Assembly (NCBI GenBank): GCA_003693705.1
Contig: RBZT01000633.1
Span: 62,001-126,000, forward strand
Reading direction: 5' to 3'
DNA: 64,000 nucleotides
Source: Polymyxa betae
Taxonomy: Eukaryota > Endomyxa > Phytomyxea > Plasmodiophorida > Plasmodiophoridae
In this document: in pieces, positions 1 through 64,000 of the stretch
How positions within the stretch are numbered: position 1 is the first letter of the stretch
How the letters are laid out: the number at the start of each line of letters is the position of its first letter
Notes under the pieces: generated by a model
Told to the model about the DNA's origin: nothing
Databases searched by the model: none
What the model saw: only the letters and a program-made list of their open reading frames with translations
Translations under genes and position numbers: made by a program

Positions 1-2617
<2,617 letters not shown>

Positions 2618-2680
2618 TTCCACAGCATATATAAACTATCAGCTCTTAATTCTTAATGTAAAACCGTTCTTTGATGGCTC

Positions 2681-5600
2681 GTGCCGTACACGCGTCTGAT
2701 GTCCCATTATCGTTGCTTACTGGACGCACGCAGCGACTTCATTTTGGTATCTTGGGAGCGCATGACGAAATCGATCTTCAAGCTCGGAGCGTCGAACTCG
2801 CTCTCGTGCGCTTCGTTAGCATGGGTATTCAAGCTATTGAGGATTTTTTTCTTCAAATCGCCTGAGGATGTAATTTTTTCGATCGAAGATGATTCCAAGG
2901 CGGATGTCTGCGCCCAGAAATTACAAGCAGCGTGGTCCAAACAAGAAAAACGACCCAGACCTTCTATGCTTCGGGCTCTATTTGACGCGTTCGGCACGAG
3001 ATATCTCCTGCTAGGAATATGGAAGCTGGTATGGGCAGTCGCCACATGGGGTAGCGCCTGGTTTTTGCTGAAGAAGCTGATGGCCATCTCCACCCGTACT
3101 ATGGACTATGCATTGATTCTGCTTGGAGCTTCCGTTCTAGCTGCCATGTCTATCCAAGCCCTGTATTCAGGAGCCTTCAAAACCAGTCTGAAAGGTAATG
3201 ACACAGTCATGACAATCGCCACTGGAAGCTAACGTTACATTGTAGTGAGATCTGCCTTGACCATGTTGGTTTACAACAAGTCATTAACACTCCCACCTCA
3301 ACATGTTAGTATCGGAGGCATTGTCAATATGATCTCGATCGATGTTGAGGCAGTGGCGTCCTCGGCTCTGCACTTCCACTTCCTCTGGTCTGGAGCTCTT
3401 GAGATCGTCTACATCATCTTGCTGCTGATCTGGGAGGCTCGCATGTCATCTCTGTTCCCGATTTTGGTTGTCATCGTGACTCTGCCGATACAGTTATATT
3501 TGGGAAAGAAAGTGAGCGACTATTCTGCTGCTTGGATTAATACATCTGGGGAGCGACTGCACTTGATGACTGAAATCCTAACTGCTGTCAAGCTTCTCAA
3601 GTTCTACACATGGGAGCAACACTTTACCGACCGTGTCAATGAAGTTCGCTCACGAGAAGCCAGGGCAGCTGGAGCTCAGATTCTGGCTCGTGCGGCCAAC
3701 TTCGCAATGGTTTTTGCTGTTCCAGTGTTGGGTGCATTGGCGTGTCTAGTCTCGCTACAACTAACAGACCCGCGAGGACGAATCGACCCAAGTTTGGCGT
3801 TTATCATCGTTTCTCTGTTAAACACGCTGCGGTATCCACTTCTGATGATGCCAATGGCTGTAAAATCTTGTGCCTCTGCGGCGAATGGTTTGGCTAGCTT
3901 GAATAAGTTCATGAAGCGACCGCAATTGGTAGGCCAATGCTTCTTTTGTACTATCTAATCTTACCCGTTACCATTAGGTGGACTACCGCCAAAGCTTACC
4001 AATGAAATCTGACCCCGTTGGTAAAAAAGGGATCATTGAAATCGTCAACGCGGATCTGGCTTGGGGTGACAATGCAAACCCGACATTAAGCAATGTCAGC
4101 ATGCACGTCTACCCAGGAGAAGTTGTCGCCGTTGTCGGAAGTGTCGGGTCCGGAAAATCGACTTTGATTGGTGCCATTCTTGGACAAACCAACATTCCAT
4201 CTGGGAGCGTTCGTGTTGTTGGCAAAACGTCCTATTGCCCTCAAGAAGCGTGGCTGATCAATGCCAGCATTCAGGACAACATTCTATTCGGATCTCCAAT
4301 GGATCGAACTCGCTACACCAAAGTTATTGACGTTTGTTGTCTCGCGCGAGACTTATCTTTATTCGCCGAGGGCGATCAAACTCTCGTCGCTGAACGAGGT
4401 GCAAACTTATCGGGTGGACAAAAGCAACGTGTTTCCATGGCCCGCGCTGTCTACAACCAGAGCGATATTGTTCTTCTTGATGATCCCCTGTCAGCGCTGG
4501 ACCAGAAAGTTGGAAGAACAATTTTTGAGAAATGCATCAAAGGATATCTGAAAGATCGCGCCGTGGTCATGGTGACACATGGTCTTCAATACCTTTACCA
4601 GGTATATCATCGTGTTTAAATGATTTCAAACGTGAAACGAAATTAGATCGATCGTGTGATTCTAATGGGTGAAGGCGGTGTTGTCGAATACGGCAAATAC
4701 ACTGAATTAATGGCCAAACCTGGTGGTAAGCTTCGAGCATTGATTGAATCGCACAGCGACATTGTCGGAGAACGCGTTGATGATGAAACTGATGATGCAA
4801 TCCAACGATTCAATACGATCCAGATTCCAGCTGACGGCGAGGACGATGATAGCGACTTGGTGTCTGTTCAAGTCAACCAGGCACGACGTGGTGATGATCA
4901 GGAAACCGATGAGCGTGTTCTCAACCGAATTTCTCAGTACAACCACGGTCAGCTTGGGTATTTATCAGTTCTCAGCGCTGTCTTGATAATATTGGAACAG
5001 GGATGGAAGTTGATGATAACACACTGAAACAGAAAGCTGAATATGATCACTCGACAACAAACGGCCCTTATCACCCGGCTCATCAATTATCCAATGTACC
5101 TTCTTTTGCTCGATCGGTTGCTCGTAACGAGCTCAGCATTCACACTTATCGATCTGATTCGGTTGAGCATGAGAGAAGCGTCAGCCATCGTCGCCCAGCC
5201 ACGCGTAAACAAGTTTCTGTCGGTCCATTGCGGTATATGAGGCAAGGCGCTGGGGGTCTTGTCGCTTCTATCAGTATTGCTGTGTTATTCTTTGCTGTCC
5301 ACAGCATTCGAATGACGTTGGATGTCTGGGTCAAAATCTGGACTGCCAATTCGAGCGGTTTATCGATGGGCTGGAATGCCATTATCTTCTGCATTTTCTG
5401 TGTTTCTTTCTCGTTGGGCGTTGCTCTTCGTGGGTTTATTCTTGCCAGAATGGCCGCCGCTAAATCTCGAGCTTTGCATGAACGCATGCTCGATTCTCTC
5501 ATGCATGCACCTATGGCGTTCTACGATCGTATCCCTTTGGGGAAGATCCTGCAGACTGCCAGTGAACACCAAGGCGACGCAGATGACCGTCTTCCAGATG

Positions 5601-7012
5601 CGTTATTGCAATTCCTTCAATATGCCCCGTTAGCTGTTGGGTCGCTGATCATCGCTTGCATTCAGTCTCAATGGTATCTGACTCCGACGTGCATCGTCTT
5701 GGTCATCCTGGCTATTCTTGTGTTCATTTTCCCCCATCGCATTGGCGCCCTGAAGTTCTTCCGCGGCAAGTCAAAGGTTGCTAAACCCAAGTTGTATTCT
5801 CACGTCGCTACTTCTTTGGAGGGACTCTTCTCAATCCGAGCATTTAATGCCCAGACTAGATTCCGTCAACTGACTCTTGCAAATTTGGACGACGCCAATA
5901 CCTGGGAGATTGGTTCACAGAATATTCGCTATTTCGTCGCCCTCTATGTTGATGTTGTCTGCTCATTGGCAATCTTCGCTACAGCTTATTTCTTCGTTAT
6001 TCAGACTGATAAGGCTATGCCTGCCCAAGTCGGTCTGGCTATCGCTAACTCACTTCAGCTGTTAGTTTTTGTCCAATGGATGCTTCGTATGTTGGAGGAA
6101 TCTGCTACTTCGTTTAAATCCATTGTTGAATTACAATCCATGGGAGAGAACATCAGCCCGGAAGCACCATTCATCATCAAGGACCGTAAACAACCTGACG
6201 ATACATGGCCAAATCGCGGTGAAATCGTTTTCCGAGATGTCGTTCTGCGATATACAGAATACGGTGTCGCTGTGCTAAAGAAGGTGAACTTTACTGTTCA
6301 GCCAAGGGAAAAGGTCGGAATCGTCGGCCGAACAGGATCCGGAAAGTCCACGCTTCTGATTGCATTGCTGCGTATCACTGAACCATGCGGTGGACAAATC
6401 GCGGTCGATGGCGTCGATGTGCAAACTCTTGGGCTTAAGATGCTACGTAGAAGAATAGCGATCATTCCGCAAGAGCCAGTACTGTTTGCTGGAACCGTCA
6501 GATCTAACTTGGATCCATACGAGGAATCGAACGACACTGACATCTGGAAATCGCTGGCAGCCGTCCATCTCGACTCCATTATCAAGGCCATGCCAGGAGG
6601 ATTGAATGCTGAAGTCGTTGAAAACGGTAGAAACTTCAGCGTTGGTCAACGACAACTGTTTTGTGTTGCTCGTGCGATATTGAGCAAATCCTGCATTGTT
6701 GTTTTGGATGAAGCCACAGCTGCCGTCGATGCAGACACAGATGCTTTGGTACAAACTGCTATTGCCGAGAACTTTGAGGAATGCACTGTCTTGACTATAG
6801 CTCACCGGCTAAATACCATCATTGACAGTGACAAGATTTTGGTCATGGATGCAGGAAAAGTCCAAGAATATGACAAACCGCTGGCGTTACTCGAGAATCC
6901 GAAAGGATTATTCACCAATTTGGTTAGCCAGACCGGTGAACAATCAGCTCGAAAGCTACGGCAGATTGCTGAAGAAAAAGTAGCTCGTGACCTGGCTGCC
7001 GAGAAGAAATAA
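2681..7012 (+). CDS. ABC transporter, subfamily C (MRP type)
   Basis: Full-length two-TMD, two-NBD exporter of about 1377 residues without an obvious extra N-terminal TMD0. MRP proteins export organic anions and glutathione conjugates; the substrate here is unknown. NBD1 has Walker A GSVGSGKST and signature LSGGQKQR; NBD2 has GRTGSGKST and FSVGQRQ, with DEATAAVD as the Walker B/D-loop. A charged, acidic linker joins the halves (about 4740-5240). Exons by frame: 2681-3194, 3246-3928, 3978-4601, 4647-4947, and one long exon 5001-7012 holding TMD2 and NBD2. The start was taken at the first in-frame ATG (2681); ATGs at 2699 and 2762 are alternatives. Only 63 bases separate it from the RPB1 stop. 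The linker splice (4948-5000) is the least certain join. Confidence 0.93.
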
Positions 7013-7116
7013 TCAATCTCTTAGAAAACGGATTCTGCTCTGGTTCGTGAGGTCACCTTGCTGACGATTGATCCATTATTATAAAAGATATAGATTAACT
7101 GATAAGACTGAGGGCT

Positions 7117-7389
7117 TCATTCATCGAATTGGTCATCCGCATCTTCAAACGAATTATCATCATGCCAAGCGCTGATCTGATTTCTAAGGTACGTCAGTAT
7201 TTCTTCACTGTCTTTCACGAACAGATAGCCGTCATCGAGTATCTCCAGGATGAACGACGTCTGGGTCTTGTGCAGATGGATCAAATATTGCCGTAATGCT
7301 ACATCGCTGTAGAACGTCTCAATCCGCTCTGCTAACGTTCTGAAATGATCTCACCATTGTATGAGGTACCCTCTCATCAGACGCACCAT
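7117..7389 (-). CDS. TFB5: TFIIH subunit TFB5/TTDA (GTF2H5-like)
   Basis: Small stabilising subunit of the TFIIH core, used in transcription initiation and nucleotide-excision repair; partner of TFB2/p52. On the minus strand, exon 1 (7389-7355) encodes MVRLMRGYLIQ plus two bases. A 48-base intron (7354-7307, GTGAGA...CTACAG) follows. Exon 2 (7306-7117) continues CDVALRQYLIHL, a stretch with ILEILDDGYLFV, and an acidic end. Total 74 residues, against 71 in human GTF2H5. The match covers the family pattern: short hydrophobic start, CDPAxKQFLL-like segment, then IxDIDDxHVFV-like segment. The gene is too short and too split to show as a long ORF, and the acidic C-terminal tail is longer than usual. 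It is divergent from GRWD1. Confidence 0.8.
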
Positions 7390-7739
7390 GGCATGCAATC
7401 AGCCAGCTTCAATCATTAGAGAGAGGCTACGGCAGTCGAATAATCCGCGAATATCGTCTTCATTTGCCAATCTCCTGTATTTAATTGTATCTACATACAA
7501 TATTTATCTTTATGGCTGTTCTATCTTATATTGGATCAATGCTGAGGAATCATGTTTATCGCAATGAACGACATGCCAGATTCCCAGCAACAGAAAGCAA
7601 CTTCCAAAAAATAATGTGCACAAATGCAGAAATCCGGCGAATTTTTTTCCAATTTTTTTGTTTTCGGACATGATCGGAGTCCGTGAATGACTCGGGGAAC
7701 TTTTAAGGCAGAAACCCCAGGTCGTTAATCCAGTCAGAA
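7390..7739. promoter_or_regulatory. Presumed shared 5' region between TFB5 (-) and GRWD1 (+)
   Basis: About 350 bases separate the start codons of two divergently transcribed housekeeping genes. No convincing ORF or RNA gene is seen. The assignment as a bidirectional promoter is inference from geometry; no TATA element or factor site was identified. Confidence 0.4.
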
Positions 7740-9457
7740 ATGGGTCGAAAACTCGCAGGGAAATCTCGCAAGACCAGCAAGCGTAAAAGCTGTGAAGGCA
7801 CATTGACCGCCGATCAATGTGCCAAACAATTTCTTCGTGGTCTGCAACCATCGACCGATGCGAAACCGGCCGATCCCATTGATGACCTCGATTTCGAGGA
7901 CGATGAGATCATTGAAGAAGTGCCCGAGGAAGTCATCATGAACGACGATGGGGATGACGATCGTATGGAAGACGGAAGTGATGATGATGGTGATAAAAAT
8001 GTATCGAAGACAGTATGGGACCCCCGTCTACACAAGCTTGAAGAGGGTGAAGAGCTCCAAGTTGATAACAGCGCCTATACAGTCTATCACTCGCTAAAAG
8101 TAGAGTGGCCCTGTCTCACTTTCGATATCATTCGCGATCAGCTCGGTGCTGTCAGAGTCAAGCCGCCCTATCAGCTAACGGTCGCGGCTGGCACACAAGC
8201 TGAGCAAGGCGATCAGAATAAAGTGTGTATCTGGCGGGTATCGAATCTCTGCTCGACCCAGCACGACGATGATTCTTCGAGTGACGAAGATGATGATGAT
8301 GCTGAGGACGAAGGAATGGATGGCGGTCTGCCCATCATTATCGATAGAGAGTTCGCTCATCCAGGCGCTGTGAATCGGTTGCGATCGTGCCCTCAGATGC
8401 CCCATATCTTGGGAACATGGTCAGAGAAAGGCTCTGTCTATCTCTGGGACGCCAAAGAGTATACCGACTCTCTAGATAACGCTCCCAAGCAGCTGCTTAC
8501 ATCCAAACTCTCACCATTGTTTCAGTTCAGCGGTCACCGAGATCAAGGTCTGCTAGAATCTGCCTAAAAGCATCTATAGCTCTAACAATTCGGTTTAGGT
8601 TATGCATTGGACTGGTCTCCAGCTGTTTCCGGCAGATTAGCAACTGGTGATTGCTCTAATCTGATTCATGTCTGGAATCCACGCGAGTCTACATGGGACG
8701 TCCAACAGGCGCCATTCAAAGGGCATCAGGCGTCAGTCGAAGATCTTCAATGGTCACCAAACGAGCAAGGCGTTTTTGCTTCGTGTTCCGTTGACAAGAG
8801 GTCTGTTCCTCTCATTGTAACTTTGCAAATCTGCTTATTGCTTCGCAGCATCCGTATTTGGGATACTAGAAGCAGCGCTAAAGCTATGTTGGTTGTTGAC
8901 AATGCTCATGATATGGACATTAATGTCATGTCCTGGAACCAAAGTGTTGCACATTTACTCGCATCTGGCTGCGATGATGGTTCGTTCAAGGTATATTTCT
9001 TGTGAAGATTTTATTAAGCATTGCTGATTATTTCATGCAGATTTGGGATCTTCGACAATTCCGATCGGGAAGTGCAGCTGGATTCTTCCGGTGGCATGAG
9101 AAGCCAGTGACATCGATTCAATGGCATCCGACCCAAGATTCAGTACTCGCGATTACCAGCGAGGATGATAGCTGCACTATCTGGGATATGTCGGTCGAAT
9201 TAGATCGTGAGGAGTTACAGCAAGGCAAAGGCGCTGGCGGTGCCGATCTTGGCAATCTCGACATTCCGCCTCAGTTAGTCTTTGTCCATCGTGGTCAGAG
9301 TCAGATCAAGGTCAGTTTTAGATTTTAGAAGCGATGGGTCGTTGACTGATTTGTGCTTCAGGATATTCGATTCCATCCTCAAATTCCATCGCTGATTACA
9401 ACCACTGCGTTTGATGGGTTCAACTTCTTCAAACCAGATAACCTCGAGGCTCTTTAA
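7740..9457 (+). CDS. GRWD1: Glutamate-rich WD-repeat protein GRWD1/RRB1, ribosome biogenesis
   Basis: WD40 protein acting in the nucleolus as a dedicated chaperone of ribosomal protein L3 (uL3) and in 60S assembly. Exons by frame: 7740-8547, 8599-8800, 8849-8990, 9041-9310 and 9362-9457; introns are 48-51 bases. The N-terminus is basic then strongly acidic (around residues 45-90). The CAF1C/HBP-type start WDPRLHKLEEGEELQVD and SLKVEWPCLTFDI is typical of this WD40 branch. WD dipeptide-type repeat ends include IWDTRSSAKAM, IWDLRQFRSG and TIWDMSVELDREE. A second acidic insertion lies in an early WD repeat (near 8265-8320). The protein ends FDGFNFFKPDNLEAL. Only 54 bases separate it from the next gene. 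Confidence 0.93.
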
Positions 9458-9511
9458 ATACAAAAACATAGAAATCTTCCGAAAATGTGTGACTGCTGCC
9501 AGTCCTTATAA

Positions 9512-10168
9512 ATGGCTGTTCATCTGAAGATTTGTGTGGCTGGCCCTAGCAGGGCTGGTAAGACGTTGATAAGCAATCTAATAGCTGGACATCATGGTGA
9601 AAGTCCCGTACCATACGAAGAAACGATCGGCTGCCGAATTTTGGAATCCGAATTCAATGTCGATGGCAGAAGCGTTGATAACCGCAAGGTTGGTCTTCCA
9701 TTGGAATCCAATCTTGACTGATAATCGACTTTCAATAGATCGAGAGAAATGTTCGCGTTAGTGTAGAAATCTGGGACCTTGGCGATAGCAGATTTGAGAA
9801 ATGCTTCTTAGCTGCATCTAAATCCGCACATGGCCTGATCATCGTATACGACCCGACCAAGGTGAGCGTTCACTCCAAAAAATGATATCTATGATATTAA
9901 ACCAATCAAGGATCACGAAGCTGATGTACATTCGTGGTATCGTTGGGGCCAACAAAATGCCAAGCTCGATAATAGGCAAGTATTGCTGGTAGCGAACCCA
10001 GGCCCGGATGGGAAAGTATCTGGAAATGGTCGTCTATCGCCACCAATGGATAAGCTGTCTATGATCAACTTCCTATTAGAAGACTTTTCCCAACTTCGCC
10101 ATGCAATTTCTGAGTTTATTGGCGTTCTATTCGGATTTCATCCAGATGCCGAATTTCTTGATGACTGA
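9512..10168 (+). CDS. IFT22: Intraflagellar transport protein IFT22/RABL5
   Basis: Small Rab-like GTPase subunit of the IFT-B complex, needed for building cilia and flagella. Exons 9512-9688, 9739-9861 and 9911-10168; introns of 50 and 49 bases. The P-loop is GPSRAGKT near the start, followed by an IGCRILESEF segment and VEIWDLGDSRFEKCF (family form FELWDCGGDxKFE). The C-terminal half carries GRLSPPMDKLSM, matching the LSLSPPLNKLxL element of IFT22. The protein ends within the usual length (about 185 residues). With HYLS1 and CYB5D1 it shows that the organism makes cilia. Confidence 0.9.
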
Positions 10169-11035
10169 TTCAAAGACGTATCTACCAGGTCAACGAAGTG
10201 AATGCCTACAACAGCATTCTCAGAATATGTTACAAATCGATATAAAGTTTGATAAAATGAATAAGTGACTCAGACAAATGATTATCAGCAAAGAAATTCT
10301 GATAGAGCTAATACAAAAAATAGAGTGTCATCATAGAAAAGTTGAGAGTGTTTAATCACGTACCATTCTCTACCTCACAGCCACGATATTGCTCAACATG
10401 GAGGTGCTATCAGCACAGTTCTAACACCAGCTGAAAGAACACAAGGCACAGGACAGTTATCTCAGCATAGTTTCCATTTCGACACGAACGAGAAGAATGG
10501 ACGAGCGTGTGAGGCCATGGCGGAAATGCCGTGTCGGACTCCGGAAGCGATTCCTGATTCCATGAATTTTATAGCGAGGCTCATATACTGATATACAGAC
10601 TCGAAAGCCGAAACGTTAAGCAAATCAGAAAAGCAGCATAAGCTGCATCTTGACCATTTATATGAATCAATTCACTTATACAGTGATGTCGATCAACTCA
10701 GGTATCAGAAAAAAAATAGATACATATTGAGCTTCGATAGTGTATTAACAATCGGGTACTTTTTTTAGTGTATTAACAATCGGGTACTTTTTTGTTGAAT
10801 ACAATCAACGTCTAGTGCTGATACACTCCGATTTTGGCGTTCCACTTTCCAGCAGTTCCAAAATTAGAATTACACTGTACAACTGCAGTGGAAAAAGTTG
10901 ATAGAAAAAACTCCTTTTCGTTGCATGAGTCACGGCTATTCGGCCAAAATCGAACTTTCACGTTCGTCTGGTGCTGCTTGTCCTCATAAAATATTTTCGG
11001 ACATTCTAAAAAGACCAAGTTCGTAAACGCCCTTC
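10169..11035. other. Intergenic stretch, one open frame of unknown status
   Basis: Holds a direct repeat (listed separately). An open plus-strand frame of about 70 codons at roughly 10380-10590 is preceded by an acceptor-like CTACCTCACAG. It begins HDIAQHGGAISTVLTPAER and ends at TGA near 10590. It has no clear start exon and I do not recognise it. Nothing else was found. Confidence 0.35.
10739..10793 (+). repeat. Near-perfect tandem direct duplication, unit about 27-28 bases
   Basis: The unit beginning AGTGTATTAACAATCGGGTA with a T-run occurs back to back at 10739-10766 and 10767-10793, differing only in the length of the T-run. Confidence 0.95.
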
Positions 11036-11824
11036 ATGGCGGAATTCGTCCCCTATATAACCCTCTCGACATTGGCCTTTGAGGGCATCGCTAAAATCTT
11101 CCAATCGGTTGTCAAATCGCAGCCTATTCAGTATTCGGTGTCGGCTGTCCAGCTCGGCGCCTATGTCACCTCTCTGATTCATTCGACGGTCGCTGTCACC
11201 GGCGCTACCTTCATCCTGCTGCAATCCATCCATTTGCATTCCGATCGGGTATTCGCTGTAGAGAGCTCGGCGTCGTATCTGCTGGCGTTCTCAGCGGGCT
11301 TCTTTCTGCACGATTTATTGGATATCATCCGGAGGTTGAAGACCTTCTCCGATTTCTGTTATTTTGTACATCATGCGATTTGTTTCGGTTTGTATGCCAC
11401 AGCAACATTACGGCCGATATGCCAATGCTGGGCTCTAGTTTTCCTGTTATACGAAGCCAGCACACCGTTTCTCAGTTTACAAAATCTGATGCGATCCATG
11501 AAACTGGGAACGCCAACCGCTATCAGTATCGTGCGAGGCACTTTCGCTTTCGTGTTTATCGTGGTTCGAATCATATTGGGTACGATCGCCAGCATCTATG
11601 TCTGCAATGATTTGGTACCTTTGATGTCGCTGCAGCCCTCGCATCCCGAGCTGCTTCTATCTTTCCCACATTATTCTGCCACAGCCCATCCCCATATCGT
11701 CATTCCTGTCCTGATTTTAATATGCTGTGGTGTGTTCCTTATCCTTAACCTATATTGGGGACACCTAATCGTAGTGAGGGTGAGGAGGGCACTTTCTAAC
11801 AAGTATTCCCCTAAAAAGCTATAA
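11036..11824 (+). CDS. TLC-domain multi-pass membrane protein (TLCD/TMEM136-like)
   Basis: Single-exon gene of 262 residues. Several hydrophobic helices are visible, and the family hallmark lies in the middle: a helix ending FFLHDLLDIIRR, then FCYFVHHAICFGLY with the conserved His pair, and a downstream FLLYEASTPFLSLQ segment. TLC proteins include ceramide synthases, TRAM-related proteins and plasma-membrane lipid regulators. The length and the lack of a Hox or other extra domain point to the TLCD4/TLCD5 (TMEM136) branch, role inferred. It is one of the few intronless genes here. Confidence 0.75.
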   Translation: MAEFVPYITLSTLAFEGIAKIFQSVVKSQPIQYSVSAVQLGAYVTSLIHSTVAVTGATFILLQSIHLHSDRVFAVESSASYLLAFSAGFFLHDLLDIIRRLKTFSDFCYFVHHAICFGLYATATLRPICQCWALVFLLYEASTPFLSLQNLMRSMKLGTPTAISIVRGTFAFVFIVVRIILGTIASIYVCNDLVPLMSLQPSHPELLLSFPHYSATAHPHIVIPVLILICCGVFLILNLYWGHLIVVRVRRALSNKYSPKKL

Positions 11825-12102
11825 TTAAAAACTCCCAACATCATTTCCACTACCTGGCTTGGTGAGAAAGTTTTTGTTAAGCATTCTCCTAAAAGATCGT
11901 GAGAAAATTTTCGTTAAGCAATTTTTGAAAAAGATTGAAAAGTGATTACTCGGTCAGAAAAGTTGAATGCTGGCTGTGCCATAGCCCATAAAACATAGGC
12001 CATAAGTTTGTCCGAAAGTAGAAAGTTTTATGAGAAAAAAATGGCGCAATCTCTTTGCATGGCGGAAATGTTCAGATCTGTTGTCTTCTCTATGATCTCG
12101 AT
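11825..12102. other. Intergenic, A/T-rich with a degenerate direct repeat
   Basis: GTGAGAAAGTTTTTGTTAAGCA at 11862 recurs imperfectly as GTGAGAAAATTTTCGTTAAGCA at about 11899. No gene seen. Confidence 0.6.
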
Positions 12103-13695
12103 ATGATGGCCGGCTCTGATCTCAATATCCAACTGAATGCAGACAACCCGGCCCAGGACGCAGCTCGCTCCGTTCAGCGTTCGGATGGGCGTTTGCCGTT
12201 GGTACCGTCCGAACGGCTGGAGTTCAGCCCCAGCCGTGCGGATGGCATCAGCGCCGAAGAAGAGACACGACTCCGGGCTACAGCATGCTCGTTTATTGCC
12301 CGAGCTGGCAAGGAGCTGCAATTGTAAGACAATTGATTTGCTTACTAACTTCATCTTGTGGCAGACTTGTGGTTTTTCAGTTTTCTTATCTAAATTGCTG
12401 CATTATGAATCGTTCTCCATCTCAAATATGTACATAGTAAACAGCTTGCCATCGCAACCGCTTGTGTCTACTTCCATACCTTCTTCATCCGGTTTTCCTT
12501 TAAGTATGAGGACCGAGGAGATTTGTTTTTCGAGTTATTCAGTTCTCGTCGTCTAGAGCTTACGACCGGTTCGAAACTGCTGCCGTGTGCTTATTCCTTG
12601 CTGGGAAGGTCGAAGAGCAAAGAAGAAAGGTCAAAGATGTTGCTGGTGGGTTTTCTGGGTCTGAATCGATTATAATTCTTACGCTGTGTTGGCTTTAGAG
12701 ATCTGCTTAATGGTTAGAAATGGAAGAAGACGAGGTCCCACAGATCCGAATGTATCATTCCTTTCGTTCTTCTCCATAAGCTAATGCTGGTTTAGGTACT
12801 CAAGACAGTTTGTGATTCGATTCTGGACAGGGAGCTGCTTCTGCTTTCTGTCGTCGAATTTCAGTTCCATCCAGCCCATCCGTATCAGTATTGCATGATG
12901 GTTCTTAAACGAATATTTCAATGTATGGATGAAAAAGATTCTAACAATCCTGAGCTCTCCAATGAATCCTTGTCGAAAATGGTCCAGAAGGAGATTGCCC
13001 AGTATGCTTGGCTTATGATCAACGACGGGTAAATTAAGTTCTCCCATTTTCGTCTTGGCTAAAGCATTTTTCAGTCTCAAAACTACACTTTGTTTGCAAT
13101 ACAAGCCAGAGCCTATAGCATTAGCTTGCATAGATGCTGCTTTTCGTGTCATGAATCTGGATCGTGAAAAGCCGATCAAGCTTCGACCTGACTGGTTTAC
13201 TGAATATGTTTCCACCGTTACAGCAGCAGATTGTCTGCATATTTGGTCGGTCCTACTAGAGGTTGTCGAGCTTGAATCGGCAGGTCCTACCGGTCCGTTT
13301 CAATGTTGAACCATTCTGTTTCCTGAATGATAACTGGCATAGGGGATCAAGTCCTCTGGGGAAAGTTCAGGAAAGTCGTTTCAATGTCCAAAGGCGGTGC
13401 GATTTGCGAAGACGCTGCTGATATACAAGAGCAAGGGATCCGGCCCGACAATGGGTTGGAAGCCGATATGCAAGAAAGCATTTGGGAGGAAAACACTCTG
13501 GAGAAAATGGAGGCGAACCAAACCGGTTCGGATGTTCTGCAAGAGGCCGGTGGCACCGAAATGAAAGAAAATGATGCAGTATGGGCCAGGTCACAACAAG
13601 ATGATGAGGGTCCAGCGACCAAAACTGTCGAAAACGCTACTGATTCCAAAACCTCTTCTCAGGAACCTTTGTTAAAGAAGATTCGGACTGAATAA
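12103..13695 (+). CDS. CCNT: Cyclin T (P-TEFb cyclin subunit)
   Basis: Cyclin partner of CDK9; P-TEFb phosphorylates the Pol II CTD, SPT5 and NELF to release paused polymerase. Exons by frame: 12103-12323, 12438-12503, 12557-12645, 12699-12751, 12796-13028, 13075-13283 and 13343-13695, giving about 407 residues. Diagnostic pieces: SERLEFSPSRADGI (human cyclin T: REQLENSPSRRFGV), AVCLFLAGKVEEQRRKVKDV, FQFHPAHPYQY and LKTTLCLQYKPEPIALACI. The C-terminal exon is acidic and polar and ends KKIRTE. The first intron (114 bases) is twice the usual size; an internal TACTAAC...GGCAG would be a good acceptor 45 bases in but gives no sensible frame. Cyclin K is the main alternative, but the SPSR and LQY motifs favour T. 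Confidence 0.85.
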
Positions 13696-13713
13696 ACTGT
13701 TTGATATCCACTC

Positions 13714-15150
13714 ATGATGAGTGATCACTCCTCTGCCTGTGATGACATGTCAAGTTTTGTGAGGATGCGGCCTCCCAGAGGGCTGCTTCATGCTTATCAG
13801 CGAGACGTGGCTTACGTTTCAGGGGATCTCCCATCTGTCATCCTGGAAGATAACAATGACAATGAGGGAGAACAAATGCCTTGTTTAGGAGATCCGATTG
13901 ATGTGTCTAGGTGATGAAAATCATTTACATGTGATGAACACGAGCCCGTAGTCATAACGAATACTTTAATAATCGTTGCCACACGAACATCATGACGGTG
14001 ATATAAACGGCCACCATCATGATGACGAAGACGAAGATGAAGATCATCATAGGAGATCCGATTGTTGTATGTAGATGATAAGGATACGATATTAGGATCA
14101 TAATCCCATTATTCCGATTACTAATGATCGTAATGGCACTGCAATGCTGATCAGTTCCTGGGAACATGGTCTTGGTGCTGGACGTCTATTCCGTCAGAAT
14201 CGCTTCAAACTTCAACTTCTACGTTTTGAATCTGATCAACAATGTGACCGAACCCTAACGACAAATGATGTGTCCTCCCTATTCCTACTTATCACTTCTA
14301 TTTATTGCCATAACAATACAGAGCTGGATAGCCCCATGGATAAACCGTATAGTTAGCTGGTGATGATAATGGTCATTGCAGGGTGGGTGGCAGTATAGTT
14401 CGTTGACATGAATGGTATCGTAAGAAGATCGCCGCCACTGGGAAGCAGTCATGGCAGGCCTGTAAGACGACGTCACCCTGAGTGTGCCCCACGTCAAAAA
14501 GAGGCTGACGGGATTGCAGCCTCTCTTCTGCCTTCTTCTGTCTCCCAATCGCTTTCCGATCTGTCCGTTTGTGGCTCTGCCTACACAGCATGTCGGCGAT
14601 TAGAGACGGCATGGAAGCTGATGATGAAACTCCTCCCATCGTCACCTTCCTAGGATCGAAAGCTGAGGTCATTGATGATCATCGAAAATCTATGGAATAC
14701 GTGGACTCACACTCATCACTCGCGTTTGTCACGATGAAAGAGTGAGAAATGTGTGCGAGGCGATTCCGGATCAAGTTGAATTTGAAAGGGTCACATGAGA
14801 ACGCATACAGGTAAGTTCCATGCTGGCTGCCCATTTGCTATGATCCCAGACTCACACAATGATACACGATGACCTCGTAATGTCATCATCATGACAATCG
14901 CTCTGGCTTTTCTCATATCTTTCTGTTCGTGGTCGGCCATCACAGCCACCACTCTGACGGCAATCACGGCGACTGCAGCCATCACCAGCACGACGACGAA
15001 GATGATCACGGTCATCATAAAGATGACGAGGACCATGACTATCACGTTAATACCGCCTCAAACCGATATCATCATCGATTAGGATTTCATCAGATCACGG
15101 CAGGCATGAGCATTCACATAAAGACAACGGCGTCACGAACATGATGTTAA
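13714..15150 (+). other. Unresolved stretch with two His/Asp-rich coding-like segments
   Basis: An ATG frame at 13714-13914 runs 66 codons and ends GDPIDVSR. Two His/Asp-rich frames follow: near 13975-14080 (HHDGDINGHHHDDEDE) and at about 14890-15130 (GHHSHHSDGNHGDC, then more HH/DD). A 30-base sequence around 13889 (GGAGATCCGATTGATGTGTC) recurs imperfectly at about 14051. Several short open frames can be joined by AG/GT sites, but I could not build one convincing protein. His-rich loops occur in ZIP and ZnT zinc transporters, but no transporter helices were recognised. It may be a real metal-binding protein, a decayed gene or low-complexity DNA. Confidence 0.3.
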
Positions 15151-15314
15151 GCACCACTCTGGGTTTCGCTTCCAACCATTCAGTTCATTCATCTGAATTG
15201 TTTACATCGTTTGAAGCTGGTCTCGGTGAAACATGAGTCATGCCAATGTTGGTTCCGAGAAAACTGATCACTGGTCCTGTTGCATCTGGTCCCTACAAAT
15301 AGAAAAATGGCTTG

Positions 15315-17525
15315 ATGACATCCAAGCACTCTATCGCTGACGAATCATTATACGATGATGCATCATCGACTTGGCAGCATGCTGATGGTAGACGCTCTTA
15401 TGAAGCTCGAAAACGAAATAAGCTTGTTCGCCGTCGTCTCATTCGTACTGGTGCTCAGAATCTACCAATTCGGATACTTTTCGCTGCCTTGCAGCTTATC
15501 CTTGCTTTCGTCGTAATCTTGACGATCTGGTCTTCATGGTATGAGAATTTTATAAAGTCTCCTCAAAGATTCAATCAAAGACTATTAGGGCGTTTATATA
15601 TCAACGTGACATCGCTGATCCGACATCGAATCCCATCAACGGAGCAAAATGGAAAGCGCCAGAATATCGTCGCAGCCTAGCCGCTTCCTCCGAATTCCTT
15701 TCAACAATGATTCAAACCGTCATCTTTCATTTTCCAGACGAACATCTACGGGCTGAGATCAACGACCTGCTGTTTGATCTTGCAAGTTTGTTGCCTCCAT
15801 TGCACTCGTTGTTCCCGCTGATTTTGCTCGCAGAGAAGAGCTCATTCATTCAAAGACGGTTTTTTGTACATTTTGCGGAATTGCAATTGAAACCAGAGAT
15901 ATCGGAGCCGAGAGTCGAAGGCAGAAAATTGACAGAGCCAGTATACCAAAACCTGACCCCATTCGTATGCGATATTGAAATAATGCTAGCATTTTTGAAT
16001 TAAGATTTTCTTGCTTAGACTTTCATCCCAAAACTTGTCGATATCGCAACGGGAGATTTCGAAATGTTGGTGTTGGGCAAAATGGAACATGCTAAAGCTG
16101 TCGCGACCATTGCTTCTGGTCGATTCGAAGTTAGCAACATCACTGCCGCAATGTCATTGACGTGCAAATTTCCAACTGGAAATCAACCGATGGAAACGTT
16201 CAAAATGAGATTTGATCGGATTTTAAAAGCAGTTGAGAATCCTTCTCCTCGGATAAGGCTTCTGTTAACTGTCCTCAATGCTCTGTTTCGATGGATCGAC
16301 ACTTCGTTCGAACCGATTCCTGTAACTCCCGCAGAAGTGGTGAAATTGGAACGTTTGGAGAATTTCTTAGATCATGAGCAATCAAAGAGGTTCCAGCAAG
16401 GTTATGAGCCTCTGGTTTCTGAAGACAAAAGAAGTCCAAAAGCTAAGTACTTGGACACGATCAAGCAATTGGCAGCTGACCAAAGCCGTTGTAGAAGAGG
16501 ATCTGAGAAAGGTATCATTCAGACGCATCTGTGCGAGATCAAATTTAAAGTGAAAAATTCAGTTCCCATATCATATCGAAGAGATACAGAAGGAATTGAG
16601 CTTCCTTCAGTGATTGCGGAACTAACTCTTTTGGAGTTACAAGAACAGATGAAGATGTGGAGAACACTCTGGAAAGGAGCCCTTCAGACATTTGTCCTGA
16701 ACAAGAAAATGCAGACTTTGTTCACAAGAACTATAACAGAGATTTGCGAAAGGTCTGCATGAATTAAATATCTCGATTGTCGCTCTTATTTTCCCTGCAG
16801 TTGGTTAACGTCACTTTCACTTGGACTAATTGTATACAAGTTTGAATTTGGAATTGACAGCGCTGAAGATGGACCTTCCATTACAATGTCTGCAGCTCAA
16901 CCTGTTGATCCATTTACATATGCAGTATCTTGTAGCTGGGCATTGCCTAAGTCAAAGTTGAGCTTTGGCTTGCAGGGTCCAAGCAACACATCGTTTCTTA
17001 AAATCGATGTAACTATTCTGCATATCTCGGTCGATCCTTCTAACTGCTCGACAGATTTCCAAGTTGAAACTGGTTTTCAACGCCACTATCCATGTCCCAC
17101 ACCCAATGCTTGTAGATCGGTCGTTTATATCATTCAGCTTCGCCCATGATCCAGTTGTCGATTTTGATTTGTCAGTTGACGCCTCTAAATCTCATATATT
17201 TCAAGCAGGGCTATGGACTGTCGATCCATTCATTCGCTTCACTAGGTAATTAGAGAGGAATGGAAAGTTGCTGGATCCTGAACTTTTGACCGCAGCAAAT
17301 ACGCTTTAAAACCGTTTCTCCTCAAATGGGTTGAAAGATTCCTGCAGATGATAACGTCACCAGGGAAGATCCACATTCCGTGGTTCGACAAGCCAACTGA
17401 GTTCGTCTGCTCAAGAATTGAAGCTGAGGTATGCAAACGCGTTTACAACCTCTCCCAGTTTGTACTTACCTCACAATCAGTCATCGTTTTCTTTGCTGCG
17501 TTCCAAGATTAGCACATTCTGGTAG
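15315..17525 (+). CDS. Single-pass membrane protein with possible SMP/TULIP-like C-terminal half
   Basis: Seven exons join cleanly: 15315-15538, 15589-15964, 16019-16752, 16801-17072, 17116-17245, 17296-17428 and 17481-17525, giving about 637 residues. A basic N-terminus (KRNKLVRRRLIR) precedes one transmembrane helix, ILFAALQLILAFVVILTIW. The long remainder is rich in predicted beta segments. Near the C-terminus, FISFSFAHDPVVDFDLSV followed by KPFLLKWVERFLQMI and a short end resembles the last third of SMP lipid-transfer domains (pattern F..PxxDFDLxV, then an amphipathic helix). SMP proteins such as E-Syts, TMEM24 and PDZD8 are also anchored by an N-terminal helix. The gene structure is well supported; the SMP idea is inference from pattern only. 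Confidence 0.65.
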
Positions 17526-17576
17526 CAAACCTGATGATTTGACAACATTAAAGCTTATAAACAAAGCACCTTTAAT

Positions 17577-17963
17577 CTATTTTGCAAATGCATCGAATGC
17601 ACGGACCAGATGCAGTATTCTGTATTCCAGTCTCTTGTTTTCAATTTGACATTCACGCAATGCATCTTGCAGATTACTTGAATTGTTTGATGTCATCGGC
17701 GCTTTGTTCTCTTTCTGAAGAAGCTCGGATCGGATTATCTCCAGGTCTTTGAACGATTCCTGCTTGAATTGCTCCACTCGAGCTCTGTTCTCTTCAATGA
17801 TTAGCACTTGCTGCTCGAGCAGTCCGATTGCAGATTCAGCTTTCTCGGTGCGCCTTTCCAGCAACGCGATGCGATCGTCCATGCCGGAATCAGGCATAGG
17901 CATTGCGGTCAAAAAGTGACGTCTGACAAACAGCAGTGCGCATCTCGGTTCTCGCAACTTCAT
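17577..17963 (-). CDS. Small coiled-coil protein, unknown function
   Basis: Uninterrupted 128-codon minus-strand frame. After a short basic N-terminus it is a heptad-rich helix (MDDRIALLERRTEKAESAIG onward), a Ser/Asn break, and a second helix ending LEYRILHLVRAFD. I do not recognise the family. It lies tail-to-tail with the membrane protein at 15315 (stops about 50 bases apart) and shares strand with the F-BAR gene upstream. Confidence 0.6.
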   Translation of the reverse strand: MKLREPRCALLFVRRHFLTAMPMPDSGMDDRIALLERRTEKAESAIGLLEQQVLIIEENRARVEQFKQESFKDLEIIRSELLQKENKAPMTSNNSSNLQDALRECQIENKRLEYRILHLVRAFDAFAK

Positions 17964-18037
17964 TCCACGCAGATTTTTCCTTTTCTAGATTGAAATTGTT
18001 TTATTTATGATACTGTATTTTTGCCTATAATAAATGT

Positions 18038-19203
18038 CTAAGGTTGTTCTTCCACATCATCAGGTATGTCCACTTTTGGCGATACTGGAGGCTCGACAAA
18101 TTTTGGAATGTTTACGTTAACGGATTTGGCATTTTCCAAATTCTGATCGATGGCTTGAACTCGCTCCTTATGGGTCCCAGTTTCTAGATTACGATTTGCT
18201 GACATGATAATCTGCTCGATAACCTCAACATGATCGATTTTCTCCATCACTTCAGCCATGTCCCTCATATCATCTGTAAAGAAAATCAAAACCTTATCAA
18301 GGTATTGCACGATCGACATACAGCTTCTGTTTGCGATAAACGAGGTCTCGAATACAATGTATTTCCGCAAGGCTGCTCTAAGACACCGAATTCGTGCCTC
18401 CTCTGAACAACTAAATGAAAACAAAACCATTACGATTGTATCACCCATACCATTAGATTGGATGCCCTCATATACTCCAGCCATGACATCTGTATACAAT
18501 GTTTCCACTGCTTTCAGCCTACTTTTCGGATCCATAGTTTCCGATGTCTTAGGCGCGTCTTTTGGCTTAAAAAGCGTCGCGAATCCAGTAAACTTTCCGG
18601 TTGAGTCTATTTCGGACTCACTTTTGTCAATAGCTTTTTCTCTAGCTTCTGCAAGAGCCTAGCAAGTTATAAATCCAACCAATCTCATAACAGCATTCAT
18701 GTTCACTTTTGATATCTTTTTTCCTTCTTGGACAAGTTTTCCATTCATTTTCTCGTACAGAGAATTCATCTCGCTCACTTCGGGTAAGACGTCCGTTTCC
18801 AGTATACTTGCAAAAGCCAAACGCTCATTTGAGCCTACAAAACTGTTATTTTTACCAAAAAGCGCTCAAACATAGCAAATCTGATACTCTGTGCAACATC
18901 CACCTTCAATCGCTCCATTGCATTCGCGAGCGTCCCGAGCTCGAATCTCCCGCTAATTTTCTGGGACAATTTCGCTAGATTTTTGCAATGGACTCGCTCT
19001 AGACGGATCCTTTCCTTAAGAAAATTGGAGAATTCGTTCAGCGACTTATGCCCCTGGCAGATACTCTAAGGTCAAGCTATGACGATTCGCGATATGCCAA
19101 ATACATGATCGCAGGTGGCAACAACCGTGTCGAAATTCGTCCACAAGTGATCTGAAAAGTTTGGATGCGCCTGATCCACTCGTGAATCATGGCTCATGAC
19201 CAT
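18038..19203 (-). CDS. F-BAR (FCH-BAR) domain protein
   Basis: Membrane-bending dimeric coiled-coil protein linking membranes and actin. Exons on the minus strand: 19203-19105, 19065-18888, 18834-18707 and 18658-18038; introns are 39, 53 and 48 bases; 341 residues. The FCH start is visible as FSDHLWTNFDTVVATCDH, then HKSLNEFSNFLKERIRLE (family GxxxxxELxxFLKERAxIE), YxxxLxxL-like KNLAKLSQKI, and GTLANAMERLKVDVAQS in the second helix. The third and fourth helices follow without an SH3 or Rho-GAP domain; the protein ends in a Pro/acidic tail. The start could be the ATG at 19203 or 19197. Confidence 0.8.
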
Positions 19204-19794
19204 TTTAAAGATGATGTGAGACCAGAAGAAGCGTCTGTTGTTTAGCGACTTGCAGTCATAACATGGGCGAGGATACGATGTCGTTATATCGGAGTTAGGA
19301 TTCTAAGAGGCTCCAAGGACAAGAGCTACTACCAGTACCATTCGGCCCGGGACCCCATCACCCCATTTCACTTATTCATATTTCTGTCTGCTGCTAACAA
19401 CAAACTAGTTGGCTGTCCTTTCGTATGGGGAACCTAATTCTTTATTACATTGTGTTTATCTGAAATTCAACCATATTTCTGTCGTTTGAGCAATATTTGC
19501 GATTTGAACAGCCCTAATGCCCGAACTGCAAACTGTTAAAGCCTAATTTAACTCCAAGTATTGAATCCCTTGAATTGTTTAAAGCTTTCTAGCGTCGCAT
19601 TTAAAATTGCCTGCAGATCAACAAAACAGTGGCGGCATTGCTGCTTGGACCCACCAATACAAAACAATCTTCAAGGGCAAAATTGATTGGATACGTTACT
19701 GTAGCACAAAATGATTGAAGGCTTTCCACAGCAGATCGCGACATGTTTTCGATTTACCAGAACAACTGCCGTTGAGACGTTTCAACAGCCGATT
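19204..19794. other. Intergenic, no gene recognised
   Basis: About 590 bases between two minus-strand genes. No ORF, RNA gene or repeat that I can support. Confidence 0.5.
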
Positions 19795-21255
19795 TTATTC
19801 AAATATTGGTTGACTTCTCATTGCATTTTGAATAGCATTGCAATAAGCTCGAAAATCCGGCCGGTTTTGAATGGATTTGATGTAATTAACGAGGTTCTCT
19901 TGAATATAAGTTGGGTGATTTGGGCAGTTGATGTCAGGGGCGGTCGCGATCAGATTCTGGAAATTCCAGACACGGTTCATCACATAAAGAACTGACGTCA
20001 ACCTTGAACAGAGCTCTGATTGAAGGAATGTAAAAGCGTGTTTCGTCCACACAGATTCAGAGCAAGGAACTGCAATTATCTGCTAACAATTTCATTCATA
20101 GCAAACGTGGATTCAGGTAACTTACGAGGCTTGGGAATTCAAAACGAACGACGGGAGGGTTCTGCGGCTCAGGTCGTACAGGGATTTTTAAAAAGCTATG
20201 CCCTGCAACTTTGAAAATCAGGTGAACGCTGCACCCGTCCTCACAGTGCAGATAGAGCAAGCCCTGCCCAAAATCGTTCCATGCAGTTGCCTCTGACTCA
20301 CCATTCACACTCGATTGTGCTATCCTCATTCTTGCTGGAATACCATCCTCTTGGGAAGAAAGCAGGATAGCGTTGATCGCTTGCGATGTTTTGTTGAGGT
20401 TTTGCCGGTCTTGGGAGATTGTAGGAGCCTCATGCGTGAGAGCAGCTTCGCTCGTAGAGGAGGTCGTAGCCGACATTTTTGCATCGTGTTGCTTGCCCAG
20501 GCTAGGTTGTTCTGAGTTTTCTGGATTGTCATAACTCTTGTCTTTAACAACGCAACCTGCAGATGATTCCGATATGTTCTGAATCGCAGCTAACAGACTT
20601 TTCTTATTCCCATTTGAAATCGGTTCTTTGTTTGACTTCTTGATATGAATCCAGATGCCAGATGATAAAGGGAGGGAAGTAGGCGAGTTTTCTACTAGGT
20701 TTACGGTTTTGCTGCTGCCAGAACTCGAGGATATCGCTGGTCTTTTAGGGCGGTTGTGAACTTTGACTGAAATCTTGGCACCGCTATCAGCTCGTTTCCT
20801 TGTCTTTGTCTTAACTTTAAGTTCTAAAGCATACATTCAATTCAAACATAAATAGTGCTGTCCGCTACAGACGCTGTCTGCTCTTCTTCCGCTTATCTTT
20901 CGTTGATTGTCTCGAATAGGAGTTAGAAGCAGCAGGAGCAGAATCTAACCGTAGATCGTAGCTACAACTAATATCATCTTGGAATCACAGACGCGAATTG
21001 CTCAAATACCTCGAGCATTCGGTTGATTGGTCGACCGCTGGATTTTCGATTCCAGAATGATTCTTAACACCCGCATTGAGGTCAAGTGGCTTGTTATGGG
21101 CATCCTCAGAATGGCACAGGTAACATTTCCAGGCTTCCATATTATCTATCAAACTACCCAAGCATTATTAAACAGCATAAGCATGCACAGTTTTGTACCT
21201 TTTATGGCAATTAATGTGAAACTGCTTCGAGCATAAAACACATCGAATCTGAAAC
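19795..21255 (-). CDS. Unassigned, probably nuclear protein with a CxxC...CxxC motif (5' end unresolved)
   Basis: Minus-strand exons that join in frame: 21255-21199, 21145-21010, 20967-20873, 20823-20126 and 20082-19795, with introns of 42-53 bases. The N-terminal part has MEAWKCYLCHSEDAHNKP and a later ECSSCSYDL, suggesting a small zinc ribbon. A basic K/R-rich segment (KRKKSRQR, KTKTRKRAD) follows, which may be a nuclear localisation signal. Then comes a long Ser/Asn-rich disordered region. The C-terminal third looks folded (LLYLHCEDGCSVHLIF, SLKIPVRPEP-like stretch, VVRFEF) and ends SQPIFE. I do not recognise the family. Upstream exons probably exist between 21255 and 21750. Confidence 0.55.
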
Positions 21256-22124
21256 GACAGTGAGTAAAGGCTACAACAGGGCCTTTGTTTGAATTACGGT
21301 ATCGGCCCATTTAGATTCCGATTGGCACCAGCACATAATCACCTGTAACCACATCAAACCGAGCAAGAGAAACCGCCACTAATCAGCTTACATTCCGCCT
21401 CGTTGCTGACCTGGTCATTAGAAAATTTGACGAAACAGCTATCAAGCAAACCAATAGAGCAGTAGGACAAAATGGAGTACCATGTCAACATAGCGCTACT
21501 AAAATGAAATGTAACGAAACCATAGTCGCATCCACTCTGCTGATTGAAACAGGCTCAAAGAGATCCGTTAACATAACGATTTCTGTTAAACTTCCGGTTT
21601 CGGATGGCTTCATCATAATGCGACACAGAGAATGACGGCTTACTCCTCAGTTGTGTGGTATCCAGTTTGGACAAGTGCGGCTGCTGTCGCCGACCATTTC
21701 TTCAGCTGACGAAAGGGATTGTATCACAATTGACAGAAAGGTTCTCTCTGGTTTATTGTAATTCAATCTAGTTTAATAGAGAGCATAGCAGCGGCAATCA
21801 TTAGTTCGAGATAACTCAGAGTTTCTATCAGGAAATGTGATACATACTTAAAAAGGCCTGGTATTATCAAGGCCGGGATCGGTGCTTTTCCATTTCAATG
21901 CTCATCGTGTCCAGCAAAAACAAAATGGAAATGACAAGAGGCCGCGCCGGATGTTTCGCAATTATGTTGTTCGCTTGCAGGCTTCGTTCTGTCCAGTAGC
22001 TGCGCTATTGGCAAAAGCTTGGCGAAAAACTCGAACATTGGTTCGGCCGCCGCGCCCGAATCTGTCATCCGTCGATAGTTGAATTGGGATCTTTGATCTC
22101 TAGCTCGGTTTCGGCATTACAGCG
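21256..22124. other. Unresolved region upstream of SPT6
   Basis: Minus-strand fragments such as RQLKKWSATAAALVQTGYH (near 21700-21640) and SETGSLTEIVMLTDLFEPV (near 21600-21540) read like protein and may be 5' exons of the gene at 19795-21255 or of a separate small gene. I could not connect them. The last 200 bases are presumed SPT6 5' region. Confidence 0.35.
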
Positions 22125-25100
22125 ATGAGCACCGCCAATCCTTACATAGATGAGGAGGCTGAAGTCTCATCCGACGACGAGAACTTCCAAGTTTCTGAGG
22201 ATGAAGTTTCTGAAGATGAGGAAGAAGAAACAGAACGTCTCAACAAAGAAATGATCGCTGACGACGAAGAAGTCGAAGAGGAATTAAAGCGGGCCAGGGC
22301 TGAAAGGAGGCGTCAAGGCCAATCGACAGAAGAGCTTGTTGATGATGATTACTTATTACTTGAAGACCATCATGGTGTCAGATTCAACAGGAAACGAAGA
22401 GCAAGTGCAGGTAACTGTCCTAATACTTCCTTGTCAAATTTGTTTATCATGTGTTAGTCGAGGCTGCTGTTGATGGAAAAAGAAAGCGTCTGCAAAGGCA
22501 CGTCGAAAGCGATGAAGAAGACGTCGCTGAGGATATACCACGCCTGAAACAATCTGAACAATTTGAAGAAGACGATTACGGTCTATCGGATGATGAACCA
22601 GAACAGGGCAAAGACGATTGGCTGGATGACGATGTTGGAGCACGAAGAAAACAAAAAATGACGTCCGATCGCAGATCGGCGTCATTGTTCGGCGAGGCTG
22701 GCAGCATTTTCGGCGATATGACCGAGTTTTTGGCACAGTCTCAGATGGACAAGGAAGACGCTGATGAAACGGCAGTGGTAATTCAAGTTTGAATTCTTGC
22801 AGGATATATGCTAATGCCTTTGAAAGGCGCATCGCGATAGTCATGTCGAACCTTCTCTTGCTGCTCGACATATGGTTACCGCTGCCGATGATGTTATTCG
22901 AACGACAGATCAGCCCGAACGCCTGCAGTCTCGCATAGCGAATCGGGTTGTTCCTGATGAAGACCCGAAGGAGTTCCTCTTCCAGGAAGCTGAATGGATT
23001 CATCAAACGCGATATTCATCATTGGTATGACGTCAAACGGCTTTTTTCGCCGGTCTTAGATAAGAATTTAGCCTCCCGATACAACTGTTCCTTTGATTAT
23101 GACGGTTTTGGAGATGATTCGCGCCCATAATCTTGATGTGCCTTACATCCAAACTTATCAGAAGGACTATTACAGTCCTTTAGTTCCAGATGACATTTGG
23201 ACGATCGACCAATGCGATGAGAAATGGGACCATATTGTCGCGAAAAGGATCAATGTTTCTAAGCAAAGTATGCCGGTTTTTCAAACGACCTAATGCATTG
23301 ACTTGGAGTGTTTAGTTGAAAAGCATTTGCCGAATGATACTGAGCTACTCAGCCAAATAACCTGTGCTGTGGATGACGATGAGATCGAAGATATTCGTAA
23401 TTATGTTACGACTCGGACTTCAGCATTATCAGGCAAGAAGGTTCTACGTCGCGGCAACGTTCCCGAATCGCTGGATGATTCTTTGATGGAATCGCTTGTT
23501 CGTACCCTGTTCCTAGAGCCTCGTCAGGTCGGGCAGAATTTCCGCGCCCGATTCTTACAAATTGGTCCTACCGACCCTGAACAATCACCTGAAACCTTCT
23601 CGCAAGGTATTTTGTTTTGTTGCAGATTATGGATGTATCTGACAGCTCTTAGGTCTCGTGTCTGATAAATATAAAACCCCGGAAGAAGTGCTGGCAGCCG
23701 CCAGGCTGCGATGTGCTGCTGCTGCGGCCTGTGACCCCTTCGTTCGATGCGCCATCCGAGAGCGGTTCATGGAAGCCGCTGTTATTTGCACGAACCCGAC
23801 TGACAAGGGTCGACAAGTTATCGACTGGGCTCATGAGTGCGGCAGATCTCATTTTTCGTGCTTGCTGATCGTTTAACTGTTGTTGTAGATATTATGAAGT
23901 GAAACATTTGGTTGATAAGCCTATTCGGATGTTTTTGGCGGAACCATCTGTACAATTTGCATTGCTGACACGAGCGGAAGCGGAAGGCTTCATTACATCG
24001 ACAATTCGCATTCCTCAAGGCGACACCGCTTCCAAGCCTTTAATCAACGAATTCCAGGATCTGTTCCAGTCGACGGGATTGAGCTTAATCTGTCAACAAT
24101 GGAACGAACAACGTCGTTTAGTGTTTCAAGAAATTGTGGATCGTTTTCTGTTCAAAACTTTGGATTTTTGCACTCGGCGCAAGCTCCTGATGGTTGCACA
24201 TGAAGCCTTACTTGACCGGTGCATGAAGAGGTAAGGTTTTTGCTGCCTTGAGTTTACAGTTAGCATTAATGGTTGACAGGCTTCAAGATATATTGAGTCT
24301 GGCTCCACAACCTCGTGACAAGCTCATCTGCGCTTGCAGTGTCGGCGATCGTTCTGATCCCAGCTATGTTGCGATCATTGACCGGCAAGGCCTCATGGTC
24401 GATCACATCTCGTTGCCCTATATGAAGCTGTATTGTCGGAAATCAAATAACAAAAACTTTAACGGTTTGACTATCTGGCTGCGATTGCCCTTCTTCCATT
24501 GACGATTGTTTTTCAGATCTGAAGAGTAAAAAGGGGCAAGATGCTCGAAGATTTCGATCTTTTATTGAGCGGTACTCACCTGGGTTCATTGCCGTTTCAG
24601 CAGATTCGCTGGATGCGCGAGAATTCCATTCTGAGGTGCTCCTGTAATTTGCTGCTTCCTCAATAGATGGCTTAGCACTAGTGCAGGTAAAATTAGCCCT
24701 TCAAAGTCGAGCTGGTGACATCCCTGTGGAATTTGTGGATCCGTTCTCTGCCAGAACTGCGATGAACTCTCGAAGAATGACTGAAGAGCTCAGCGAGCAT
24801 CCACCGCTGTTACGCCACGCTGTTGCTTTGGCAAGATACGTACAAGACCCGTTGACCGAGGTATTGTAATACTGTCTCAGTCACTTTTGTCTCAGTCGTC
24901 TTCGTTCAGATTTGCAGTGCCTCTGTCGATCCCACTGACCTGGCGAGCTTGCCCCTTGATCCTTTGCAGAACTGTGTTCCTCAAACGATGCTGTTACGTG
25001 GGTTGCATCGCGTTTTAACCAATTTCGTCAATCATGTCGGAGTCGATATTAATCTTGCCATATCCCAAAACCATCTACAGGGTGATAGTACCATCTCTTC

Positions 25101-27172
25101 GGAGAATCCATTGATTTGATAATATTTCGCTCAGGTCCATTGCACTTTGTGAGCGGTCTAGGGCCACGAAAAGGTAAAGCAGTTGTTGACTTTATCAAAA
25201 GGAACGGGGCGATGTCATCCCGGGAGCACCTGAGCAAGATTCTTGGTGAATGCGTCTATCGCAACTGCATCGGATTCTTAAAGGTTATTGCTCCACCCTT
25301 CTCTCAGGTTGTTATCAGCATCGTCAATTAGCTTATTTGGATATTCACTGCACTTTATCCAGATGAGTATTAGCCCGCTTGATGAAACCAGGATTCACCC
25401 TGAACATTATCTGCTTTCTGATCGTGTCGTCGTGAACGCCCTCGATCTCGAAAATTCAGAAGCCAACCCCGATGCCCCACGATTCTCGCTGATCACCCAG
25501 CTTCGTACACCAGCAAAGCGGTACAAACTGGACGAGTTGGATCTGCAGGCATACGCCGAATCGATGGAGAAGGAAGGCGAGGGCCGATACCTTCAGACGT
25601 TGTTAATGATCAAAACTGAGCTGAAATCTGCTTTTGCCGACCAGTTGAGGCATCCCTTCGAGTAACTTTATCATTTGTGTGGTCGTAACATTTATGACTT
25701 GTTGTTAGACCTGAATCGCTTGAGTCTCTATTTCGGCTGCTGTCCGGTGAACAGCCAGATGTCACTTTGTATCGCGGGCAGATTATTGATGTTGTCGTCA
25801 CTAGCGTCACACGAGCTGGGATGATAGCCAGACTTGATTCGGGCTTACAAGCGTGGATCCCAAGCTCAGCGTATCCGGAAGGCTTTGCTGATCGTCAAGG
25901 TGACGAAGACATTGAGAAAACACTTTCCGATGCCTTCAAACACGTCAGAGTCATAATTACTCGAATTGATTTCGTCTGATGCTTGCTTAGAGGGGTACTA
26001 TTCGGACCCGATTGGTTTCGATCGACTATGAAAGGCTTCGGGTGGAGCTGACAGCTTCTGAAAGAGATATATCCAATAAGGAGTAAGTTTTTTGGTTTTC
26101 GGCACTCTTTTTGATAACAGACAATTTTGGTAGAATGTGGGAAGTTCCGTTTCGTAACGATCCATACAATGAGCCGATAACCGAAGAATCTGTTACCGGT
26201 GATGACGGATTATCAACCAAGCCAGCGAAGCCGAAATCTGTTCGCAAATTCATTCCTCGAAATATCGACCATCCTCTGTTCTCAAACGTCGATCGAGAGA
26301 CTGCTGAGAGCATGCTGAATGAAGCTGTAGGTTATTCGTTTTAGTTGATCGTTTCTAAATATAGTTTAGCCTGTGGGTGATGTTGTTATCCGACCGTCGC
26401 GTTTGGGCACCCATCAGCTGACGATAACGTGGAAATTTGCAGAGGACATATATGCTCACATTGCTGTCAATGAGTATGATAAACCCAATGATGTGGCTAA
26501 GGCGTTAGGGCGACGTCTTACTATCGAAAATGAACATTTTGAAGGTAATTACTGTTCTGTCTGACAGTGTAAATATAACCAGAGCTCAGATTTGGATGAA
26601 ATTTTGGCTCGATATATCAGGCCCTTAACAAAGTACGCGGAGGCCATCGTACAGGAGAAATGCTTCCGATATGGTACTGAAGAGGAAATCGATAGGCTGC
26701 TTAAAGATGAAAAGGAGGATGAGGTTGATTCTTTTGCACATGTTTGGACTCCCAGCTAATGTTCATATAGCCTAAGCGAATCCCCTATTTTTTCGGATAT
26801 TCCTCAAAGCACCCAGGGTTATTTGTATTCTCATTCCTGCCAAGCAAGCATGTGGTTCACGAATTGGTAAAGCTAACTCCAAAAGGATATCGATTTCAGA
26901 AGCGAAACTTCACCAAGGCGAGCCAGATCATTGCTTATATAAAATCAGATTTTGTCAAGCAACTCAAAGAACGCTCGAGAAAGGTACTGGTTTGAATGAG
27001 CTCTGTTTCACCAACTGCTGATTGCGGGTTTCGTCAGGCTGCTTCATTGAAAGCTCAACAAACCGCTACAAGCCCATCGAAAGGCCATTCTAGATGGGGC
27101 GAGCCTATAACTCAGGCATATGGTCGACCTCCTACTCATCCTGATCGCAGGCCCAATCTTCGCTACGAATAG
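22125..27172 (+). CDS. SPT6: Transcription elongation factor and histone chaperone SPT6
   Basis: Conserved elongation factor that travels with Pol II and reassembles nucleosomes. Roughly 20 exons join by frame with introns of about 36-60 bases. Order of parts: acidic N-terminus (EEAEVSSDDENFQVSEDE onward); the core start TAADDVIRTTDQPERLQSR; VPYIQTYQKDYYSPLVPDDI; the YqgF-like and HhH region, with GLGPRKGKAVVDFIKRNGAM and KILGECVYRNCIGFLK; DETRIHPEHY; an S1 domain (VTSVTRAGMIARLDSG); and the tandem SH2, whose first repeat contains PVGDVVIRPSRLG and ends EDLDEILARYIRPL. The last exon ends RRPNLRYE. All expected domains are present. The splice near 25281-25363 is the least certain: one intron of about 83 bases or an exon extension. 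Confidence 0.93.
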
Positions 27173-27629
27173 TCGCCTTATTCTTGATGTAATCTGCACT
27201 AGACATACATTTATATAAAATCTTAATCAAAGCTATCGTTGCATTCATTCGGTGATTTTTCATCTGTAACTGCAAATCGAAACCGGAAAAAGTGATAAAA
27301 ATCGTGAGGGCTGCGCTGGATCGGTGGTCATCACATTTGACGGTGACGACGATCTTTTGTGAATTTCCACTTGGCGGTATAGAGGCATTGCCTCGTTATC
27401 GAACAGGCGATTGCAGATAAGACTATCCTGGGTCGTTGGGGCAATTTTCTGTTGCATTCAGCCAGTTTTTGGACTGATCCCCAGCGGCCTGAATGGCTGA
27501 TCCGTAATCACTGCAATTTTACTCTCTTTCCTAAGTTCCAGCACTATATATCTTTGCCCTCGCTATCGTTCTTAACATCTTTCGAAATCTTTGAAGTAAC
27601 ATTTTATTGAATGTTATTGTGGTCATTAG
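27173..27629. other. Intergenic / unresolved 5' end of ADA2
   Basis: No clear gene. It probably contains the first one or two short exons of ADA2; an ATG at about 27494 followed by a GTAATC donor is a candidate. Confidence 0.4.
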
Positions 27630-29553
27630 GGAAGTGATCAGAGACGATGAGAGCACACAAGGTTCTAACGCGTTTGGCCCCTTTTTGCGCTCGTTTATGT
27701 AGCTATAGACGATGAAGAAATTACCATAAAGCGAGTCGCTCAGCATCTTTGTGATTACTGTCGGAAAGACATCAGCCAACAGATTCGTATTAAATGTTGC
27801 CAATGCACCGATTTCGTTCTATGCGTCTTTTGCTTTGCTGATGGCGTCGAACTTAATATTGACGATCAAAACAGCCATGTGAAAACCCATCCGTACTCTA
27901 CTGAAATTTCTCTTTATTCTTTATTGATTGCCCTCGGTAGGTATCGGGTCATTGATCGCATCAATGCTCCAATATTCGATGAAGAATGGACTGCTGATGA
28001 TGAGGTGACTTTGCTTTCACAGTTCTAATACGCTTTTATTGACTTCGCTTTAGTTAATGTTATTGGAAGGCTTAGAGCGATATGGAATGGGTAACTGGCA
28101 AGAAATAACTAATCATATTGGATCGAAGAGCAAGAACAAATTGAAAATCGAACAGCATTACTGTGGCGTTTATCTGAATAGCAATATGAAACCACTTCCA
28201 GTATTATGAACATGTTTCTGCTATTCAGACCGTTGTTCACGTCTTCCAGGATCCCAATACGGTCTTAAACCCATCGCTGTATGGTAAAGATTCAACGAAT
28301 TACGGCTTGGTGACCACTGATGGAAATTCCATGACGCCCGATGTCACTATGCAATCGGCACCAACGAAACGAAAATTAACGGCAGATGCTCAAGCTGCTG
28401 GATACAGGTTATTAAACTTCTGCTGAATATATTTAGCGTTCTTATTTAGTGCTAGGGTGAAACGACGTGATTTTGATACCGAATTCGATAACAGTGCTGA
28501 AGAGCTTTTAAATGACTGCACTCTGTATGACTATAAAGACGATGCTGTCAAGCTACGATTGACATATAGGATGCTGGACGTTTTTAATCGAAAGGTTCGT
28601 ATCGTTTGAGGAGTTCGTTGTTTTATCATTCAAGCTCAAATTAGTTGGATGAGCGTGTTGAACGGAAGAAGTTCCTGATCGATCGGGGTTTGTTATGGGT
28701 TCGGTCGCATTCCAAGTATAAGCACAACAAAGAATTTAAAGCCTTCTATCAGCAAGCCAAAGTTTTCAGTCGTTTCTTCTCTTCTGAAGATGAGTTCACA
28801 GAGTGGGTGCTTTTCGAGCAGGCTTAGACGGATTTCTAATATCGTCTGTAGGTTTGTTGAAGATTTACACAAGCAGAAAATAATCGTTCGTGATGTAGCT
28901 GAATTGTGCGAACATCGTCGTAATGGTGAGCTCGATGTCCCTTTTTGTTGTGAGTGCGGCTTATCAGCTGGCTTCAGGTATTCGAAGCTTTCAAGAAGAG
29001 TTTGTATATAAGGAGCAGTCGGTTTTAAGAGAGGCTCTGGGATCCACAGCTGAATCACAAGACACAGATTGCAGCCCTACCCGGATTGCTGGTGGAAGCA
29101 GGTTTTTACCTGTCGTCGTTAATGATCTGTTGGTGTTGATTGTTCGTGCTAGAGCGGACTTGGCAGCATCTGTTGCAAACGATCTTCTAAGGCGACGTCC
29201 ATTCATTCCGGAAAATTGTATTGCTAGTCCTGATGGATTCGACATCTCGAACATGGAATGTGTCGAATTGTTGGATATGGAAGAGCGCGCGATTTGTACC
29301 AAATTTCATATGCTGCCGCGACATTTCAATATGCTAAAGCAAAAGTCAGACAGTGTACTACTTCTGGCTATTATTTGTAATGATTGTCTGATACAGAATT
29401 TGTTTGCAATCCTACGCTCAAGGTTACATCAATCTCAAAGATGCCATTCACGCTTGTGAACCTTTAGATCCCACTACCGTCACATCGCTCTATAATTTGT
29501 TTCTGAAGCGAGGCATCATCAATTCACAACCTGCAAGCGTACCGCCATCGTAA
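27630..29553 (+). CDS. ADA2: Transcriptional adapter ADA2 (SAGA/ATAC complex), 5' end incomplete
   Basis: Adapter that binds and activates GCN5 acetyltransferase. The first placed exon is 27630-27661, then an intron 27662-27708. The ZZ zinc finger follows (HLCDYCRKDISQQIRIKCCQ, CTDFVLCVFCF), then the SANT domain (EEWTADDELMLLEGLERYGM, NWQEITNHIGSKSKN). The middle region EFVEDLHKQKIIVRDVAELC with EHRRNG corresponds to the conserved ADA2 helix. The C-terminal SWIRM domain contains FHMLPRHFNMLKQ, CLQSYAQGYINLKDAI and NLFLKRG. About nine introns of 43-51 bases. I could not find the starting Met with confidence. Confidence 0.88.
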
Positions 29554-29589
29554 GGGAGACTGATTTTGTACTGCGGTTGATAATCAATA

Positions 29590-29733
29590 ATGGCGTTCAG
29601 GATGATTTTCGCTGGTGATTCCTCAAGTCAGAAAAATTCACAACGTTATGGCAAGCCACCATTACCGAAGGCAAAGAAACCGAAAATCAAGAAGGAAACC
29701 ATTGAACCTCAGACACCTATTTCTGGCCCATAA
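29590..29733 (+). CDS. Possible 47-residue basic micro-protein
   Basis: ATG frame 37 bases after ADA2, beginning MAFRMIFAGDSSSQKN, with a Lys/Pro-rich middle (PPLPKAKKPKIKKE) and an end PQTPISGP at a TAA. No family recognised. The last third falls in a tandem duplication, so it could be an exon of something longer or chance. Confidence 0.3.
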   Translation: MAFRMIFAGDSSSQKNSQRYGKPPLPKAKKPKIKKETIEPQTPISGP

Positions 29734-29804
29734 TATTCAAATTGCAGTTCCTCTCCTACCATTGAACCTCAGGCACCTATTTCCGGCCCTTAATATTCAG
29801 AGGC
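29698..29804 (+). repeat. Tandem duplication of about 60 bases
   Basis: The sequence starting ACCATTGAACCTCAGACACC at 29698 is followed immediately, at 29758, by a copy starting ACCATTGAACCTCAGGCACC. Both go on to a TATTTCYGGCCC..AATATTCA core; a third trace of GCAGTTCCTCTTC lies at about 29821. Confidence 0.9.
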
Positions 29805-30277
29805 TCTTTTCTATAAATCTATTGCAGTTCCTCTTCTTTTGTTGCGAATCCTTTAATTCGTAACGGTTTCCGGCAATCGGCATGGTTTCGTACAGACAAG
29901 ACACATTGCACAGTTCTGCTTATGTTACCAATGCATTGCCTGGACTCAGTCACCCGCTTCAATGCTGCCTTGTCACTGGGGTCTCCTTCTCTCTATGTTA
30001 TGCTCCATTCATTCTTTTATTGAATAGCCGGTGGGGCACATGGCTTCGTTATTCCTACTGTAGTTAGAAGCGATGCCTATAGTTGGGCAGCGATGCCTAA
30101 AGTTGGGAGGTTTCCAGATCTAAATAGTGCCTGAAAGCAGATGGCTATGATCAGGTTTCAGAGAAATCAACAACTTTTAATTGAATGTCTTCGGGTACGT
30201 TCTTGCCGATCCGAAAATATCTCCTATTAGAGAAAACATTTCGGTAAGGCGGTAGTTGCTGGTGGGAGCGACGACCC
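29734..30277. other. Intergenic upstream of myosin
   Basis: Apart from the duplication above, only a 61-codon frame at 29882-30067 with a hydrophobic stretch was seen, with no support as a gene. CGATGCCTAWAGTTGGG is repeated twice near 30070-30110. Confidence 0.4.
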
Positions 30278-33200
30278 ATGCAGGTCGATGACGAGTTCGC
30301 CGAAAAACTCGTGCACGGCGATGCAAACAAGCTCGCATCGCCTGAGCCGTTAATCGGCACTATTTATGTCCCAGATCTGTACCTTGTATATCGCCAGGCA
30401 CGAGGAGGGGCTTTTTGCCAAATTGCTTCTAACCAGCAATGTAGGTCGGTATCCTTAGCGTGAATGATGGGATCGCGACCACTCGATCTGGTGATGGGCG
30501 TATTGAGGCGTTTCCATTGAGCGATTGCCTGAATGTGCCAACGTACCCTGAATATGGTACGACCAACACAGTTCTTTCGAGGCATCGCTGAGCTCGATAC
30601 AGGATATAACGATATGATTGAGATGGAATCTTTGCATACCGCCTCGATTCTGTATAATTTGCGAATTCGTTTCGCGGCCGACATCATCTATACTTACATG
30701 GGCGGGATCCTGATCTCAGTAAACCCGTTTAAATATATTGACCTGTATTCGCAAGAAACTGTTGAGGCTTATATGGATCAAGGCATGCATAAAACGGCAC
30801 CACATATTTATGCCATATCCGATTCTGTATATCGAGCCATTCTTCGCCAGGAAGGCAATCAGGCGGTCGTGATCAGGTCTTCTTATATAACGCAATGCTT
30901 TTATGGAATTTGAAACATATTTGTTTGTTTTTCTCAACTCGTTGACTTTGAGAAGACTTCTCCGATATGTAGCTTGTTGAATAAGGACAGAATGTAATGT
31001 TACAACCCCCACAGTTCGGGTTTCATAGACAGTGATTTGGATTTTTTGTCAAAGCTGCGTCTTCGTGCTTCATCTCAGTTACTGTTTAGTGGTGAGAGTG
31101 GTGCTGGCAAGACTGAAGCCGCCAAAATCGTTTTGCAGTATGTGGCCGAGGCGGCGACCCGGATCCATCCTCCCGAAGGTGCGACAACGGATGCGGAGAT
31201 GTTTCCCGTCCATGAGCGAATTTTGGCGTCAAATCCCATCCTAGAAGCATTCGGGAACGCTAAAACAATTCGCAATCATAACTCGAGTCAGTGTCATCTT
31301 GATGGCGTCAAATACAGTCTGATCTTTCATTCAGGTCGATTTGGGAAGCTCCTGCAGGCCGAGTTCGGGCAATTTGGTGCACTGATAGGTGCTTCGTTTC
31401 AAACATGTAACTACATTTGCTGTGTTTTTCTATTCTGTTTTTAACGCCCTTGATTCAGTTTTGTTGGAGAAAGTAGGCGATTCGTGATTCCGCAGCCGCG
31501 TCTGATTTGGTTGTAGTCGCGGGTCACCAAGTTGAACGCCAACGAGCGAAACTTTCACGTTTTCTACTACCTTCTTGGCAGCATCGATAGCGGTGAACGC
31601 GGTATGCCATTTGCGCCGCCAACATTTCAGCGTCACGGCTGATGCAGTGCCTCAGAATTATGGCAGCTTGGTGAAGTCAGCAACTATCATTACCTGAACC
31701 AGGTCGTCGACCATGAAGCTGTTGGCGAAGATCGACCAATGGAGTTGGCTAGGCTCAAAGTGACACTGTCGCAATTCATCGCTCAACCTTTTTTTAATTT
31801 GCGACCATAGGCAGCGATGTCAATTGCGAATTTCTCTCCTGCTGAGCAGAATGCAATTCTTAATATTGTCGCCGCCGTCTTGTGGCTTGGAAATATGCAG
31901 TTTTCAAGTGAGGAAAACTGCCGAGTCGTCAGTCGCGACGGTTGGTCGACATTTGTTTTCACCCATTTTGTTCCATGACGCACGATCGCAGTTTTAAATT
32001 GGGTGGCGTATCTGCTTGGTTTCGATGCATCTCAATTAGAGCGTGGATTAACAATCCGAACGAATATCATTAAAGGTCAATCTTGGTGTTTGAAGATTCT
32101 ATCGGTATTAAGCGTTGCCTGCAGGTGAGAAATTCGTCGTACCACTGGATGAGTCTCAGGCGACGGATACGCGGGATACGTTAGCGCAGCATATCTACGC
32201 TAAGACATTCGATTGGATTGTTGCCAAACTCAACGTTTCGGTGCGTTAACTAAAGTTTTCCAGGAATATTTGCTTTTCTTTCTATGAGATTTACCCGCCC
32301 CTTTGTTCAGCCTTTTGCTAACTGATAAGAGTTTTTGTTGGATTATTGATTGTATTTGAATCAGCTTCAAAGCGCCCAAGGTCATGACAGCATTATCGCC
32401 CTGCTGGATGTGTTCGGCTTCGAAATCTTTGAGCATAATTCCTTCGAACAGATTTGCATCAATTACGCCAATGAACGCCTACAAATGCAGTTCAACGATT
32501 ATGTTTTTCGCCTGGAGCAGCAGGAGTATGCCCTAGAGGGCATCACAATTTCTGACATCAAATTCACCGACAATCAAGGCTGTATTGATCTGATTGAAAA
32601 GGTTGTTTACTGGCATTATGCTTCGATATCTCTGACTTGTTACTCAGGGGCCGGTTGGCCTGCTTTGGCTCATTAACGAAGAAGCGCATTTTCCAAAAGG
32701 CACTGATCAGACGCTTTTGCAGAAAATACAGAGCAATCATTCATCATCGGCTTTTTTCGAGCCCGATAAATTCAATGGCGCGTCGTTCTTCATAAATCAT
32801 TTCGCCGGCAAAGTGAAATATGAAGTCACTGGATTTTTGGCTAAAAATCGCGAACGGTTCACGAAAGACTTAATTGAATTGATCGCTGACAGCACCAATA
32901 CTTTCCTGGGTGAAACATTTGCGAAGGTTCTATCTGATTTGAAAGTCGTCGAAGATGGCAAAAAGCAGAAAACAGCGACAAAATCAACGTTGGCGCTTGA
33001 ATTTCGCCGCAGCTTGGTAGAGCTGTGCGACAATCTGGCGTCCTGTCAATCAAATTTTATCCGCTGCATTAAATCGAATGATGGATGCCGGCCAAACGAT
33101 TTCGATAACGTTCTTGTCAATCGTCAGCTAAGGCATGTTACCGAATGCTACTTTAGATATATAATTAACATCGATTAGATACATTGGGGCGCTTGAAACC

Positions 33201-36200
33201 ATCCGGATTCGTCAAGAGGGCTTTGCGCAACGTCGCTCAAAAGGTAGTTTATGTACGTTGTTAGATCACCAACATTTTGCTGAAGTTTTCGAAGAGAATT
33301 TTTTGGATCGGTACTGGTGTGTTGTGCCGCTACATCTTCGTGGGAAAACTCCTGATCTTGGAATTATTCTCCAACAATTATCGGCTACCGACAAAGAAGG
33401 AATCGTTGAAGGTGCCACGAAAATTTTCATCAAGTCGGAGATTTTTGAACTACTCGAACGAAAGCGTTTCGAGACTACGGTTAGTCGTGGCAAATCTTGT
33501 TTTCACTGAAGTTAACCAAGGCATAGGCAAATGCTGCTGTTTACATCCAGACTCGTGTCCGGTCTTGGCTAATGCAGCGACAATATCGACGCTTGCGATC
33601 AGCTATCCAGACCGTACAGGCTGCACTTGCCGTGTATATTTGCCAAAACGATTGCCGGAGGGAGATTGCAACTGCATTGGAGAACATCTCAAGTGCATCC
33701 TCAATCGAGTCGCTGCGTCTATGCATCAAGGTGAAGCTGATTGAAACCGATTGAACTTTGAAAAGACTGCTTTCAGCACTTGGCAGTCGCTGGAGTTAAA
33801 AATCGCTGACTAAATTGCAGAAGAGCCACCGGGCAGTAGATTTCGTAATCGATTCAGATGGAATCGACCGAATTGTCGGCGCATTGCTAGCAGCACGATC
33901 GCCAGTGCAACGCGGCGATCTTATTTCGCTATTATCGCTGCTGATGAACGACTTTTATAGCGCTAATCTGATCGCGTCCAGGTGGTGACACCGCTTTTTT
34001 CTTGTCTGTGTGCTGAGTCTTTAGCAGGCATGACTATGATCCGATCTTGGAACACATGAACCGGGTGCCGGCTGGAATACTTTTATTACAGAGACTTGTG
34101 GAATTCCTGCCGAACATCGCACGGATTGCTAGTTCGAAGACGAATGCCGCTAACTCCTCTGTGTAAGTTGGCGCTTTCGGTTTGATACATTATTTGAATG
34201 GGCTTCAGATTGGCAACGGTTCTTGAAAAGGGCGGAAAGGGAGCGGCAGTTGCATTCGGGCGCGACGCCAAGCTGATTTTTGATCTGGTCGCCGAGCTTA
34301 ATGGTGCTAAATTTGCAGCCCACAGCGTATATTTGTTACATTGCCTCGCGAAGCTCGCAGACATCAAGAACAATCATCAGGTCTGCCAGACCATGCGTTC
34401 CGGAATTTGAGGTTCATTATGAGTAGGCGCTGTTGAACGCTGGAGTGATTGAAGCCGTACTGGGTGCTTGGGGTGACAATCAGCAATACGGTGAAATCGC
34501 CTGCACGCTGTTGGAACGCCTCAGCACCGTTATCCCAGCCTCGCTAATTCCGAGCTTGGCTCTGGTTGCAGAACAGCGTCCCCAATTCGCACCCAAACTG
34601 CTTCGCATTATCTCTGAACTGATCCAACGAGACCCTGGCACTCAAATCGATCGGCAAACCATAATTAGAGGGGTCACCACTTTCTCCGACCCAGGTAATT
34701 TACTGCATCATGACGATTGGACTTTAGTCTGATACTTGCAGAATCGTTGCGATCATTGCTCGCAATTATATCGACATCGTATGAATCCCGGATCGATGAC
34801 GAGTTGATGCAAGTCGCAATCTCCTCAGCGCTACGTGTGCTAACAGATTTTATCAACTCGAAAGCAGCAGTCGCCGCAGCCTTAAACAGTCTGCTTTTCT
34901 TCGTAAGTTTCCGTTTCGCATATCCATCAAGCTTTCGATCTGAACTGGAGCTTCTAGCTGGGCAACGATTCCAACCACACCTTTCGGTTGCTCTCTGAAA
35001 ACAACGCCCTCGGACCGCTCTGCTCCTGCGTTGCGTTTCATCACGGCGACGGTGATATCATTCCTAAAGCTCTCCGCCTCGCAGAATCGATGATGAGCGC
35101 TGATGATATCGCCGACAACATACATGAGATTTCGGACGCTCTGCTGTCAGGTGCCGAATTTGATCGCTCCGTTCGCGTTATCGCTACCGCCTCTTACCTC
35201 GAAGGCCATGTTGATAATTTGATTTCCGCTAATGCCGTTTCAGTAATGCTGTCCATTCTACAACAGTACCCTCGAAGAATAGATGCTTGTCTTAACGCCA
35301 TTCGGTGCTTAACCAACCTGTCAAGGTTCTCTGAAGCGGCTCGTAAACAAATGGTAACACCGCGTTGCTTTGTCAGTAGACTTTTCAAGCATGTTTTTCT
35401 CCAACTTAGCTCATTTGTCGCATATTACCAATGTCGGTTTTATTTAGGAACATTTGAACGGAACTGGAATTATTAGGAATGCCGTTCACTTCTCGCCAGC
35501 CCTTCTCGAGGCATACTTCGATTTTCTCGGTACGCTTTGTTTCATCGGATTCGATACCAATTTCAAAATATTGGCCTTCAGAATTCAATCATGTACCAAT
35601 GGCCAGTGTTTTCGCAATGCCTGGCATTATTGAGCAAATCACGAGGAATCCGGCAACAGCGAGCGCTGCGATTCGGGCTATTCTGCGATACAATTGCGCT
35701 GATATCTCTGGGGTGACGCAGGCTATTCTAGCTGCGATTCCACATCTCGACCAGGGCCAAATTGCTGATGTCCTACAATTCATTGAGGTGTGATATCATA
35801 TAATTCACTTTCGATTCGCTGATTACATTCAGTTGCATGGTGACGCTATCGATCACGAGCTCACGACGGAGATTCTCAACGTGCTACTGAACATGCGTTC
35901 CAAGGCGTCATTGCAAGATATGGCATTCCTAAAGTTTGTTCATCGGTCAATTCGCGCGACAGCATTTGGAGATGTGCAGCTGAAGTCCATTTGGAATCAG
36001 GTTCTGAAAGGCAGTGTGTCGAAAATCCTTATTTTTAAATTAATTGCAGATGGTTGCCTTGTTACCAAAGTTGAATTCTCAAGAAGCATCTATGACACTC
36101 ATGATTCTTAGTGAATTGTGTGATCAATCAGCTGAGTTTCTTATTTTCAATCCGAAACGGAAAGGAAAATTGCAAGCTCCTCTTGCAAATCATCCATCTT

Positions 36201-39200
36201 CGTCGCTGATTTCTGTGAGCTAAATTGCATTCTGATTTTTATGTTAATATGGCATTTGTGCCATTCCGCTGGCATTGGCACTAATTGACTTTTCAGTCGT
36301 GCCTACAGCAAATCGCCGATACAGCTGTGGATCTTCTGACTCTTCTGGCCAGCTCTTCTGCACCGAGAAAAAGGCACGTTTTGATGGCCCAGGATGCTTC
36401 CTGTAATCATATAACGGAACCTGCTTCGATTTTGTCTTCGATTGCTCAATCTGATGCCGTCCTGTTTGCTCAAATCCAAGGGATGGCATCATTTGATTCA
36501 GCGATCGCCTCAGCGCTAAAGGTCTATAACGGCTCTTTCTTTGCCGAAAATGTAATTCTGAACCAGCACAGGCGTTAGCGATTGGCGAAGGAACTGTTGC
36601 GCATCAGAAAGCTCTTGATTCGCTCGGCCCTCTATTGACATCATCGATATTGATGAGTGACGTAATAGATTGTCTGGATAGATTTCCAAATTATGATCAA
36701 TTTATGTCATGTGCAATTCCTGTTCTGACGGATAATATTCGAGCACATTCAAAGAAGTTCGCCGACCCTGGATTGGACTCGAGGATTCTATCAAGTCTCG
36801 CTAATATTTTGTTCAACAATTTCGTATGAGGGGTTTGCTCGACAAGTTTTGGATATTGATCTGACTTTCGCAGCCTTCAGATCATGTGATAGATCAGACG
36901 TTGCAGCTGTGCGAAGCGTTTCTAATCGCTCCTGACGCTGATTCTCTGTACATCGCCCCGTTATTAACAATTCTGATATTCAAAGCTGTTACCAGGTTGG
37001 CTGATGAAAGACTTACTCAGTGTGTACTCACCGGAACCAAACGTCTCGGGATGTGGCATGGCGATGTTCTTCGAGCATATTTCATGATTGGAAATGTAAT
37101 TGAAGCACTGCCAGTCGATCAGCTGTCTACTATGAGCAACGCATTGTTGTCGTTCGTCGCAGAAGGGATGCTTCTGCATTCCGATTCCGTTGTAATTCAA
37201 TTAAATGGCCTCGATCTGTTGCGAATCATTGTCAGTAAAGCTGCAAATCCCATCACTTTGGTCACCAATGCGATGCTGCATTATGCTCTTGACAATGCTG
37301 TCGAATACCACATCATGGACAGCGATGTTTGCACGAAAGGTAAATAGTCGATCATTGACACTGTTTAATTGAGAATATCCTATCAGCTCTGGAAATTGCT
37401 TCTATTTGTAAACACATTGGCCAGTATCAAGTTTTGCAGCAGCAAATTAGCGAACATGATGCGTTTCTTTTAATGAGCTTGCCACGTGTCGCACGACAGA
37501 AACGCGATTACGGTCGCGTTCTGGAACAGTTGCCCAGCCAGAATGATGATCATAAACTCGAATTCCTTATGTCGGCTTTACGCCTGCATGGTCATAACAA
37601 AACTGTAGCGAAGCTGCTCCTTGATATGTATATTAAATTTTCTAGGATCTCGCGAAAAATTGAACTTCTTGTGTGTCAGGTTGGACGGAGCCGATCCTGC
37701 ACAAATCCTTCCAATAGAAGATGATCTGACGTACGATCTGTTGAGTAACTTTCGTAATTCGTTCTGACAATGAGAATAGATTGTTTGTCTTGCAGAGCTG
37801 GGCCGGTGACGAGGAACTTACTGGACCTGGACGTCACATCCTGGCCCGGATCACTGCTCATCGACAGAATACAGAAGATCAAGTATGGGCAGCTGTTTAA
37901 CACTCTACTTTGTGTGGTAACTTTTGCTTTAGGCTCTCAAACAAACTCTTTTGGATCATGATGCTATTTTCTTGATCAATTCCATGAAGTCTTCTCCGAC
38001 CAACAAACGTCTTGTAACTGTAGCGTTGAGAATGTAACGATTTGATCGGCCTTTTTAAATGTTCGCTTAATGGAATGTTGGCGCAGACTTAACGAAGCTA
38101 ACGATGATTATTTAAATGCTGCCGATATAGAAAATGAACTCTCGTACGTCAGCATGATTGAGCAACACCTGGTTTCTGAATCGGGTTTGACCGGACAGGT
38201 TTCTGATTCGATCACATTGGAATAATGATCAGGAATTACAATCTTTGGGCAACCACGTACTGGCGAAAATTCGGGTATGATGTTTCCGGTGAGAGTGAAC
38301 TTTGTGTCTTTGCTAATTCATAATAGGACTTGGATCAAATCATTCTAGAGCCGATTGGATTTGCTGACACTCAGGTTGAATCGAGGACAGTAACTGCATT
38401 CGTGCTGATCATGCCCATAGGAATCTGTGAAATCATTGATCAACGATATCAAAGACGCCGAGGAAGACAGTTTATGCGATTCCGATGCTAAGGTTCTACT
38501 TCGTTTATTGCAGGCCCTCAATCGGTATATTTAGCTAGCATTGCTGCGCTCATGATTTTAATGCTTCTTCTAAGGTACCCAGATGATGTTGAAATGAGCA
38601 GTGATATCGCACAAGGAATATGGCGCCTGAGTAGCGTAAGAATGTCGCGAGATAAGAAGAATGTTAGATATCACCAGCGTTTATGTAAATCAGTGAACTG
38701 ACTGGATCAAGGTTTGGAGAGGAACAGGAATCGTTATAATTATTCGCGCTCTGAGTGTCCATATATTTTCTCCGACAGTGCTCTTATGGTGATTGTTCAC
38801 CGCGCTGCTGAGAATCCTTTCTGATTGTCCTATAAAGGCTCTGCCAGATTTTGAGTCTGCTTAGTGAAGATGAACACTTGAAGTCGCTAATTGGCATCCA
38901 TAGTGGGATTCCTGCCGTCTTCAAAGTCCTGCGCCAATATTTCAACCCGGATCCAGATACAAGTGACCTGCAGAATGCCTGCGCGGAAACAATCGCCTTG
39001 GTATCGCATCATAACCCTGCTAATGTAGCAGAGATTGTTCAGGGTAAACGAAACGTTGTGCAACTAAGCTAATGCATATTCATTTCGTATTGTAGATGGC
39101 GGTATTGCCCTGATGATCTCGCTGATAGACTATGAAAGTGTCGGATCCGAGTTGTTGGTCAATATCTTAGTGATTTTGACAAATGTGGCACAAGTCAGTA

Positions 39201-41201
39201 ACGGCAACAAGGTGAAAATTGTTGAGCAAGGTGGCGCTCGTGTCGTAGCGCTAGCGCTGACTTCATCAGAAACGAGCGCCGATATCATCGCCATCCAGGT
39301 AATTTGACTTGTTTTAACCCTGCAGATGGTTTATTCGAGTTCAGATCACAATGCGATGCATTGCTTCGCTAGCTATGGTATCTCAGAACGCTGATAAACT
39401 CGTCGAGGATAACGTCGTTAAAATTATTGCCACGGTTTCCAAAACCCACATAGAAAACACTCAAGTCTCAGAACAGGTTTGATGCCTTGTTTCAGCAATG
39501 TCGCCATCTTAACACCGAATTCTAGGCTGCGCAAACTATGCAAAACCTGTCTGGATGCAGCGATAAATCGAAAGAATCGATTGTCCGACAGAAAGGTGTT
39601 CACACGATTCTGTCGTTATGGGATGCGCACTATACCAACATTGTGATTGTGAACTCATGCTTAACCTGTTTGCATCAGTTATGCTCTACAATGCAATCGA
39701 GTGCCATTCCGGCCTTAATCTGCAAGCTCGGTTAGCAAAAGAAGCTCAGCAACAGGACATATTTGAACATGTAACAGGTGGTCTTGACATGCTTCTAAAG
39801 CAGAGTGAATCATTGCTGAACAAGGAGACCCTATTCGCTGTATCAGTGCAGCTACTTGCCGATCTGGCTTTTAATGAACAGATCTGCAATGTGCTGGTAG
39901 ACAGATCGATTGTGAAACGAGTAATCCAGGCGGCCGATAAACACGCCTTTGACATGAACATCGTCAAATCTGTTCTAAGGCTGATCATCATTCTGGCCAA
40001 CGCATCCGAAGAATTGTGCATTGATGTAAATAATCAACTCCATTTCAACCTTTGTCTGACTATTTGTGCTAGGTAGCCAAACAAGGGGCGATGGAATGGC
40101 CCAAATTAATGATGTCAACTCGACCAGATTCAGTAGATCTCTGGTCAGAATGTATGCTTTGCTGGACAGCATTAGCAGGTCACGATGTGCTAAGCATTCA
40201 AACCGAATATAACCATGTTCTACAGGAGCAGCACAGAACATTCTTATCGCACTGCCATTCATTGAGTCAGTCAACGTCGGCTTAGAACGGTTCAAGCACA
40301 ACGTGAATTTTGTAAAATGTGGCGCAACGCTATGGTCGCGGCTATCCATGTATCCAGTTGGGATCAAGTTGATGATAGAGCAAAAATGCATTGCCACGAT
40401 CTTGCTAACACTAGCCGAACATTCCGATGTTGCATTCGTTATTGAGAAGTTAGTAAGAACTCTTACGAACATGGTATCACTGGTTTTAGTATGGAGCTTC
40501 AAGAAATCAAATTCGTCTTGGTTAGGTTACGATTGATATGTCATCATATTCGATTCTGATCCGTGAACGGGCCCCGAAACTGATCAAAGAACTTGTCAAT
40601 CGTCATTCGGGGAATAAAGTCACCGTTAAAGTTTGTCAAAAGTTCCTGAGTCGTATGGACGAGCTGGCTGCCATGGACGCTCATATTGGAAGCGTTCGCG
40701 ATCGTGTTCCTAAAGACATGCTTAACATGATCACCGGTAATCAGATGGTACATGGGTTATTGTTTGAGATTGACTTTGATAATAGCCGGTTCCATATTCC
40801 GAAAAATGCCCAAAGGCAACCGTCGAATCGTTTCGGTTTCAGAAGATTGCCAGTATCTAATTTGGCAAGATCCGAAAACATCACAGACCAAGTCGCTGGG
40901 TTTCTGTCATGTCAGCGAAGTCAGGTAAGACACATAAAAATGCATCAGCAAACTACTGCATTAAATACATGGAACCCATAGGCCCGGGGCCTGTACGGCA
41001 GAATTACAGCACAAACCGTTGGTTGGTCGACCAGCGGACCCATCGGCCAGTTTTGCCATCTTCAGCAGACGGCAGAAAAATCCGTTGTCGTTAGAGGCAC
41101 AGAGCCCGGAAGTAGCTCGAGCTTGGCTGGTCGCTCTGGAGCTGCTGCAAACTCTGAACCATCGAGGCAATGCCAAAGAGGCGTTTGACAGCAGTAAATA
41201 G
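30278..41201 (+). CDS. Giant myosin: motor, IQ motifs, armadillo-like repeats, C-terminal PH domain
   Basis: Actin motor with a very large tail, roughly 2,800-2,900 residues over about 40 exons. The N-terminal SH3-like piece includes [16 protein letters not shown]. The motor has P-loop [16 protein letters not shown] (31090), switch I NHNSSRFGK split by intron 31287-31334, HYLNQ, switch [22 protein letters not shown] (near 32400), [20 protein letters not shown] and [15 protein letters not shown]. One or two IQ motifs follow ([20 protein letters not shown], near 33550). The tail runs about 33.7-40.5 kb as helical repeats of armadillo/HEAT type, for example [19 protein letters not shown] and [12 protein letters not shown]. 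The C-terminus is a PH domain: [58 protein letters not shown]; stop 41199-41201. No stop, start or spacer separates motor and tail. The first exon and the splice near 37740-37800 are uncertain. Confidence 0.85.
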
Positions 41202-41406
41202 AAGATCTGAGGTGCCTGATAACAATAATAAGCTTTCAAGATAAAAGCAAATTTAAAGAATGAACACTGTCAAATCAATCAGCATCGTAGATCATTTAGA
41301 GCAATGACTTTTGAGACATTGTGAGCGGTTACCGGTACATACAGTACAGTGCGTGGATAAAAGTCGTGTCGCACTTTTTTCATCATCAAATCAGACTGTG
41401 GAAAAT

Positions 41407-41430
41407 GGTGCGCAGTTAATACTGCGCACC
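41407..41430. repeat. Perfect inverted repeat, 10-base arms, 4-base loop
   Basis: GGTGCGCAGT-TAAT-ACTGCGCACC. It lies between the myosin stop and the ARL2 start, about 50 bases upstream of the ARL2 ATG. Could be a protein-binding palindrome or a hairpin in the ARL2 5' leader. Confidence 0.9.
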
Positions 41431-41478
41431 GTGGAATCTGGATGCTTGGAATCAGTCCTGAGAAGGAAACAGGTGAGC

Positions 41479-42190
41479 ATGGGTTTGCTGCAGATTCTGA
41501 AGAAAGTCAAACGCAAAGAGAAGCAGATGCGTATTCTAATGCTGTAAACATCCCCCATATTAGAATATTTCTATATTGCATGTCTGAGATGCGATTTTGT
41601 GCAGCGGCCTGGATAATGCCGGCAAGACCACGATCGTGAAGAAGTTCTCTGGTGAAGATGTCACTACTGTTAGTTCAGCCATGAAATCATGGTGATAGTT
41701 CGTTGATTTTTATGCTGCAGATCAGTCCTACTTTGGGGTTTCAAATATCGACATTAGACTATCGAGGGTATACATTAAACATCTGGGATGTTGGAGGACA
41801 GACCACAATCCGTTCTTATTGGCGTAATTATTTCGAAAGAACGGACGGTCTGATTTGGGTCGTTGACAGCGTCGACGTTCTACGGTTGAAAGAATGTCGA
41901 GCACATCTGCACGAGATTCTTCAGGAAGAGGTCGTTGCACGGTTCACGACGTCGCTATCGCTTATGGTTTGTAGAGATTAGCTGGCGCGTCGTTGCTGAT
42001 CCTTGCCAATAAACAAGATCTGGATGGAGCTTTGAGCCAGGAGCAGATGGCCGAAGTCCTGCAGCTGGATAGGATCGTCTCACATCATTGGCAGATCGTT
42101 GCGGTTTGTGCAACATCCGGCCAAGGCTTGCATCAGGCAGTCGATTGGCTCGTTGAGGACATCGCTAATCGTATCTTTTTACTGGAATAA
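41479..42190 (+). CDS. ARL2: ARL2, ADP-ribosylation-factor-like small GTPase
   Basis: Regulates tubulin folding cofactors and delivery of lipidated cargo. Exons are split by introns at about 41545-41608, 41665-41721 and 41938-41981. The start [18 protein letters not shown] matches human ARL2. P-loop GLDNAGKTT; switch I SPTLGFQI; switch [31 protein letters not shown]-terminal IANRIFLLE. All guanine-nucleotide motifs are intact. ARL3 is the alternative, but the N-terminus and SHHWQI favour ARL2. The start at 41479 gives the family's exact N-terminus. Confidence 0.93.
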
Positions 42191-42385
42191 TATCTGAAAC
42201 GGGGACATAGAATTTATGCTAATATAGATCGTTATGGCAATTTCTAACGCTTCGTTTTGGTAAAAGATTATAATATAAAACGAATGGTTGAAAATTCCTC
42301 GGCAGAGAGGCATCTGAAACGAGATGAGCGAGAAGGACAAACAGCGGAGTGATTTACCATCTATTTACAGAAACTGTTTTGTGAT

Positions 42386-42741
42386 TCAGAACGTTTTTGA
42401 TGCCTCATCTTCTGAGCGATTTTTATTGTTTCTATTGACGAATACTTCCGGGTTGGATTTCGATAGCCCATTATACATGAGATAATTAGTTAATGCTCGC
42501 ATGGCACTATATTCACATAAGCAGATGATGGTCAGTATGGTATTGCTCATACATACTCTTGTTTGAGCTCAATGATACGATCCGGGCAGGTCTCGTGCAT
42601 ATTGGCCCGAAATTGGGTTACAATCATCGTCCGGATCGAGTCGTACTTCCGAGTCGATTTCGGGGCGATATAGGCGGCCAATCGCAGACAATCGCGATAT
42701 AGCTGCCGACTGGTTCGGTTCAGGACCGTCATCGGGCTCAC
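42386..42741 (-). CDS. LYR-motif (complex 1 LYR family) protein, probably mitochondrial
   Basis: LYR proteins bind acyl-ACP and serve as assembly factors for Fe-S clusters or respiratory complexes. Two exons: 42741-42557 and 42506-42386, intron 50 bases; 101 residues. The motif SRQLYRDCLRLAAYI stands near the N-terminus, followed by a basic helix and the family's downstream Phe-Arg in TQFRANMHETCPDRIIELKQ, then DAMRALTNYLMYNG. The tail is polar. I cannot assign it to a specific LYRM subfamily. It lies convergent with ARL2 (stops about 200 bases apart). Confidence 0.65.
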
Positions 42742-43035
42742 CAGATGGATATTTGTTATGTTGGCCCAATGTAGAGCGCAATCCGGCTGCGAGAGCGACT
42801 AATGGGCCAACATTCCTAAACACGTCCAATGGACAGGAGGGGCCTGGAAGCAAAGTTCCCGATTGGAACATTATCTTGATAATTTCAAACGATGGTAATG
42901 TTGGATAGAGAATTGTCAAATCAATGTTTGATAAAGATCTGTCAGATTCGATCTGATTTTATTTAAACCAATATATACAGCATGAATAGAATTGGTACAA
43001 TATGGAGACATATTATACAATGAGATGCCCGATAG
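42742..43035. other. Gap between two minus-strand genes
   Basis: A minus-strand open frame (42919-42569) overlaps the LYR first exon in another frame and is judged a shadow. Nothing else seen. Confidence 0.5.
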
Positions 43036-45000
43036 TCATCTCTGAAAACTGAAACCGATGAAATGGTGCTGGTGCTCCTCGGAAATCGTGTGGGCGTCCG
43101 CCGGTGAATGCAGCGGCATGCCGGTGATCTCCGAATCGAAGTACCGGGTGTCGTACGGGCCCATCAAATCTGGGACGAATGGCGGCGGAATCAGTTTTTT
43201 CTCTGTCACCCAACCAAGGTGAGAAGAATGTGCTCTGACGAGTGCTCAGTAATCACCTAGATTGTCCCAGTTGATGGGTTTAAAGAACGGATGCGATCTG
43301 ATTTCTTGATCGCCTTTCGAGCCGAGACGAACCGATGGCTCTCGACACAGCATGCGCTTTAGAAGCGATCTGCATCCAGAATCAGCACCGACCGTTCGGC
43401 ATACGAACCGGACGTACTTTGCGTTGTTGGAAACATGTTTCGGATAGTTGATCTTTTGAGTGAGAATCTTTTTCTGGAGCACATTACGATCGGCGGAATC
43501 GAAGGGGATTTGCCCTGTCAGCATCTCAAATAAAAGGATTCCAAGACTCCACCTACAAAAACACTCTTTAATTTATAAAACACCTTGCTTGAAATGAGAA
43601 GATTGCAATGCATTCGGGGATACAATAATCCGGAAAGATCAACCAACGATAAAACATTTGAGCGCTCACCAATCAGCAGGTTTCCCATACGGGTTCTTCC
43701 TAGAGACGACTTCAGGCGCCAGATAGGCCAACGTCCCGCATAACGTTCGCGTCCCTTCAACGTTCAGTGGTTTCGCCAGACCGAAACTGAGCAGCCCGTA
43801 ATCAGTATGACAAAGAAGTATCAAGACGTTATAACAACTCGGTCAGGCAGATATGGCCATCAGTTTGGATCAGGAGGTTCTCGGGCCTAACAGCAGAGCT
43901 AAGTTTCGGTGAAAGGCGTTTGAAAGCAGCGCCGACTTCAGATCGCGATAGATAATGTTGCGAGAATGCAGATGGGAGATGGCCAGTACGATTTCGGCAG
44001 CGTAGAAGACGGCCATCGGCTCAAGAAAGAAGTTCTCGGCGTTCAGGCGGCTGAACAACTCGCCACCGGGGCTGTGAATCGATCAGCATAATATGCAGAT
44101 CATTGCTGTCATGATATCAACGCACATGAAATCAAGAATCAGATAGAGCTTGGCCGGTGTCTGGAACGCATATCGCAAATGCACACTGAAATGATCGGTT
44201 GGAAACAGCTCAGCAAAAACAGCAGAAATGGTCTTTAAGGAATAGAAAATCATACAGCTTCAACTTGATGGAATTCCAACTTAGGTGAAAGAGAGCACTG
44301 AATAAGATCCTTCAATGTATAATCGACTTACATGAAGGGATGTGAAGCAGCGACCAAGACGGATTTCTCATCGTGAACATAATTGATGCAGTTCTTTTCC
44401 ACCAATTCGCCTTTCTTCATGCACTGTTTCAATAATGAGACTGGAACACTCCTCAATAGCGGGGCGGGCTCTACCTTCATGGCGAAGATCTCTTTTGTCT
44501 CGGTGTTTTCAACTAAATAAACCTTGCCATACCCGCCTTGGCCGAGCACCGACAATACCATAAAATCGTCCAGATGCACCTTCTTGCCGGCATTCCTGAA
44601 AAGCCTTTAAAAGCGCATATTCTTTTGCAGAAAAAATTTCATACAGAAGCTGGGCAGGCTGACGAGGAGTCGACCCCAATGCCGACGGCCCATGATATGA
44701 TGATGACAACGGAATCAGATCAAGGTCGTTGGCCTCGGTCCCAACCTCGACCTCGACTGGCTCATGGGCCGACTGCTGCGAATCGCTGCAGGCACAGCCG
44801 AGATAAGGCGACGTCGATGACGGCGGCGAAAACTCGAACTGGAGCTGGGTCTGCGAGCAATCCGGGCAGGACCCGGTGTCCGGCATTGGGGTGAACTGGC
44901 AGCGATCCAATTGAAGCTCCCGCAAACAGTACAGTACCAGCACGTCATTGCAGACATCAGGTTGCGCCCACGCAGTATTTTTGTTGCGTCTGTCACGCAT
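43036..45000 (-). CDS. AGC-family Ser/Thr protein kinase (Akt/S6K/SGK-like)
   Basis: Ten exons on the minus strand: 45000-44645, 44595-44475, 44423-44332, 44185-44126, 44071-43937, 43886-43839, 43786-43670, 43552-43418, 43369-43257 and 43202-43036; about 447 residues. Glycine loop [20 protein letters not shown] with VAIK-type Lys; HRD loop RDLKPENLLI (seen as IIYRDLKPENL); [10 protein letters not shown]; activation loop [34 protein letters not shown]. The AGC tail is clear: [23 protein letters not shown], turn-motif-like MPLHSP, and a hydrophobic motif FIGFSF just before the end. The N-terminus is Ser/acidic with two CxxC pairs (CPDC, CAC), not a PH domain, so it is not a classical Akt. Two introns (146 and 117 bases) are longer than usual. 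Confidence 0.9.
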
Positions 45001-45589
45001 TTCTATATGTTTGTTGCAACTGTTTTGACATGGTGAAATACAGAGTACTAGTAAGGGCAGGCTTTGATGTTCCTGGGATGAGTTTTAGGACTCAATTGCA
45101 GAGCCATATCGTGACTTCAATTTCGTCACCATGTTCTGTCAGAGTCTGACTCTTGAAACCTTTCTTGTTCTTGTTGAGTTTATCCGTTTCTGGAATTTGT
45201 TCCAATTGGAGTATTCCGTTTCCTATTCTACTTAACAGCCAAATATGGGATCTCTACTGTAAGAAGCATTCTGATGCGAACCACACTGCTCTAGATAGAT
45301 ATATCATGGCATAACAACTGCAAGCACTTGTGATCCTAGACACCTGTTGCCTCTGCCAAACTTGAAACGCAGATCCTCGTGTTTGACATTGAGAAAGACG
45401 CGCCTTTCTTCAACTTAATCTGAATCTAGACTACGACAGGTTGCTTGTGATCTGAAATTATGCCTGTCTTTATGATGCTCGTCGTATTCTATTGATCCAT
45501 TGAACTCGCATATCGTCGCGGCTAACCGTACTGGACCTCTCACTTGGTCGCAAAGCGGAGGTCGACTGCACTCAAAATTCAGCCACGCA
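45001..45589. other. Intergenic, no gene recognised
   Basis: About 590 bases between the kinase start and the HYLS1 stop, presumed promoter of the kinase. No ORF or RNA gene that I can support. Confidence 0.5.
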
Positions 45590-46291
45590 TCACGAAAATC
45601 GAGACCTTGCCTTGGTATGCTTTTTCCAATTATCTGGCTGATACTGGGCCATCGAGGTCGCCGGTCGACGCCTTCTTGTCTTCTTTTCCCATTCTGTACA
45701 AGGACGTTAGAGACTGGAAGTCGTTAATTACATAATCAGTAAACACCATGGCTAAACTTCTTAAATAATGCCACCGGGTCTGAAGAACGAAAGGATGATC
45801 TAGGAGCCGGTCTGGAAGTCTTTGCTGCCTGCCTGTATTCCACATGTTGTTCTGACTTATTCTCTGCACTTTCAGGATCGTCTTCTCTTTCAAAGTAATG
45901 TAACGCTTCCTGTTCGATTCCATCTTGCTCATCCTCTGCCCAAGGCGTTTCCTTTCCGTATCTTAACAACCGGAAACAATATGCAATGATTTTTTGCTAC
46001 TTGACGGTGCGAGTTTGGCTCGAGTTTTTTCACTCGGCGTGGCGCTGGTAGGAAGTCTCGTAATGACGATCTTCTGGGCAATTCGGGAGATGCCTTCTCA
46101 CTGGTGCTGTTAGCATCGTCATCGGTGACAGGCCTAGGCGTTGATATTCGTTCGACAAATCGCTTGAGGACAACATCGTCGATGTCGGTAAAGCCCTGCA
46201 CTCATCACTCCGTAAACGATATCAAGCAACCTGAGCCCAGTACCAGAAGCGACAGCTGACGGCGAACGTCATCGATCGTGAAGTCGACCAT
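45590..46291 (-). CDS. HYLS1: HYLS1-like centriole protein
   Basis: Centriolar protein needed for ciliogenesis and centriole integrity. Four exons: 46291-46244, 46195-46001, 45951-45747 and 45693-45590, introns 48-53 bases; 183 residues. The N-terminal helix MVDFTIDDVRRQLSLLGFTD matches the short conserved start of HYLS1 proteins. The C-terminal HYLS box appears as SSDPVALFKKFSHEWEKK, followed by a basic stretch and an end near NWKKHTKARSRFS. The middle is acidic and disordered. Both conserved ends are present and the gene is short, as in many protists. Confidence 0.75.
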
Positions 46292-46496
46292 CTACAGCGA
46301 TGGTTAAGTACAAATGAACCAATCTCTCTTTGAAGGTGGTTGTCTCTTTCACATCAGACGTAACATTATTACTATAGGCTGCGCTCATCTTGATACATGA
46401 TTCTGCAACCTACCATTCATGATGGTTTGTTGGGGTCATGATGTTGGGTCGTCAGAAATAAGATCGTTGTATCTGCCATTTCTCAACGTCGCTGTT

Positions 46497-46799
46497 TCAT
46501 AATTTCAACCTGGTGGCTCCGAGTTTGATGGGCCTTTCAAGTCCAAGGAAATACTTCGCCTGGCCGCTCTCAGGTTCATAGACCAGAGTCCCACTGTGCG
46601 TCCAGAATATACAGTATCGATCTTGAAAATGGCAGTACGTTTGGGCAATATGTCGATCTCTATTTTCCGGGAGCCTTTTAGAAGACTTGATAATGGCGTC
46701 GTCTGCTATTAAGAGAGCATTGAGCCGTATCAATGATGTAACATAACAGATTATAGGACTACATTGCCATTGCAGGTAGTGCGAACAGAGATACCGCAC
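46497..46799 (-). CDS. Hypothetical protein, divergent from succinyl-CoA ligase
   Basis: 100-codon open frame starting 22 bases from the SUCLG2 start codon on the opposite strand. The C-terminal half (HFQDRYCIFWTHSGTLVYEP, ending GATRLKL) reads like a folded protein; the N-terminal part may contain an unrecognised intron. Family unknown, moderate doubt that it is a gene. Confidence 0.35.
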   Translation of the reverse strand: MRYLCSHYLQWQCSPIICYVTSLIRLNALLIADDAIIKSSKRLPENRDRHIAQTYCHFQDRYCIFWTHSGTLVYEPESGQAKYFLGLERPIKLGATRLKL

Positions 46800-46821
46800 A
46801 CACTAGAAGAGACCTCGATCA

Positions 46822-48603
46822 ATGGCGTCGCTCCTCCGGCGGTTTGCGATCCCGACCTGGGCGTCAACCTCGCGTCGCTTTTTGCATCTGGTACTGGCCA
46901 TACCCTCATCGAAAGCAGGAGCCGCGCTTAATGATTCGTTCAGCATGAATACCAGAGCAAGGCTATCATGGCGTCGTATGGCGTCAATGTACAGAAAGGC
47001 GATGTTGCAGGCAGCGTCCAGGAGTCTCAGAAGGTTGCTAAGAAGCTAATCGATGAGAACGCCAAGGATCTCGTCGTCAAAGCGCAAATTCTTGCGGGTG
47101 GCCGAGGCAAAGGGCATTTCGATAATGGATTCAAAGGTGCTGCAGTTGCAAAACAATTAAGTTGAGAATGTCGCTGAACGGCTTGCTTCGTTCAGGTGGT
47201 GTGAAGCTGTGTCGTACGGCCGAGCAGGTATCAGATGTGACCGCCAAGATGTTGGGGGCCAGCTTGATCACCGAGCAGACCGGCCCCCAAGGCCAGCCTG
47301 TCAGCAAGGTCCTCATTCTTGAAGGAATCAATTTCGATCGCGAGCTATATTTCGCTATTCTGCTGGATAGAACCCATGATGATGTCGTCGTCGTATGCTC
47401 TGAAATGGGCGGTATGGATATTGAAAAGGTCACCATACAACTTTTCACGCTTTTTGATTCGACTATTTTTTAAAAATATTTTTTTACCCTTTTACGTTAA
47501 TATTTATTTATTGGAAATGGCACAATAGGTGCCTTAATCTTCCTTCGGACAGGTGTCTGTCGAACATCCAGAGGCGATCAACACGTTTCCGATCGATATT
47601 GGGGTCGGTATGGACGACGAAGTCACCGACCGCATCGTCAAGACGCTCGGGTTCACGAACAACGCCAGCGCCGCCGACGCCAAGGCGCAGATGCAGTCGC
47701 TGTACAAACTGTTCATGGAGCAGGACGCCACCCAGTTGGAAATCAACCCGCTTGTAGAAACCACCGATCATAAGGTTGATGGGCCGTACTGACCCCCCAT
47801 CGATGTATCGCTCATCGTACTCAATGATTGAAAGGTGTTCTGCGTCGATGCGAAAATCAATTTCGACGACAACGCCTCATTCCGCCATAAGGTCAGCTGC
47901 GGCAGCGACGGGTAGTATCATACTTTGTTGTTCAGATCGCAAATAGGACCTTTTCGCTGAAAGGGACTTCTCAATGGAAGACCCTCGAGAGGTCCAGGCT
48001 GCAAAATTCAATCTGAACTATATCGGCCTGGACGGGAAAATTGGGTATGGCCTGAATCGAACCGACGACTATCTTGCCGATGTAATTTTATCGCCCAGGT
48101 GTATGGTGAATGGAGCTGGTTTGGCAATGGCCACCATGGACATCATTAAGCTGCATGGCGGTACGCCTGCCAACTTCCTTGATGTCGGCGGTAGCGCTGA
48201 CACGACCCAGGTCTGCTGCCGCTTGATTTTTGGATCCCTATCTTGTGGAAGAACAGTGTTCTGATTTCCTGTATATTAGGTTGCTGAGGCGTTCAAGATT
48301 TTAAACAGCGACCCGAATGTCGAGGTCATTTTAGTGAACATATTCGGTGGAATCATGAAATGCGATGTGATCGCTCAAGGTACGGCGCGGTCGCCGTCCC
48401 ATAATATCAATTTTTGAGCGTGTCATCTAGGAATTGTGGACGCTCTCAAATTAGCCAACTTATCGGTCCCGCTGGTAGTTCGCCTGGAAGGAACCAACGT
48501 CGACAAGGGCAAACTCATCATGGAAGAAAGCGGCCTGAATATCACAATGGCCAGCGATCTCGACGATGCTGCCAGGAAGGCTGTCAAGGCTCTCTCCAGC
48601 TAA
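46822..48603 (+). CDS. SUCLG2: Succinyl-CoA ligase beta subunit, mitochondrial (GTP-type-like)
   Basis: TCA-cycle enzyme making GTP or ATP from succinyl-CoA; pairs with SUCLG1. A basic Arg/Ser-rich presequence ([20 protein letters not shown]) leads to [17 protein letters not shown]-grasp landmarks: [17 protein letters not shown]-like [94 protein letters not shown] and [16 protein letters not shown]. About eight introns, one of roughly 120 bases (near 47430-47552) and very A/T-rich. [12 protein letters not shown] and FDDNA favour the GTP-specific (SUCLG2) form; nucleotide choice cannot be proved from this. Confidence 0.93.
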
Positions 48604-48787
48604 GAAGACTCAAGGAATCGTCTTCTTCAATGTATTTAATTGTTTCAAATTTCACTAGGACTTAACAAGTACCGTTTACTCAATAGAATCATCCAAAATA
48701 TTGATATTTCGCTTCTTTATACCGAATTTTTTTCAATGTCGTGATTCAACGGTCGAATCATGTTCGACAGAACACTGTTAAGTTAAA

Positions 48788-50106
48788 ATGGGCCTATTAG
48801 GGTTCGACCCGCATCTCCTAACCGAAACTGTCAAGAACATGGCCTTGCCAGCTGCCAAGGCACAGGCCGCTAACCAGACCGCTCAGGCGCGGGCCGATAA
48901 GAAGGCCAAAGAAGATCGCGAGAAAGAGGTGAAATCATCACGAGGCGGCGACGTCGAACCATCGAACGGCTTGACTCCTGCCGATCTGCCGCCTCTGCCA
49001 AAAGAATTTCAGCCGACCAGCAACGGCACCGATTACGACGGCTGGGATCTAATATGGGAGGATCAGTTTGACGGGCATAAACTGGACCATAAGAAATGGT
49101 CAACAGATATTGATTGCAGACATAAGGAGCTGCAATGCTATACAAAACGACCTGATAATGTCTATGTTCGTGATGGGCGCTTATTCCTACACGCTCGGGT
49201 GCATCCGGATGGCTATACGCCATCACATTCAGATGAATGTACGCGAGAGAACGATTGTATAGCGACGAAGCTGTATACGAGCGGGCGTGTGAAAACCAAA
49301 GGCCTGTCCAAGTTCCGATATGGGAGGATCGAGATCCGGGCCCGAATGCCCAGAGGGCAGTTCCTTTGGCCCACGCTCTGGATGCTGCCCGAGGACGAAG
49401 TTCATGGTGACTGGGCGGCCAGCGGTGAAATCGATATCGTCGAGACGACAGGAACCGACCCAAGGGCGTTCTCGTCCACGATTCATTTCGGCGGCGTCGC
49501 TGTACGATTGAATATCTGCTTTTGGCAGTTTGTTGAACTTTAACGGGTTTAACGCACCTTTTTACGCACATTTCGTATATATTTTCCACAGAGCCATTTT
49601 AGTTATCCATTTCGCAAATTTCCTGATTTGCTCTGATTTTCCATTAAAAAATGATGTTGATTTTTCCCATTGTAGCCCGACAACAAGTTTATCAGTTCGG
49701 GTGTGCAATCGCTTGTCAACAATGATAACATTCCGATCGATCTATCTGCTCGCTTTCGTACCTATCGTTTGGACTGGACGCCAAAATACCTGAGGGTGAC
49801 TAACGCAGCTCTCTGCTCGATGAATATCGCTGATTGGATTGGTTGTAGACGTTCTTCGAAGGGCAGAAAGTGCTCGATGTTGATCTGCAGCGTAAATTTG
49901 GTTCGATGTATAAGAAGAATGGTGCTCCATTCGACGAGGATTTCTACCTGCTCATGAACATGGCAGTTGGCGGCGAGTTCTTTGGCGGCGACGATCGCAA
50001 TTTGACCGTCTCGATGGCGAAATCCTGGGAACGACCCATTCTTGAAGTCGATTATGTTCGCGTCTTTCGAAAGGCTGACGACGATGATGATGATGAGGAC
50101 GATTGA
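48788..50106 (+). CDS. GH16 beta-1,3-glucanase-like protein without visible signal peptide
   Basis: GH16 laminarinases hydrolyse beta-1,3-glucans; some members only bind glucan. Exons 48788-49501, 49676-49795 and 49849-50106; 363 residues. After a K/A-rich N-terminus of about 75 residues, the fold begins DYDGWDLIWEDQFDGHKLDH. Strand motifs include SKFRYGRIEIRARMPRGQFLWPTLWMLP. The catalytic signature is SGEIDIVE with both Glu and the Asp (ExDxxE form with beta-bulge). The C-terminal strands include FYLLMNMAVGGEF. The first intron is unusually long (174 bases). The N-terminus is not hydrophobic, so either the real start lies upstream or the protein is cytosolic. Confidence 0.88.
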
Positions 50107-50546
50107 GACGACGCCCAGTCATCAAACAGCACTTCAACCAGTTAGGTTCATTCGATGTCTTAACAACCGCTAGCAGTGATTCCGATCTTGGCTATAATAC
50201 ACCCTAACCTAACGCCTTAGAACGTTATCTTGTCTTAACGTACCTCGGCCAGCTTCGGCTGGCCCACAGAGATCCGTTTGCAAATCAACGCACAAAACTG
50301 AGCTTGCAGCGAATATTCACGCACATTGTATTGTCAGTTGAAACTTTTCCAATTTGGCGCCAGTGCATTTATCTCTCCAACACACAGTTTTAAAACTCAT
50401 GTCACGAAAAGTTTCACAAATTTACGCAAATGCGATTTCGATTTCTGAAAACACAGCTGAATAAAGTACTAAAGGCGTTCCATATCTCATATTCCTTGTG
50501 TCTTTGTGGCAGATTCATAACATAAGTGTATTGTCGGTTATGCATC
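50107..50546. other. Intergenic, no gene recognised
   Basis: About 440 bases; CCTCGGCCAGCTTCGGCTGGCC near 50245 can form a short hairpin. Presumed 3' end of the GH16 gene and promoter of pyridoxal kinase. Confidence 0.45.
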
Positions 50547-51792
50547 ATGGAGAGTCGGACGACCACGACCAATGACGCCCCCGCTGTGATCAGGGTTCTC
50601 AGCATTCAATCCAGTGTCGTCCATGGCTATGTTGGCAATAAGGTAGGCCGAACGCCTCGATGAATGCCGTCCTCACACTATCTACTCTTGCAGGCTTCCA
50701 TGTTCCCGCTGCAGCTTTTAGGATTTGGTATTTATTCGCGATAAAAAGTTTTTTCTTCTAATCTAATCGTTAGATGTGAGCCCAATTCATACAGTTCAGT
50801 TCTCAAATCATACTGGATATCGAACATGGACGGGCTATAAGTTTACAGGATCACATTTAAGCGATATCATTCGTGGTCTGATGGTCAATCAGGTCGCCGA
50901 TTACGATTATATCCTCACAGGTCCTCGTCGTGTTCATGATCGGAATCGGTCTCGGCTCATTTCTCGTACAGGCTATGTCGGGAATATCGATCTGCTGGAA
51001 TCGTTGGCAAATCTGCTTCCCGGTCTGAAATCAGATCCCAAGACGCGATTCCTCTGCGATCCGGTGATGGGCGATTCCGGGCGGCTCTGTACGTCCAAGT
51101 CGTTCAGCCTGTCACCATTCTAAACATTCTGAAAGATGTTCCCGAAGAATTCGTCGATTTATATCGCATCAAGGTGTCGAATCGCTCATTGAACGATATC
51201 TTGCTGATTTTAGGGAATAGATTGTTCCATTCGCCGATGTTTTACTGCCCAATCAGACCGAAGCCGAACTGTTAACCGGCAAGCAGATCGTTAACGCTGA
51301 TGATGCCGCCGAGGCCTGTCGAATACTCCACGAGCTCGGGCCGAAAATTGTCATTATCACCAGCCTCGACCAGCGCAATTCCAATCGCATCGAAACGTAG
51401 AAATCGTCTCATCGTTTTTCTCTTTTTTGAGTAATTCGTCTTCAGGTTTGTCTCTGAAAGCAATCGGGGCTGTTGGCGATTCTGGGTGGATCGTGTCGAA
51501 GCCGTTTATTTCGGGACTGGCGATACGATCGCCGCCCTCTGCCTGGCCTGGCTGCATCGATATCCGGTCGAGCTGGCCATCGGCTTAGCGTAATCCGATC
51601 AGTTGATGTCCCATTCTGTCGAATTCAACCTCGGTCAGGTTGAGGACGCTGCGTGCCATCATTAACAGGACACATGCGGCAGGCAGCCAGGAACTGCTTC
51701 TGATACAAAGCCGCGATGAGATTCTGGATCCGTTTCATTTGCCCGAAGTCCATTCAGAAGTGTATTGTAGGAATCAGGTGACCACCTCCTAA
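50547..51792 (+). CDS. PDXK: Pyridoxal kinase
   Basis: Phosphorylates vitamin B6 to pyridoxal 5'-phosphate. About eight exons with introns of 45-60 bases. Landmarks in order: VLSIQSSVVHGYVGN at the N-terminus; VQFSNHTGYRTWTGYKFTG; LTGYVGNIDLLESL; FLCDPVMGDSGRLYVPEEF; DVLLPNQTEAELLTG; and the anion-hole motif YFGTGDTIAALCLAWLH (family FxGTGDxxAA). The C-terminus ends CRNQVTTS. Start chosen at the ATG that gives ESRTTTTND before the conserved core. All catalytic motifs, including the GTGD Asp, are intact. Confidence 0.93.
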
Positions 51793-52587
51793 CTCGACAT
51801 GAATGAGGTTGGCGATGGTCGGCTGCGCTGTATCAAAAGCCCGGTTTAATAATGAATTGTTGATATCACTGGTTATGTAATCGTTGAACCAATCACATCA
51901 GCGTCGTTGCGAGCGACATTGTCGGCGGCTGCCAAGACCGCGTTTTCATTCTGGCCAAAGAGTCTTATCGTCATGCTGATTTGTAGTACTCCAGCCATAT
52001 CTATCTGGATTGTCATCTGTGATGTTCTTGCAACGCAGATCGACTGCTCGATGATATGCAGGTCGCCTTTGATCGATGGCTGGAAGCCAAGAACAATGAT
52101 CGCCTTTAGGGTTGATCATTATCGCCCGGAAAGGAGCCTTTCTACCTCAATTGTTAACGAAGCAATTCGTCATCCTATGAAAAGGTTGTCGTTCATGCTG
52201 ATAAACTCTCTCGGTCCAATGTGTCGTTGCCATCGTATACAGCTTGAACGTGCATTCAATCTACGGATTTGTCTTCTATACGAACTCGCTTTTCAGTCAA
52301 GAAATCATCATATTACTCAGCAGCAAGCAAAACGATACCAATGGGAAATATGAAGAATGGGAAGCTGTTCTTAATAGCCGAACAACTTCATTATAGTTAG
52401 AACCAGAACAACCATCTCTACAAACCTTTCATGAACGTTTTCTGTAACGATTTCCGAACGCATTGAGATCAGCAAATCCATCTGGCCTATATTGTATTTG
52501 TCTCTGATAGTGCAGATATGGCAGGATCATCGTTTCGAAAATATCTGCCGGATCTTGGCCACCGTGCCAGGAAAATCGCTTTTGGCG
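51793..52587. other. Unresolved stretch before the channel gene
   Basis: Contains a 148-codon plus-strand open frame (51907-52353) without family resemblance. Alternative exons, for example one giving RLLDDMQVAFDRWLEA (near 52040), would compete with it. A small gene may be present; I could not build it. Confidence 0.3.
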
Positions 52588-55500
52588 ATGATGATTGAAC
52601 CCGATGAGGATACGCTCATCAAGCCATCGTTGCAGCGCATCTCGAGTCTGGATCCGAACTCATTGCTGAACCTGGAATGGCAGCAGGAGATATGTGACGA
52701 TATCTCGAGATTTGGCAGAGAGAAATATGTTCGATTCATGGAAGTCGTCGCCCACGATCACTCGATGTTTGGCCGAGTGATCTCTTTCCTGGAACTGCGC
52801 CCAATCAGAAACTGGATATCCATCATCTCAGCAGTACGATTCGCTTCGTCTAACGGCTGCTTTGCTGATCTGCTGTTTAGATCTTCGGAGCATTGAGCGC
52901 CTCGTTCTATATCGGGTCAACTTATAGCGTGTTTGGCGAGGATTTGGACGCTCAGAAACCTCTGGAATGCGTCATTGGCGGGATCTATCTCATCGCCTTC
53001 GCCATTCGTCTCATGTTGGATGGCGTCAATTATATCTGGTCGCTGGAAGGCATTCTCGATTTGATCACGAACTGGCCCTCGGTGATCTCTATTGTGTCGA
53101 TGTTTCCCATCGCTCATAACCAGCTCTATTCTACAGGCAGGTCTGTGTATCATCTTAAGATGGTTTCAAATTGAAGCTGAACGACGAACGCAGATTGTTT
53201 CGTTTGCTGCGATTACGTTATGTGGTCGTCGTGGCCGATAAAGTGTCCCGAGCGGTCACGCGCCAGATTCTGATCATATTCGCCTCCATGTTGATGCTGG
53301 CGATCGTCACGGCCGGCGTCTTTCAGTACCACGAATTCTACAACAATGGACGCTATACGCCGTATCATGACGATATCTATCTGATGCTCATGAACATAAC
53401 AACGGTTGGCCCAGGCGATGTATTGTCCTATCAATGATAACAGAACCAAAAATCGCTGCTAACAAATGTATGACCAGATTCGGGTCGTACACATCCTATC
53501 GCGATTCATGATCTTGGCGACGGTCGCGATCTCGTTCTCGTTCCTGCCACTGCAGATCACGCAGCTGGTCCGGTTATGGCCGCCGAACAACAACCGGGCG
53601 TCGTCGTGGCGCCTGTCCGGCCATCACGTCGTCGTCATCCTGCCGCCGGAGATCACCGCCGACGAGATCGACGATTTCCTCGGCGAGCTGTTCCACAGCA
53701 ATCATGGCGGGACCGTATTCCCGGTCGTCCTGCTGACGTCGATGCGGACGAATCGCACCCTGATGCTGGCCCTGAAAGGTCGTACTTATTACAGGTGGGG
53801 GTGTTGTTGGCCCAATCGCGTCTGTTCAAGACGCTCAATGGCTGTTGATAGATATTTGACGTTCCTTACGGGGTCACCATACGAAGATCGCGATCTGCAG
53901 AGGTCGAACTTGGCGGCTGCACGCGCCGCCTTTGTTCTATCGCGACGTTCGTGCGAGTCGCTGGAACACGAAAACGACGAAGATATCCATACGATGATGG
54001 CGGCGGCATCGGTGAAGAATTACTGCCCGGCGATACCCACCATCGTCCAGATCAATAACCCGCAGTATGGGACCGGCGTCCTCTGGCAGAATCTGGCTGC
54101 ATTCCCGAATACGCAGCTGCTTTGTGTGAAGCAGGCGAAGATGTCGCTGTTAGCCGGCTCTTGCGTCTGTCCTGGTCTACATGTTCTGGTCGGCAACATG
54201 CTGCAATCGTTTGTTGCCAATGTCAATGTCCTCGATTCATGGCACAAAGAATGTGAGCTCAGCGGTTCCTAATTTCCTTCACATTTTTGTTCTTTTTTGT
54301 GGGATTTCAGACATGACTAAACGTTGATCTGATGCCTTTTCTCATTTAGATATTTGGGGTGCAACCAATGCTCTATTCCCGACCGTATTTGGGCCGTATT
54401 TTCAAGGAAAACGATTTCTGGACGCCGCCGTTGAGCTGTACACGGCGATCGACGTGATGCCGATCGCCGTGTTCAAGCGCCATAGCGACACGAACCAGGT
54501 CGAGATCTTGTTATGCCCAACCGATTACCTGATTGGCGATGGCGACCTCGTCTATGTCCTATCTCGCGATCTCGCATCGGCCAGTTTCGTCCCGCGCTAT
54601 CCCGATCATCATGGCCGCCCCAAAACCTCTCTCGCCTCAAAGCTGATGAAATGCCCGGACCTGGCCGCGTCGTTTCAGATGTCCCGCCAGGTCGTACTTC
54701 GTCGGCGGCGTGCTGCCCCTTTGGTTTGGAATTCTGAAATCGTTTGCGTTTAGGATTCAGCGATCGCTTCGAAACCTGTCCAGGAACCGTCTTCGGTATT
54801 GCCGATCTCGAGTTCGGTTTCGTATCAAGGGCATGTTGTAATCTGCGGCTATATCGATAGCTCGGTGATCGATCTGATTTCGACGCTTCGTAAGCAAGCG
54901 CTGTCGAAATCCGTCCCCGCCGTGGTCGTGTTCGAAACCGCCCCGAGCGCCGACCTGCAATTGGCGCTGTCCGGTTTCAGCGATCTCGACATCATGATGG
55001 GGTCGTTACAGGACCCCAAAGTTCTCGCAGCTGCGAATCTGACCGCCGCCAACCATATTCTGCTGTTAGCGAATCCATTCGCGAAAGCGCAGAGCGATGT
55101 TCACGATCAGGTTGATCGCACTGTGATTTCGGTGGCGGCGTTCTGAATCGTGATGTTCAGGTCGTTAAGGTCGATTTCGACAGCATCGTTTCACTGTTGG
55201 AATTGGAGAACTATCTGCACAGCCAAACGCATCGTGCAGATACGAATATGATGGTGGAGATTCTCTTCTTGAGCAATCTGCGCTTCATTCGCCCCAACTT
55301 CTCATATACGGCCGCGGCTCTGAACGAGCTCAGCAGCAGTTCCGAAGGCCTGCGCCTACCGCAGCTCGCCGCTGCCGATGGGAAAATCCACGCCAGCGGC
55401 ATGCTGCAATCGATCGCCGCCTTCTCCTTCTATTCACCGCACACCTTAACCATCATCGATACGCTCATATACGGTCAGGTCGAGTTTCAATGCAACATCG

Positions 55501-56277
55501 GAAATTTAAAACGTCATGATTAGGTAGTGACCATCGTCGTATCGTATTAGTTGAGATCCCAGCACGAATGGTTGGTGAAAAATACGCCGATTTAGTTCAG
55601 CGATTGGCGACCGAGTATGGCGTCCTGGCGATCGGGTTGTTTCGTGGCCGTTCGGTCCGACGTAGCCCTGTTCCTTACGTGTTCACGAAACCGCCTCCTG
55701 AGACGGTCATATCCGCTGATGATCGTGTCTATGTATTGGGTCCCGTTACGACCGACCATCAACGATCGTTCATTCGAAAGGCGAACAGGATTCCGACGTC
55801 GAATCGAGCAGAAGATCTCGAGCAAAGTTTGCCCATCGTCATGTCGACGTACAGCCGAAAACACGAGAATCTGGAAAGCGCCATTCACATGTTCCAGCAA
55901 GCTTTTCGATCGCCTACAATGGTATAATCACGATGTTGAAAAGCATCTCGTTCTGATCGCCGTTAATGCAGAGGAAATCGCAGCTGTTCGAACCCGATTC
56001 GCCGGCATGGTTCATGCGCATCAGATCGTGGTGGAGGTCGGCGACCCATGGAATGGATTTCACCTGGAGGGCGGAAAGGCGACATTGGGCTCACGAACCT
56101 CACGAATATCGCGAGTTCATGAAGGAACGCAATCAGCGTTTGGGCATAACAACGCAGGTGTCCAGAGAGGGACAGGACGCGAAACGTTCCTGGGAGCCGT
56201 TTGATTACGATGACGTTCATCAAATCGAGCTGAGTGGTGTCAACTCTACACAGATGCTGTCTGAATCAGTCACCTAA
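52588..56277 (+). CDS. BK/Slo-like potassium-channel-family protein with variant pore signature
   Basis: Six- or seven-helix channel with two cytosolic RCK domains, about 1,030 residues, roughly eleven exons. N-terminal cytosolic part about 70 residues, then S1 (IFGALSASFYIGSTYSVFG), S2-S3 (ECVIGGIYLIAFAIRLMLDG, ILDLITNWPSVISIVSMFP), S4 with regular Arg (RLFRLLRLRYVVVVADK), S5 (QILIIFASMLMLAIVTAGVF) and pore. The filter reads MNITTVGPGD at about 53390-53423, where the family has TVGYGD. RCK1: GHHVVVILPPEITADEIDDF, YLTFLTGSPYEDRDLQRSNL, SVKNYCPAIPTIVQ. RCK2: GHVVICGYIDSSVIDLIS, GKIHASGMLQSIAAFSFYSP, GLFRGRSVRRSPVPYVFTKP, SADDRVYVLGP. The Asp-rich calcium bowl of animal BK was not seen. Start at 52588 (or 52591) is the first Met before the conserved part. 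Confidence 0.85.
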
Positions 56278-56308
56278 TTGACAACGTCATCTGCCATAAT
56301 GAATCCAT

Positions 56309-56686
56309 ATGAATCACTATGCGAATAAATCCAGCAAAACTTATATAAGGTTTCAATTGACAGATAACTTTTGTTATGGTTTTACAGCCGAACTTGACCG
56401 TCGTGAAAAAACAGCCAACATGAAGACATTTCAGCAAAAATGCCATGAAAAGATTTTCAGCAAAAACGCAGAGAGTCAGCGCGCTTTTTTGAAAATGTTC
56501 TCAGCAACGTGCGTTAAAAATTTTCAGCAGACAATGCCGCGCGCCCTGCACCTTTTTTTGAAAAAATGTTTTAGCAAATCGCCGCGCGTCTACGCACCTT
56601 TTTTGAAAATGTGCGCGGACACTTTTCGGCAGTCGTTCAAATCATTTCATGCAGGATCCAGCGTCCTCTGTCAATTTATCTTTTGA
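56309..56686 (+). repeat. Low-complexity repeat region with an incidental open frame
   Basis: Between the channel and the phosphatase gene. Units of the type CGCACCTTTTTTGAAAATGT and ATTTTCAGCA alternate about three to four times (56430-56640). The frame of 125 codons across it is Phe/Lys-rich and repeats with the DNA, so I treat it as a by-product. Confidence 0.6.
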
Positions 56687-56695
56687 ATGTGATCT

Positions 56696-59582
56696 ATGAT
56701 GACGTTAGATCGTCTGCTATTATCATCATCGGTGGAATCGAAGGCGTTCGACCACCTGCAGGCCGCTCTTCACGACCCCAGCCTAATCGCTTACCAGGGA
56801 TCCCTCTCTGTCAATTCCACGCCGCCCCTCCCATGCCTTCTAGTCCTACCATTCTTCTTCGTCCTGGAAGACTCCATCACTGCCAAAGTCGGCTTAAACA
56901 CATTTTACATCTCTGCTTTCTATTTGCTTTTCGTTTCTGTCGAATATTTTCTCATAATTTTTTCAGGTGATTCGTTGGGAACGAATTTGTCCAGATTTAA
57001 GCGAGATTAAACTTACCAATGACCATCTTATAATGCAATCGTCTCCTGATCATGAGCCATTGTTTCTGGTTGCCAACAACGCCGACGAGATTCAAATCTG
57101 GTTCGATGTCCTGCATGCAGCCTGTCGCCATCGACGATCCAGTAATTCGCATCTTGATTACTTGATAGACGAGACGACTCCCAGAAGCAGCCTGGATTCG
57201 TCGCCCTTCGAATCAACCTGCGAATCTCTGTCAGCCATGAGCCTTCGATCATCGGTAGTCGATTCATTGTGCACGAAGTTGTTGTCGTAATGGCGTTTTG
57301 TAGAGCTGCAGCACAGATGGGTTCTCAGTTCGGTCCCGAATCTTCGTGTTCTCATGGAATATGGCCGCCAGGAATCACGACTTCACTTCCGACCTTCAAC
57401 TCACTGACGACTATCACGTCTATGTGAGTTGATCGCCCCCGATAAAGCGGAACATGGTCCTTTACTGACCACATTTCGCCTTCTGTTTCTCATTCTTTCT
57501 TATTAAGCGATCGGCGATCAAGTTTGTTTGTTTCCTTTTACAATGGTTGTTACAGTTCCAACGTTTTAGCAGAACGACAAAATTGCAATAAAAATTTTAG
57601 CATTCACAACGTTTTATTAAAATTTTTAGCATGTTTTAAATAAAATTTTTAGCATTTCACAACGTTTTTCCTGACACCCTCTAAATGCAATGCAGGTGTT
57701 CGGCGTGCAGGAATGCCCGAACGGGTCGTTTTTCCGCGCCATCCATCGCCAAATGAAACGCATGGATTGTTGCCGATTACGATTGAATGGTTGCGTTGCT
57801 TGCTGTTGTTGGCTCATCTCTTGATTGAACGCATCATACAGAGAAGAAGGAGCGCATCTACGGGCGTGGTGATGGTGCCATCTTCCATCCGAAATTCACC
57901 GGCATGCTCGTGTATGTTCGCCGATCTCAACAGAACAATGTGAAGATCGTGAGATCGGCGTCCTGTTCCACTGGAAAAGTGAACGCATTCGCTGCAGCGC
58001 CAATCGGGCCTGACCACGCTAGTTCAGGGTTCGAAGGGCGGCGTTGCTGTCGTACTGGACGTGTTCGGCGTCTCCGTTGCTATTGTCTGCGCCCATCTAT
58101 CGTCGAAAAGCCTGCATAAGCGACGCCGCGACTGCGCCGAGATCTTCCGTTCGTTATCCTGGAAACTATGTAGGGTTGCTTAATTGCATGATAATCTCAT
58201 TCTCATCATACAGAATCTGATGACCATTCAACATACAGGTCTTGGAGATGCCCAACATTTCGATCTCACCGATCAGTTCGATCACTGCATCTTCTTCGGT
58301 GATCTCAATTACCGTGTTACGGGGCTCTCCGTTCCCGATGTCATACTGGCTCTGCAAACGTAACTCCTGAGCCCGTACCTTAGAAGGCATCTCTATCTGA
58401 TCATCACTCGAACAGGAATTCGATCGCGACTTTGGCCGATGCCGACGAGCTTCTGTACGAGCTGCGTGACGATCGATCGTTCTTCGGGTTTGCGGAGCCG
58501 CGTCGCGACTTCCTCCCGACCTACAAACTGAATCCGGAACGTCCCCTGCACCCCGATCTGCATCGGTCGGACTGGCCCATGCTCAGGTACACCCTGCACT
58601 TTAAGGGTTACTGGTCAGTGTTCATGCACGGTCTGGATTTTGGTAACAATTGAATGACGACCCCAGGTATAAGAGCCCGAATCAGGATCCGGTCCGAATT
58701 CCATCTTGGTGCGATCGGTAAACAAACCGAAAACGGGTCGTACTGGCCGCGAAACTCCCGTCTGACCGTCTGAGCACAGGATTTTGTTCTCGAACTGCAA
58801 CTGTGCCAACTCATTGCTGATTCCGGCGGTCGATGCGCAATCTGGCAGTGATTGCTATGGCGCCTGTATTGACGAGAACTGCATCGGAAGTGATCACGAG
58901 TGAGTGAGCCGGGCCGTTACCGGGTCTCGTCGCGAAATCGTTGCGCTAATCAGGGCTGTGTTCAGATCAATTTACGCCGGGTTCGAGCTGTTAAGGATAT
59001 CGTCAAGGTTATCGAGAGCTCCATCCTTCTCCATCTTCATGTTTCAAGTTACCATCCATAACCTATCTGTATGTTTCAATGTTTGACGAACTGATTTTTC
59101 GTATTTTTATTTCCAGCGTTTTGGTATTTGTATTTAACAGCCGAATTGACTTCGGGTTCAGATCCAGGAGAACACTCGACATCAAAACTCTGTTAGTATT
59201 GTAGAATGTTACACGATGCTAAGGCGATCATCTCTACTGCCATCCACCTCCGAGCGATTCTCATACCAGGCGCGCCCATTCCACCTTTACTACGCTTCGC
59301 AATCGGTATCCGAACCGATTCAGCTTCTGCTGAAGGTCGGTTCTTAAATTACGACCATCTCGGTCCAGTACGGTTCTGATAAGCTGGCAGGTGGTGCTAT
59401 CAGATGGATCCAGCGGATCATGTCGCCTGCTGTTGCAGAATGCCGATAGTGACGGGAGTCAGATGAGGGTGTTGGGCCCACAGCTTCTATCGTCGTGGGG
59501 ATTCGCGCTCAGACATTCGACGACCGACGCGATCTTGTCGCTGAAGGCGCTCGTATCATTTAGCTATCATAACATCAGATAG
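56696..59582 (+). CDS. PH domain-inositol polyphosphate 5-phosphatase-C2-like protein
   Basis: Removes the 5-phosphate from phosphoinositides or inositol phosphates at membranes. A short PH domain (MTLDRLLLSSSVESKAFDHL, end NADEIQIWFDVLHAACRHR) is followed by a Ser-rich linker. The phosphatase domain has all core motifs in order: FVFSWNMAAR, VFGVQECPNGSFF, FTGMLVYVRRS, GSKGGVAVVLDVFGVSVAIV then CAHL, FFGDLNYRVTG, RRDFLPTYKLNPE, RIPSWCDRILF and SDHESIYAGFEL. A beta-rich C-terminal part (FQVTIHNLSV onward, ending SFSYHNIR) is C2-like. About twelve exons; the intron 57424-57695 is the longest in the window (272 bases) and full of repeats. Resembles SHIP/INPP5-type architecture but with its own PH-first order. 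Confidence 0.87.
57588..57671 (+). repeat. A/T-rich tandem repeat inside a 5-phosphatase intron
   Basis: Three copies of AAAATTTTTAGCAT (one with a shorter T-run), two of them followed by CACAACGTTTT. A related ACGTTTTAGCAG lies at 57561. It explains why this intron is more than five times the normal length. Confidence 0.85.
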
Positions 59583-59675
59583 CACAACCTTGTCCTACCT
59601 TTACTTTAATTAAATTAATGGGCTGTATTGACGTATGGAATCTGAGCGTACCCGAATGCGATCTATGAGCTGACA

Positions 59676-60526
59676 ATGAGTGATCCGATAGCGTCATCTG
59701 AGCGATTCTATTCTGCGGCCGAAGTCGCCCAGCATAACGTTTATAACGATGCCTGGGTGTCGTTGTTTGGCAAGGTGTTGGATATCACGCCCCTGATTCG
59801 GGAACATCTCGGCACAAGATGTACGTTGATGATCGCCGACATCCTGTTCACTGATTGAATCAGCGTCGCATCTAACGGCGCCCTTGGTGCGATTCGCTGG
59901 CGAAGACATCACGCATTGGTTCGACCCGAAAACTCTGATGCCCAGGACACACATCGATCCTGTCAGCTCGTTGACGATGCCCTTCACGCCGTACGGCCGA
60001 TTCATACATGTGCCGCCCAACGAGCCGTCATCGAGATGGAGCACGAATTTTCGTGTGCCTTGGTGGCTCGACGAACAGTATATGATCGGTAATAACGGCG
60101 GATTCGAATTGTCTTTTGGATTGAAATTCGATATGATTTGGCAGGGACATTGACAATGAAGAGCCGTCAGATTCGGATTGTGAACATGTTAACCCATCAG
60201 ACGCATGTGCTGGAGGTATGCTCAGAGGAGAGCCTGAGACAAATCCAGTCACGATATCTGGCTTATAACGCTCATTGCCAATCATATACATGGAAACGTC
60301 TCGGTCGTGTTCTAGGTACGAATTCCAGTGATTTTGAGTGCTTTTAGCAAATTGTGTTGGCGGAATATCTAACGGCAGCTGATAACAAATTCCAGATGTG
60401 GATAAAACGCTGGAGGAGAACGGCGTTAATGACGAGTCGAAAGAGTTCGAGGATTTGGGTATCAACGAGCAGCACCATCTGCCGTGTTTACAGATCTATT
60501 ACAATGACGACCTAACCGTGGCATGA
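59676..60526 (+). CDS. CYB5D1: Cytochrome b5 domain-containing protein 1 (CYB5D1), ciliary
   Basis: Cilia-associated protein with a cytochrome-b5-like haem domain. Four exons, introns at about 59821-59864, 60091-60147 and 60316-60395. Starts MSDPIASSERFYSAAEVAQH, then NDAWVSLFGKVLDITPLI (family WVSYLGKVYDLTPLL), GEDITHWFDPKTLMPRTHID, FTPYGRFIHVPPNEP and VPWWLDEQYMIG. The conserved ubiquitin-like second half follows: RQIRIVNMLTHQTHVLEVCS, YNAHCQSYTWKRLGR. The end (CLQIYYNDDLTVA) matches the family end. Cyt-b5 haem His: one is present in ITHWFDP. Confidence 0.92.
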
Positions 60527-61052
60527 CCCTGTCCCTTCATCGTATTAAACTGGGATTGACATCCTCCTCCGACTATACGCCAACTCGGTTGTGTAATAGT
60601 TTCAATCGTTGTCATAGTTTTGGTTGCCTAGAAACCCTTCCTTACATGTTTGAGCTCATTGCTAATGATAATGATGCTGGGCTAGGTGCAAATGATACAG
60701 TTGAAACCTTGATCAGCCACGACATAACCTGCTGTAGCAATTAAGTGAGAGTTCATGCGGTTGGCATCTGATTGGTAGCATCAGGAGTTGGCTCCCTTCC
60801 CGGTCGACTTTGTCCTAAATGTTCTTCCTTGTATCCGTCATTGCCATTGCTGGATTCACCTTCGTCACGCTTTCGTAATTAATGGATATTAATCCAGCTT
60901 TGAATCAAAGCTAAGCTGAGTTTGAGCTGTCTGCAATACACTTTGACAGGAATGAACAAATTGAATCCGAGATCGAACAGGTTGGATGGCAATTCAAAAA
61001 GTCAACGAGCGGAATATTCTACAGAATTACAAGTACCATAAAACTGTTTATA
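60527..61052. other. Intergenic between convergent genes
   Basis: About 525 bases between the CYB5D1 stop and the NELF-C/D stop. A 73-codon frame at 60523-60744 has no recognisable features. Nothing else seen. Confidence 0.5.
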
Positions 61053-63387
61053 TCAGACGGAAGAAGTTTCTGACCTCCATCTACTACACTGATCTTTCAA
61101 ATCAGGTATGTTCAGATTCTGAACGTGGCCAGCAAAAGCGGAAACTTGCTCGATGCTTTCAGCGTCATTCTTAATTGCCAATATCGCATCCGGCATGGAA
61201 ATGATTGAGAAGATTTGCTGCGCGAATACTTGGCTGTATGGTGGTCCGATTCGTTGCAACATCTCGGTGATGAAGAAACGAACCAATGAATGATCCATTC
61301 GTGGAACATTCTCTTTGACCATTTCCGTAACTTCTAATAGCAACCCGTGATGAACTGTAATGACTGTCAAAAAACAGATGCAAGCTGCGAAATATTTTTA
61401 CCCAAATGAATCAAAACGCGAAGAATCATTTTGCGGAACTTGATCACGGCCAAATCGTTGATATCCGTTTTCAAATTGAACGTATTGACCAGAAGCTGGA
61501 AGACAGGAAATCTCTGCAATTCGTGCAGAGTCGAGATGATCCCTAAAGATAAATTCGATGAAGTGAGCAGATGTTGCCACTGAAAAACCGACCCAATAAT
61601 CGAATGAGGACAGGCGTACAAACCGATTGGTACGTTGTTGTATAGTACGCCGGTGAAAGAAGTGATAGTTTGATCCAGTGCAGAACAGCGGCAGCACAAA
61701 CTGGAATGACGAGATGCGCTCGAATAGTGGGTTCGTTCTGGCCGATATTGAACCCGAAATCTTTATTTTGACAGATCGATGAGATCTGTATCCAGAATAA
61801 ACAACCACGAAACAGAATATCGTGTTTTCTACTGACGTCGTTCAGCGCCGCGATTGTAGCGCTCATTTTCGATTTGTCAACTGTTTACATAGAATGTTAT
61901 TTTCAACGGCAATGAAGGCGAGACTGTGCCCAACCGAGCATGTCTTCAATTGAAGCATTTATAGAATGGGTGGAGTACCACACTCGGTGATCACGAACAC
62001 AAGATGCATAAGCTAGCAGCGAAATGTTATACTAATAAAAATATCAGGGGTTTTCTCGAAGTGCAAAAGTCAATTACTTGTTTGGCAACCGGTTCTGAAG
62101 GGGGTTTGTTGTAGTCAAGAAGAGCTTCTATCAGCGAGATGTAAATTGAGTTTTCGCGTAACAACGACACAGGTGGAGGATCATTGCCGGAATATAGCGA
62201 GTAAATATTCTTAACATCGGTGGCCGTCAAGCGCGAACCTTTCGCGACTGCGTTCAACGCCTGGTACATTTCTGCCAGCAGATCAGCGAGTCAATACATC
62301 AATTGATAAAAAACCATTCGACCGGTATATTTTGGTGCGAGAGTTAATAACAAATTGACAGATTGGACTCGCGAACCGTGCTGCTCTTCAGCATGAGCTG
62401 AAATGGCTTGCGACAGGTTCTGGAACAGGACGCCATGTGAGGGATGCTGAGCCAACGCAGATAGAATCAATTGAGCGAACACGTAGGCACTAAAGAGAAA
62501 ATGCTTTCAGCATGTATGCAAACATAAGAAGATTGTACAGTATTACTCCTGTGTTTGACAACATAGTCTCTGTAGTTCAAGCACCGATCGTTGAAAATGT
62601 TCTTGGTCGGATTTCGTCAGCGTCAACAGAAGAGCATCACGAAAAACGCTCTGAAACATCGCAAACTTCATATCGCCGGGCCTGAAAGCGAAGCACAATC
62701 AACGAATGTGACACATGAAGAACCCTCCAACCTTGCAGCAACCGGTAGCTCATCTCCATGTCCTTCCTCACTGATTTTTCGTATAGCAAAATTTAACAAC
62801 AGGCAGTTAGGATGTTCATGCGATAATGAATACAGAACCGATCGCCACGTGGAATCGCGAATCATGAAGCTCAGCCATTCGGGTTCTCCCTTTGAAAAAG
62901 AAACTGTTCATAATTTTAATCTGCAGCAGTTGATGGAACCCAAACCTTGGTCGGGGCGCTGAAAATCGAATCGGCTTTTGTGACATCAAATTGCTGAACG
63001 GCAAGGTCCTTTAAATGGTTCATGACGATCTCATTGATCTCCTTTATACAGCATTTGTAAAAGTTTGCAATATCAACTGGGCAAACATACATCTTCAGAA
63101 TCGCCTAGAATGTCGGTGGCCCATGTTCCAAGTATATTGCAGATCTGGGCTCGGCCCTGATATGATTCGGCCAGCTGACGAATGGCTTCTTTGACCCGTT
63201 CTGGCTGGCTGAGAGGGCCACCGCCGCTGGAGATGAACGCCTTCAATTCGGCTAGCACGCCCGGCTCCATGATCGAGTCCGGCGCCGATAGCGCCGATCC
63301 CGACGACGTCATGGTCGCCGGCACGAGCTTCGACGACGGAGTTGCCGGAGACGATTCAACAATGACATTGATATTGGGACTCGACAA
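61053..63387 (-). CDS. NELFCD: Negative elongation factor subunit C/D (NELF-C/D, TH1)
   Basis: Subunit of NELF, which with DSIF holds Pol II just downstream of promoters until P-TEFb acts. Exons run 63387 to 61053 on the minus strand with introns of 38-56 bases. Blocks matching human NELF-C/D in order: LKAFISSGGGPLSQPERVKE and LAESYQGRAQICNILG; FMIRDSTWRSVLYSLSHEHP then NCLLLNFAIRKISEEG; YVFAQLILSALAQHPSHG; YQALNAVAKGSRLTATDVKN and YSLYSGNDPPPVSLLREN; LAYASCVRDHRVWYST; KSKMSATIAALNDVSRK; VLHWIKLSL; and the signature end VRFFITEMLQRIGPPYSQVF. The cyclin T, RPB1 and SPT6 genes in the same window act in the same step. Intron placement near 61950-62060 is least certain. Confidence 0.9.
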
Positions 63388-63558
63388 TGTCTAAATGACT
63401 AATTGTCACGTATTATAGATCTTAGGGCTGTTTGTCTGCATATCTATAGTGAGGGATTTGCCGCTTGGAAATGGCGCCCAATTCCCAACTCACAACATCA
63501 TTCAGTGATGTAATGTTACAACATGCCTATGGAGGAGGCCGTCGTCAGTCTGGGCCAT

Positions 63559-63894
63559 TCAATCATCTCTACATTTCGGGGAGCTTGCTGGCCTGACTTC
63601 GGAACGTTCATACTTCACAGATTCAGGTTCAGATGAATAGAAGACTATGATATCAGATTCGAATCGATTCTGAAACATTCGTTTTACACGAGTGACCAAA
63701 TGTCCATGGATATCAGAACTCTGTTTGATCGGTTTTTTGACAACCATTGTGCTGGTGCCTTGTTCTCTGATGAAGGTACGGCGCATAAACCCATCCAAAT
63801 CTGGTTCGAAAGGAATCAACACGTATGCAATTCGATGAACGTGGCAAGGCGTTTCCGCACGCGGGCAAGCTGGGACACCAAGACAAATTTCCAG
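63559..63894 (-). CDS. 3' exon of an unidentified gene running off the right edge
   Basis: Open minus-strand exon after an acceptor (TTCATAG at about 63895), 112 codons in frame from LEICLGVPACPRAE to the stop, with HRIAYVLIPFEPDLDGFMRR, MVVKKPIKQSSDIHGHLV and an end EVRPASSPKCRDD. Looks like a real protein tail; family not recognised. The 5' part lies beyond base 64000. Confidence 0.5.
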   Translation of the reverse strand: MEICLGVPACPRAETPCHVHRIAYVLIPFEPDLDGFMRRTFIREQGTSTMVVKKPIKQSSDIHGHLVTRVKRMFQNRFESDIIVFYSSEPESVKYERSEVRPASSPKCRDD

Positions 63895-64000
63895 CTATGA
63901 AGAATAAACACCTACAGTAAAGTTCCCGATACGTTTGATAATATCAAGTTCTAATGATTTTTGTGCTTTCGACGGAGAGAACGACTACAAGACAAAATTC

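Follow-up and report, generated by a model that had tools for sequence, protein, structure and literature searches.

The window, a stretch of 64,000 nucleotides from Polymyxa betae, is eukaryotic DNA with many short introns and a GC content of about 45.8% on average. Positions 30278-41201 of its forward strand form a coding span of 50 exons with a conceptual protein of 2,718 amino acids, in which a myosin motor is followed by a neck with an IQ pattern, a long tail of helical repeats and a predicted PH domain. On the same strand lie an Spt6-like gene (22125-27172, 20 exons; named by eye), an ADA2-like gene (27611-29553) and an Arf/Arl GTPase gene (41442-42190). A preliminary description had placed motor, IQ motifs, repeats and PH domain here and on this strand, which is borne out by the Myosin_head match (1.3e-198), by further Pfam matches under cut-off and by collinear orthologs. 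The same description took the tail for an uninterrupted stretch of about 7 kb; this does not hold, as the final gene model has 49 introns.

Gene model, motor and motor-tail junction

A search with the motor as bait, in a length range of about 1,520-4,850 amino acids set by the whole first model (best 120 of 7,958 matches), returned as top match a protein of Spongospora subterranea (P0001; 2,666 amino acids, 1,070 bits, 65% identity), followed by one of Plasmodiophora brassicae (P0002; 2,790 amino acids, 1,023 bits, 62% identity). The next match below these scored 788 bits at 35% identity. The gene model combines the output of a self-trained gene finder, trained on the window and 200 kb of further DNA from the same genome, with two exon choices made by eye and six intron choices set from the orthologs; the bases were left unaltered. 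As a check, the finder returned the 20-exon Spt6-like and the ADA2-like genes just upstream and the Arf-family GTPase gene downstream, and its first output at the target was already a motor, IQ region and long helical tail. Intron lengths across about 264 kb of the genome peak at 45-55 nt, with which the final model agrees: 44 of its 49 introns measure 44-57 nt, and the other five 82, 90, 94, 124 and 213 nt. Introns of 21, 26 and 34 nt in the first spliced model were dropped, the ortholog alignment fitting 51, 90 and 55 nt instead. The two longest introns lie at 30877-31089 (213 nt) and 32241-32364 (124 nt), and no hidden exon is expected in them because the orthologs are contiguous at both places. 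Two introns, 33133-33178 (46 nt) and 30398-30444 (47 nt), are of the GC-AG type, and both are supported by the ortholog alignment. Exons 1-2 encode an N-terminal segment (30278-30556, GTIYVPD...); this segment (residues 1-75) shares 44.6% identity with P. brassicae across 74 residues, and the Spongospora record begins later. The stop codon is TAA (41199-41201). No second copy was found in the same genome, where 18 of 48 first-look candidates were scored and all 9 matches to P0001 past its residue 1,000 fell here.

The motor domain (30603-33479) matches Pfam Myosin_head at 1.3e-198 over residues 76-767 of the first spliced model, and its orthologs do so at 3.5e-210 (Spongospora) and 1.5e-210 (Plasmodiophora). 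Over motor residues 76-740, identity to the two is 69.3% and 65.7%, respectively. The P-loop GESGAGKT (31091-31114), switch I NHNSSRFGK (31274-31348) and switch II DVFGFE (32407-32424) are all canonical, and the motor motifs are intact in all three orthologs. Switch I is split by a 48-nt intron (31287-31334) inferred from both orthologs, and its canonical form, hidden in the first model, was revealed by this choice. With its full Myosin_head and these three motifs, the predicted protein is a member of the myosin superfamily. Counted on the sequences, an acidic residue (Glu) occupies the position of Glu399 (32127-32129), which we take to be the TEDS site from the TEDS rule, in the window myosin, in both orthologs and in a more distant metagenome relative. 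By sequence, the motors of known structure nearest to it are those of myosins X, Va, VIIa and XV. The neck (residues 741-840) is 49% and 45% identical to P0001 and P0002, and a 16-residue IQ motif with a degenerate second one of 12 residues is visible as a pattern at 33527-33640; Pfam IQ reached 0.15 in the first spliced model, under cut-off.

Whether motor and tail belong to one gene is decided at the junction, where a 90-nt intron (33731-33820) separates them. Its removal gives a 17-residue junction sequence, and the junction length then equals that of both orthologs. Each ortholog is a single protein through the junction with the same PH domain at its end; P0002 is collinear from its N-terminus to the PH domain and P0001 from the beginning of its record, at the motor. 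Therefore, the arrangement of motor, IQ, repeats and PH is not due to chance. The ab initio model taken alone favours two adjoining genes misread as one, namely a short myosin to about 33754 and an Arm-PH protein from an ATG at 33944 (free model -15247.2, best two-gene model -15246.9, one gene -15250.4), as did an earlier run (-16291.0 vs -16298.0), in which the score of the free model also took in part of the following gene. The difference of about 3 nats in the former comparison is too little to decide, and such a split is barely credible against proteins that cross the junction. Residues encoded at 33821-33943, outside the second gene of the split model, align to P0001 ungapped and to P0002 with one gap of a single residue; the split model also lacks the last PH exon, and the metagenome relative likewise holds motor, IQ and Arm in a single chain. 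Comparison with the orthologs thus confirms one predicted gene for motor, armadillo-type scaffold and lipid-binding-type domain. The myosin with armadillo-type tail and PH domain of the preliminary description stands accordingly, and the separate gene past the IQ motifs that it had named as fatal is contradicted by the same orthologs. P0001 has entries in uniref, eukprot and metaclust but no contig; as a Spongospora transcriptome has been published (PMC4471660), it may be transcript-derived.

The armadillo-type tail and the predicted PH domain

Helical repeats, modelled as an Arm-type solenoid, make up some 1,750 residues of the tail, which falls into two regions. Region A (33821-37932; residues 841-2000) is an irregular ARM/HEAT-like solenoid with 22-34% identity to the orthologs. 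Region B (37933-40525; residues 2001-2480) holds canonical, better conserved Arm repeats, with 51-58% identity to P0001 and 50-53% to P0002. The last repeats and a conserved linker helix containing a 27-residue stretch follow (40526-40735; residues 2481-2600; 69% and 58%). The preliminary description had proposed an HMM search for Arm/HEAT and PH. The first spliced model matched ARM_ARMC5 at 1.4e-11 (44.8 bits against a cut-off of 79.9), Arm at 0.0052 and PH_12 at 0.029, all under the Pfam cut-off. ARM_ARMC5 is also under cut-off in P0001 (3.2e-17) and P0002 (3.6e-14), and one Arm repeat in each is at or over it, being over it in P0001.

The tail of the Spongospora ortholog was modelled as two separate pieces, each paired only with the Plasmodiophora sequence. 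The model of region B with the PH domain (mean pLDDT 65.9, pTM 0.48) has 47 helices before the first strand, and its pLDDT is mostly 70-87 across residues 160-680 and only 27-43 in the PH part. Its top Foldseek matches are the axonemal protein 8j07 and beta-catenin (E 5-6e-9), and a second aligner gave importin-alpha (26.8), beta-catenin and Vac8 (both 24.2). The region A model (mean pLDDT 71.1, pTM 0.38) is composed of 66 helices and zero strands. Over its first 400 residues the second aligner gave beta-catenin (24.1), Vac8 (23.4) and importin-alpha (23.0), and the rest was barely covered; over the whole length, the best Foldseek match in the PDB is Toxoplasma GAC (E 9.9e-10), a protein absent from the best 50 rows of the fold search with region B. 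On these models the tail is predicted to adopt the armadillo-repeat fold, stacked three-helix repeats forming a superhelix. Regions A and B were modelled separately and would probably join into one continuous superhelix. A query with the tail only (residues 860-2650 of the first model) gave 0 matches among 7,994 scored candidates, which is no evidence of absence because the true orthologs were missed too, presumably through the word filter of the search. A viral origin of the tail was considered and rejected; the region B model gave one match below 0.001 against viral models, a Pithovirus importin-beta-binding-domain protein.

The predicted PH domain (40736-41198) is probably of the PLC type and is encoded by exons 40786-40924 and 40982-41198, its first codon starting at the end of the exon at 40736. 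PH_12 reached only 0.17 and 0.18 in the whole P0001 and P0002; the PH stretches cut out alone matched it weakly in all three proteins, the best at 1.7e-4, with the first member under cut-off. Among PDB sequences, seven of the eight matches at E <=1 are PLC-delta1 or PLC-gamma (best 0.0025), and the window PH stretch alone finds PLC-delta1 at 4.1e-4. The final 118 residues are 72% and 62% identical to P0001 and P0002. The basic residues that open the fold are kept in all three orthologs, and one of them aligns with PLC-delta1 Arg40, presumably a ligand contact. Lipid binding by this domain is plausible on such grounds.

Relatives and place among the myosins

Among the 223 distinct proteins in the matches listed, from the first search and a second one over proteins of about 800-2,540 amino acids (best 120 of 5,977 matches), precomputed Pfam matches put Myosin_head and ARM_ARMC5 together in only three: the two orthologs and P0221. 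The latter is a truncated JGI metagenome protein of 1,028 amino acids with motor, IQ and Arm, its motor being 42% identical to that of Spongospora over 618 columns. Collinearity with the window myosin extends over its neck and the beginning of its tail (BLASTP 5e-11, neck included; hhalign E 2.4e-7, probability 93), but its C-terminus is missing from the record. No relative of P0221 was found in viral and prokaryote genome contigs.

The first motor-only tree took 27 of the 223 listed proteins. In trees of this kind, the three orthologs, P0221 and a second P. betae myosin on contig C255 form one clade, with an SH-aLRT of 99 on 35 rows and bootstrap/SH-aLRT of 100/99 on 31 rows, after the removal of four rows, two because of their long branches and two because of stretches of excessive length. 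This clade stays at 99/99 on 30 rows, without the long C255 row. The motor phylogeny that the preliminary description had called for thus yields a separate clade, outside the sampled representatives of classes I, V, VII, VIII, X and XV; these class names follow the source names, with the plant 'myosin-1' rows taken by us as class VIII, and the tree holds no rows for classes II, IV, VI, XI, XIV, XXI, XXX, XXXI or other rhizarian classes. The separation rests on the tree because pairwise motor identities barely differ, the window motor being 43.6% identical to P0221, 42.9% to the C255 myosin and up to 42.0% to other classes.

No description of a myosin with Arm tail and PH domain was found in the open-licence papers searched, and the words armadillo, ARM and HEAT are absent from the accessible text of two myosin classification surveys. 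To this extent the preliminary description was right that no such class is described, but its list of known tails omitted the PH-bearing classes X, XXX and XXXI. Given these, a PH domain in a myosin tail has precedents, and the novelty lies in the long Arm solenoid and in its combination with PH. Class X myosins carry PH (PF00169) in tails of the MyTH4-FERM kind, and the heterokont classes XXX and XXXI also join a myosin motor to PH, with ankyrin and Aida_C2 in class XXXI tails (PMC3942036). That survey sampled Rhizaria thinly, at 1 of 62 taxa, and used Pfam gathering cut-offs (PMC3942036). In the larger of the two surveys, 287 sequences stayed outside any class as orphans. That the present myosin is still unnamed can be explained by its tail domains (ARM_ARMC5, Arm, PH_12), which fall under the gathering cut-offs bar a single ortholog Arm repeat.

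Proposed working, and other myosins of the genome

Myosin tails decide what actin motors do. Here a canonical motor, short lever, Arm-type solenoid and C-terminal PLC-type PH domain follow one another in an order kept in three plasmodiophorids, and in its tail the window myosin shares with GAC the part order ARM/HEAT, ARM and C-terminal PH, a likeness of architecture only. GAC links actin to adhesins and membrane in Apicomplexa and is laid out as 37 ARM/HEAT-like repeats, 16 canonical ARM repeats and a phosphatidic-acid-binding PH domain (PMC10125020). Its structures (PDB 8bt6, 8c4a) likewise run from ARM/HEAT-like to canonical ARM repeats and a C-terminal PH domain with an extended N-terminal helix, and it too serves an actin system; unlike the window myosin, it is motorless, binds F-actin itself and has 53 repeats (PMC10125020). 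With two-sequence profiles, no GAC chain was found in the PDB sequences at E <=10, and the match is one of fold.

Other pairings of Arm proteins with motors are known. Vac8 is linked through Vac17 to yeast myosin V, and ARO is an Arm protein; in neither pairing, Vac8 with myosin V or TgARO1 with TgMyoF, do motor and Arm repeats share one chain. Armadillo-repeat kinesins are microtubule motors of another family, and we know of no PH domain in them. Like the window myosin, ARK1 joins a cytoskeletal motor to an ARM domain; in ARK1 this is a cargo domain, through which it binds the ER protein RHD3 (PMC7606470). The TgMyoF-TgARO1 link is described as indirect (PMC7880465).

On balance, an unconventional actin motor with its tail as a built-in membrane connector is a reading that stands about evenly between acceptance and doubt. 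The motor would bind actin and walk on it, perhaps single-headed, the groove of the Arm superhelix would grip cargo or adhesion proteins in the manner of beta-catenin, Vac8 and the ARK1 ARM domain, and the PH domain, with its conserved basic start, would fix the far end at a membrane rich in anionic lipids. In this way the protein may pull membrane or membrane-bound cargo along actin, one chain doing the job that apicomplexans split between a separate myosin and the glideosome-associated connector. The high identity at motor, region B and C-terminus, against 22-34% in region A, fits a spacer or scaffold that joins two functional ends. By analogy, motor and connector in cis would be the best reading of the working mode, with ARK1 as precedent for an ARM cargo hook. 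Likely settings would be plasmodial streaming, pseudopodial engulfment of host cytoplasm and organelle placement. Phytomyxid plasmodia phagocytose host material (PMC10953367), in a report whose accessible text does not mention myosin. Among the plasmodiophorids are the parasites behind clubroot and powdery scab as well as beet virus vectors, and a motor joined to a beta-catenin-like superhelix and PH domain provides a testable model of how they move membrane on actin.

The Arm tail could also be a soluble protein scaffold or autoinhibitory ring, with PH as a protein-binding or structural end and no membrane anchor. The crystal of TgGAC is a closed ring and its key lipid-binding PH residues are described as non-essential for invasion (PMC10125020), and the best fold matches of the Arm tail are mainly soluble adaptors; PH and linker, however, rank with the most strongly conserved segments and keep basic residues where the fold begins, and this alternative appears somewhat unlikely. 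A descent of the tail and apicomplexan GAC from one ancient SAR connector, kept as or turned into a fusion with myosin in Rhizaria and acting in trans in Apicomplexa, is a doubtful proposition. If true, the plasmodiophorid protein would be a one-chain, glideosome-type transmitter of force from actin to membrane in a lineage other than Apicomplexa, and would belong to an old myosin class still without a name, whose spread past plasmodiophorids P0221 suggests. It is very improbable that the tail acts on its own motor as a built-in UCS/UNC-45-type folding chaperone: UCS chaperones are of Arm type, but the UCS domain is far smaller than this tail, which ends in PH, and no UCS family stands among the Pfam matches listed. 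Such chaperones do fold the myosin head (PMC9331494, PMC6803673).

Myosin_head matches occur on ten contigs of the genome (C7, C115, C204, C234, C255, C269, C298, C309, C338 and C418), perhaps ten myosin genes. The C255 myosin of the same motor clade (C255:190856-184032, reverse strand; loci L009, L020, L048, L049) is 44% identical to P0002 over 439 columns. Assumed to be one gene, it was returned by the gene finder in two pieces, an incomplete motor (470 amino acids) and an IQ region (Pfam 2.8e-6) with about 850 helical-looking tail residues, in which there is one in-frame stop and no Pfam Arm match. Homology could not be established for this tail, at an hhalign E of 0.0096 and probability 4, against 0.25-0.68 in one reversed and five shuffled controls. 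A Tub-family gene (1.3e-75) begins about 430 bp past it, which is notable in that Tub can also occur within class XXI myosins. A further myosin (C7:9591-13841, forward strand; loci L001, L014, L016, L018) has PTEN_C2 at its end (3.4e-7, over cut-off); the HSKGGRGR in front of it we take to be a phosphatase loop in which Ser stands in place of Cys, in a tensin- or auxilin-like pseudophosphatase tail. In the motor tree, the C234 and C309 motors group with the sole class I row at 100/100.
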